The notes under the pieces: generated by a model
What the model was told of the DNA's origin: nothing
The model's input: only the letters and a program-made list of their open reading frames with translations
Databases searched by the model: none
In this document: positions 1 through 43,684 of the stretch, piece after piece
Numbering within the stretch: the stretch's first letter is position 1
Layout: each line of letters begins with the position of its first letter
Program-made: the position numbers and the translations under genes
Assembly (NCBI GenBank): GCA_009781005.1
Contig: WQYX01000029.1
Span: 1-43,684, forward strand
Length of the DNA: 43,684 bases
Origin: Polyangiaceae bacterium
GTDB taxonomy: Bacteria > Myxococcota_A > Polyangia > Polyangiales > Polyangiaceae
Direction of reading: 5' to 3'

Positions 1-125
1 AGACCGCTTTCAAGTTGGCGCGAGGCCGAGGCGGGGCCGAGGAGCGGACCGGAACAGCCTTGGTGGGCTTTGAGGACCGCACCGCAGGCCCCAACGAAGG
101 GATCGCGCCAAATCGAAAGCGGTTT
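1..125. repeat. MITE-like element, family E, copy 1
   Basis: A non-coding stretch bounded by imperfect inverted repeats. The left end carries accgctttcaagttggcgcg (from base 3); the right end (about 101-125) reads as its near-complement, differing at a few central positions. Single ends of the same family occur at 6871-6894, 20719-20740 and 22148-22187. The right end supplies the TAA stop (124-126) of the neighbouring TPM-domain gene. No open frame of its own is convincing. The true left boundary may lie outside the window. Confidence 0.55.
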
Positions 126-924
126 ACCAGTCGTCGGTGGAGCCGCCGCCACCCGAGCTCCCCCCGCCGCCGCGATAGTTGTTGCCGCCGCCGAACCCGC
201 CCCGGCCGCCACCGCCGCCTCGACCGAAGAGCAGCATCCAGAACAAGATCTGACGGAAGGTTGGCGAGATGATCGCGAGGATGATGACGACGAGGGTCCC
301 GAGGATGTACGCGCCCGTTCGCAACGGCGAAGGCGCTTGACCCGCGCCCGGTTGTTTCCCGGGTTCGCTCGTGCCGCCCGGCGTGCCCGCGACGAGCTCG
401 CGCACGATCGCGCTCGTGCCGTCGTTGACAGCTTCGTAAAACTGATCTTCCTGAAGTCGCGGATTGACAACCTCGCGGTTGATGCGGCTCGACTGCAAAT
501 CCGTGAGCGCGCCGCCAACGCCTTTGCCTGTCTCGATGCGCGCTTTGCGCTCTTGCGGCGCAATGAGCAGGAGCACGCCGTCGTCGCCTTTGGCCGAGCC
601 GACCTTCCACGTGTTGAACGTGGTATACGCAACGTCCTCCATCGATTCGCCTTCGAGTGAGCTCGGGATAAACACCACGACCGCGAAGCCCGTCTGCATT
701 CGCACGCGGAGCAGCTTGTCGTTGAGCCGCGCGACCTGAGGTGGCGTGAGGACCCCCGCCGTGTCCATGACTTGGCCATTGATGGGCGGTGGTTTGAAGG
801 CCTGTGCGGCGAGCGTCCAGAGGAGCGTCGCGACCAAGATGAGTAGACCGATCGCAGCACGAGATCTCGTGCGTGAGGCGCGGGGGCCAGTCATTGGTGT
901 CAATGTAATGCGAGCTGACCGCAT
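124..924 (-). CDS. TPM-domain (YgcG-like) membrane protein
   Basis: A 266-aa envelope protein. The N-terminus has a basic stretch and a hydrophobic signal or anchor segment (about residues 26-43) ending near an AQA site. A TPM domain follows (about 45-165), with the family features GVLTPPQ near its start and ERKARIETGKG near its middle. A second membrane segment (about 203-232) leads to a Gly-rich tail ending STDDW, typical of YgcG-type proteins. TPM domains have been linked to photosystem repair and to phosphatase activity, but the bacterial role is unclear. The start could be Met11 (base 894), which gives a more ordinary signal peptide. No clear ribosome binding site is visible at either. 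The stop codon lies in the repeat at 1-125, and another repeat (932-1074) ends 7 bases upstream of the start. Confidence 0.85.
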   Translation of the reverse strand: MRSARITLTPMTGPRASRTRSRAAIGLLILVATLLWTLAAQAFKPPPINGQVMDTAGVLTPPQVARLNDKLLRVRMQTGFAVVVFIPSSLEGESMEDVAYTTFNTWKVGSAKGDDGVLLLIAPQERKARIETGKGVGGALTDLQSSRINREVVNPRLQEDQFYEAVNDGTSAIVRELVAGTPGGTSEPGKQPGAGQAPSPLRTGAYILGTLVVIILAIISPTFRQILFWMLLFGRGGGGGRGGFGGGNNYRGGGGSSGGGGSTDDW

Positions 925-931
925 AATCTAA

Positions 932-1074
932 GAGCATATTTACCAGCCGTCGCGAGCGAATCGAGGCTAGGGCGGAGCGCGAGCACCGGGCGGAACAGGC
1001 TTATAGGCCTTTGAGCACGGAGCGCAGCGCCCAACCGACGCATCGATTTGCGTAGCAGGCTGGTAAACATGCTC
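932..1074. repeat. MITE-like element, family B, copy 1
   Basis: About 143 bp with near-perfect terminal inverted repeats: gagcatatttaccagcc at the left and the complement of gagcatgtttaccagcc at the right. It is flanked by TAA on both sides (929-931 and 1075-1077), a possible 3-bp target duplication. The core matches the reverse complement of 25448-25590 at nearly every position. It sits exactly between two same-strand genes, and the right boundary forms the TAG stop of the esterase gene (1074-1076). Confidence 0.75.
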
Positions 1075-3998
1075 TAAGGTTGCTGTGAGCTCTTCATGAA
1101 TGGATCGGTGAAGCTCGTTGGTAGCGCCCACTCCTTGGTGAAAAATCCTCCCGCACGTACCGCGCCCGTGTTGAGAAGCGTCTGCCCGCGCGAGCGCGCC
1201 ATCCTATCGTCCCACACGACGAAGTCAGGCAGCAGATCGGGCAACGACAGAGCGCGCAACGTTCCGGGCATGTCCGCACCGGCGATGACGACGACGTAGC
1301 GATCGGGACGCACAGGGTTCGGATGAATGAAGGCCGCACCGAGGGAGGCGCCCGTGATGCGCTCGGTGCCGATGGTGACTGCGCCGGATGAGACTTTGAT
1401 AGGCAGGGCCGCGAGCTGCTCGAATGCCTCGAGCACGCGGTTCTGTCGCCCGACGAGGACGAGCGATCGATCGTTTGCGAGCGCTTCGCTCTTCGCGAAA
1501 AACTCCGCGTCACTCATGATTGGGTAAGCAACGCGCACGCCGGCGCGAATGCGCGCGATCGATCGCGCCACGGTTTCGTTTGCGCGCGCGTCCTCGGTGT
1601 CCGATGCGTACACGAAGAGCACGGGGCCATGGAACACGTCGCGGATCGGGCCCGTCACGGTGCCGTGCTTGTACGGTGCATCATGCACGGAGGGACCCTT
1701 GCGCCAGGTGCCGTGCTCTTTGTGGATGCGGAGATCTTCATTGGGCTCGAAGAGCAGCGTTTGTGCGTCGACGGCGATCTCGACGCGCGCATTCGGATCC
1801 AGAAGAGCGGGATCACGCGCGAAGGTGATGGCGTCGATGCCGCGGGTCTTGGCAAAGACGTTTCTCTTGCGCGTGACGTGCGCGTCGATCTCGCCCCAAC
1901 GCGCAACCGCGGACAATTCGTCGATCGCGATCCACGCGCTTTTGTTCCACCGCGTCCGCGTCGTTTTGAAGCGCACGTGCGACGGATGCAGATCGCGCGC
2001 GTGCCCAAGGAGCCAGTTTATGCCCTTGAGTCCGTCGTAGGTCTCTTGCCAGACGTTGTGCCCCTTGTTCGGGTGCTCGTGCGTCACGGAGTAACCGAGC
2101 TCGCGATAGCGGTCGATGAGCACGCCGCTGTTTGCTTCGGGGAGATCCTGTTTGCCGTGCACGATGAAGAGCGGCAGCCCTTCTCCGTTCTCTGCCCAGA
2201 AGGCATTCGAGCGCTCCTCGGCGAGGAACGTTTCCCATGGACGAATCGGCCGACCGCCAACGTCACTTCGGAGAAAGGTGCTGTGGTAGCCGCATAGAGG
2301 TGCGGCCGCCGCGAACACGTTCGGCGTGTGCAGCGGGATCGCCGCCGCGCCGATGCCGCCCATCGACGGTCCCGTGATCGTCACGCGCGCAGCGTCGATC
2401 GGGTACGTTCTTTTCACCCAGTCGACGACATCGATCACGTCGGTCTCACCGAGCTCGCGATAGAGCGCGTTGCCGTGAGCGGACGGCGTGACAACGAATG
2501 CATCGATCCGTGGCAGCGTGCCGACGTGTCGATCTTCCCAGACCTGATCGTGATTGGGATCGTCGCCGCCAAAGAGCCACCGCATCATGGCCATCGCGTA
2601 GCCATTGAGCCCGTGGAGCCCGACGACGAGAGGGAACTTGCGCGTCGACCCTTGCTTGTAGGATGCAGGTATATAGAGGCCGAATTCCGTCGGCTCGCCA
2701 TCGATCTCGCTCGCGATCGCGCGGCGCATGGGGCCGACTTTCCCATCGTAAGGATTGGCGTCGTGTTCGAGCGAGGAGGCGAGGTTCTCGAGCTCGCCGG
2801 CTTCGCCAGCTTGCGCCTCGGCATCCGTGTCACCTCGAGCAACGAGGCCGCTGAGCCTTTGCGTGAGAAAGCGCACCGAGTCGAGCGATCCCGGAGTAAG
2901 CCACGCCGCGTGCTCGTCGACGTTCGCGAGGACGCGGGTTGTGTGCACGAGTGCCCGTTCGGTCAGCGGCCGAGACACGAACGGCGAGCGAACGGTGCGG
3001 CCGGCCACGGTGACGTCCAATGTTGCGCTGCCGTTCCACGAAATTGGCGGCAGCGCGATCGAGAGATCCGAGATGCCATTCGCGGCTGCGGCGACGCCGC
3101 CCGCCTGAAGATCGAAGAGCGGCTCATCGTGCCCCTCTACAACGAGCTTCGCGGAAACGGGGAGGGGAACGCCACGTGGTGCACCTTCTGGAAAGCGAAC
3201 GGTGACGGTTGGGCGGTAGCGTGGCGGATCGCTCGCAGCATCGAACGCGCGGTCAACCGAGAGCCATGACATCTTCGCGGCGAGCGCGCGTGCGTCGTCA
3301 GCGCCCGTTCCGGGCAGACGAAGATACGTACCGGCGGGCGCCTGAAGCGAGGAGTCCACGAACCTCGCGCGCATGGCCCATGCGCCGCCATGTTGATGGA
3401 GCTTGAGGATGATCGTGTGCGCCCCTTCGGTGAGATCGAGCGCGATGACGTCGTCGTCCTCGCGGACCGGCCGTGCGTCGTCGCGAGCGTAAACGTTGCG
3501 CCCGTCGACGCTCACGCGCACGCCGTCGTCGATGCCGAGCAAGAGGTAATAGCGCCCGGCGCGTTCAACGGACAGGAGGCCCGCGGCGTACGCCACCACA
3601 TCTGCCAAGCTGCCTGCATCGAGGGCTGCCTTCATGTCGAGCGGGCGATCGCCACTTGGACCGAAGTTGGATTGCGTGTTGTCCGTGGACGCGAGTTGCC
3701 ATCGGGCGGGCGGCTTCTTCTTGCCGCCGAAGGTTCGCTCGCCTCCCACGACCGCACCGAGCGACGGTGCGAGCGCTGCTTCGTCAACGCCGTCGGGAGC
3801 ACGATCGAGCGCAGGTTTCTGAGCGCGGAACGGACCGCACACGAGCCATGCGCCGAGCACCCCTGATGCTGACGGCACGAGCCGCACCTCGGCTGCGGAC
3901 GCATAGGTATTGGTGGATTCACTCGCTGTGGCGCTGCCCGCCGTGCTCGCCGTGATGGCTGCGAGCGCGATCACGCGGAGGCCGGCGAGTTTCGTCAT
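1074..3998 (-). CDS. secreted multidomain alpha/beta-hydrolase (esterase/peptidase-like)
   Basis: A 974-aa protein with an N-terminal signal peptide (about residues 1-25, ending near SATAS). Residues 130-230 look like a beta-sandwich carbohydrate-binding or PA14-like region. An alpha/beta-hydrolase core starts near 430: the strand FPLVVGLHGLNG, the nucleophile elbow GPSMGG with Ser545, a probable acid Asp618 in HGKQDLP, and His647 in NKGHNVW. This matches the esterase-D/PHB-depolymerase/prolyl-oligopeptidase type. The last 300 residues are not recognised. The start codon overlaps the valS stop by 4 bp (ATGA), so translation is probably coupled. The substrate cannot be inferred; secretion and modular form suggest breakdown of an external polymer or ester. 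The stop codon falls on the edge of the repeat at 932-1074. Confidence 0.85.
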   Translation of the reverse strand: MTKLAGLRVIALAAITASTAGSATASESTNTYASAAEVRLVPSASGVLGAWLVCGPFRAQKPALDRAPDGVDEAALAPSLGAVVGGERTFGGKKKPPARWQLASTDNTQSNFGPSGDRPLDMKAALDAGSLADVVAYAAGLLSVERAGRYYLLLGIDDGVRVSVDGRNVYARDDARPVREDDDVIALDLTEGAHTIILKLHQHGGAWAMRARFVDSSLQAPAGTYLRLPGTGADDARALAAKMSWLSVDRAFDAASDPPRYRPTVTVRFPEGAPRGVPLPVSAKLVVEGHDEPLFDLQAGGVAAAANGISDLSIALPPISWNGSATLDVTVAGRTVRSPFVSRPLTERALVHTTRVLANVDEHAAWLTPGSLDSVRFLTQRLSGLVARGDTDAEAQAGEAGELENLASSLEHDANPYDGKVGPMRRAIASEIDGEPTEFGLYIPASYKQGSTRKFPLVVGLHGLNGYAMAMMRWLFGGDDPNHDQVWEDRHVGTLPRIDAFVVTPSAHGNALYRELGETDVIDVVDWVKRTYPIDAARVTITGPSMGGIGAAAIPLHTPNVFAAAAPLCGYHSTFLRSDVGGRPIRPWETFLAEERSNAFWAENGEGLPLFIVHGKQDLPEANSGVLIDRYRELGYSVTHEHPNKGHNVWQETYDGLKGINWLLGHARDLHPSHVRFKTTRTRWNKSAWIAIDELSAVARWGEIDAHVTRKRNVFAKTRGIDAITFARDPALLDPNARVEIAVDAQTLLFEPNEDLRIHKEHGTWRKGPSVHDAPYKHGTVTGPIRDVFHGPVLFVYASDTEDARANETVARSIARIRAGVRVAYPIMSDAEFFAKSEALANDRSLVLVGRQNRVLEAFEQLAALPIKVSSGAVTIGTERITGASLGAAFIHPNPVRPDRYVVVIAGADMPGTLRALSLPDLLPDFVVWDDRMARSRGQTLLNTGAVRAGGFFTKEWALPTSFTDPFMKSSQQP

Positions 3999-6835
3999 AG
4001 CTCGTAGGCTAGCTTTTTTGATTCCTCGAGGCGTGCGCGTGCGCTCGTGAGCTGCTCGCGCAGCGCGCGTGATTCGTCGATGACCTCTTTCGGTGCTCGC
4101 TCGAGAAAGCCTTTGGAAGCCATCTTTTTTTCGAGGGCTCCGAGATCTTTGTCGATGCGCTTGATCTCGCGGTCAATGCGCAAGAGCTCCTTGTCCTTGG
4201 TGACGAGGCCTTTCAATCCGACGAGGATCTCGATGGGTCCGTGTGGGGTCGGCACGACGTTCACCATGGTGCCGGGCTCGCGCATGCTGCCCGTCTTGTC
4301 GATGGTGAGGCCCTTGCCGCGCGTGAGGGATGCGATGGCAGGCAGGTGTGCGGCAAGCAATGCGTGCGCTGCGTCGCTGTCCGAGCGGAAGGAAAGCGGC
4401 ACGTCGGCCTTGGGATCTACTTCATGTTCGCTGCGGATCGAGCGCGCTGCTCCAACGACGGCCTTGAAGACGTCCATCTCCCGAATGGCATCGTCGTCGT
4501 CGATGCCGTCCATGGCAGAGGGGAAGGGGCCGAATGCGATCGACGACTTTCGAGACGAAGGCCGGGGCGCGCGCTGCCAGAGTTCTTCGGTGATGAATGG
4601 CATGAGCGGATGCAGAAGACGCAAAGACGTCTCGAGCACGTGCGCCATGGTCAGGCGCGTCTCCGCTGCCTCGGGCGTGGCCGGCGTCCGCAGAATGGGT
4701 TTGGTGATTTCGAGATACCAGTCGCACCATTCATTCCAAAAGAAGCGGTAGGCCTCGTTTGCGGCCTCATCGATGCGGAATGCCAGAAGGCCCGCATTCG
4801 CAATCGCAATGGATTTTCCAAGCTGCGCGACGATCCACCGATTGAAGAAGCCCTTGACCGCGGGCGCCCGACCGGTGAGCTCCGTGCGATCGAACGATTC
4901 GAGATGACTGAGGCAGAGGCGTGACGCATTCCAAATCTTGTTCGCGAAGTGGCGGTAGCCTTCGATCCGCTTCGGCGCGAGCGCAATGCGCTTGTTCGAC
5001 GGTGGGTAGGTGGCGAGTGTGAAGCGCACGGCATCGGTGCCGTACGCCGGAAAACCAACGCCTTTTTCGATATCCGCAGCAATCGACGGGTAGGATTTCT
5101 TGAATTTCGTCAGTGCCTGCCGCACGTCCATTCCTGGTGATGCGTGCTCGGCAATGGCGTCGGGCTTGGCCCCGTAAACCAGATCCAGGGGATCGATGAC
5201 GTTCCCCTTCACCTTGCTCATCTTGTCGCCCGTCTCGTCCACCACCATGCCGTGAAGGAGCACGCGCCGGAACGGCACGTCCTTCATGAAATGGATACCG
5301 AACATCATCATCCGGGCAACCCAGAAGAAGAGGATGTCGTAGCCCGTCTCGAGATCGCTGGCGGGGTAGAACTTCGCGAGTGCGCTCGTCTCGCGTGGCC
5401 ATCCAAGTGTGGAAAACGGCCAGAGCGCGCTCGAAAACCAGGTATCGAGCACGTCGGGATCCTGCGCCCAGCCATCTCCGCAGTCCGCCGGCCGCGTGCG
5501 GGCAACCCTGATCTCCCCGTTGGGGCCATGCCACGCGGGAATTTGATGTCCCCACCACAGTTGGCGCGAGATGCACCAGTCTTGGATGTTGTCGAGGAAG
5601 TGGTCGTACGTTTTCTCCCATTCCTCGGGGATGATCTTGGTGCGGCCATTCTTGACCGCCGAGGAGGCCACTTCGGCCATATCCTTCATCCTGCAAAACC
5701 ACTGCGTCGAGATCATGGGCTCCACCACGCCGCCCGATCGCTGGCACCTCGGCAGCGTGAGCATATGGGGCTTGACACCGCGTGCGAGCTCCTTCTCCCC
5801 GAGCGCCTTCTTCACGGCCGCGCGTGCGCGCGCGCGGTCGAGACCCGCAAAGGGGCCGGCTTCGGCGTTCAGGGTGCCATCGAGGTTGAAGATGTTGATC
5901 TTGGCAAGCTGATGCCGCTTGCCCGTCGCGAAGTCATTGAAGTCGTGCGCGGGTGTGACTTTTACGGCACCGGTTCCGAACTTCGGGTCCACCAAGATGG
6001 CATCGGTGATGACGGGCACCTTTCGATCCACGAACGGGTGCACGAGCACCTTGCCATGCAAGTGCGTGTATCGTGCATCTTCCGGATGCACGGCCACCGC
6101 CGTGTCGCCGAGCATGGTCTCCGGACGCGTGGTCGCGACGACGATTTCTTCGTCCGAACCGTCGACTTTGTATGCAAACTGGAAGAGCTCCCCGCTCTGT
6201 CCTTCTTCGTTTTCCACCTCGAGATCGCTCAGCGCCGTTCGGCATTCAGGGCACCAGTTGATGAGGCGGCTTGCACGGTAAATCAGGCCTTCCTCGTAAA
6301 GCCGGACGAATGCCTCGGTGACGGCAACGCTCATGTCCGGGTCCATCGTGAACTTGGTACGAGGCCAGTCTGGCGACGCGCCGAGCACGCGCATCTGCCG
6401 CATGATTTGCCCGCCGCTCTCCGCCTTCCACTTCCACACGCGCGCGCTGAACGCCTCGCGCCCGAGTTCGTGGCGCGTGATTCCTTCCCGCGCGAGCTGG
6501 CGTTCGACAACGGTTTGCGTGGCAATGCCGGCGTGATCGATGCCAGGTTGCCAGAGCGTGTTTTTCCCGCGCATGCGCTCGAAACGAATGAGCACGTCTT
6601 CGAGCGTTGCCATCATGGCGTGCCCCATATGGAGCGATCCGGTGACGTTCGGAGGAGGGAGCGGGATGACGTAGCAGGGGCGCGTGTCCGACGGATCGTC
6701 CGTGGCGTCGAAGACGCCTTCCTTCTCCCAGAACGAGTACCAACGCTCTTCGACCTCGCGCGGCTCATATGCCTTGCCGAGATCCGGACCTGCGTCGCTT
6801 GCTGCCGCCTCTTGGGCAGTGCCTGACTTCGTCAT
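3995..6835 (-). CDS. valS: valine--tRNA ligase
   Basis: Class I aminoacyl-tRNA synthetase of 946 aa that charges tRNA-Val in the cytoplasm. The HIGH signature is HMGH at residues 69-72, following PPPNVTGSL. The KMSKS signature is KMSKV at 538-542. The large editing (CP1) insertion lies between them, with TTRPETMLGDTAVAVHP near 235-250. A WNASRL motif marks the anticodon-binding side, and the last 65 residues form the charged coiled coil typical of ValRS. Length is normal. The downstream esterase overlaps the stop codon by 4 bp. A tRNA-Val(GAC) gene lies elsewhere in the window (22580-22651). Confidence 0.98.
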   Translation of the reverse strand: MTKSGTAQEAAASDAGPDLGKAYEPREVEERWYSFWEKEGVFDATDDPSDTRPCYVIPLPPPNVTGSLHMGHAMMATLEDVLIRFERMRGKNTLWQPGIDHAGIATQTVVERQLAREGITRHELGREAFSARVWKWKAESGGQIMRQMRVLGASPDWPRTKFTMDPDMSVAVTEAFVRLYEEGLIYRASRLINWCPECRTALSDLEVENEEGQSGELFQFAYKVDGSDEEIVVATTRPETMLGDTAVAVHPEDARYTHLHGKVLVHPFVDRKVPVITDAILVDPKFGTGAVKVTPAHDFNDFATGKRHQLAKINIFNLDGTLNAEAGPFAGLDRARARAAVKKALGEKELARGVKPHMLTLPRCQRSGGVVEPMISTQWFCRMKDMAEVASSAVKNGRTKIIPEEWEKTYDHFLDNIQDWCISRQLWWGHQIPAWHGPNGEIRVARTRPADCGDGWAQDPDVLDTWFSSALWPFSTLGWPRETSALAKFYPASDLETGYDILFFWVARMMMFGIHFMKDVPFRRVLLHGMVVDETGDKMSKVKGNVIDPLDLVYGAKPDAIAEHASPGMDVRQALTKFKKSYPSIAADIEKGVGFPAYGTDAVRFTLATYPPSNKRIALAPKRIEGYRHFANKIWNASRLCLSHLESFDRTELTGRAPAVKGFFNRWIVAQLGKSIAIANAGLLAFRIDEAANEAYRFFWNEWCDWYLEITKPILRTPATPEAAETRLTMAHVLETSLRLLHPLMPFITEELWQRAPRPSSRKSSIAFGPFPSAMDGIDDDDAIREMDVFKAVVGAARSIRSEHEVDPKADVPLSFRSDSDAAHALLAAHLPAIASLTRGKGLTIDKTGSMREPGTMVNVVPTPHGPIEILVGLKGLVTKDKELLRIDREIKRIDKDLGALEKKMASKGFLERAPKEVIDESRALREQLTSARARLEESKKLAYEL

Positions 6836-6870
6836 GGCCCCGCCCTTACCACACCGCAGGCTCCTCGACC

Positions 6871-6894
6871 TCGCGTCAACTTGAAAGCGGTCTA
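6871..6894. repeat. single terminus of repeat family E
   Basis: The run cgcgtcaacttgaaagcggt here is identical to 20719-20738 and nearly complementary to the left end of the window (1-23). It lies between the valS start and the end of the response regulator gene. No second end is visible nearby, so it is a solo end or remnant. Confidence 0.6.
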
Positions 6895-6904
6895 AGCGCG
6901 CGAT

Positions 6905-7723
6905 TCATTCCTTCATCAAGCGCGCGATTTCTTCCTTGATGAGCGTCTCGGCGAGTTGCGGAACGACCTCCCAGACAACGCGCTCGACGACGTCACGCGA
7001 GAGCGTGAGGACGGCTTCTGCTTGTGTTGGCGTGAGCCCGAGCTCGCCAAGTTTGCTGCCCAGTTGCCCGTTGACCGCGGCTGCGACGGCGCCCTGTGTG
7101 GCGCCTGACGTGGGACGCGGCACCGAAGGCGCCGGTGCGCCAGCGCCATGGGTTTCGCCGAAGAGGAGCGTGCTCGTTGTCGAGCGCGTGAGCGACTGCT
7201 GGCCTGGCTGGGTGGGCGACGCGCCGACCGATACTTGCGTTCGAACGGGTGGTGCTGCTGGCGCTCCAGTTGCCCGGGGCGGTGCGACGGGCGGCGGATG
7301 CGGAGCGGCAGGTGCGCGGTAGGCGTGGGGAGGCGCAGCGGGCGCGGCGGCATGAGCGGGCTCGTGTCCAAGGGCAATCCTGCGCACCTTGTCGATGAGC
7401 TGCTGCGTGTCGAACGGCTTGTCGGCCCAGTCGTCCACGCCCGCGTCACGCCCACGACCCTGATCGTAGGGGTTGTGGCGACTCGCGAGCATGATGATCG
7501 CGGCGTTGGGATCTCGTTTGCGGAACTCTTTCGCGAGGGCGTAGCCGTCCTCTGCACCGAGCACGGTGTCGATGACGAAGACGGACGGGTTCTCTTCGAG
7601 TTTGCCGTGAGCGGCCTGTGAGTTTTCTGCGGTGATGACTCGAAAGTCCTCACCACTGAAGGTGATCTCCAGGACTTTGCGCATGGTGACGCTGTCGTCG
7701 ATAGCGAGCAGGGTTTTGGTCAC
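6905..7723 (-). CDS. response regulator, REC domain plus Pro/Ala linker and C-terminal helix
   Basis: About 272 aa. An N-terminal receiver domain has the acidic pair in LAIDDSV, the phospho-acceptor Asp in VFVIDTVLG, and the conserved Lys in DWADKPFD. A low-complexity Pro/Ala-rich linker of about 120 residues follows. A conserved-looking C-terminal segment (LSRDVVERVVWEVVPQLAETLIKEEIA) is a probable docking or dimerisation helix. There is no DNA-binding or enzymatic output domain, so it probably signals by protein contact. I chose the GTG start at 7723 because GGGAGA lies a few bases upstream and the product then begins TKTLLAIDD, as receiver proteins usually do. The frame stays open to ATG 7768. 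It is divergent from the rluA-type gene, and no histidine kinase is nearby. Confidence 0.88.
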   Translation of the reverse strand: MTKTLLAIDDSVTMRKVLEITFSGEDFRVITAENSQAAHGKLEENPSVFVIDTVLGAEDGYALAKEFRKRDPNAAIIMLASRHNPYDQGRGRDAGVDDWADKPFDTQQLIDKVRRIALGHEPAHAAAPAAPPHAYRAPAAPHPPPVAPPRATGAPAAPPVRTQVSVGASPTQPGQQSLTRSTTSTLLFGETHGAGAPAPSVPRPTSGATQGAVAAAVNGQLGSKLGELGLTPTQAEAVLTLSRDVVERVVWEVVPQLAETLIKEEIARLMKE

Positions 7724-7784
7724 AGGTCGATCTCCCAAAATCGATTGTGCGGAGGTGGCATGGCTCATGTCAAGCTAGCTGCCG

Positions 7785-8783
7785 ATGCAACGAGGCTCAG
7801 TTCCGAAAGATTTTGCGGGCCACGCCCTTGATGCGACGGTTCGCGCGCTCTTTAGGCTCACGTGGGGCCGTGCGCGAGAGCTTGTTCGCCGCGGGAAAGT
7901 GACAGTTGACGGCTCCATAGTCAACGATCCCGTTGCACGCGTTCGCGATGGTGCGGCGATTGTGCTCGATCTGACGGCACGCCGCCAAGATCCACTTGCC
8001 AAGGATGCGCTCGTTTTCGTCGACCCGCACGTCGTCGTCGTCGAAAAGCCCGCCGGCGTGAGCACCGTGCCGTTCGATCCTCGAGGGATGGGCGCGTCGA
8101 TCGGCAAGCGTGCTCGCCCCGGCGAGGAGATCGCACTTGACGAACGCGTTCGCATCGCGGTGGCTCGGCGAGGGCGTGGCCAGAGCGGCGCGTCTCCGGC
8201 GCTCGGCGTCGTTCACCGCCTCGACAAGGAAACCTCGGGCCTCGTCGTCTTCACGCGGACGTGGGCGGCGAAGAAAGCGCTCATGCAAGCCTTCCGTGCG
8301 CACACGATCCACCGGCGCTACTTCGCGATCGTGATGGGAGCAGCGAAGGGCGGGATCCTCCGCTCGAACCTCGTGCCCGATCGCGGAGATGGTTTGCGTG
8401 GGTCGGTGGAGAAGCGTCACGGCCGTCAGAGAGCCGTTGGCTCGGAGAGCACGCAGCTCGCCGTCACGCACGTCGAGGTCGTCGAGCGCCTGCCCGGCCG
8501 GGCCGCAGGGCAGCCGTGCACGCTCGTCTCGTGCCGTCTCGAGACCGGCCGCACCCATCAGATCCGCATCCATCTGAGCGAGTCAGGCCACCCCGTCGTG
8601 GGTGATCGCGTCTACTCGCGCGATTACGTTCGCACGCACGGCAACGTCCTCGTGCCCGCGCCACGTCTCATGCTTCACGCGGGCGAGCTCGGTTTCGTGC
8701 ATCCTACGACGGGTCGCGAGATGCACTGGACGTCGCCGCTTCCGAACGACATGCAAGAGATCCTCGACGTGCTCCGCCGATGA
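7785..8783 (+). CDS. RluA-family RNA pseudouridine synthase
   Basis: A 332-aa enzyme that isomerises specific uridines in rRNA or tRNA. An S4 RNA-binding domain occupies about residues 20-65 (WGRARELVRRGKVTVDG). The catalytic core carries the family motif HRLDKETSG with the catalytic Asp. The motifs VEKPAGVSTVPFD and GRTHQIRIHL also fit the RluA/RluC/RluD group. The target position cannot be told from sequence alone. It is the first gene of a tight plus-strand run with xseA (22 bp gap) and aroE. Confidence 0.93.
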   Translation: MQRGSVPKDFAGHALDATVRALFRLTWGRARELVRRGKVTVDGSIVNDPVARVRDGAAIVLDLTARRQDPLAKDALVFVDPHVVVVEKPAGVSTVPFDPRGMGASIGKRARPGEEIALDERVRIAVARRGRGQSGASPALGVVHRLDKETSGLVVFTRTWAAKKALMQAFRAHTIHRRYFAIVMGAAKGGILRSNLVPDRGDGLRGSVEKRHGRQRAVGSESTQLAVTHVEVVERLPGRAAGQPCTLVSCRLETGRTHQIRIHLSESGHPVVGDRVYSRDYVRTHGNVLVPAPRLMLHAGELGFVHPTTGREMHWTSPLPNDMQEILDVLRR

Positions 8784-8805
8784 TCGGTGGTAGCGTGCGG
8801 GCTCG

Positions 8806-10308
8806 ATGAGTCGCAAGCACCCAAAGCAAGGTGAGAGCCTTCGCTTCGACTTCGCGACGCTGATTCCGTCGGCTCCGTCCGCGCACTCCTCCACGTTGCC
8901 TTCGCCGCCGCCAGCCTTCACGAAGATGGAGCGAACGGTGCTGGGGGTTGCCGAGCTCGGTCGCATGCTCGCTCGATCGCTCGATCACACGTTCGCGACA
9001 CCGATATGGGTCGAAGGCGAAGTGTCGGGCGCGCGCCCCGCATCGAGCGGGCACCTCTATTTGTCGCTCAAAGACGAAAAAGAAGACGCAGCCGTCGACG
9101 TCGTGATCTACCGAACCCACGTCACGTCGAGGGCGCGTACGCTCCTCAAGGATGGTGCACGCGTTCGTGTGCGCGGACGACCGACGTTCTGGTCGCCGCG
9201 CGGGCGGTTGCAGTTCGTCGGTGATCGCGTGGAGCCGACCGGCAAGGGTACCCTGCTCGAGGCGCTCGAGAAGCTCAAAGCGAAGCTCAAAGCCCAAGGA
9301 CTCTTCGACGTTGCGCGCAAGCGCGCGCTGCCTCACGAGCCGCGGATCATCGGCGTCGTCACGAGCGCGCACGGCGCGGTCATCCACGACATCTGCAACG
9401 TGGCCTTCCGCCGAGGCGGAGCGCGCATTCTGCTCGCCCCAGCGCGGGTGCAGGGCACAGGTGCCGCGGAGGCAGTTCGTCACGCGCTCCGCATGCTGCA
9501 ACGCGTGCCCGAGGTCGATGTCATCCTCGTTGCGCGTGGCGGCGGCTCGCAAGATGATCTGCTCGCGTTCTACGATGAGGAGCTCGTGCGCGACGTCGCG
9601 GCGTGCTCCGTTCCCGTCGTGAGCGCAGTCGGTCACGAAGTCGACGTGACCTTCGTAGACTTCGCTGCGGACGCGCGCGCCGCGACACCGTCACAAGCTG
9701 CCGAGATGGTCGTGCCCGACCTCGCCGCGCGAAGACGCATGCTCGAGGAGCGCACGATGCGTCTCCGTCGCGCGATGCATGCGCGTCTCGCCGAAGATCG
9801 CGTGCACGTTGCGACGCTCGCCAAGTCCTTCAGAGATCCGCGGCTACTCATCGCGAGCGCGCAGCAGCGCGTCGACGATCACCTCGCGCGCCTTCACCGT
9901 GCTGCTCTGCGCCGGCTCTCGCGGGACCGCGATGTCGTGCAGCGCCTGTCGGCAAGGATCGGCGCAATGGAGCCGCGCGTGCGCATCGCGCGCGATGAAG
10001 CCAGACTCTCCGATCTTTGCGGCCGTCTCGTCGAATCCACGCGTCGCCGTCTCGTGGCCCATCGCGCAGAGATCGCCGAGCTTGGCGGAAGACTCGACGC
10101 GATGAGCCCGCTCAAAGTCCTCGGTCGCGGCTACGCTATTGCCATGCGAACGAGAGATAGGCAGGCCATCCGTGTGGCGAGCGATGTCGAGATCGGCGAG
10201 CGCGTCGAGGTGCGAGTGGATCGCGGCTCCTTCGCGGCCAACGTCGTGAGCGTGACGCTGCCAGCGGATGAACGCGGCGTTGCCTCTGATCTTGGGAGTG
10301 CATCGTGA
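8806..10308 (+). CDS. xseA: exodeoxyribonuclease VII large subunit
   Basis: A 500-aa nuclease subunit. The N-terminal OB-fold begins near residue 41 (LGVAELGRMLARSL, then WVEGEVSGARPASSGHLYLS). The central catalytic domain follows, with RIIGVVTSAHGAVIHDI, VARGGGSQDDL and SAVGHEVDVTFVDFAADARA. A long alpha-helical arm and a C-terminal segment, LKVLGRGYAI, complete the family pattern. The first 40 residues are extra compared with relatives, so Met41 (base 8926) is an alternative start. Exonuclease VII degrades single-stranded DNA and needs the small subunit XseB, which is not in this window. The gene overlaps aroE by 4 bp. Confidence 0.95.
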   Translation: MSRKHPKQGESLRFDFATLIPSAPSAHSSTLPSPPPAFTKMERTVLGVAELGRMLARSLDHTFATPIWVEGEVSGARPASSGHLYLSLKDEKEDAAVDVVIYRTHVTSRARTLLKDGARVRVRGRPTFWSPRGRLQFVGDRVEPTGKGTLLEALEKLKAKLKAQGLFDVARKRALPHEPRIIGVVTSAHGAVIHDICNVAFRRGGARILLAPARVQGTGAAEAVRHALRMLQRVPEVDVILVARGGGSQDDLLAFYDEELVRDVAACSVPVVSAVGHEVDVTFVDFAADARAATPSQAAEMVVPDLAARRRMLEERTMRLRRAMHARLAEDRVHVATLAKSFRDPRLLIASAQQRVDDHLARLHRAALRRLSRDRDVVQRLSARIGAMEPRVRIARDEARLSDLCGRLVESTRRRLVAHRAEIAELGGRLDAMSPLKVLGRGYAIAMRTRDRQAIRVASDVEIGERVEVRVDRGSFAANVVSVTLPADERGVASDLGSAS

Positions 10309-11192
10309 AGGCGCTTCGCTTCGCGGTGATTGGCTCGCCCGTCGCGCACTCGATGAGCCCGGGGATGCACGCGGCGGCGTATCGTGCGCTCGGATTGCCG
10401 CACGTTTACGAAAAGATCGAGACGACCGAAGCCGAGGTCGGCGCGCGCGTCGAAGCGCTCAGGCGCGGTGAGTTCGCGGGGCTCAACGTCACCGTTCCAC
10501 ACAAGATCCGCGTGCAGGCGTTCGTCGACGAGATCGACGCGCGTGCGCGCGTTGCGGGCGCCGCGAACACGCTCGTGCGCGGCGAAGATGGTCGCATCAC
10601 GGCGCACAACACGGACGTCCCTGCGCTTGCAGGCGAGCTCGTGCGCCTCGCGGAGAAGCAAGGTGCAGAAACATTTCGCGGCAGCACGGCCCTCGTTCTC
10701 GGTGCCGGCGGAGCCGCGCGCGCGGCCATCGTTGCCCTCGCATCCATGCTGGGCGTTGCGCGCATCGTCGTGCGGGACGTGACGTTTCCGCATCACGCGT
10801 TCACCGCCGAGATGCGCGGAGCGCTCGCAGCGATCGGAGCTCGGGTCGAAATCGTGGCCGAGCCGCTCGTGCCGGCTCGATCCGAAGCAGCCAATTTGTC
10901 TGCGATCGTGCAGGCAACGAGTTGCGGAATGAATGGCGGTGCCCCCGGCGAGATCGTCGCTGACGCCGTGGGCTGGTCGACCGTGCCCGATCGCGTCGTG
11001 GCTCTCGACGTCGTCTACGCCCCGAGGAGCACGCCGCTCCTCGCGCGCGCGCGTGCTCGCGGATTGGTTGCAGATAACGGCCTCGGCATGCTCGCACGTC
11101 AGGGCGCACTCGCCTTCGAGCGATGGCTCGGCGTACCCGCCCCGTTCGATGTCATGCGCGCGGATCTCGAAGCATCGAGATCTCTTAGCTAA
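10305..11192 (+). CDS. aroE: shikimate dehydrogenase
   Basis: A 295-aa NADP-dependent enzyme that reduces 3-dehydroshikimate to shikimate in aromatic amino acid synthesis. The substrate-binding motif SPVAHSMSPGMH is near the N-terminus. The catalytic Lys lies in GLNVTVPHKI, the conserved Asp in AHNTD, and the dinucleotide motif is LVLGAGGAARA. The C-terminal DNGLGMLARQGALAFERW is typical. Translation is coupled to xseA through an ATGA overlap. Its TAA stop (11190-11192) overlaps the stop codon of the convergent sigma-54 activator gene. Confidence 0.95.
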   Translation: MKALRFAVIGSPVAHSMSPGMHAAAYRALGLPHVYEKIETTEAEVGARVEALRRGEFAGLNVTVPHKIRVQAFVDEIDARARVAGAANTLVRGEDGRITAHNTDVPALAGELVRLAEKQGAETFRGSTALVLGAGGAARAAIVALASMLGVARIVVRDVTFPHHAFTAEMRGALAAIGARVEIVAEPLVPARSEAANLSAIVQATSCGMNGGAPGEIVADAVGWSTVPDRVVALDVVYAPRSTPLLARARARGLVADNGLGMLARQGALAFERWLGVPAPFDVMRADLEASRSLS

Positions 11193-12613
11193 CGCGAGGG
11201 ATCTCCCGATGATCGGGGGCCGCTACTGCCGCCGTTTTTCGTACCGTGAGCCGTGTACCGAACCCCATGGCGATCCATGAGGCGGTAGAGGCTCATTCGA
11301 TCGATCTTCGCCTTGCGCGCTGCGCGACTCAAATTGCCGTTCGCCCATTCGAGGAGGATCGAGAGGTAGTGGCGCTCGTAGTCTGCAATGACCGCTTCTT
11401 TGCCCTCGCGGAAGCTGTGTTCGAGACCTACCGCAGGCATGGTTCCCGAGGTCTTCCCGTTGCTCGTTATCTCGGGCACGTCGTTCTGCGTCTCCGTTTT
11501 TCGCAGCACCACGGTGCGTTCGACGAAGTTGCGCAGCTCACGCACGTTGCCTGGCCAATTGTGTCGCCGCATCTCGTCGAGGACTTGCCGCGTGAAGAGG
11601 TGTGCACTGCTCTGCGCGTCGAGGTTTTCGAGGATGGCGCGGATGAGAAGCTCGAGATCTTCGAGTCGCTCGCGCAGCGGCGGGACGCGAACCGTGACGA
11701 CCGACAGGCGGAAATAGAGATCTTCTCGAAACCGTCCGTGGTTCACTTCGCGCTCGAGGCGGCGATTGGTGGCAGCGACGACGCGAACGTCGATCTTGCG
11801 CGATTTGCTTTCGCCGACGCGACGGATCTCGCGTGCTTCGAGGGCGCGAAGCAACTTCGGTTGCATCTCGAGGGGTAGCTCGCCGATCTCGTCGAGGAAG
11901 ATGGTTCCTCCCTGCGCGGATTCGAAGGCCCCGACGCGTTCGCGATCGGCGCCGGTGAAGGCTCCGCGCACGTGTCCGAAGAGCTCGCTCTCGATGATGC
12001 TTGGAGAGATCGCGCTGCAATCGACGACGACGAAGGGCTTGTGACTGCGCGGACCGCGCCGGATGATCTCGGTTGCGACGAGCTCTTTGCCAGTGCCGCT
12101 CTCTCCCTCGATGAGCACGTTCGACTCGCTCTCGCACACGCGCTCGAGCACGGCGAACAGGCGGCGCATCGGGAACGAGGCCCCGTACAGATCACCAAAG
12201 CTTGGTTGATCGAGAAACTCGACTTGGGTGGTGGAGGGTTGCTCGCTCACGAGGACGACCGAGTCGCCAACTTCGATTTTGCAATCGGGCAGCGGCAGAT
12301 CGGCGTCGTGGATCTGCACACCGGCGATGCGCGTTCCGTTCAACGAATCTTGATCGATGATGCGCCACGAACGCGGTGTGCGTTCGATCCGGCAATGAAA
12401 CCGTGAGACATGAGGGTCGGCGAGGACGACATCGTTCGCCTCGTGCGATCCGAGGCGTACAGCGTCACCGTCAAAAACCACTATGCGTGCAGATGTTTCA
12501 CCGGCTTCGCGTTCCACTTTGAGCTCCACCCGAGGCGCAGAGGCTGTATGGCGAAAGCTCGGACGAGTTTGGTTGTCTTGTGCCTGTTCGTTGATCCCTG
12601 AGCGCGCGGCCAT
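11189..12613 (-). CDS. FHA-domain sigma-54-dependent transcriptional activator
   Basis: A 474-aa NtrC-class enhancer-binding protein. In place of a receiver it has an N-terminal FHA phosphothreonine-binding domain (about residues 45-120; VRLGSHEANDVVLADPHVSRFHC). The AAA+ core has Walker A GESGTGKE, the sigma-54 contact loop GAFTGA, and Walker B GGTIFLDEIGELP. A Fis-type helix-turn-helix closes the protein (LSRAARKAKIDRMSLYRLMDRHGVR). FHA activators of this kind are abundant in myxobacteria and are usually thought to respond to Ser/Thr kinases. The divergent gene at 12787 has a strong sigma-54 promoter match, so it is the likeliest target. The 3' end overlaps aroE convergently. Confidence 0.95.
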   Translation of the reverse strand: MAARSGINEQAQDNQTRPSFRHTASAPRVELKVEREAGETSARIVVFDGDAVRLGSHEANDVVLADPHVSRFHCRIERTPRSWRIIDQDSLNGTRIAGVQIHDADLPLPDCKIEVGDSVVLVSEQPSTTQVEFLDQPSFGDLYGASFPMRRLFAVLERVCESESNVLIEGESGTGKELVATEIIRRGPRSHKPFVVVDCSAISPSIIESELFGHVRGAFTGADRERVGAFESAQGGTIFLDEIGELPLEMQPKLLRALEAREIRRVGESKSRKIDVRVVAATNRRLEREVNHGRFREDLYFRLSVVTVRVPPLRERLEDLELLIRAILENLDAQSSAHLFTRQVLDEMRRHNWPGNVRELRNFVERTVVLRKTETQNDVPEITSNGKTSGTMPAVGLEHSFREGKEAVIADYERHYLSILLEWANGNLSRAARKAKIDRMSLYRLMDRHGVRYTAHGTKNGGSSGPRSSGDPSR

Positions 12614-12737
12614 GTCGATCGAACCCTACAACCGTCGCGCGCGGTCGACAACGGAACTGACGCAGCACATCCACGGAAAAACTACGTTGTTCGCAGTGCG
12701 ACCACCTTCGTCATGATTTGGTATGTGCCCCATTGTT

Positions 12738-12754
12738 CGGTATGTGCGTTGCAC
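12738..12754 (+). promoter_or_regulatory. candidate sigma-54 (-24/-12) promoter
   Basis: cGGtatgtgcgttGCa matches the TGGCACG-N4-TTGCA consensus at most positions and has the required GG-N10-GC spacing (GG 12739-12740, GC 12751-12752). The predicted start site near 12764 leaves about 23 bases before the ATG at 12787. The stretch ggtatgtgc also occurs just upstream (from 12720), which may be a decoy or an activator site. Confidence 0.65.
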
Positions 12755-12786
12755 AGCGCGGCCGCCGCCGAAGAAGGAGATACCGA

Positions 12787-13371
12787 ATGATTCGTCATGT
12801 TGTTGCGTGTGCCTGCGTCTTTGGATGTGTGTCGTCGTTGTCGCTCACCGCGCATGCCAGTGAGCCGGGGCCTTCGTACACACTCACTCCTCCCTCTCCA
12901 CCTGTTGCGTCGTCACGCACCTATCCGCGCGTCGGCGGTCATCTGGGTTTTGCGCTGCCTATCTTTACGCTTGCAAAGAACAGCACGATCATCGGCGGTG
13001 ACTTCGTCAACATCGGCCTCACGCCGGGCATCACGGTGACGCTCGACGATCATTGGTCGGTCGACTTCGAGTTCGTTGCCTACATCCCCTTGAAGGATCT
13101 GCCTCAGGGAGTTGGAATCGTGGTGGATCCCGGTGTCCTCTACAACTTCGGCGATTTCACCGCGGGCCTGCGCGTGGCCACGAAGGTGACCGAGGCAACC
13201 AACATTGGGCTCATTCCCATTTTCGTTTTGCCGCTCAAGAATCTCTTATCGGGTCCTTTTACGCCGTTCGTCGAAGCCGACGTCCCGATCTTCTTCCAAG
13301 ACAACAGGCAGCCCGGCGGTCCGGGGGTTGCGTCGATTGGACTTCAGTTCCAGGCAGGCGTCGCCTTTTAA
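12787..13371 (+). CDS. small beta-barrel-like outer membrane/envelope protein
   Basis: A 194-aa protein with a clear signal peptide (about residues 1-23, cut near AHAS). The mature part alternates hydrophobic and polar residues, is rich in Gly and aromatics, and ends in Phe, as small outer-membrane beta-barrels do. The family is not recognised. The start is fixed by aaggaga six bases upstream of ATG 12787. The sigma-54-type promoter and the divergent FHA activator suggest conditional expression, for example in development or envelope stress. That link is inference from position. Confidence 0.8.
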   Translation: MIRHVVACACVFGCVSSLSLTAHASEPGPSYTLTPPSPPVASSRTYPRVGGHLGFALPIFTLAKNSTIIGGDFVNIGLTPGITVTLDDHWSVDFEFVAYIPLKDLPQGVGIVVDPGVLYNFGDFTAGLRVATKVTEATNIGLIPIFVLPLKNLLSGPFTPFVEADVPIFFQDNRQPGGPGVASIGLQFQAGVAF

Positions 13372-13414
13372 GGCTGGCCTTTTCGAACGAGGCGCCTCGA
13401 AGTAGAGAGGGGGG

Positions 13415-14239
13415 ATGCCGACGCCCCCTTCGATCTCCGCGGACGACCTCGGCGACGTCGTTGCGCGCGCAAAGGACGGGGACCGTAAGGCCCTCGAAAC
13501 CGTTCTTGCATCGGTGGCCCCGGCCATTCATCGGTTCGGCATGCGCATGTGCAAAAACGTCCACGACGCCGAGGACGTACTTCAAGACACGCTCCTCAAC
13601 GTCGCCATGCACCTCGGCGACTTCGAGGGTCGCGCATCCCTTTCGAGCTGGGTCTTCGCTCTCACGCGCAGCGCCTGCGCGCGAAAGCGTCGTGGACTGA
13701 AGAATCAGCCGCCTGCCGGCGATGCGCACCTCGCAGCAACGCGAGATCTCGCGCCGTCGCCAGAGGCTCGCGTCGCGGGCCAGGAGCTCGCGACTTCTCT
13801 GTCCGCGGCGCTCGATGGTCTGTCGGAGGATTCTCGCGAGGTGATTCTTCTGCGCGATGTCGAAGGACTCTCGGCTCCCGAAGCCGCTCGTGTGCTCGGG
13901 ATTTCGGTAGACGCTCTGAAGAGCCGTCTGCACCGAGCGCGCGAGGCGCTTCGTGTGGCTCTGCGGCCGGTCCTCGAATCCGAGCTCGATCGCGCTCCCG
14001 CGAGTTGCCCGGACGTCGTCGCGCTCTGGTCGAAGAAACTCGAAGGCGATCTTCGCCAAGGAGATTGCTCGGCGATGGAGCAGCACCTCACGAATTGCAG
14101 AGCGTGCGCTGGGGCGTGCGACGCGCTCAAACAAGCGTTGCTTGCCTGCCAGCGCATTCGCACCGAGGAAGTGCCGCCCGCGATTCAGGCGCGCGTCAAG
14201 TCCGCCGTGCGAGCCTGGGCCACTCAAAATACGTCCTGA
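13415..14239 (+). CDS. ECF-type sigma factor with fused C-terminal zinc-finger domain
   Basis: A 274-aa sigma-70 family protein. Region 2 spans about residues 25-90 (AEDVLQDTLLNVAMHL; FEGRASLSSWVFALTRSAC). Region 4 spans about 130-185 (LSEDSREVILLRDVEGLS, then a helix-turn-helix ending SRLHRAREALR). Some 75 further residues follow with a zf-HC2/anti-sigma-like motif, HLTNCRACAGAC (H-x3-C-x2-C), preceded by another Cys. In most systems that zinc domain is a separate anti-sigma protein. Here fusion suggests self-contained control, with redox or metal release as one possibility. The RND efflux genes start 70 bp downstream on the same strand and may be under its control. Confidence 0.9.
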   Translation: MPTPPSISADDLGDVVARAKDGDRKALETVLASVAPAIHRFGMRMCKNVHDAEDVLQDTLLNVAMHLGDFEGRASLSSWVFALTRSACARKRRGLKNQPPAGDAHLAATRDLAPSPEARVAGQELATSLSAALDGLSEDSREVILLRDVEGLSAPEAARVLGISVDALKSRLHRAREALRVALRPVLESELDRAPASCPDVVALWSKKLEGDLRQGDCSAMEQHLTNCRACAGACDALKQALLACQRIRTEEVPPAIQARVKSAVRAWATQNTS

Positions 14240-14309
14240 TCTGCGTTATCTGCGTTTGCGTTCGACCGCCTGAATCCTTTTCGTGCCTCGTCGGCTCCAA
14301 GGCCCGAGC

Positions 14310-15452
14310 ATGAATCGATTCTACGTTGGTGCTGCCGGGCTAGTTGCGCTCAGTCTGTTCGCATGCACGCATGCGCATCACGCCGCTCCGGAGGGTCCTC
14401 CTGTCGCTGTTAGCGTTGTCACGGCGCACGAGGAGCAACTGCCCACGGTGTACCGTGTGAGCGGCACTGTTCGAGGGCGCAACACGACGACGCTCACGAG
14501 CAAGACGACGGGGTACATCCGCGCTGTTCGTGTTCAGGCCGGCGATCGTGTGACCGCTGGGCAAGCCCTCGTGGAGCTCGAAGCCAATGATTCCCGGGCG
14601 ACCGTCGCGCGCGCACGGGCGTCACTCAGTCAGTTCATGGAATCCAAAGCGGAGTCCGAGAACGCACTCACGCTTGCGCGCGCCAACGCGAAAATCGCCA
14701 AATCGAACTACGACCGCGCGGCGCACTTGGTCCAAGACAACGCGATTCCACAGCAGCAGTTCGACGAGGCCGAAGCGCGATGGCATGCAGCGGAGGCGCA
14801 AGAGAAGATGGCGCAGGCGCGTGTACGCGCGGCCACTTCGGGGATCGACGAGGGTCGTGCTGCGCTTGGCGAGGCGAACGCCATGCTTGGTTATGCAGCC
14901 ATCACGGCGCCGTTCGCGGGCCGCGTGATCGAGCGGCGCGTGGATCCGGGTGCGCTTGCTGCTCCGGGAACCCCGCTTCTCGTCATCTCCGACGAAGGCG
15001 GGCTTCGTGTGGAAGCCGCGGTGGACGAATCCCGTGCGGGCGACGTGAATGTGGGGGACGAAGTCGATATTTCAATTGGATCCTTGCCGCCCCTGATTGG
15101 CAAAGTCGGTGAGATCGTCCCGAACGTGGATGTGACGTCGCGCTCTTTCCTCGTGAAGGTTGATTTGCCTCCCGAGGCGGGATCGCATCGTCCTGGGACG
15201 TATGCGACCGTGGGCATTCGCATGGGCGCGCGATCTCGTCTCGTCGTTCCAACGACTGCCATCACTTCCTTTGGAGCACTCGACCGGGTTTTTACGGTCG
15301 ATTCAGGCCACGCGAAAATTCGCATGATCACTCGCGGTGAAGAGGTTGGGCCGTGGACGGAAGTTCTTTCGGGGCTCTCGAAAGACGAGCATGTGGTAGC
15401 GCCCGCCGCGCCTGACTTGCGTGATGGCGTGCCCGTCGAGGTTCGGCCATGA
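14310..15452 (+). CDS. RND efflux periplasmic adaptor (membrane fusion) lipoprotein
   Basis: A 380-aa adaptor linking an inner-membrane RND pump to the outer membrane. The signal peptide ends in a lipobox (LSLFAC), so lipid attachment at Cys19 is likely. A biotinyl-lipoyl-like motif ([24 protein letters not shown]) flanks a coiled-coil hairpin (about 90-190). Beta-barrel and membrane-proximal domains follow ([30 protein letters not shown]). ATG 14310 was chosen over the upstream GTG because it gives a clean signal peptide. The gene overlaps the pump gene by 4 bp. Confidence 0.93.
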
Positions 15453-18400
15453 GCGCGCCGACGAAGCTTGGCCCGGCTGGAAAGCTCGCGCGCGCCTTCA
15501 TTCATTCCAAGTTGACCCCATTGATCATCATTGCCTCGGTGCTTCTTGGCGCCTTCGCGGTGTGGCGTCTGCCGCGCGAGGAGGAGCCCCAGATCATCGT
15601 GCCGATGAGCGATGTCATCGTGACCATGCCTGGCGCGTCACCCAAGGAGGTGGAGGAGCGTGTCACGAAGCCGCTCGAGCGACTCCTTTGGGAAATCCCC
15701 GGGGTGGAATACCTGTATTCCACATCCAGTCCGGGTCAGTGCCAGGTCATCGTCCGATTCAACGTGGGTGAGGATGAAGAGCGCGCCATGGTGCGCCTCA
15801 CCCAGAAGCTTGCCGCTCATATGGACATCGTCCCGCCCGGCGCTTCTCCTCCGCTCGTGAAGCCTCGGTCGATCGATGATGTTCCGGTTCTGGCCGTGAC
15901 GCTGTGGAGCAAGAAATATTCGGGTTTCGAGCTCCGTCGTCTTGCCGCCGAGATCCAAGAGCAGGTGAAGCAAGTGGGGGGGGTGAGTGAGGTAACGCTG
16001 ACCGGAGGCGAGCGCCGGCAGGTTCGCATTCTGCTCGATGCCGAGCGGCTAGCAGCCCGCCGTCTTGCACCGGAGGCCGTCATGAGTGCCCTCCGCGGTG
16101 CCAACGAGCGTCTGCCAACGGGCGCCGTCGCGAGAGACAATCGCGAATTCCTTCTCGAGACGGGCACGGTGCTGACGAATGCGAGAGACGTTGGCGACGT
16201 GGTCGTGGGTGCTTCCGACGGTCGACTCGTGCTCTTACGCGACGTGGCGTCCATCGTGGACGGCCCGGAGGAGCCTTCCACGTACGTCAGGTTCGGCGCG
16301 GGGGCTGCAGCGGAGGGCGGGGATCAGAAGCTCGGAGCCGAGTCAGTGCCGGCGGTGACTCTTTCCGTGGCCAAGCATAAGGGCCAGAACGCCGTTTCCG
16401 TCGTCGCCGATGTCACGCGAAAGATCGATTTGCTTCGCGGCTCTCTCATCCCGGGCGACGTGGAGCTTTCCGTGACGCGTGATTACGGTGCCACGGCGGC
16501 CGAGAAGAGCAACGAGCTGCTCTTGCATATGGGCATTGCCGTCGTGAGCGTTGGCTTTCTCATATGGCTGGCGCTTGGCAAACGCGAAAGCGGCATCGTG
16601 ATGCTGGCCATTCCAGCGACGCTCGCTCTTACGCTGACGGTTTTTTACCTTTACGGCTATACGCTCAACCGCATCACTCTCTTTGCGCTCATCTTCTCGA
16701 TCGGCATCCTCGTCGACGATGCCATCGTGATCGTCGAGAACATTGCGCGCCACGCGCGCCTGCCCGAAAACCGCGGACACGATCTCTCCGAGGTCGCCGT
16801 TCGTGCCGTCGACGAGGTGGGCAACCCTACCATCCTCGCAACGATGACGGTCATTGCGGCCATCCTCCCGATGGCGTTCGTTGGAGGGTTGATGGGCCCG
16901 TACATGAGGCCCATTCCCGTGGGCGCGTCCGCGGCGATGCTCTTCTCGCTCGTCGTGGCATTCATCGTCACGCCGTGGGCAACGGTGCGAATGCTTGGCA
17001 AAGCACATCACGCCGACGACGAAGACGAAGGCCGTCTGACCCGATTTTACCGGCGCGTCATGGGGACGCTGTTGCATGTTGCACGATGGCGAACGACCTT
17101 CCTCGTGAGTGTTGCCGTGCTCTTGGTCTCGGCGATGGCGCTCGTTGCCGTCAAATGGGTGCGCGTCAAGATGCTCCCGTTCGACAACAAGAGTGAGTTT
17201 CAGGTTGTCGTGGACATGCCCGAGGGAACGACCCTCGAAGAGACGGACCACGTCACGCAGGCCCTTGCCGGCGTGATCCGGGTTCAACCGGAGGTGATGA
17301 ATTATCAGACGTACGTGGGGACGTCGGGGCCTTACAACTTCAATGGTCTCGTCCGGCATTACTTCCTTCGACAGGGATCGAACGTCGCGGACATCCAGGT
17401 GAACCTCGTCGACAAGGGTGACCGCAAAGCGCAAAGTCACGCCATCGCAAAGCGGGTTCGCGATGCCATGATGCCGATTGCGGAGCGCTTCGGTGCGCGC
17501 ATCAAAGTAGCGGAGGTGCCGCCCGGCCCTCCCGTGCTCGAGACCATGGTCGCCGAGATCTACGGTCCCGACTACCAACGCACCATCGAGATTGCGAAGG
17601 ATGTACGCGATCTCTTCGACAAGACGGAGGGGGTCGTCGACGTGGATTGGTACGTGGAGGACGATCAGCCGAAGGTTCGCTTCATCGTGGATCAAGAGAA
17701 GGCGGCGCTGAACGGCGTGAGCAAAGCCGAGATCGTCAACGCATTACGGCTTGCCAGCGTTGGGGAGCCTGCCGGTCTCTTGCACGACGAGCGTGAGAAG
17801 GAAGATGTGTCCATCGTCGTGCGGCTCGATCGGGCGGCGCGCTCGGATCTGGAGCGCCTGCAGAACGTCCGGGTTGCTGGGCGCGACGGAAGCTACGTGA
17901 GTGTTGGCGAGCTCGTTCACCCGGAGCTCGTTCGCGCGGACAAAAGCATTTATCATAAGAATCTCATGCCCGCAGTGTACGTCACGGCCGATGTGGCGGG
18001 CGCCATCGAGAGTCCGGTGTATGCGATCCTGAAACTGGGGCCGGAGCTTGACCGCATGAAGCTGCCTGAAGGCTATTCGCTCGAACAGCACACGGCATCC
18101 CAGCCATTTCGCACGGACAAGTACGCCATGAAGTGGGATGGCGAGTGGCACATCACCTACGAAGTCTTTCGAGATCTCGGGGCCGCCTTCGCGGCGGTGC
18201 TGGTCCTTATCTATGTCTTGAACGTCGCGTGGTTTCAGTCGTTCAAAACGCCGCTCGTCATCATGAGCGCGATTCCGTTCTCACTCGTCGGCATTCTGCC
18301 GGCACACGGCCTCATGGGTGCTTTCTTCACCGCGACATCCATGATCGGCTTCATTGCGGGGGCCGGAATCGTCGTACGCAATTCCATCATTCTCGTCGAT

Positions 18401-18706
18401 TTCGTCGAGCAGCGACTTGCCGAGGGAGCCCCGCTCGACCAAGCCGTCATCGACGCGGGCGCGATTCGTTTTCGTCCGATGCTGCTCACCGCGGCGGCGG
18501 TGATCGTCGGCGCGTTCGTCATCCTCTTCGATCCTATCTTTCAGGGGTTGGCGATCTCGCTCATGGCCGGGGAGATCGCGTCGCTCGCGCTGTCACGCAT
18601 GACCGTTCCGGTTGTTTACTTCCTCATGAAACGACGAGAGAGGCGCGTGGCTGAACGGCATCATGCGGCGAGCATGACGCAGGAGCCCGCCGAGATGGCC
18701 GGGTGA
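15449..18706 (+). CDS. RND-family efflux pump, inner-membrane permease
   Basis: A 1085-aa proton-driven pump with the standard RND plan: one N-terminal membrane helix, a large periplasmic loop, a block of membrane helices (about 345-525) with [17 protein letters not shown], a second periplasmic loop, and a second helix block with [19 protein letters not shown]. It clearly belongs to the AcrB/CzcA superfamily. The acidic pair DD fits the AcrB-like drug and lipid group more than heavy-metal CzcA pumps. No TolC-like outer membrane factor is in the window, so a shared one is probably used. Confidence 0.95.
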
Positions 18707-18804
18707 TCCATTCGTGCTTCTGCGATCGCATTCGAATCCCTTTTGCGAATGGCGGTTCTTGCCGCTAACGTATCACCCTCGAATTAATAAGGAGAACCAT
18801 CATC

Positions 18805-18981
18805 ATGTGCTATCGAGTTGAATGCAGCGAATGTCACAAGCCCACGTACGCTGGGTGCGGGATGCATATCGAACAGGTGCTCGGCGACGTCCCGCCCGAT
18901 CAGCGTTGCAAGTGTCGGGAGAAGAAGAAGGAAGAGGGGAAAGGTGAGCCTTCCATCCTTCGTCGTATTCTCGGAAAGTGA
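18805..18981 (+). CDS. conserved 58-aa Cys-rich (probable metal-binding) protein
   Basis: A short gene with an excellent ribosome binding site, aataaggagaacc, just before ATG 18805. The product starts MCYRVECSECHKPTYAGCG and continues with HIEQVLGDVPPDQRCKC before a basic tail. This GCGxHxxxVLxxVP...RCxC pattern belongs to a small uncharacterised family that I recall from many bacteria and fungi. Its Cys pairs suggest zinc binding. The stop overlaps the GTG start of the DsbA-like gene (GTGA), so the two are probably translated together. The overlap with a thioredoxin-fold gene hints at a redox or metal role, which is inference. Confidence 0.85.
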   Translation: MCYRVECSECHKPTYAGCGMHIEQVLGDVPPDQRCKCREKKKEEGKGEPSILRRILGK

Positions 18982-19658
18982 CGATCGCCATGCAGGCGCC
19001 GGCTCGCCTGAAATTCAGTTACTGGTCGGATCCTCTCTGCATTTGGGCCCTCATTGGCCAGCCGAAGCTTGACCGTGTTCTTGGCGAGTTCGGCGACCGA
19101 GTGTGCGTAGATTATCGGATTGTCCCCGTCTTCGGCAGCATACCCTGGCGCTTCGCACGAGGGTCGTGGGCGAAGGAGGGAGTGGAAGGCCGAGTGATCG
19201 CAACACGACGAGTCGCCGAGCAAGGTGGGCGTTCCGATATCTCCGGAGAGTGTTGGCGGTGCGCGGCTCCCGCCACTTCATGGGCTCCGGCCGCGGCTGT
19301 CAAGGCCGTCTTCGCACTCGGGGATGGCCTTGGTGATCGCGCTGGGCCCGCCTATCAGCGTGCGCTTCGTGAGCGATTCTTCGTCCGTGAGCAGAACATC
19401 GGGCTTCGAAAGATTCAGCTCGAAGTCGTCGAGGAAATGAAGCTGCCGCGCGCACCCGTGGAGGCGCGTTTGGACGACGGGAGTGCCCTCTCTCTGGTCT
19501 GCGAAGATCATGCGGAGAAGGAAAGAATCCATATCAAGGGTTCGCCATCATTTGTCTTCGATGAGGGGCGAGTGATGCTCTACGGAAATTTCGATGAAGG
19601 GATCCTCTACAAGACCGTCGAGGAGCTAGCCCGAATCATTCATGACGACTCCGCTTAG
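18978..19658 (+). CDS. DsbA-family thioredoxin-fold protein (FrnE/HCCA-isomerase-like)
   Basis: A 226-aa protein of the DsbA/FrnE fold. The N-terminal strand and active-site region is FSYWSDPLCIWA, so only the first Cys of the usual CxxC is kept. The helical insertion follows, then the cis-Pro loop GSPSFVF. Without the second Cys it may be a reductase, a glutathione-type transferase or a binding protein rather than a classical oxidase. No signal peptide is seen, so it is probably cytoplasmic. Start may be GTG 18978, overlapping the previous stop, or ATG 18990. The final nine residues and the TAG stop come from a repeat terminus (from 19626), so the native C-terminus may have been replaced. 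Confidence 0.85.
   Translation: MTIAMQAPARLKFSYWSDPLCIWALIGQPKLDRVLGEFGDRVCVDYRIVPVFGSIPWRFARGSWAKEGVEGRVIATRRVAEQGGRSDISGECWRCAAPATSWAPAAAVKAVFALGDGLGDRAGPAYQRALRERFFVREQNIGLRKIQLEVVEEMKLPRAPVEARLDDGSALSLVCEDHAEKERIHIKGSPSFVFDEGRVMLYGNFDEGILYKTVEELARIIHDDSA
19626..19658. repeat. family A terminus inside the DsbA-like coding end
   Basis: CTAG followed by cccgaatcattcatgacg, one mismatch from the perfect 18-bp terminus of the family A element at 19812. The next bases, actccgcttag, also match that copy. The copy is then cut by the start of a family B element. It encodes the last nine residues (ARIIHDDSA) and the stop of the DsbA-like protein. Confidence 0.75.
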
Positions 19659-20026
19659 AGCGAGTTCGCCAGCCTGCTTGCGCGAATCGATACGCTTCGA
19701 TGGCGCCTTCGGCGCTGTCGGCCCGCCTGTGGCGGGACCTCAGGTGGGCGCTGCGGTGCCTGCGCACGTACGATAAGTACGCTTTCGCGGGCTCCTCGCG
19801 CTCCGCCCTAGCCCGGATCATTCATGACGACTCCGCTTAGAAGAGCCGATCCCTTTGCTGCGAAGGTCGTACGGCGCTTCTCGGACCTGCGGCGTACGTA
19901 CAGTACGCCTCGGTCCTGCGATGCGGCGTGCGCCCTTCTCGCTGCGGTCTCGGCCTTCTACCGCAATCGCGTCATGAATGATCCGGGCTAGCCTCGATTC
20001 GCTCGCGACGGCTGCCCTACACGCTC
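19658..20026. repeat. family B MITE-like element split by a family A copy
   Basis: The left end gagcgagttcgccagcctgc and the right end (19992-20026, ending ctacacgctc) match the two ends of the family B copies at 932-1074 and 25448-25590. The middle differs, with hairpin modules around 19700-19745. A family A element interrupts it at 19808-19991, at the position where other B copies read ccctagcctcg. This 700-bp gap between genes (19659-20337) is almost entirely repeat-derived. Confidence 0.7.
19812..19987. mobile_element. intact MITE-like element, family A (176 bp)
   Basis: The ends are a perfect 18-bp inverted repeat, cccggatcattcatgacg, flanked on each side by CTAG (19808-19811 and 19988-19991), a probable 4-bp target duplication. 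The interior carries a short palindrome, ggcgtac-gtaca-gtacgcc. No protein is encoded, so movement would need a transposase supplied elsewhere. Related copies are at 21554-21753 (inverted), 22349-22508 (left end missing) and 43568 to the window end. Confidence 0.8.
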
Positions 20027-20052
20027 GAGAGTTGCGGTACGCACGCTCTTAG

Positions 20053-20083
20053 CACTCCTGCCGGAAGTATTCCGGCAGTAGCG
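20053..20083. repeat. 31-bp palindromic repeat, family C
   Basis: ctgccggaa-gta-ttccggcag (20058-20078) forms a 9-bp stem with a 3-base loop. It is flanked by TTAG on both sides (20049-20052 and 20084-20087). The same hairpin opens the longer family C element at 23591-23771, which is flanked by TTAA. Confidence 0.7.
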
Positions 20084-20086
20084 TTA

Positions 20087-20114
20087 GAGCGTATTCGACA
20101 GCCTGCTGCGCGAG
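20087..20114. repeat. family B left-end fragment
   Basis: gagcgtattcgacagcctgc and the bases after it match the left end of the family B copy at 25448. Similarity fades after about 28 bases and no right end follows, so it is a remnant. From here to 20195 I see only short similarity to 21868-21900 and no gene. Confidence 0.5.
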
Positions 20115-20288
20115 CCGACGCCGAAGAAGGCCCGGCTTCCTGCGCGCCGCCAGGGGAGCACGTGACTGGAGATCACGGGTGAGCATGTCTCCCTAAGAGA
20201 GTATAAATACCTGAATCTGCGTATTTGTACGCTTCATTGGAGTACAATCGCACGCAAACTTGCGGTCGGGCGGCGTGGAGAATAAAGA

Positions 20289-20331
20289 CGCCACGCATTT
20301 GTACTCCATAAGAGAGTACAAATGCGTGGCG
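20289..20331 (-). terminator. 18-bp perfect hairpin downstream of the GFA-family gene
   Basis: cgccacgcatttgtactc (20289-20306) and its exact complement (20314-20331) enclose a 7-base loop. The hairpin starts 7 bases past the stop of the GFA-family gene on the minus strand and is followed by TCTTTATT there, a weak run of T. It could end transcription. It also holds two copies of an iterated motif (agagtacaaatgcg) found several times nearby, so termination may not be its only role. Confidence 0.55.
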
Positions 20332-20337
20332 AACCCG

Positions 20338-20691
20338 TTAAAGACTCTTGCCGTCGACCTGTTTCACCGCGAGTGAGCTTGGGTCGAGGCCGTCAACGCA
20401 CCGAACATTGATGGCTACTGTTTCGGTACCGCCCGGGCCTTTGCCATGCGCAAAGGACCTGATGCCACACGTTGAACAGAAGACGTGATGGATCTGCTTC
20501 TTGTTGAATTGATAGTCCGTGAGGGCGTTCTCACCTGACAGGAGAGTAAACGACTCTCGGGGGACGAATATCAAAAGCCACCCCATTCTGCTGCACATAG
20601 AGCAGTTGCACGCCATGACGCCTTTGGACAGATCGGCTTTGACCTCGTAGCGGACCTTCCCGCAGTGACATCCCCCAGTAAACGTTTGCAT
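20338..20691 (-). CDS. GFA-family (glutathione-dependent formaldehyde-activating enzyme-like) zinc protein
   Basis: A 117-aa protein of the GFA/CENP-V fold. Zinc ligands are visible in the usual order: GGCHCGKVRYE near the start, ACNCSMCSRMG near residue 30, and FCSTCGIRSF near residue 73. These small proteins bind structural and catalytic zinc. Some promote formation of S-hydroxymethylglutathione, but most members have no proven function. The start at 20691 is set by AAGGAGG about nine bases upstream; a longer open frame exists but begins before this site. It is a single gene in a repeat-rich stretch, so horizontal arrival is possible. Confidence 0.92.
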   Translation of the reverse strand: MQTFTGGCHCGKVRYEVKADLSKGVMACNCSMCSRMGWLLIFVPRESFTLLSGENALTDYQFNKKQIHHVFCSTCGIRSFAHGKGPGGTETVAINVRCVDGLDPSSLAVKQVDGKSL

Positions 20692-20718
20692 GCGACAATC
20701 CTCCTTTTTGGTTCGCTC

Positions 20719-20740
20719 CGCGTCAACTTGAAAGCGGTCC
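20719..20740. repeat. single terminus of repeat family E
   Basis: Carries the same 20 bases, cgcgtcaacttgaaagcggt, as 6872-6891. It lies in the promoter region of the GFA-family gene, so it may affect its expression. No matching second end is obvious close by. Confidence 0.55.
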
Positions 20741-20743
20741 ATG

Positions 20744-20763
20744 TAGTTTCCAGATGGAAACTA
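20744..20763. promoter_or_regulatory. inverted repeat upstream of the GFA-family gene
   Basis: tagtttcc-agat-ggaaacta is a perfect 8-bp inverted repeat with a 4-base spacer, centred about 60 bases upstream of the ATG. It could be a dimeric repressor site. No regulator gene is adjacent. Confidence 0.4.
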
Positions 20764-20891
20764 TGTAGCGGCTCGCCTGGTGCCGTAAGAGCATGGCAGC
20801 TTCTGCGGGGCCTCAACGGACGGAGGGGGCGCTTACCTTAAGCTCGCGCACCCCCCGCATCCGATGACACCGGTTGTCCGCCAATCGAGTA

Positions 20892-21335
20892 TTACCCCTC
20901 GTAGGCAGCCGCGATTCCGTTGAGAATCTCCTGAGCACGGTCCAACGTGATGGTCCGAGCAGCCCTTCGGAACTCCGCCTCCGCTGCCGTACGGGTGGGC
21001 GCAGGGCGCACAGCAGGTGCAGGGCGCACGACTGCTGCAGCAGGGACTGCTGCAGCGGGAGGACGTGCAACGGATTCCTGGACAGCCTTGGCCGCTGGGG
21101 CAGCCTTCTTGACCTTGGTTTTGCTGCGAACGGAGGACACGTAGCTCGCTGAAATGGCGAGTCCGGCTTCTTTGGCCTTGGCTTCAATCTGCACGGGCCG
21201 GAGGTTTGGAAACTTCCGAATGAAGTCGGTCTTGCTGCCTTCGAACTCGCTTTTTTGCGCGCCGAGTACCGGCTTGCTGGCTGCTTTGTTTTTCGACTTT
21301 GCCGCTGTTCCACTCATTGTGACTTCTTCGTCCAT
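20892..21335 (-). CDS. small Ala/Pro-rich putative DNA-binding protein
   Basis: A 147-aa protein. A basic N-terminus leads to a compact region, FIRKFPNLRPVQIEAKAKEA followed by GLAISASYVSSVRSK, which looks like a helix-turn-helix fold. It resembles a recurrent family of small myxobacterial proteins with the form DFIR...V...A...G...YVYNIRS. An Ala/Pro/Val-rich linker (about 75-115) follows, then a C-terminal helix, RAQEILNGIAAAYE. A nucleoid or regulatory role is plausible but not shown. The start at 21335 has AAGGAG eight bases upstream; Met23 in the longer frame (21317) is an alternative. Confidence 0.75.
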   Translation of the reverse strand: MDEEVTMSGTAAKSKNKAASKPVLGAQKSEFEGSKTDFIRKFPNLRPVQIEAKAKEAGLAISASYVSSVRSKTKVKKAAPAAKAVQESVARPPAAAVPAAAVVRPAPAVRPAPTRTAAEAEFRRAARTITLDRAQEILNGIAAAYEG

Positions 21336-21553
21336 GGATGCACTCCTTGGGCACTGAGGATAGGCCCACGGGGGGCATAGCACATGATGGTTCCTTTTGG
21401 GTGGAGAGATATGGCCTTGAATGAAACTTAAACGATCCCATCGGGTGCGTTCCGGCCTTCCGCCTCTTTCACGGAGCCTTCGCAGGCCTTTTTCCGCACT
21501 TTTTCATTGCGACCTTCATGCATTGGATCCCTCGTCGTGCGCCGTCGTCCTAG

Positions 21554-21753
21554 CCCGGAACATCATGACGCGATTGCGGTAGAAGGCCGAGGCTTCCGCG
21601 GCGCCTTCGGCGGGACCTCAGGGCGAAAAGGGCGCACGCCGTATCGCAGGACCGAGGCATCCTGTAGTCCGCCGCAGGTCCGACAAAAGCCGTACGCCCT
21701 TTGCAGCAAAGGGATCGGCTCTTCCACGCGGAGTCGTCATGAATGATCCGGGC
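21554..21753. mobile_element. MITE-like element, family A, inverted copy
   Basis: Starts cccggaacatcatgacg after a CTAG (21550-21553) and ends cgtcatgaatgatccggg. Relative to the copy at 19812 it lies in the opposite orientation. It contains about 24 extra bases with a hairpin (gcgccttcggcgggacctc). The right flank is gcga, not CTAG, so one end has changed since insertion. The wider region 21336-22579 has no convincing gene. Confidence 0.7.
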
Positions 21754-21969
21754 GAGGGATGCCTTCCGTGCGAGCGACGGGACGTTAAGTGGACCCCTCC
21801 GCGCTGCTCGCTGCGCTCGCCGCGCGTGCTCCCCTTGGCCTCGTGCTCGTCAGGCGGCAAGGCCGCCTTCCTGCGCGCGGGCAGGGGAGCCGTGACTGGC
21901 TGCATCGCCGCAGGATGATGTACTCTTATCGAGAGTACAACTGCGTGTGCGCCGCACTCGACCAGAAAG

Positions 21970-22125
21970 CAGCCTTTCCCGCCCGCGCCTTCAAGAGGGA
22001 AGGCCAGCATGGCGAAGCCATGCTGGATGGACCCACGACTGACGGCAGTCGCTGGCGCCTTCGGCGCTGTCGGCCCGGCATTCAACGATACCTTCGGCAC
22101 GGGCCGGCCTGCCTTCGGCAGGGTC
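21970..22125. repeat. hairpin array
   Basis: At least four perfect stem-loops in about 150 bases: ccagcatggc-gaa-gccatgctgg (22004-22026), gcgcc-ttc-ggcgc (22055-22067), cggcccg paired with cgggccg (22071-22077 and 22100-22106), and cctgcc-ttc-ggcagg (22108-22122). A smaller gactg/cagtc stem lies between the first two. Parts recur at 19700-19745 and 21597-21620. Nearby 21920-21938 is another inverted repeat, gtactct-tatcg-agagtac. Confidence 0.6.
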
Positions 22126-22147
22126 TCAGGCGGCGGGAGGTCGGTGC

Positions 22148-22187
22148 GGACCCCAACGAGGAGATCGTGTCGACCTGAAAGCAGTCC
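22148..22187. repeat. right half of a family E element
   Basis: Bases here (ccccaacgaggagatcgtg and the following cgacctgaaagcagtc) align with the right half of the element at 1-125, with several substitutions. The left half is missing. Confidence 0.5.
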
Positions 22188-22250
22188 TGTTGCGGAGCGC
22201 TCGCCAGGGGAGGACGGCCCGCACGCAATCCGGAGAAGGGCGTACGGCCT

Positions 22251-22287
22251 AATTCCGGGTCGAGGCGGTGAGAGCGTGTTTTTTCGG
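22251..22287. repeat. dispersed repeat F, copy 1
   Basis: The stretch aattccgggtcgaggcggtg with a following gtgttttttcgg recurs with few changes at 23940-23974. The two copies are about 1.7 kb apart on the same strand. Function unknown; no gene is present here. Confidence 0.5.
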
Positions 22288-22348
22288 ACCTCTCGTTGAC
22301 GTTGACGTGGTCCTTCGACGGCGACGTGAACGAAAGAAGTCTATTCGT

Positions 22349-22508
22349 CTCAGACGAGCCGATCCCTTTGCTGCAAAGGACGTACGGCTTTTGTCGGACC
22401 TGCGGCGTACATACAGTACGCCTCGGTGCCTTTCGCATTCGCATGCGGCGTGCACCCTTCTCGCTGCGGTCTCGGTCGTCTGCAGAAATCGCGTCATGAA
22501 TGATCGGG
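22349..22508. repeat. MITE-like element, family A, left end missing
   Basis: Matches the interior and right end of family A from cagacgagccgatcccttt onward. It ends cgtcatgaatgatcggg followed by CTAG (22509-22512). The left inverted repeat is absent, so it is probably a dead copy. Confidence 0.7.
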
Positions 22509-22579
22509 CTAGCCGCCGTTGCAAGGTGGGTCTCACCACTACGAAAACGTGGCCCACCCCTCCTTCCCGATGATCTTTG

Positions 22580-22651
<72 letters not shown>

Positions 22652-22663
22652 GAGAGGAATGCC

Positions 22664-22692
22664 GGACTACCTTCCCTCGGGTTGGCTGTCAA
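22664..22692 (-). promoter_or_regulatory. candidate promoter of the tRNA-Val gene
   Basis: On the minus strand TTGACA (22687-22692) is followed after exactly 17 bases by TAGTCC (22664-22669), a perfect -35 and a weak -10. The tRNA 5' end is 12 bases further on. The remaining gap to the TlpA-like gene (22693-22983) shows nothing else recognisable. Confidence 0.55.
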
Positions 22693-22983
22693 GCTTTGTT
22701 GAGGTGCCCTAACCACGCTTCCCGTGCGAACGCTTTTCTTTCGAGTCGGTCGCGGCCTGTCGATGGCGCGGAGACGCGAGGTTCGCTCGCGTTGAACGTG
22801 CGTGGAGGCAACGATGGGCGAACGCGCCCGGCTTGTATCTGCGCACGAGGCCCCCGACCGAACTGCACATGCGAGTCGCCGACGATCGCTTCGAGCATGC
22901 CGGATTTGTGTGTAATATACAATTTTACGGCGCAAAAATGGCACATGGATTCGACTTCACCGACGGCGGCTCGTGTTCTGCAT

Positions 22984-23541
22984 TCATTGAGGTGCGGTAG
23001 ATCCGTCGAGCACTTTTGCGACGTCCTTGGCAAGGTATTCCTCGTCGCCGGGGTTGTACCCTTCACGGATGGCTACCATCCTGCCCTGCTTGTCGATGAG
23101 AACGCTCAAGGGGGCAGATTTTTGGGGATTGTAGATTGCCGTAATACGGGAATCTTCGTCCGTCAGAACGGGGAAATTGAGCTGATTTCGTGCGGCGAAG
23201 GCCGGAACACGAGCCACGGTTTCAGGCCCATCCATCGCGATGGCAAGGATCACGAATCCTTTTGCTTTGTTCGCGTCATAGAGCCTTCGCAGGTGCGGAA
23301 ACTCGGCCACGCACGGCTCACACCACGTTGCACAAAAGCTCAGAAGGATGGCCTGCTTGCCAAGGTAGTTCGAAAGTTTGACGGTTTTGCCATCGAGATC
23401 TCGAGCCGTAAAATCCGACGCGGCACCAAGACCGGTGCTCGTGGTTCCACCCGTGGCCGCCCCGGCCTCCGTGCCTTGCTGCGCACAACCCACTGCGAGA
23501 AGCGCCGCGCTCAATACCCCCGCGCTCATCAGCAAACGCAT
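22984..23541 (-). CDS. TlpA/ResA-like thiol-disulfide oxidoreductase lipoprotein
   Basis: A 185-aa exported protein. The signal peptide ends in a lipobox, LLAVGC, so it is probably a lipoprotein. A thioredoxin-fold AhpC/TSA-Redoxin domain follows. Its active site is WCEPC, preceded by ILLSFCATW, and the cis-Pro region is SAPLSVLID. Such proteins reduce or exchange disulfides in the envelope, often for cytochrome c maturation or protection. The ATG at 23541 has AAAGGA about ten bases upstream and is preferred to a GTG seven codons earlier. It is a lone gene with no cytochrome maturation partner nearby. Confidence 0.92.
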   Translation of the reverse strand: MRLLMSAGVLSAALLAVGCAQQGTEAGAATGGTTSTGLGAASDFTARDLDGKTVKLSNYLGKQAILLSFCATWCEPCVAEFPHLRRLYDANKAKGFVILAIAMDGPETVARVPAFAARNQLNFPVLTDEDSRITAIYNPQKSAPLSVLIDKQGRMVAIREGYNPGDEEYLAKDVAKVLDGSTAPQ

Positions 23542-23590
23542 TTGCCGTATCCTTTCCGGCACGCGGCGAAATTGGCTAGCCCGGCCTTAA

Positions 23591-23771
23591 CGCTCCTGCC
23601 GGAAGTATTCCGGCAGGAGTGCAAGCAAAGCCGCGGGAGCGGCTTTTCGGAGGGGTGAATTGCCCGCGAAAGCGGGCAAGAGAGGGCGCCGCGCCCCCTT
23701 GAGACAAGGGAACACGACGGGTTTCCGCGAAGCGCAAACGCGTAGCCCGGAACGAAGTTCCGGCAGTCGTG
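23591..23771 (+). repeat. family C element: seven-hairpin structured repeat
   Basis: 181 bp between TTAA flanks (23587-23590 and 23772-23775), with terminal inverted repeats (cgctcctgccgg versus the complement of ccggcagtcgtg). It holds consecutive stems at 23593-23619 (12 bp), 23627-23646 (loop ggga), 23660-23679 (loop gaaa), 23684-23696, 23696-23710, 23721-23739 (one mismatch) and 23747-23763 (loop gaa). The GGGA and GAAA loops fit the GNRA pattern on the plus strand only, which suggests selection on an RNA. Confidence 0.7.
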
Positions 23772-23939
23772 TTAAGTGAGCTCGAGAGAAGGGGAATGGA
23801 AGGTTGCGACATGATGTCGGGGGAGGGCCCATGTTTATGACGAAATCGGCATTCCCCCGTCAATTGCTTTCGGTCGTCCGTCCGGCTTTTTCCCGAACCC
23901 GCTCCCCCTGCTTGTCGGACGCCTCGGGCAGGGGTCGTG

Positions 23940-23974
23940 AATTCCGGACCGAGGCGGCGAGAGGGCGTTTTTCG
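23940..23974. repeat. dispersed repeat F, copy 2
   Basis: Second copy of the repeat at 22251-22287 (aattccggaccgaggcggcg). A GC-rich hairpin (cccctgc/gcagggg, 23904-23934) lies just upstream. The gap 23772-24001 otherwise shows nothing recognisable. Confidence 0.5.
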
Positions 23975-24001
23975 TATCTAGGGACAAGCCCTAAAACGCG
24001 T

Positions 24002-25084
24002 TTATTTCGTGCGTTTCGTAGCGACGAGCGTCGTCCACATGGCGCGATCGTCGGCCATGGCGAGCAGCGTCCACATCGCTGCTGCGGTGATGGCGAGCGC
24101 TTGCAGCGGAACATCGAAGCTCCCTTGTGACAGGAGCGCGAGTGCGAACGAAACCGTGATGGCTGGCGGAAACCGGCGCTGAGCGAGCGCAACCACCGCC
24201 AAGAGGAGCGACGCAGGAATCAGGAAGGCTGCCACGGAAGACAGGCTGCGCGACACCGAGGTCGTTGCAACCTGCAAGAGTGAAGCGCGAAGGATCGCGA
24301 TGGTCGACGACGGATCCTCGATGTTGCGCGCGGCGACGTACGTGATGACGAAGCCGAGGACGACCGCGCCGTTCGCGAAGATGCGACTCGTACGCGATCG
24401 CATCGCGAGCCAGACGGCGACGAGCAGCGTTGCGACGCATTGAACGATGACGGATATCGTGCCGAGAATGCGGCCGACGTTGAAGAGAGTGAGGCTCGCG
24501 TGTTCCCCTGCGAGGGCGACCAAGCCCCATGCGTTGGGTCGCAAGATCCCGGAGAGAGACAAGAGAACGAGCACGGCGCCGAGCGCACGCGTGTGCGGGA
24601 TGCGCGCCGCCGTGATTCCTGCAACGAACGCGATCATGCTCGCGACGATCGAGAGGGTGATCGCCGCGAACGGGTGAAGTTTCTGCACGACCGCAGGGGA
24701 GACGAGCGCGATGACGAGCCCGCAGACAGCGACAACGATCCCGCGCACGAGGACGCTGATGCGCGTGCTTCGTGTGAGCTCGAATGCGCCGGCACTCGCG
24801 AGTGTGACGAGCATCGCCGCGAACGTGTAGCCGAGCGCCGAGGTCAGTATCTCGGTTGTCTCCACCGTGCCTTGCGCGGCGATCCCGCGCATGCCGGGCG
24901 CGATGAGCACGCCGCCGACCTTTGCGAGAATGCCAACCGCGCCGGCGAGCAAGAGTGTCCCCGATGCCCACGCGGTGCCTGGACTTCGCGGGCTCGTGGG
25001 CGGGCCGCCCGGTCCGGCGTTGTTCGATGCCACTCGTCTGAGCACACGCTCTATCTCTGTTGAGGCTTCTTCGGGCGCGCTCAT
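24002..25084 (-). CDS. polytopic integral membrane protein, unknown function
   Basis: About 360 aa. A short soluble N-terminus (acidic, then Pro/Gly-rich) is followed by roughly ten hydrophobic segments from residue 38 to the end, with basic loops. No transport or enzyme motif is recognised. The codon pattern is like that of the neighbouring chromosomal genes, unlike the repeats around it. Start at ATG 25084 is chosen because it begins a charged N-terminus; the frame stays open to 25135. There is no clear ribosome binding site. A longer 408-aa frame on the same strand is an antisense-like shadow. Confidence 0.75.
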   Translation of the reverse strand: MSAPEEASTEIERVLRRVASNNAGPGGPPTSPRSPGTAWASGTLLLAGAVGILAKVGGVLIAPGMRGIAAQGTVETTEILTSALGYTFAAMLVTLASAGAFELTRSTRISVLVRGIVVAVCGLVIALVSPAVVQKLHPFAAITLSIVASMIAFVAGITAARIPHTRALGAVLVLLSLSGILRPNAWGLVALAGEHASLTLFNVGRILGTISVIVQCVATLLVAVWLAMRSRTSRIFANGAVVLGFVITYVAARNIEDPSSTIAILRASLLQVATTSVSRSLSSVAAFLIPASLLLAVVALAQRRFPPAITVSFALALLSQGSFDVPLQALAITAAAMWTLLAMADDRAMWTTLVATKRTK

Positions 25085-25189
25085 TGTTTGGCTTTGATCG
25101 GTGGAGCCTACACCAATCGGTGACCCATCCGCCACGGCGTCGCTTAAGGTGCCCCGTCCGCGCCTGCGGCATCATCGGCCGTGCAGGAC

Positions 25190-25446
25190 TTGGCGCCGGT
25201 GGCTGCGGAGCGGTCAACCATCAGGATGGGGACCGCAGCAGCATAGATATCCGCAGCAGCCTCAACGACCCCCACCGAACAACAATCGGGGCATCGTCAT
25301 CGGAGCAGCAGTATCGGCGGTCTGATCGCGTTTTCGATTTTCACGGCACTCGCGTCGGAGAGCATCGTGGCGAGTGTAGTGATGATCCTTGCTGGGGTCG
25401 GTGCTGTTGATCGAGGCGTTCCTCGCGATTCGCAGCGGCGCGTCTT
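25190..25446 (+). pseudogene. possible remnant of a small membrane-protein gene
   Basis: One frame ends NNNRGIVIGAAVSAV and stops. A different frame continues at the same point with GGLIAFSIFTALASESIVAS and VVMILAGVGAV, which reads like a membrane helix. A one-frame shift near 25310 would join them after a Pro/Gln-rich stretch. The sequence then runs into the family B repeat at 25448. This is weak evidence, and chance cannot be excluded. Confidence 0.25.
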
Positions 25447-25447
25447 A

Positions 25448-25590
25448 GAGCGTGGAGGACAGCCTGCTGCGCGAAATCGATGCGTCGGTTGGGCGCTGCG
25501 CTCCGTGCTCAAAGGCTTTAAGCCTGTTCCGCCCGGTGCTCGCGCTCCGCCCTAGCCTCGATTCGCTCGCGACGGCTGCCCTACACGCTC
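25448..25590. repeat. MITE-like element, family B, copy 2
   Basis: 143 bp with ends gagcgtggaggacagcc and the complement of gagcgtgtagggcagcc. The interior is almost identical to the reverse complement of 932-1074, including gcgtcggttgggcgctgcgc. The left flank is TTA. The rest of the gap to 25709 holds a short run rich in gcatgtattatgcacgta palindromes and nothing else recognisable. Confidence 0.8.
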
Positions 25591-25709
25591 TTCGTCAGGG
25601 GGCTGATGACTAAGGGTTCGATGCTTGTGCATGTATTATGCACGTATACGTCATGCACGCACGGACGCACAAGCAGCGTGATTCGCCGTGTTCGTGCGCT
25701 GTGATCCCC

Positions 25710-27440
25710 TCAACCTTCTCGCATCTCGTGGATATTGACGGGAGGCGGGGCGCCACGCTCCTTTGACGGCCGTGCAGGACCTGGCGCTGGCGGTTGTGTC
25801 TCCGGGCTCGGTGACTTCGCTGGCGTGTTCAACATGAACGGTCGCGCGTTCGCCGTCGTGCAGGCGAAAACTTCATCGCGGTGAAATTCCCAATGCAGAT
25901 AAACATTGCCATCTGCCGAAATGATGGCGCTTGGCGCAGGGCCAAAGGGCTGCGCACGGTTGACGCTATCGAGTGCGGCAATATCGAATGACGTAATACC
26001 GCTCGTCTTGACGATACCCATCTTGATCACTCGCCCATCTTTGGGGTTCACGACGATCTCGAGACGCGTAATCAGCTTCTGATCGTTCATCGGGTGGTTC
26101 TTCGGCAGGTTGTCGAGCGAGCCGAGGAAGCTGTCGGCGAAGAACGGATGGATTCGATTGTGAATTTTATTGAGGTACGTGGCGAATGGAACCGCGGCGG
26201 TGTTGAGCGCGGTTTGGTTGCCCGGCTTCACGCTCGAGACATAGTTCTCGATCGCGTTGCGCCAACGTTCGAAGTTCGACGCCGTCCATGAGCCGCGATG
26301 TTCGCTCCTGCGACGCTCGCCATCAGCTTCGCGTTCTTTTCGGAGTTGATCGGACCCGACGACAGCGACAACTCCATTTTGCGATAAGTTCAGGTTCACT
26401 TGACCAGGGCCGGGTTGACCGCCGAGCCCGAGCCATTTGGTGTGACCCTTGGTCTCTGGCATTGGCCTGTTCTGGTTCGTCGTGCCGGCAACGGGATCGC
26501 TCATGCTCGCCTCTGCACCCGGGCGAATGGGGTTGAACGACCACGCGCCACCTTGTGCCACTTCGGTGGCTGAGGAAGGGGGCGTGCCCGGCACGAGCTC
26601 GGCGGGCGGTTCGACGGATGCTCGCGCCGGGCGGCCGTCGCCACCGGCTCTGGGTGGTGCGTTTGCTGCGGGCTGATTCAACGCGACTGCGCCTGGAGGC
26701 CTCTCGAGGGGGCGCGGATCCTTCTGGACCTCGAACTCGGTGCCCTTCTCACCGGGCGTCCGATCCTTTTCTCCTTTGTGCTCGTCGCTGTCCGCGATCT
26801 TCGTGCGTTCGCTGTCGCCGACGTGATCCTTCGGTCCACCGGGCTTGTTCGCGCCCGGCGTCGGATTCTCGTCGTCTTGGTCGTGCGAGGTTTGCGTTGC
26901 AACCGTTTCTTCATCAACCTTGTTGGCTTCGTCGGCGATGAACTTCGCGTTCGGGTTGTCTGCCTGGTTCTTCTTCGCGTGCTGCTTCACCGCGATGCGA
27001 CTGTCAGGCTTGAGCGGAACCTCGTCGAGCTTCTTCAGCGGATCCTTGCTCTTCGTGACGATCTTGATCTCTTGCTTTGGCGGTTCTGGTCTCTTCGGCT
27101 CGTCCGGCTTCTTCGGCTCGTCCGGTTTCTTGGGTTCTGGCTTGTTCTCCGCTGCCGGCTTCGGTGGTTCGGCTTCGTCGTCCTTGGGCTTGCCTTCTTC
27201 CACCACCGCGACGTCGAACGTCACCTCGGTCGAGCGAGTGCGATCACGCGCCTTCGATCCGAGCATGGAAATATAGCGACGGTCGTCGTTCTGTTGACGG
27301 AGCTCTTTGGACACCTCCTCGGTGCCCCCGCCGAACATGAAGTGCGCGCATATGGCCGCGCAAATCCAGAGGACGATGGGCGTCTCTGGCGACCGACGGA
27401 AAAAAATGTCGGTCGGAGTTGGGCGGTCTATGCGTCTCAT
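25710..27440 (-). CDS. long TonB-family energy transducer-like protein
   Basis: A 576-aa protein with a short cytoplasmic N-terminus, one membrane helix (about residues 20-37) and a very long Pro/Lys/Glu-rich periplasmic stretch (about 80-300; repeats such as PKKPDEP). The C-terminal TonB-like domain spans about 415-540 (LITRLEIVVNPKDGRVIKMG; SGITSFDIAALDSVNRAQPFG). TonB proteins pass proton-motive energy to outer-membrane receptors. No ExbB/ExbD genes are adjacent. It lies 136 bp downstream of, and on the same strand as, the metal ABC genes, so a role in metal uptake is possible. Confidence 0.9.
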   Translation of the reverse strand: MRRIDRPTPTDIFFRRSPETPIVLWICAAICAHFMFGGGTEEVSKELRQQNDDRRYISMLGSKARDRTRSTEVTFDVAVVEEGKPKDDEAEPPKPAAENKPEPKKPDEPKKPDEPKRPEPPKQEIKIVTKSKDPLKKLDEVPLKPDSRIAVKQHAKKNQADNPNAKFIADEANKVDEETVATQTSHDQDDENPTPGANKPGGPKDHVGDSERTKIADSDEHKGEKDRTPGEKGTEFEVQKDPRPLERPPGAVALNQPAANAPPRAGGDGRPARASVEPPAELVPGTPPSSATEVAQGGAWSFNPIRPGAEASMSDPVAGTTNQNRPMPETKGHTKWLGLGGQPGPGQVNLNLSQNGVVAVVGSDQLRKEREADGERRRSEHRGSWTASNFERWRNAIENYVSSVKPGNQTALNTAAVPFATYLNKIHNRIHPFFADSFLGSLDNLPKNHPMNDQKLITRLEIVVNPKDGRVIKMGIVKTSGITSFDIAALDSVNRAQPFGPAPSAIISADGNVYLHWEFHRDEVFACTTANARPFMLNTPAKSPSPETQPPAPGPARPSKERGAPPPVNIHEMREG

Positions 27441-27464
27441 CGAGAGCGATCGGGTGCGAGAACA

Positions 27465-27483
27465 GTGCCTTGTCGTAAGGCAC
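27465..27483. promoter_or_regulatory. 19-bp inverted repeat upstream of the TonB-family gene
   Basis: gtgcctt-gtcgt-aaggcac is a perfect 7-5-7 inverted repeat lying 25 bases before the start codon, where a repressor would block transcription or translation. It does not match the Fur or Zur consensus that I know. Confidence 0.45.
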
Positions 27484-27576
27484 GATCAACGCCCTATCAC
27501 GCTAGCATCGCCCTTCGCACCCTTCCATCCAGCGCACATGTAGCTCGAATGCTCGAGGTCGCGTTGCGGCCGTACG

Positions 27577-28356
27577 TCACCCGCGCTCATGCGGCATCGA
27601 TCGATGATCGCCGGAAGAGATGTGGATCGCGGACAGCGTTTCGTCGGCGGAGAGTTCCGACCATAGGCCCCATGCGCGCACGCGTTGCTCGAGGTAGAGG
27701 ACACGCTTTGCACAGCGCGCGATGGCGTGAGCATCATGCGTGACGAGGATGGTGGCGACGACGTGTCGTTCGGCGATCGCCGCCAGCGTGTCCACGATGG
27801 CGATCTTGCCGTGCGTGTCGACGCCCGCCACGGGCTCGTCGAGGATGAGAATCTTGGGATTCGTAGCGAGCGCGCGTGCAAGCAAGACACGCTCCGTTTC
27901 GCCGCCCGACAGATCACGCATCCTTGCGTGCGCGAGATGTGCCGCGCCCGTTTTTTCGAGGACGCTCATCGCCAGATCGCGTTCTCGCGCCGTGATGCGC
28001 AAAGGCCAGCGTCCGCGTACGTTCGCGATGACGATCTCGATGGGTGACGCCGGAAAATCGCGATCGAACGCCTTGCGCTGAGGAACGTAGCCTACCCATC
28101 GCCGACCTTGCACGGGCAAGAGTCCCTCGATGTGCACAGTCCCGGTGTCGGCTTCAACGAGACCAAGGATGATTTTGAGCAGCGTGGTTTTTCCTGCGCC
28201 GTTCGGTCCGCACAGGCACAAGAGCTCGCCTTTTGGAACGTGAAACGTGACGTTGTCGAGGACGACTTTGTCGCCGAAGCGTTTGGTGACGGATACGACG
28301 TCGACGACGCGCGCCGCATCTGCGGGAGGCGGCGTCCCGCGAAGCGACGTCGTCAT
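27577..28356 (-). CDS. zinc/manganese-type ABC transporter, ATP-binding subunit
   Basis: A 259-aa ATPase. Walker A is GPNGAGKTT, the ABC signature is LSGGETERVLLARAL, and Walker B is ILILDEPVAG followed by VDTHG. TRANSPORTER-type Q-loop and switch His (TILVTHDAH) are present. The YVPQRKAFDRDFP motif is typical of the ZnuC/MntB/TroB group. The gene overlaps the binding-protein gene by 4 bp. The matching membrane permease is not in the window, which is unusual for this family. Confidence 0.93.
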   Translation of the reverse strand: MTTSLRGTPPPADAARVVDVVSVTKRFGDKVVLDNVTFHVPKGELLCLCGPNGAGKTTLLKIILGLVEADTGTVHIEGLLPVQGRRWVGYVPQRKAFDRDFPASPIEIVIANVRGRWPLRITARERDLAMSVLEKTGAAHLAHARMRDLSGGETERVLLARALATNPKILILDEPVAGVDTHGKIAIVDTLAAIAERHVVATILVTHDAHAIARCAKRVLYLEQRVRAWGLWSELSADETLSAIHISSGDHRSMPHERG

Positions 28357-29318
28357 CGAAACGCCTCTTTCCCGAGGTAGTTTTCGAGAGACACGACGTT
28401 GAAGCGAATCATCTTCTCGTAGCTGTCCGTTGCATCGGCGCCGCCGATGGGATCGAGCACGCCGAGTGCAACGTGCGCCTCGTTGGCGAGAATTTTTGCA
28501 GGCCTCGAATCGAGCTGCGGCTCGCGAAAGAGCACGTCGATATTTTTCTCGGCGACGAGATGGAGGACGTTGCGGACGTATGCGCCCGAGGGCTGTGAGC
28601 CGGGGTAGGGTTCGAGCACGGCGAGGACGACGAGATCGTAGCGATCCGCGAAGTAGCCGAAGCTGCCGTGAAAGGTGATGAAGGCGCGCGTCCGAAAGCG
28701 CTTGGTGCGTGCCTCGACCTCGTCATCGAGCGCGGCGAGGGATGCGTCGACGATCGCCGCGCGATCGCGATAGGCATCTGCGTGCGAAGCATCGATCAGA
28801 GCGAGCTCGCGCGCGATGGCAGCAACGATGGCGCGCGCGCGTCGCGGATCGAGCCACACATGAGGATCCACGGCGCCGTGTTCGTGTTCGTGATGCCCGC
28901 GTCGTAACCACGAAAGAGAGTCCTCTTCTTCGACGGGGCGGGCGTGGAGGACGAGCGTTGGCACGTGCTCGCCGACCGCGAGCAGGCGTGCACGCGGTGC
29001 TGCATCATGCACAAGCTTGTTCATCCACGGATCGAGCCCGAGACCAACGACGACGGCGAGCTCGGTGCTCGCGACCGTTTCGACGTCCTTCGGCGTCGGG
29101 TCGAACGTGTGCTCGCTCCGACCAGGCGCAAGCAGCAGCGTGACGTCGGCGTCCGGACCTGCGATGCGTCGAGTCAGATCGTAGATGGGGAAGATCGAGA
29201 CAGCGACGCGGAGTCGAGAGACAGGCGACGTGCGGTGATGCGAGCACGCGAGCGAGGACATTGCGACGATCGCGACGAGCGCGATGAGATGACGCGATAA
29301 CGGCAGAGGCGCGGCCAT
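28353..29318 (-). CDS. zinc/manganese-type ABC transporter, substrate-binding lipoprotein (ZnuA-like)
   Basis: A 321-aa cluster A-I metal-binding protein. A signal peptide with lipobox (MSSLAC) is followed by the family start RVAVSIFPIYDLTRRIAG. Metal ligands are visible as EHTFDPTPKD, the His in DPHVWLDP, the His in FITFHGSFGYFADRY, and a late acidic ligand near DPIGGADAT. A short His-rich loop, HHEHEHG (about residue 160), is a hallmark of zinc rather than manganese binding proteins. ATG 29318 was chosen over the long upstream frame because it yields the signal peptide. Confidence 0.93.
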   Translation of the reverse strand: MAAPLPLSRHLIALVAIVAMSSLACSHHRTSPVSRLRVAVSIFPIYDLTRRIAGPDADVTLLLAPGRSEHTFDPTPKDVETVASTELAVVVGLGLDPWMNKLVHDAAPRARLLAVGEHVPTLVLHARPVEEEDSLSWLRRGHHEHEHGAVDPHVWLDPRRARAIVAAIARELALIDASHADAYRDRAAIVDASLAALDDEVEARTKRFRTRAFITFHGSFGYFADRYDLVVLAVLEPYPGSQPSGAYVRNVLHLVAEKNIDVLFREPQLDSRPAKILANEAHVALGVLDPIGGADATDSYEKMIRFNVVSLENYLGKEAFR

Positions 29319-29363
29319 GGTGCGGTGAATGAGTGTGATAAGAGCAGGAGCCGACGAGGACCG

Positions 29364-30326
29364 ATGAAGAGACAACCCGCAAGTGACGTGCCGAAGAAGC
29401 GTCACGCGCGTGCGAGAATGCGCCGGGCGATCGCGACGCCGCGTGTGTCCTTCGCAGAGCTCGAGATCCACACCGAGGACGGCGTTGCGCTGCGCGCGGT
29501 GGTCCATGATCCAAAGGAGGGCACGCCGCTTCGTGGCACGTGCGTGTTCGCTCACGCGATGTTTGCGAGTAAGAGCGAATTTGGTAGGCGCGAGGGCAGG
29601 GGCCTTGCGGACGCGTACGCCGCGCTCGGCTTTCGCACGATCGCGTTCGACTTCCGTGGTCATTCTGGCAGCGCGATGCGCGCGGACGAGGAGTGGGGTT
29701 ACGACGATCTCGTGCGCTTCGATCTGCCGGCGGTCGTCGATTGCGCGCGCGCACGAAGCGAAGGCCGTCCGGTCATCGTGGTTGGTCACTCGCTCGGGGC
29801 GCACGTAGCGCTCGCCGCGCAAGGCACTCGGCGCATCGACGTCGACGGGATCGTGGCTGTTGCGGGCAACGTCTGGCTCCGTGAGTTCGAAACTTCACGC
29901 GTGCGCGCGGTCGCAAAGCTCGCCCTCATGACGGCGCTGCGCGGGGTGGCGCGGCGCATCGGCAGGTTCCCGGCGCGCACGATTCGCTTCGGAAACAACG
30001 ACGCTTCGGCGCGTTTCATCGAGGATCTCGCACGCACGACCCTCCACCATGCGTGGACGAGCGCGGACGGTCGCGATGACTACCTCGCGGCGCTCGCGAA
30101 CGTGCAGATCCCCGTGTGCGCCGTGGCAAGCGACGGAGATCGCCTTTTCTGTCACCCCGCATCGGCCGAGAGATTCGTGAGGCGATGCCGCGGACCCGTT
30201 CGATGCATGCGTATTACGCACAGTGATGACGGCGGGCCGCCACCCGGTCACATGAGTCTCGTGACGAGCGACCGCGCGCGCCGGCCGCTCATCGCCGCGC
30301 TTCAGTGGGTCGTGGCCCCCAAATAA
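29364..30326 (+). CDS. alpha/beta-hydrolase fold protein
   Basis: A 320-aa hydrolase, probably cytoplasmic. The strand and oxyanion region are GTCVFAHAMFASKSEF, the nucleophile elbow is VVGHSLGAH (Ser), and a likely acid is in CAVASDGDRLF. The final His is probably in PPPGHMSLV. The form is that of lysophospholipase or 2-hydroxy-6-oxo-hydrolase relatives, but the substrate cannot be named. The N-terminus (about 25 residues) is very basic. Start could be GTG 29325 or ATG 29364; the latter is preferred. It diverges from the ZnuA-like gene, with only 45 bp between starts. Confidence 0.85.
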   Translation: MKRQPASDVPKKRHARARMRRAIATPRVSFAELEIHTEDGVALRAVVHDPKEGTPLRGTCVFAHAMFASKSEFGRREGRGLADAYAALGFRTIAFDFRGHSGSAMRADEEWGYDDLVRFDLPAVVDCARARSEGRPVIVVGHSLGAHVALAAQGTRRIDVDGIVAVAGNVWLREFETSRVRAVAKLALMTALRGVARRIGRFPARTIRFGNNDASARFIEDLARTTLHHAWTSADGRDDYLAALANVQIPVCAVASDGDRLFCHPASAERFVRRCRGPVRCMRITHSDDGGPPPGHMSLVTSDRARRPLIAALQWVVAPK

Positions 30327-30359
30327 CGCGCATATTGAGATATGACCTTATTCTTTCAT

Positions 30360-31313
30360 ATGAAGAATTTTGCTGTCGTCGGCGTCGGTGGATACATCGC
30401 TCCGCGCCACCTTCGCGCCATTCGCGATACGAAAAACCGTCTTGTTGCCGCCGTGGATCCAAACGACTCGGTCGGAGTTTTGGATCAATACACATTCGAC
30501 GTACGCTTCTTTACGGAGGTCGAACGGTTCGACCGTCACCTCGAGAAGTTGAAGCGCGGCCCTGAAGAGAGCCGGCTCCATTTCCTCTCCGTGTGCTCGC
30601 CCAACTACTTGCATGATGCACATTGCCGTCTCGGGTTGCGCGTTGGCGCAGACGTCATTTGCGAAAAACCGCTCGTCATCAACCCGTGGAATCTCGAGCC
30701 GCTCGCCGAGCTCGAAAGAGAGACCGGCCGGCGCATCTACAACGTGCTGCAGCTCCGCGTTCACCCCGCCCTCATGGCTCTACGAGACAAGCTCGCGCAC
30801 GAGAAACCCGGGCGGCCCCACGACGTCTCGCTAACGTACATTACCTCCCGCGGGCGCTGGTACGACGTGTCGTGGAAGGGCGAATCGGAAAAGAGCGGCG
30901 GAGTCCCAACGAACATCGGAGTCCACTTCTTCGATCTGCTTCTCTGGCTTTTCGGTCCGCTCGACATATCGCGCGTGCACCTCGCCGAGCCTCGACGGAT
31001 GTCGGGCTTCCTTGCGCTCGAGCGCGCCAACGTGCGCTGGTTCTTGTCCGTGGAGGAGCGAGATTTGCCTTTCCAGGCCGAACCGGGCAAGCGCACCACG
31101 TTCCGATCCATCACGGTCGACGGACAAGAGATTGAGTTCTCCGAAGGCTTCGCCGATCTTCACACGCGCATCTACGAGGAGATCCTTGCCGGGCGCGGTT
31201 ACGGAATCCAAGTGGCCAAACCGTCGATTGAATTGGCGTACAGGTTGAGAACGTCATCGCTTTCGCCACTCGATGACACCGCGCATCCCGCCGCCCGTGG
31301 AGGCATGCGATGA
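30360..31313 (+). CDS. wbpB: UDP-GlcNAcA 3-dehydrogenase (WbpB/WlbA-like, Gfo/Idh/MocA family)
   Basis: A 317-aa NAD-dependent oxidoreductase. The Rossmann start is KNFAVVGVGGYIAPRHLRAI. The catalytic Lys lies in DVICEKPLVINPWNLEPL. The family-specific stretches ERFDRHLEKL and GGVPTNIGVHFFDLLLWLFG match WbpB/WlbA, which oxidises C3 of UDP-N-acetylglucosaminuronate. ATG 30360 is preferred to 30342 because relatives start MKNF. It is first in a three-gene cassette that overlaps the aminotransferase gene by 4 bp and supplies its 3-keto substrate. Confidence 0.93.
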   Translation: MKNFAVVGVGGYIAPRHLRAIRDTKNRLVAAVDPNDSVGVLDQYTFDVRFFTEVERFDRHLEKLKRGPEESRLHFLSVCSPNYLHDAHCRLGLRVGADVICEKPLVINPWNLEPLAELERETGRRIYNVLQLRVHPALMALRDKLAHEKPGRPHDVSLTYITSRGRWYDVSWKGESEKSGGVPTNIGVHFFDLLLWLFGPLDISRVHLAEPRRMSGFLALERANVRWFLSVEERDLPFQAEPGKRTTFRSITVDGQEIEFSEGFADLHTRIYEEILAGRGYGIQVAKPSIELAYRLRTSSLSPLDDTAHPAARGGMR

Positions 31314-32431
31314 AGGTGCGCGCCTTGGATCTCCACGCCCAATTTCGCGATGTGGGCCGCGACGTGCGCGCAGCGATCGATCGCGTGATTGCCTCGCAGC
31401 AATTCATTCTTGGGTCCGAGGTGCAATCCCTCGAACAGGAGATCGCGGCGTATTCGTCGGTCGCTCATGGCATTGGTGTCTCTTCGGGAACGGACGCGAT
31501 TCTCGTTGGACTCATGGCCCTTGGTGTCGGCCACGGCGACGAGATCGTGACGACTCCGTACACCTTCATCGCAACTGCAGCGTGCATCGCGCGTCTCGGC
31601 GCGCGCGCCGTTTTTGTGGATATCGATCCGCGCACGTATACCCTCGATGCGAACAGTCTCGACGCCGCGATCGGAGCGCGAACGCGCGCTATCGTGCCCG
31701 TTCATCTTTTTGGGCAAATGGCGGACATGGACCAGATCCTCGCGGTTGCGGCTGCGCGTCACGTTCCCGTCTTCGAGGATGGCGCGCAGGCAATCGGCGC
31801 TCATCGCCGCGGCCGTCCCATGGGCCGCGGCTCGCGTGGCGCAGCACTGAGCTTCTTTCCTTCGAAGAATCTCGGATGCATGGGCGACGGCGGAATGGTC
31901 ATGAGCGACGATGCGGACTTCGCCTCGCGCGTGCGCTTGTTACGGAATCAGGGGCAAGAGCCGAAACATCGTAGCCAGATGGTTGGAGGCAACTTCCGGC
32001 TCGATGCCATGCAAGCTGCCGTTGTGCGCGCGAAGTTGCCATACCTCGAAGGCTGGACGCGTGCGCGGCAGAATCATGCGAAGGCCTACCGCGCGGCATT
32101 CGATCAGGCGAAGATCGATCCCGAGCTCTTGTCACTCCCGTATGAGGCCAACGGCGCGCACCATGTTTATCACCAGTTCGTCGTGCGCACGCCGAAGCGT
32201 GATGCGCTGCGCGCGCACCTTGAAGCGCGCGGAATCGAATGCGCCGTGTATTACCCCCTGCCGATGCATTTGCAGTCATGCTTTGCTGCGTGGGGATACG
32301 CGGAGGGCGATTTCCCAGAGGCCGAACGTGCCGCGCGCGAGAGCCTTGCGCTGCCCATCTACCCCGAGCTTGCGCCCAGCGCGAGGGAGTACGTGGTGAA
32401 CGAAGTCACGGCATTCCTTTCACGCGTTTGA
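31310..32431 (+). CDS. wbpE: UDP-3-oxo-GlcNAcA aminotransferase (WbpE/WlbC-like, DegT family)
   Basis: A 373-aa PLP-dependent aminotransferase of the DegT/DnrJ/EryC1/StrS group. It begins VRALDLHAQFRDVGRDV and shows GVSSGTDAILVGLMALGVG. The PLP Lys is in SFFPSKNLGCMGDGG, and EDGAQAIGA lies before it. It would put an amino group at C3 of the sugar nucleotide, using glutamate. The ATGA overlap with the wbpB-type gene and the acetyltransferase 12 bp downstream make the pathway assignment firm. Confidence 0.94.
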   Translation: MKVRALDLHAQFRDVGRDVRAAIDRVIASQQFILGSEVQSLEQEIAAYSSVAHGIGVSSGTDAILVGLMALGVGHGDEIVTTPYTFIATAACIARLGARAVFVDIDPRTYTLDANSLDAAIGARTRAIVPVHLFGQMADMDQILAVAAARHVPVFEDGAQAIGAHRRGRPMGRGSRGAALSFFPSKNLGCMGDGGMVMSDDADFASRVRLLRNQGQEPKHRSQMVGGNFRLDAMQAAVVRAKLPYLEGWTRARQNHAKAYRAAFDQAKIDPELLSLPYEANGAHHVYHQFVVRTPKRDALRAHLEARGIECAVYYPLPMHLQSCFAAWGYAEGDFPEAERAARESLALPIYPELAPSAREYVVNEVTAFLSRV

Positions 32432-32443
32432 ATCTGACCCCCC

Positions 32444-33064
32444 ATGACCACCGATTCAACGTATTTCGTTCACCCTACGGCGGTGGTCGATCACGGTGCG
32501 GTGATCGGCGACGGAACCAAGATCTGGCACTTTTCTCACGTCTCCACGGGCGCCGTTCTCGGACCGCGCTGCAACCTTGGTCAGAACGTGTTCGTTGCCC
32601 CACACGTTCGCCTTGGAGCAAACGTGAAGGTGCAAAACAACGTCTCGCTTTATGAGGGTGTGGAGCTCGAAGACCATGTCTTTTGTGGACCGTCGTGCGT
32701 ATTTACGAATGTCACGAATCCGAGAAGCGAGATCGTCCGCAAAGGCCAATACGAGCGCACCTTGGTTCGGCGCGGCGCCTCGATTGGCGCCAATGCCACC
32801 GTCTTGTGCGGAGTTACGATTGGCCGTTACGCATTGATCGCCGCGGGGGCGGTTGTCACGCAGAAAGATATCCCCGACTACGCGCGGATGCTTGGTGTTC
32901 CCGCGCGCCAGGAAGGTTGGGTAAGCCGCCACGGGCACCCGCTTACGAATCCTGATGCAGAAGGCGTCTTTCGGTGTCCGGAGAGCGGATGGCGTTATCG
33001 GGAAATCGAGCCCGGGCATCTCGTCTGTATCGACTGGAATGAAGATCGTCCGCTTTCGACATGA
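32444..33064 (+). CDS. wbpD: UDP-3-amino sugar N-acetyltransferase (WbpD/WlbB-like)
   Basis: A 206-aa left-handed beta-helix acyltransferase. Hexapeptide-repeat turns run from about residue 8 to 135 ([37 protein letters not shown]). The C-terminal segment has CPESGWRY, typical of this subfamily. It acetylates the 3-amino group to give UDP-2,3-diacetamido-2,3-dideoxy-glucuronate, a sugar used in O-antigen and capsule-type polymers. The required UDP-GlcNAc 6-dehydrogenase and any epimerase or glycosyltransferase are not in the window. Confidence 0.94.
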
Positions 33065-33077
33065 AGTTGGATGTTCT

Positions 33078-34310
33078 TCACTCTTCAATCAAAACAGCGG
33101 CGCTGAGCGCGTGGTCGTCGGTGGGTCCCGCCTGCACGCGTGCGTAGAGCCCGCATGCCTCGCCGGCAACCAAAAATACGCCGTGGTTGACGCTCTCGCC
33201 GTGCGGACCCTCGTGCGCTTTGAAATATCGTTGCGCAATCCACCGGCCTTTCCGCGCATGGGCAAGGGATGCGCGCCACATCTCGTCGGTTACGGCACGG
33301 CCGACAATCACTTCGTCACCCTCGGCACCGTAATCGCTTTTCAAAACCCACTCGGCTTTCTCTCTCTCGAGCTGCTCTCTGTCAAAGGCCTCGAGCCTGC
33401 GCGTGATGGGCACGTGCCTATGGATGACCTCCTGCGCATCACACGAAAAACGATCCATCTGTTCCCACATGAATGCCATTGCACGCTTGTTCTGCGGCAC
33501 CACGGATCCGAATGGATTGACGATCGCGCATGACCCATCCAGCATTGCCGAAAGCACGGCACGCATCGCTTGCTCGAGAGGCTCCTTGTCCGCGAGCTCT
33601 TCATCGTCCCATGCGCTCGTGCGCTCACCCCACCAGTCCGTTTTGTAATGACGGAGCATCAGCGAGATGGGGTCGCCGAAGAGCGTGAGTCCCCGCTCGT
33701 CGTGACAGAGGTTGTAGGGTGAGCCGACGGCGATTTCCCACCCGCGCGCCTCGAACGTCTTCCTGTACAAGCGCACGAGTGACAGATCTTCGGGGATCTC
33801 CGTCGGGTAAACGATGCCCGCGCGTCTCTGGACTGCGCGCGTCGTGACCATTTCGACGAGCGATTCCGCCATGTCTGCGAAGCGCGCAGGGAGATCGCGA
33901 TTGGGGTCGATCGCGTCCGGATTCGACGAGGAATGGAGCTCACCGAGGACAACGGCCTCCGCCTCCCCGGTTGGTGTGTCGCAATTGAGTTCGGCGAATT
34001 TCAAATCATTGTCTGTGACGAACACATCCGCGCGCGCAATACCGTGCCAGAGCGGCTGCGACGCGAGCCACATCGCTTTCTGAAATGGAGAAAGGCAAAA
34101 GAACGAATCGAGCAGCGCCGGCTCATCCGCCACGAGCAGACAGAGCTCATTATAAATTTCGGCCACGGCCTCTGCAGCGCGATACATCCCGTGCATGGTT
34201 GCTCGCGACAAGATGACGGGCTCCTCACGAAAGCGCGGTTCACCCCCAAGCCACGGATCGGTGACGAGCCCGTTGGTGACGAGGCGGCGAGCGAAGTCGT
34301 CGTAAGCCAT
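33078..34310 (-). CDS. glutathionylspermidine synthase-like ATP-grasp protein (YjfC-like)
   Basis: A 410-aa protein of the glutathionylspermidine synthase/preATP-grasp family. Conserved-looking features include FAELNCDTPTGEAEAVV (substrate acid cluster), the ATP-binding VLKSDYGAEGDEVIVG, and WIAQRYFKAH. The N-terminal amidase domain of the bifunctional E. coli Gss is absent, as in YjfC. The true substrates of YjfC-type proteins are unknown; an amide bond between a carboxylate and an amine or peptide is expected. It lies 15 bp downstream of a DUF350 gene on the same strand, a pairing also seen in the E. coli yjf operon. Confidence 0.85.
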   Translation of the reverse strand: MAYDDFARRLVTNGLVTDPWLGGEPRFREEPVILSRATMHGMYRAAEAVAEIYNELCLLVADEPALLDSFFCLSPFQKAMWLASQPLWHGIARADVFVTDNDLKFAELNCDTPTGEAEAVVLGELHSSSNPDAIDPNRDLPARFADMAESLVEMVTTRAVQRRAGIVYPTEIPEDLSLVRLYRKTFEARGWEIAVGSPYNLCHDERGLTLFGDPISLMLRHYKTDWWGERTSAWDDEELADKEPLEQAMRAVLSAMLDGSCAIVNPFGSVVPQNKRAMAFMWEQMDRFSCDAQEVIHRHVPITRRLEAFDREQLEREKAEWVLKSDYGAEGDEVIVGRAVTDEMWRASLAHARKGRWIAQRYFKAHEGPHGESVNHGVFLVAGEACGLYARVQAGPTDDHALSAAVLIEE

Positions 34311-34325
34311 CGATTGATTGGACTC

Positions 34326-35183
34326 TTAGACGAGTTGTGCCACGGCAAGCGCAGTCGCGACGTACGTTGTGGCCTCGAGCGCGCCGAGTCCGCCATTTCG
34401 CTCGATGCCCACACCCGTATCGAGCCGTCCGCCGCGAATCGACAGAGGGGCGCCGAGTAAGATCGATTGCACGAAGAGTTGTCGTACGGGGTAGAGCGCA
34501 AAGGCGAGTACGAGGATCGCGCCGTAGCTTTTCAGCGATGCGCCCCAACTGACGAAGTCGCCTTCGAGCGCGCGGCCGACGATGATCGCGACGGCGATGG
34601 TGAGGCCCGCGTAGCTCAACGCGGCGGCGAGGTTCTCGCCGTGGATTTGCTCGGAGTCGTCGTACGTGGTGAGCACGCGGAAGAGCGAGACGAACACCCA
34701 GAGCGTCGCGATTGCGATGACGAAGAAGAGCAGCGAGATCCCCACGTCTCGAAGCCGCGTTCCTGCGATGGCATTTGCGGCGATGATTCCCGTTGCGACG
34801 AAGTGTGAGCCCGCGGCAAGCCCCGCGGCGACGTTTCCGCGATCGAGTTCTGCAGGCAGACGAGCACGAAGCAAGAGGCGTGTGCCGAGCTCGCCCATGA
34901 GCGCCGCAAGTGCGACGCTGAGTATGCCGAAGCCCGCCACCGACGCGATGTCGTGCGCAAGGTGTTGTCCCTCGACGCAATTCTTTACGATGGATGCCGA
35001 CACGAGGAAGACGCCGAGCACTTGCCCCACGTGAAGAAGGTGTTGCGCGGCATTGTCTTCAGCGAAACCTTTGGCGACCGTCTTTTGGGGCGAACATAAC
35101 CTTTGGCCGATCCGCAACACGACCAAGAGTGAGAGGGTCGTGCCGACGGCGAACGAGATCGTGTAGAGCGGCGAAAGCTCCAT
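34326..35183 (-). CDS. DUF350-family membrane protein (YjfL-like)
   Basis: A 285-aa integral membrane protein with about eight hydrophobic segments in two similar halves. Each half shows DUF350-like features (for example AAGLAAGSHFVATGIIAANA, and later AALSYAGLTIAVAIIVGRAL). The function of DUF350 proteins is unknown. Its partner gene just downstream is the ATP-grasp enzyme, matching yjfL and yjfC of E. coli, so the pair may modify or place a product at the membrane. It is divergent from accD. Confidence 0.85.
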   Translation of the reverse strand: MELSPLYTISFAVGTTLSLLVVLRIGQRLCSPQKTVAKGFAEDNAAQHLLHVGQVLGVFLVSASIVKNCVEGQHLAHDIASVAGFGILSVALAALMGELGTRLLLRARLPAELDRGNVAAGLAAGSHFVATGIIAANAIAGTRLRDVGISLLFFVIAIATLWVFVSLFRVLTTYDDSEQIHGENLAAALSYAGLTIAVAIIVGRALEGDFVSWGASLKSYGAILVLAFALYPVRQLFVQSILLGAPLSIRGGRLDTGVGIERNGGLGALEATTYVATALAVAQLV

Positions 35184-35283
35184 TCCGCGGAATCTACACT
35201 GCTCGCGGCGCGCCCGTCACATTGCCTGTGCAGGTGGCGTGTCGATGCAGCGCCCGCGAAGCGGTGCTAAGGCGACCGGCGTC

Positions 35284-36174
35284 ATGAATTGGCCCGATAA
35301 GAGAACCGCCGGCCTCGACGCCAGTGAGAAGACGAGCTTCGGTAAAGGCGTCTTTCGCAAGTGTGATGGTTGCGGTGAGACGATGCCATCCGACTCCTTC
35401 GAACGAAACTTCGAAGTATGTCCGCTGTGCGCAAAGCACCACAAGCTTGGTGCTGCACGCTGGCGCGCGCTCTTGCTCGACGACGGCAAGCTGGAAGAGT
35501 GGGACGCGACTCTCGGGCCAACCGATCCGCTCCGCTTCTCGGACGGCAAGAAATATCCAGATCGGATTTTGGCTTCGCAGAAGTCCTCACGCGCGCGAGA
35601 AGCCATCGAGACGGGCCGCGCATCGATCGACGGCAGCCCCATTGCGTATGGCGCCTTCATTTTCAATTTCATGGGCGGCTCCATGGGCTCTGTCGTCGGC
35701 GAGAAGATCACTCGCCTGTTCGAGCGCGCCAGAGAGCAAATGCTGCCTGTGGTGCTGCTCCAGGCTTCCGGCGGCGCACGCATGCAGGAAGGCATCTTGA
35801 GCCTGATGCAAATGGCCAAGACGGTTGGCGCGCGCGAGCGTCTGCGTGAAGCAGGCATCCCGTTTTTGAGCGTGCTTCTGCATCCAACCACGGGTGGCGT
35901 TGCAGCGAGCTTCGCGCTTCTCGGCGACGTGAACATCGCCGAACCCGAAGCCCTCATCGGCTTCGCCGGGCCGCGCGTCATCGAGACGACGATCCGTCAG
36001 AAGCTGCCTAAAGGCTTTCAGCGTAGCGAGTTTCTGCTCGAGCACGGGATGATCGACCGCATCACGAGTCGCCTCGAGATGCGTAAGGAGATAGGTCTGC
36101 TCGTTCGGCATCTTGGGACCTCCGCCGTGCAACGCAGCGGCGGAGTGACCGCGCCCGCAATTCATGGGCACTAG
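35284..36174 (+). CDS. accD: acetyl-CoA carboxylase carboxyltransferase subunit beta
   Basis: About 296 aa. It is the beta subunit of the carboxyltransferase that passes CO2 from biotin to acetyl-CoA, the first step of fatty acid synthesis. The N-terminal zinc ribbon is CDGCGE then CPLC. The crotonase-fold core has GAFIFNFMGGSMGSVVGEKI, QASGGARMQEGILSLMQM and PTTGGVAASFALLGD. ATG 35284 starts close to the zinc ribbon; a GTG at 35239 is possible. The order accD-folC is common in bacteria, and the two genes overlap by 11 bp here. The alpha subunit is elsewhere. Confidence 0.96.
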   Translation: MNWPDKRTAGLDASEKTSFGKGVFRKCDGCGETMPSDSFERNFEVCPLCAKHHKLGAARWRALLLDDGKLEEWDATLGPTDPLRFSDGKKYPDRILASQKSSRAREAIETGRASIDGSPIAYGAFIFNFMGGSMGSVVGEKITRLFERAREQMLPVVLLQASGGARMQEGILSLMQMAKTVGARERLREAGIPFLSVLLHPTTGGVAASFALLGDVNIAEPEALIGFAGPRVIETTIRQKLPKGFQRSEFLLEHGMIDRITSRLEMRKEIGLLVRHLGTSAVQRSGGVTAPAIHGH

Positions 36175-37426
36175 GGCGTGTCTGCAGACCGTCGCGAGTG
36201 ACACGTCAGGCGACAGGCTCGCAGGCGTACTCGGTTCCCTTTACGCACGCGTACCGCTCGGCATGCGCCTTGGTCTCGATGCGATGCGTGCAGTATGCAC
36301 GAAAGCGGACCACCCGGAGCGGCGCTTCGAAATCGTTCACGTTGGAGGAACGAACGGCAAGGGTTCGACGTGCGCGATGGTGGAGTCCATGGCGCGCGCG
36401 GCGGGCAAGAAGACGGGCCTGTACACCTCGCCGCACCTTTGCCGGTTCGCGGAGCGCATCCGCATCAATGGTGCACCGCTGGACGACGCATCGCTCACGA
36501 ACGTTCTCGAGCGTGCGCTCGACGTCGGCAAGGATCTGTCGTTCTTCGAGACGGCAACGCTCGCGGCGTTCATGGCGTTTGCGGAGCACGGGGTAGATCT
36601 CGCGGTCATGGAAGTCGGCATCGGAGGCCGACTCGACGCAACGAACGTCATCGAGCGATCCCGCGTCTCGGCCATCACGCGCGTTGCTTTCGATCACATG
36701 GACCGGCTCGGAAACACGCTCGAAGCGATCGCCGTGGAGAAGGCCGGAATTGCCAGGCCCGGAACGCCGCTCGTCATGGGTGACATGGCTCGCGAGCCGC
36801 GCGCCATCATCGAGCGCGAGGCTCGGGTGATCGGCGCCGAGATGGTTGGCGTGGAGTCACGAACGTGCGAACTGCAAGCATTTTTCGCGCGCCATGAGAG
36901 GCTTCCAGGCAGATACCAGGCTGCGAACGCCGACGTTGCATGGGTGGTTGCCGATCTGTTGGGCATCGACAATTTCGCGAAAGCCACCGGGCTTGCGCGC
37001 GCACGATGGCCGGGGCGTTTCGAGCGCATCGATGCACCCGATGGTTCCTATCTTCTCGACGGCGCGCACAACCCTGACGGCGCAGCGGCCCTCGTCGCGA
37101 GTCTTACCGCAGCGAGAGAGCAGGTATCGGTGCTCGTCTTTGGCGCAATGGCGGACAAGGCGTGGTCCGAGATGCTCGACATGCTGGCGCCTCTTGCTCG
37201 CGCGCGCGTCTACGTTTCGCCAATGGGACGTGCTCCCGCCGATCCTGCCGCGATCGCGGCTCGCCATCCCGGGCAAACGGCGCGGGATGTGAGAGATGCG
37301 CTTGCCCGCGCTCGCGCGATCGCTTCGCCCCACGGCCTCGTCCTCGTGACGGGCTCACTCTACCTCGTCGGACAAGCACGGGCGAAAATCCTTGGGCTCG
37401 CTCAAGATCCGCCCGTCGCGCTCTGA
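36164..37426 (+). CDS. folC: folylpolyglutamate synthase / dihydrofolate synthase
   Basis: A 420-aa Mur-ligase-family enzyme that adds glutamate to dihydropteroate or folate. The P-loop is VHVGGTNGKGSTCAMVES. Other family marks are GLYTSPHLCRFAERIRING, MEVGIGGRLDATNVI and LLDGAHNPDGAAALV. The ATG at 36164 overlaps the accD stop region by 11 bp, pointing to coupled translation. Its end lies 58 bases upstream of the yajQ-type start on the same strand. Confidence 0.95.
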   Translation: MGTRACLQTVASDTSGDRLAGVLGSLYARVPLGMRLGLDAMRAVCTKADHPERRFEIVHVGGTNGKGSTCAMVESMARAAGKKTGLYTSPHLCRFAERIRINGAPLDDASLTNVLERALDVGKDLSFFETATLAAFMAFAEHGVDLAVMEVGIGGRLDATNVIERSRVSAITRVAFDHMDRLGNTLEAIAVEKAGIARPGTPLVMGDMAREPRAIIEREARVIGAEMVGVESRTCELQAFFARHERLPGRYQAANADVAWVVADLLGIDNFAKATGLARARWPGRFERIDAPDGSYLLDGAHNPDGAAALVASLTAAREQVSVLVFGAMADKAWSEMLDMLAPLARARVYVSPMGRAPADPAAIAARHPGQTARDVRDALARARAIASPHGLVLVTGSLYLVGQARAKILGLAQDPPVAL

Positions 37427-37484
37427 GAGCATGTTCGCACGAAACTTTGGAGAGAGTGCAGATATCGGTATCTTCCGCGAAGCC

Positions 37485-37970
37485 ATGCCGAGCTTCGATA
37501 TCGTCTCGAAAGTGCAGTGGAACGAAGTCGACAACGCGCTCAACCAAGCTCAAAAGGAAATCGCGCAAAGGTTTGACTTCAAGGATACGGAGACCGAGCT
37601 CGAGAAGAATGACGCGGGTATCGTCGTTCGTTCTTCCAGCTTGGACCGCGCCCGAGCCGGTCTCACGGTGCTGCAGGAAAAACTCATCAAGCGCAAAGTG
37701 AGCCTGAAGTTTCTCCACGTTGACGACCCGAAACCGACGGCCAAGGGTGGCTCGCGCATTCAGGTCAATATCAAAGAGGGCATCGAGGCCGATCCCGCCC
37801 GCAAGATCGTGACTGCGATCAAAGAGTTGAAGCTCAAGGTGCAAGCCGCCATCCAGGAGGCACAGGTGCGCGTGACGGGCAAAAACAGAGACGATCTCCA
37901 GAAGGTGATCGCACTCGTTCGCAATCTCGATCTCGGTATCGAGATCTCGGCCGGCAACTTCAGGGATTGA
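37485..37970 (+). CDS. yajQ: YajQ-family nucleotide-binding protein
   Basis: A 161-aa cytoplasmic protein with two ferredoxin-like RNA-binding-type folds. The family start MPSFDIVSKVQWNEVDNALN fixes ATG 37485, although the frame stays open upstream. KEIAQRFDFK, GGSRIQVNIKEGIEADPARK and the end LDLGIEISAGNFRD match YajQ closely. Some relatives bind cyclic di-GMP and act with transcription factors; others bind tRNA or nucleotides. It is nearly adjacent to glmM, and a c-di-GMP phosphodiesterase-like gene follows, but a direct link is only suggested. Confidence 0.96.
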   Translation: MPSFDIVSKVQWNEVDNALNQAQKEIAQRFDFKDTETELEKNDAGIVVRSSSLDRARAGLTVLQEKLIKRKVSLKFLHVDDPKPTAKGGSRIQVNIKEGIEADPARKIVTAIKELKLKVQAAIQEAQVRVTGKNRDDLQKVIALVRNLDLGIEISAGNFRD

Positions 37971-37972
37971 TC

Positions 37973-39424
37973 ATGGCAGACGACATGACCACGACGGGCA
38001 AGAGAAAAAGCAACACGAAGAGGATGAGCGGCGATACCGCCGTGAAGAAATCTGGAGGTGCGCCGCCCGTTCGCAACCTCTTCGGAACGGATGGCATCCG
38101 TGGCATTGCCAATGAAGCTCCCATGACGCCGGAGTTGGCGCTTCTGCTCGGCAAAGCCGTCGCACACGTTGCAGGCCGCAACAAAGCCCACACACCACGC
38201 GTGCTCATTGGCAAAGACACGCGACTGTCGGGTTACATGATCGAGCAGGCGATTGCAGCCGGTATCTGCTCGATGGGCGCGCGCGTCATCCTCTGCGGGC
38301 CCATCCCCACACCTGCCGTCGCACAACTCACCGTCAGCATGCGCGCCGACGCCGGTATCGTCATCAGCGCAAGCCACAACCCCTACCAAGACAATGGCAT
38401 CAAGATCTTCGGTGGGGATGGCTTCAAGCTTCCCGACGAGCAGGAGGCCGAAATCGAGCGTCTGATGGAAAGCGACGCGGCGCTCTCACCTCGCCCCACG
38501 GGGCCTGGCATTGGCAAGGCTTCACGCCTCGACGATGCCGGCGGCCGCTACGTTGTTTTCGCGAAGACCACGTTTCCGCGTGGCCTTACCCTCGACAACG
38601 TTCGCGTCGTCATCGATGCCGCGCATGGTGCTGCATACAAAGTCGCTCCGCTCGTCTTCAGCGAGCTTGGCGCCAGCGTGACAGCCATAGGCGTCAAGCC
38701 AAACGGAGTTAATATCAACTTAGATAGCGGCGCGCTCCACCCTGACAAAGTCCGAGCCGAAGTCGTCAAACGCGGCGCCCATATCGGCATTGCTCTCGAC
38801 GGAGATGCTGACAGGCTCATCGTCATCGACGAGAAGGGTCAGATCGTGGATGGCGATGTCGTGATGGCCATGTGTGCATGCCGCATGCTCGCCGACGGAG
38901 AACTCGAAAAAAAAACGCTCGTCGCGACCGTCATGAGCAATCTTGGTCTCGAGCGCGCAATTGGCGACAAGGGTGGCAAACTCGTACGCACGCAGGTCGG
39001 TGATCGCTATGTCGTCGAAGCCATGCGCGCAGGGGGCTACAACCTTGGTGGTGAGCAGTCAGGCCATCTCATCTTTCTCAATCACGCTTCCACGGGGGAT
39101 GGTGTCGTCGCGGCACTCCAAGTGCTTGCCATCATGGTGCAGGCCGACCGCCCGCTCTCCGAGCTCGCCAAAGAAGCCATGGAACGCGTCCCACAGGTAC
39201 TCGAGAACGTGACGTTGAGCGAGCGCCGCCCACTCGAGCAGATGCGTCAGCTCTCGGCCTGCAGCATGAGAGTGAAAGACATTCTCGGCTCGGAAGGCCG
39301 CGTGCTCATTCGCTGGAGCGGAACGGAACCGAAACTCCGAATCATGCTGGAAGGCCCCGACGAGAGCCGTTTGCATCAATGGGCATCCGATCTCGCGGAC
39401 GCCGCCCGCAAGGACATGCGCTGA
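37973..39424 (+). CDS. glmM: phosphoglucosamine mutase
   Basis: About 483 aa. It converts glucosamine-6-phosphate to glucosamine-1-phosphate for UDP-GlcNAc, needed for peptidoglycan and for the sugar nucleotide cassette at 30.4-33.1 kb. The N-terminal NLFGTDGIRGIAN, the phosphoserine loop ISASHNPYQDNGIKIFG, the metal loop ALDGDADRLIVID and the C-terminal IRWSGTEPKLRIM are all present. The first 25 residues are Lys/Thr-rich and extra, so a start at a later Met is possible. Only two bases separate it from the yajQ-type stop. Confidence 0.96.
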   Translation: MADDMTTTGKRKSNTKRMSGDTAVKKSGGAPPVRNLFGTDGIRGIANEAPMTPELALLLGKAVAHVAGRNKAHTPRVLIGKDTRLSGYMIEQAIAAGICSMGARVILCGPIPTPAVAQLTVSMRADAGIVISASHNPYQDNGIKIFGGDGFKLPDEQEAEIERLMESDAALSPRPTGPGIGKASRLDDAGGRYVVFAKTTFPRGLTLDNVRVVIDAAHGAAYKVAPLVFSELGASVTAIGVKPNGVNINLDSGALHPDKVRAEVVKRGAHIGIALDGDADRLIVIDEKGQIVDGDVVMAMCACRMLADGELEKKTLVATVMSNLGLERAIGDKGGKLVRTQVGDRYVVEAMRAGGYNLGGEQSGHLIFLNHASTGDGVVAALQVLAIMVQADRPLSELAKEAMERVPQVLENVTLSERRPLEQMRQLSACSMRVKDILGSEGRVLIRWSGTEPKLRIMLEGPDESRLHQWASDLADAARKDMR

Positions 39425-39460
39425 AGGGGATTCCCTCTTCTATCCCTTAATCTCCGACAT

Positions 39461-40711
39461 ATGTATTGCGCGCACACGGTTTTATCTCGTTGCCGTGAAA
39501 TGCGCATGACGATCGCACAGAATCCATGCACAATGCATCATCGCATGAGCAGTCTGAATCAAATGAAGAGCACCAAACCTCCGAGCACGGTGCCCGGCCA
39601 CAAACAAGCCGACATCCTTCTCGTCGACGACGACGATCTCGTGCTTCGTGCGGTCGAGCGCATACTCGTCACCGGTGGCTACACCGTTGTGAAAGCCTAT
39701 GACGGCCAGGTTGCAACACGCGAGGCCATGTCCGGCAATTATGGTGTCATCGTCTCGGACATTCATATGCCGGGTGTCAAGGGCACGGAATTGCTGGACG
39801 TCCTGCGCTCTTACGGCAACGACGTGCCTGTCGTCCTGATGACCGGCTCACCCACGTTTGAGACGGCACGCGACGCCGTCGATCTCGGCGCCGTGACGTA
39901 TCTCACCAAACCCATTGATCGCGACGCCCTCTTGCGTGCCGTTTCTCGTGCGCGGAAGATCGTGCGCAAGCCGCGCCCGTCGCTGCCGGAGATAGATCAA
40001 GCAGCGAGCTTTGAGCGCGCGATGGATTCGCTCTGGATGGCCTATCAGCCAATCGTGTCGATGACGGCGCATGGTCCCATCGCGTACGAGGCACTCGTTC
40101 GAAGTCAGGAGCCCGGCTTTCTCGGTCCAGGTCCGCTGTTCGCGTATGCGGAGAAAGCCGGTCGCCTTCCGGACCTCGGTCGTAAAATTCGCCAGTTATG
40201 CGCAACTGCGGTGACCGAGGTGCCAGACGGCATGATGCTTTTCGTCAACGTTCACGCCGACGATCTGTCCGACGTCGAACTCTTCTCCCCGTTGAGCCCG
40301 CTGTCCGAGCACGCGGATCGCGTGGTGCTCGAGATCACCGAACGGGGGGCCATCGAAGAAGTCCGTGATGTCGTCGATCGAGTCACGCGCCTTCGTGCGC
40401 TTGGATACCGCCTCGCCATCGACGATCTCGGTGCGGGTTATGCGGGCCTCAGCAGCGTCGCGATGCTCGAGCCGGATTTCGTGAAACTCGACATGAGCCT
40501 CACGCGCGATCTTGCATCCTCGCCTGTTCGAATGCGTCTCGTTGGATCGATGGTCGATGCATGTCGCGATGTCGGCATGCGTCTCGTCGCGGAGGGAGTG
40601 GAAACCGTCCAGGAGCTTCGAGCATTGTGCGAACTTGGATGCGACTTGCTCCAGGGTTACCACTTCGCGCGGCCGAGCCCGGACTTCGTTCACGTCACCA
40701 CCTCTCTTTGA
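39461..40711 (+). CDS. response regulator with EAL (c-di-GMP phosphodiesterase) domain
   Basis: A 416-aa signalling protein. A receiver domain (from about residue 50) has ILLVDDDD, the phospho-acceptor in VSDIHMPG and the Lys in YLTKPID. An EAL domain (about 185-410) follows, with YEALVRS, the Asn in MLFVNVHADDL, VLEITERG, AIDDLGAGYAGL, DFVKLDMS, LVAEGVET and GYHFARP. The catalytic acids and Lys appear to be kept, although the DDFGTG loop reads DDLGAG, so activity is likely but not certain. Phosphorylation would control c-di-GMP breakdown. The start is uncertain: several Met codons (39461, 39500, 39545, 39563) lack a good ribosome site. No kinase is adjacent. Confidence 0.92.
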   Translation: MYCAHTVLSRCREMRMTIAQNPCTMHHRMSSLNQMKSTKPPSTVPGHKQADILLVDDDDLVLRAVERILVTGGYTVVKAYDGQVATREAMSGNYGVIVSDIHMPGVKGTELLDVLRSYGNDVPVVLMTGSPTFETARDAVDLGAVTYLTKPIDRDALLRAVSRARKIVRKPRPSLPEIDQAASFERAMDSLWMAYQPIVSMTAHGPIAYEALVRSQEPGFLGPGPLFAYAEKAGRLPDLGRKIRQLCATAVTEVPDGMMLFVNVHADDLSDVELFSPLSPLSEHADRVVLEITERGAIEEVRDVVDRVTRLRALGYRLAIDDLGAGYAGLSSVAMLEPDFVKLDMSLTRDLASSPVRMRLVGSMVDACRDVGMRLVAEGVETVQELRALCELGCDLLQGYHFARPSPDFVHVTTSL

Positions 40712-40712
40712 G

Positions 40713-40792
40713 GTTCCCCCGTGGCAGGCACGGGGGCCTGCCCCTACAATCGACAATTCGTAGGGGCGGCCCCCCGTGGCCGCCCGCCCCGT
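40713..40792. repeat. REP-like palindromic cluster between convergent genes
   Basis: Several nested palindromes: cccccgtg-gcagg-cacggggg, then gcccctac paired with gtaggggc, then a GC-rich ggcggccccccgtggccgcc stretch. Repeats of this gtaggggcg...cccccgtgg type are widespread in large bacterial genomes. The position between two converging stop codons also lets the hairpins end transcription from both sides. Confidence 0.7.
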
Positions 40793-41476
40793 TTATGGTG
40801 GTGCCGGCACGAAGCGAGAGTCTTTCCAGACGAAGCGCCGCGAGCCGTCACAAAGTCGCTTGATGAGTTGCTTGTCGAGAGTGTCGTACTCGCTGGCCAT
40901 TGTCTTGGGATCGGGCCGCTCGCGCCCTCGTTCGCTCAGGGCCAAGAGCGCACCCTTGCAGTGTACAAGTTCTGGGGTCTCCGCGCGGTCCTGCACGGTG
41001 GCCGAGTTGCCGTCGGGTGCAAAGGCGACTTCGAGTGCGAGCAGTTGGTCGGGCCCTTCGAGCGGGTCGATGGCAATGGGGACGTCGAGCACCACGACGG
41101 GGTTGTTGCTCCGCACGACGCGGGTACGCTCACGCACGACCATGCGTGAGACTTTGCGGCTGCCGAATACGTGCTCGACCTCCTGGCATGAGAGCGCCGT
41201 CTCGTTCGACGCACCGATGAGGATGCTTCGGCACGAGCCGCTCGTCAGTGATGCCTTGGAGGCTTGCTTCGCGTCCACGCCTCGCTCGGTTAGCCACGCG
41301 GTGGGATCGACGAACAATGGCGCGCCGTCCACGGGCACGAAGCCCTCCTGCGCCGGCGCCGTCGAAGCCTCCGCCGCCTCGCTCGGCGGACTTGCCTCGA
41401 TGGAATGACTGTTCGCCGTCCTTCGGGAGCAGCCCGACAGAAGGGTCAGAACCAGAAGGGGGGTACGGAGATTCAT
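40793..41476 (-). CDS. lipoprotein of unknown function
   Basis: About 227 aa. The signal peptide MNLRTPLLVLTLLSGC ends in a lipobox. A Ser/Ala/Glu-rich spacer follows. The folded part (about 45-227) contains VDPTAWLTERGVDAKQA and several Cys, but I recognise no family. The start at 41476 is chosen because it creates the signal peptide; the frame stays open further up through the tandem repeats, where it encodes the repeated peptide DRLADAQG. A secreted or surface protein is likely. Confidence 0.75.
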   Translation of the reverse strand: MNLRTPLLVLTLLSGCSRRTANSHSIEASPPSEAAEASTAPAQEGFVPVDGAPLFVDPTAWLTERGVDAKQASKASLTSGSCRSILIGASNETALSCQEVEHVFGSRKVSRMVVRERTRVVRSNNPVVVLDVPIAIDPLEGPDQLLALEVAFAPDGNSATVQDRAETPELVHCKGALLALSERGRERPDPKTMASEYDTLDKQLIKRLCDGSRRFVWKDSRFVPAPP

Positions 41477-41540
41477 GTAGGACTGACGCTTCGACCCCCT
41501 TGAGCACAAAATAACGGGTAGGCAACCGAAATTCTGACTC

Positions 41541-41622
41541 CCCTGGGCATCCGCAAGCCGGTCCAAACCGACCCATTTGACCCCCTGGGCATCCGCAAGC
41601 CGGTCCAAACCGATTCATTTGA
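41541..41622. repeat. 42-bp tandem repeat upstream of the lipoprotein gene
   Basis: Two nearly identical units (ccctgggcatccgcaagccg and the following gtccaaaccg, from 41541 and 41583) differ at only two bases. Each contains the small palindrome cggt-ccaa-accg. A decayed third unit with gagcatcttcgggtcggttc follows to about 41650. Placed 65-150 bases upstream of the start, it may be an operator array, or just a slipped-strand duplication. Confidence 0.7.
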
Positions 41623-41746
41623 CCCCTTTGAGCATCTTCGGGTCGGTTCGGACCATGCGACGCGGCGGCACCAGATGCGAAGGTGAAGATCGCCGCACCC
41701 GCGCGCGCTTCTTGCTTCGGTTCATCCGCCGTACCATCGTCCTCGC

Positions 41747-43540
41747 ATGACGAGCAACGCGCCCCCCACGTCTTCCTCACGAGGCATCGATTCCTCGGAA
41801 GCCTCCTCTCCACGCCTTCTTGCCTCTCGCTTGGAGATGCTCGACGCCGCTTCCGCCGTCGCCCTCGCGGAGGCCGCTGCTGGTAGCCACATGCTTGGTG
41901 GTCGTGGGCACAGTGCGCCTGCCGACGCGCTGCTCACGGAGGCTCGCGAAGCGGCCGAGCGCGGCGAGCGCGTGGCCGTCATCGCGAAGGTGTCTGCACT
42001 TGCGAGCGCGCGCGAGTCGATGAAGAAGACGGCGCAGGCGCGGCTCGGAATCGTTGCACATGCCATGGCGGGTCTCGGCAGCGAGGATCTTGCGGCGCTC
42101 CTCGACGTTGGTTGGGGCATCCTCTGCGCCGCGGGACCGGAGGACTCGTTCGATCTCACGCTCATCGCACGTCGCGCCGCCGAGGACTCGGGTGTGCCGT
42201 TCGTCGTCGTGCACGCGATCGGTCAGGTGGGGCAGGGGACGGGCAAGGTCGTCGCGATGGTCTCGCTCCCCGTGGAGAAGGCGTGCAACGAGTTCGTGGG
42301 TGTCGCTTCGAGACTCAAGCCGCGAAGCGACCCTGGCCACCCATCGCTCGCGCCCGTCAGCGAGCGATCGTTTGCCGAGCGCGTGCCCTTCGCACTCGGC
42401 AGTGCGTTTCGCGAATACAGTGCCATCTCGGGTCGCCGTCACGACATGGTCGACAGGGTGCCGCTCGGCGAGGCACCGATCATGCTCGTTGGCCTTGGAC
42501 CCGTTGGCGACGCGCTGACGTCCGCCACCGGCGAGCTCCGCGCGCGTGGCTACGACGTGGGAGCCGTGCATGTCACGTCGCTCCGGCCATTCCCGGGAGC
42601 GCGCCTCGTCAAGTCGCTCACGCGCGTGCTCGCCGTCACGGTCCTTGAATCTTCCGACGAACCGTTTTCCAACGGCGGTGTTCTCGCGCGCGAGCTCAAG
42701 TCCGCCTTTGCCGACGCCCTCACGTGGGCTCCCGGGTTTCCAGGAATTGGCAGCATCCCCAAGCTCTTCGTCGGCGTCACCGGCCCGTGGTTCGACGTCG
42801 ACGATCTCGCAGCCGTTTGCGACAACATGCTCGCCGACGAACGTGGCAAGAGAAGTTTCTCTTTTGCCGACACGGATCACTCGATCCCGCGTCAAGCGCG
42901 GCGCAAGGATGCGGATCCCGGATCGCTCGCGGTGCGCTGGGTCCTCGATGACGTGGCGGTTGCCGAGGCTTGTCTCGCCGTGACCGCGTCGTCGCTCGCG
43001 AAGGCGCTCGGCATCCGCACGCAAGGCATCGTTGTGTCGCGCGATTCGGTGGTGACGGTCGACGTCTTCGCGACGCGCGATCACGCACGCGGAGCCATGG
43101 CACGTCGTGCACCGCGCCTCGTGCTCGCGACCGATCAGCGCGTCGAATCGTCGGAGTCTGCACCTGCCCTCGGACTTGGCGGCGTTCTCGGTGTCGTGTC
43201 GGATCACGGCGAAGCAGTGTCCGCGCTTTCCGACGGCGTACGCGCGATCCTGCGCGAGCGGCGCGCGCGCACGATCTCGCTTGCCATTGGCACTTCGGGC
43301 GTCGACGCCACCTTTGCGGTCGCTGCCACGTGCGCGGGCAGCGCGCTTGCGGCCGCGTCGCGCGGCCCGGCGAGCGTCGACTCCGGCGTCGTCATGCGCG
43401 TCGTTGCCGAGGTCCTCGCCGAGCACGGCATCACCGACCCGATCCCCCTCGCGGAGCGCGCACGTCGCGCGTTCGAGACGACGGTGGGTGCGTTCGACGC
43501 TGCGGCGCGTGTCGAATCTGGCAGTTTCGCCGTGCGATGA
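41747..43540 (+). CDS. diverged pyruvate:ferredoxin oxidoreductase-like protein (N-terminal domains only)
   Basis: A 597-aa protein. Residues about 85-165 (KKTAQARLGIVAHAMAGLGS, then WGILCAAGPEDSFDLTLIAR and VPFVVVHAIG) resemble the POR N-terminal domain. About 240-360 (LVGLGPVGDALTSATGELRA; GYDVGAVHVTSLRPFPGARL) resembles PFOR domain II. The remainder may be a worn gamma-type domain. The TPP- and Fe-S-binding C-terminal half is absent and the usual YPITPSS motif is not seen. It could work with separately encoded subunits, or be a non-catalytic paralogue. A family A repeat begins 27 bases after the stop. Confidence 0.6.
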   Translation: MTSNAPPTSSSRGIDSSEASSPRLLASRLEMLDAASAVALAEAAAGSHMLGGRGHSAPADALLTEAREAAERGERVAVIAKVSALASARESMKKTAQARLGIVAHAMAGLGSEDLAALLDVGWGILCAAGPEDSFDLTLIARRAAEDSGVPFVVVHAIGQVGQGTGKVVAMVSLPVEKACNEFVGVASRLKPRSDPGHPSLAPVSERSFAERVPFALGSAFREYSAISGRRHDMVDRVPLGEAPIMLVGLGPVGDALTSATGELRARGYDVGAVHVTSLRPFPGARLVKSLTRVLAVTVLESSDEPFSNGGVLARELKSAFADALTWAPGFPGIGSIPKLFVGVTGPWFDVDDLAAVCDNMLADERGKRSFSFADTDHSIPRQARRKDADPGSLAVRWVLDDVAVAEACLAVTASSLAKALGIRTQGIVVSRDSVVTVDVFATRDHARGAMARRAPRLVLATDQRVESSESAPALGLGGVLGVVSDHGEAVSALSDGVRAILRERRARTISLAIGTSGVDATFAVAATCAGSALAAASRGPASVDSGVVMRVVAEVLAEHGITDPIPLAERARRAFETTVGAFDAAARVESGSFAVR

Positions 43541-43567
43541 CGAACTTCGCGCGTGTCATGGGGCTAG

Positions 43568-43684
43568 CCCGGATAATTCACGACGACTCCACTCAGACGA
43601 GCCGATCCCTTTGCTGCGAAGGACGTACGGCGCTTCTCGGACCTGCGGCGTACGTACAGTACGCCTCGGTCCTGCGATGCGGCG
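43568..43684. repeat. MITE-like element, family A, cut by the window end
   Basis: Follows CTAG (43564-43567) and starts cccggataattcacgacg, three mismatches from the perfect end at 19812. The next 100 bases match that copy almost exactly, including the ggcgtac/gtacgcc palindrome. Its right end lies beyond the window. Confidence 0.75.

Follow-up and report, generated by a model that had tools for sequence, protein, structure and literature searches.

The 43,684-nt stretch of a Polyangiaceae genome analyzed here (contig WQYX01000029.1; "the window") contains an intergenic 181-bp element made up largely of hairpins, and this locus raises the question of whether such an element is a structured RNA that became mobile, an interspersed palindromic repeat, or a small transposon with an unusual interior. 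An earlier note on this DNA had leaned toward a mobile structured RNA or a bacterial interspersed mosaic element rather than a simple MITE.

Structure and Copies of the Element

Positions 23587-23775 read TTAA, the element proper (23591-23771), and TTAA again; the extent, inverted ends, and flanks given in the earlier note were confirmed by the sequence, together with strong folding. The element has terminal inverted repeats and carries no transposase gene, as is characteristic of MITEs. It is located between two minus-strand genes, one coding for a ResA/AhpC-TSA-like thiol-disulfide protein (22984-23562), whose start is approximately 50 bp from the element, and the other a 408-aa ORF that matched no family (23991-25217). 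A tRNA gene is found at 22580-22651 (minus strand), approximately 0.9 kb away. As RNA, the 221-nt region folds with -107.6 kcal/mol on the plus strand (z -5.2) and with -106.6 kcal/mol on the minus strand (z -7.0), and none of 200 dinucleotide shuffles folded as well.

Seven stems are present, as had been noted, but they are not all consecutive. Read on the plus strand, stem 1 is the palindrome of the left arm with a GTA loop (23591-23621). It is followed by stem 2 (AAAGCCGC-GGGA-GCGGCTTT, 23627-23646), the unpaired motif GGGGTGAAT (23652-23660), stem 3 (TTGCCCGC-GAAA-GCGGGCAA, 23660-23679), and stem 4 (GAGAGGGCGC/GCGCCCCCTT, 23680-23700). In the right arm (23711-23773) the last three stems are nested: an outer stem (AACACGAC/GTCGTGTT) pairs 23711-23718 with 23766-23773 and encloses stem 6 (GTTTCCGC-GAA-GCGCAAAC, 23721-23739) and stem 7 (CCGGAAC-GAA-GTTCCGG, 23747-23763). 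Nor do the hairpins adjoin almost without spacers, because stems 2 and 3 are separated by a real spacer, AGGGGTGAAT, which is conserved better than any other part of the element. Of the GNRA-type loops, the GGGA of stem 2 persists in both sister genomes, whereas copies of the sister species have TTT, AAA, TTC, or ATC instead of the GAAA of stem 3.

A BLAST search of the organism's own genome (G000; 4.77 Mb in 199 contigs) revealed about 19 near-full copies with 92-98% identity, several partial copies, and lone copies of the left hairpin. About 13 copies, down to 79% identity, occur in a sister species of the same genus (G055; Polyangiaceae MAG Emb289P4bin44), and copies with 71% identity in a member of another genus (G016). 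A pattern scan of named genomes recovered the sister species and apparently unrelated chance matches, and no similar DNA was found in plasmids. The masked flanks of the copies share no recurrent protein and thus give no sign of an accompanying gene. Short peptides of 17-40 aa recur between unrelated loci (L004, L013, L018, L022, L119) and point to another dispersed DNA repeat in the genus.

When 33 copies from three genomes and two genera are aligned, 96.2% of the pair cells stay paired. Sixteen base pairs are changed on both sides and such changes affect 95 cells, compared to 9.1 pairs and 31.6 +/- 3.7 cells in shuffles, of which 0 of 500 came up to the observed values; sliding the pairing partners abolishes the signal. 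The covariation check proposed in the earlier note was therefore passed. Stems 2, 3, 4, 6, and 7 are supported by the fold and by this analysis, the outer stem of the right arm covaries, and five pairs of stem 1 are changed on both sides, although part of the stem 1 pattern could stem from gene conversion or template switching between the palindrome arms. These data support that the fold is maintained across copies, and the covariation is compatible with RNA as well as with DNA.

Ends, Target Duplications, and Kinship to IS701

The ends of the copies read YTAR followed by CACTNCTGCCGGAAGT. In the window, the left terminal inverted repeat CGCTCCTGCCGGAA (23591-23604, plus strand), which matches IS701 ends, and the right one, CACGACTGCCGGAA (23758-23771, minus strand), identified by end comparison, are bordered by the target-site duplication TTAA (23587-23590 and 23772-23775). 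The 4-bp flanks match in direct orientation in 12 of 18 copies in G000 (5.1 expected, p = 0.0002), with pairs such as TTAA/TTAA, TTAG/TTAG, CTAG/CTAG, and TTCG/TTCG, and differ in the remaining six; further outside, the bases show no agreement between left and right. A direct repeat of 4 bp is described for ISTth8 of the IS701 family (PMC6352166), and IS701-type duplications of 4-9 bp in another genus (PMC8024623).

IS701 transposases (PF13546) are encoded in 38 of the 183 genomes of the order. Where both ends of the respective elements were found, the termini read CACTAC or TACTAC (in occasional cases CTCTAC); CTAG is the usual flank, and the duplications are of the CTAG/YTAR type. One of them, a 1525-bp IS701 element in a genome of the same genus (L292 in G057; NCBIfam transpos_IS701, 386 bits at a cut-off of 150), ends in CTAG followed by CACTACTGCGGGAAGT, which equals the CACTACTGCCGGAAGT of the window family at 15 of 16 bases. 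No PF13546 match was obtained in G000 or G055, which is weak evidence of absence in such fragmented assemblies; the transposase gene may be missing from the assembly, lost, or unbinned, and the presence of a cognate transposase in the genome is not an essential feature of a MITE. Among the candidate terminal-repeat loci and PF01609 transposases of G000, none had matching ends, and it was in relatives that partner types were recovered; no autonomous element with Sorangium-type ends was seen. Related elements of other genera retain the core with different ends, which match none of the IS701 elements found, nor was any site confirmed to be empty in a second strain.

Like IS701 elements and the MITEs derived from them, the element has ends starting CACTACTG, a 4-bp YTAR duplication, many copies, and no transposase gene. 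It differs by a palindromic arm at each end, which results in four end motifs per element, and by a folded core whose conservation extends further than that of any single set of ends. With high confidence, the element is an IS701-type MITE. The earlier note was right that it is mobile and structured, but its contrast to a simple MITE is not supported, given the inverted ends, the 4-bp duplication, the lack of a gene, and the occurrence in the genus of an autonomous IS701 whose ends are nearly identical. We assign a probability of roughly 0.8 to the reading as a non-autonomous DNA transposon that is cut at the junction of YTAR and CACTNCTGCCGGAAGT and inserted into YTAR by an IS701-family DDE transposase. 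This enzyme would act in trans, or would have done so in the past, cutting at the ends and inserting into a YTAR target that becomes the 4-bp duplication. Each end lies within a palindromic arm, and the conserved folded core between the arms travels with the ends.

REP/BIME sequences or REPINs moved by a RAYT (HUH) transposase resemble the element in their palindromic, dispersed, intergenic, and mosaic build, and loops of the GAA and GNRA types located on one strand would fit as well. Such an origin is nevertheless very improbable, as is the bacterial interspersed mosaic element of the earlier note, because a real 4-bp target duplication is present, the foot of the palindrome shows YTAR instead of a GTAG or CGTC tag, and the ends match IS701 terminal inverted repeats.

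The first hairpin had been reported to recur alone at 20053-20083 between TTAG flanks. The copy and its flanks are real (TTAG/CACTCCTGCCGGAAGTATTCCGGCAGTAGCG/TTAG, 20049-20087, plus strand), but it consists of a left end joined to a right end: it starts with CACTCCTG up to the GTA and finishes with CAGTAGCGTTAG, the right end as in L008-L010. The direct repeat TTCCGGCAG occurs in both the left arm and the right end, and a deletion between the two repeats would give exactly this product. Judged from its sequence, the lone copy thus looks like an internally deleted copy, and loss of the sequence between the two TTCCGGCAG repeats is the most likely origin of the short copies. As other lone copies are near-perfect palindromes, the short form may also be directly mobile itself. 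In G016, the lone end motifs are mostly half palindromes, and no IS was found there. The many single half-palindromes CTAGCACTACTGC there (L230-L245) are often located immediately before or after genes and resemble TGCTAGnnT -10 boxes; they may be remnants or exapted promoters.

Insertion Sites

According to a crude codon-composition gene caller, 0 of 27 copies lie inside a gene. When the flanks were joined at one copy of the duplication, a codon-biased frame ended at its native stop inside the 4-bp target at 11 of 26 sites in G000 and G055, including convergent genes that share TTAG. YTAR contains TAG or TAA, and thus insertion there leaves the gene intact. One joined site (L017) is crossed on one strand by a long frame, so that intragenic insertion is also possible there. 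The copies occur in all four orientations relative to the neighboring genes. The intergenic copies, often placed exactly at gene 3' ends, and the TTTT that follows stem 2 in this species would be in line with a transcription terminator or insulator that owes its spread to the protection of gene ends. This explanation is improbable, since no site in the region qualified as a terminator and the sister species has TTCG in place of the T run.

A Conserved Core between Varying Ends

In the usual MITE the ends are conserved and the middle drifts. The element inverts this pattern, with a conserved middle and ends that vary between lineages, and conservation of the middle while the ends change points to a selected core. 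This core consists of GGGGTGAAT, a stem-loop, AGAGGGG, and a second stem-loop. A covariance model of the element (R1) has matches in 19 of the 183 genomes of the order and in four genomes of a distant Myxococcota family (f26). Matches of the model below approximately 35 bits may be chance because wrong-strand matches reach 32 bits. The arms of the matched elements are unrelated in sequence (CACTACTGCC, AACATCGATCGG, TACGGCGC, TGTGCCGAG, GAGCGGTTTTC, and others), and nearly all elements are bounded by CTAG or TTAG. Most keep the order of stem 2, GGGGTGAAT, stem 3, AGAGGGG, stem 4, and GGGACAAA, and GGGGTGA, the first seven bases of the unpaired GGGGTGAAT, is invariant in 27 diverse aligned cores. 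In two loci of the distant family (L423, L431) the core was not visible in the stretch viewed. MAFFT columns misregister stem 3 between genera and were left aside as the basis of a core model.

Three genomes (G012, G034, G048) match R1 through stem 2 and the arms only and belong to a second type. They contain relatives of a second family, in which stem 2 (AAGCCGCGGGAGCGGCTT) recurs exactly at eight or more other places in G000; its members (L493-L500 and L503-L507 in G000; L501-L502 and L508-L512 in G055) are bounded by CTAG and have arms starting TGCCGCC and a shorter core, GGGGGCGGAGCCCCC. In two of them (L510 and L511 on contigs C56 and C19 of G055) an unrelated palindrome replaces the left arm, suggesting that arms may be exchanged between elements. 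The shared stem 2, the different arms, and this replacement show the elements to be modular, and we place high confidence in a conserved, modular structured core. The core most likely acts as a structure, either a hairpin in single-stranded DNA or an RNA, that would be bound by a putative factor.

If the core acts as RNA, it would be transcribed from the plus strand and selected for protein binding, stability, or regulation, and the transposon ends would be its vehicle. This reading is possible but rather doubtful. The compensatory changes in a core shared by elements with unrelated ends, and the invariance of the first seven unpaired bases, are consistent with it. However, G-U variants on the plus strand (19 pair positions) show no clear excess over A-C variants (12 positions) and thus no clear strand bias, the GNRA loop of stem 3 is not conserved, and the copies adopt all orientations to their neighbors. 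Moreover, no Rfam family was matched at gathering or relaxed thresholds, and the element contains no terminator or promoter-like site.

The Core Motif at Phage DGR Targets

A different role of the core is suggested by diversity-generating retroelements (DGRs) of phages. The pattern GGGGTGAATYG-N(8-34)-AGAGGGG occurs at 108 loci in IMG/VR, and at 80 of these the bases not forced by the pattern form stem 3. At 50 of the 108 loci the upstream 130 nt are repeated 71-373 nt downstream, with at least 80% of the differences at A, which is the mark of a DGR template repeat; on the same contigs, such a repeat accompanied 0 of 452 random positions. The motif thus lies just 3' of the variable repeats in phage DGRs. 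The frames upstream of it end like C-type-lectin variable regions, and at one locus (L318) the downstream ORF codes for a reverse transcriptase (RVT_1). Of the 22 loci found with a scrambled pattern, none was structured or had a repeat. Plain BLAST against phages had returned chance matches of 21-24 nt. A model built from the phage loci only recovers, with 37 bits and E 1.8e-7, the core in the window including stem 3 (23649-23700), as well as the cores of relatives, and nothing outside such elements below E 0.02. The phage set was gathered with the element's own motif, and therefore the independent evidence comes from the DGR context and from the unforced pairing rather than from the similarity itself.

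In phage BPP-1, a hairpin that forms in DNA downstream of the variable repeat (VR) is required for efficient homing (Guo et al., 2011; PMC3240598). The core resembles such DGR target hairpins (PMC3240598) in its GC-rich stems of free sequence and GRNA/GNA-type loops, and the identical motif of GGGGTGAATYG, stem-loop, and CRAGAGGGG is found in some of the phage DGRs. The hairpin of BPP-1 itself is a plain GAAA hairpin that lacks GGGGTGAAT; the motif at the phage targets thus is a consensus longer than the hairpin described for that phage. Its conserved unpaired bases are candidate contacts for whatever recognizes a DGR target, and this question becomes testable.

Despite this likeness, it is unlikely that the core serves as a recognition hairpin in DNA of the DGR kind and recruits retroelement or host factors. 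A template repeat was found near 0 of 147 anchors at Myxococcota core copies, which are thus not themselves DGRs, and no DGR parts were seen adjoining the copies in the Polyangiales. Unlike at DGR targets, neither a variable or template repeat nor a neighboring reverse transcriptase was seen with the element, and the motif is transposon cargo. Tentatively, and with low confidence, we suggest that the folded motif shared by the Myxococcota transposons and the phage DGR targets may be read by a single factor, either cellular or element-encoded. If so, these mini-transposons could plant landing sites for retroelements at gene 3' ends.

In large AT-rich phage contigs, GGGTGAATTG, a stem-loop, and CAAGAGGG also occur in another repeated structured element, which is not adjacent to a DGR and is present in several copies within one contig (L309, L313, L405, L435, L437, L439, L440, L442, L451, L459, L465, L468, L470).
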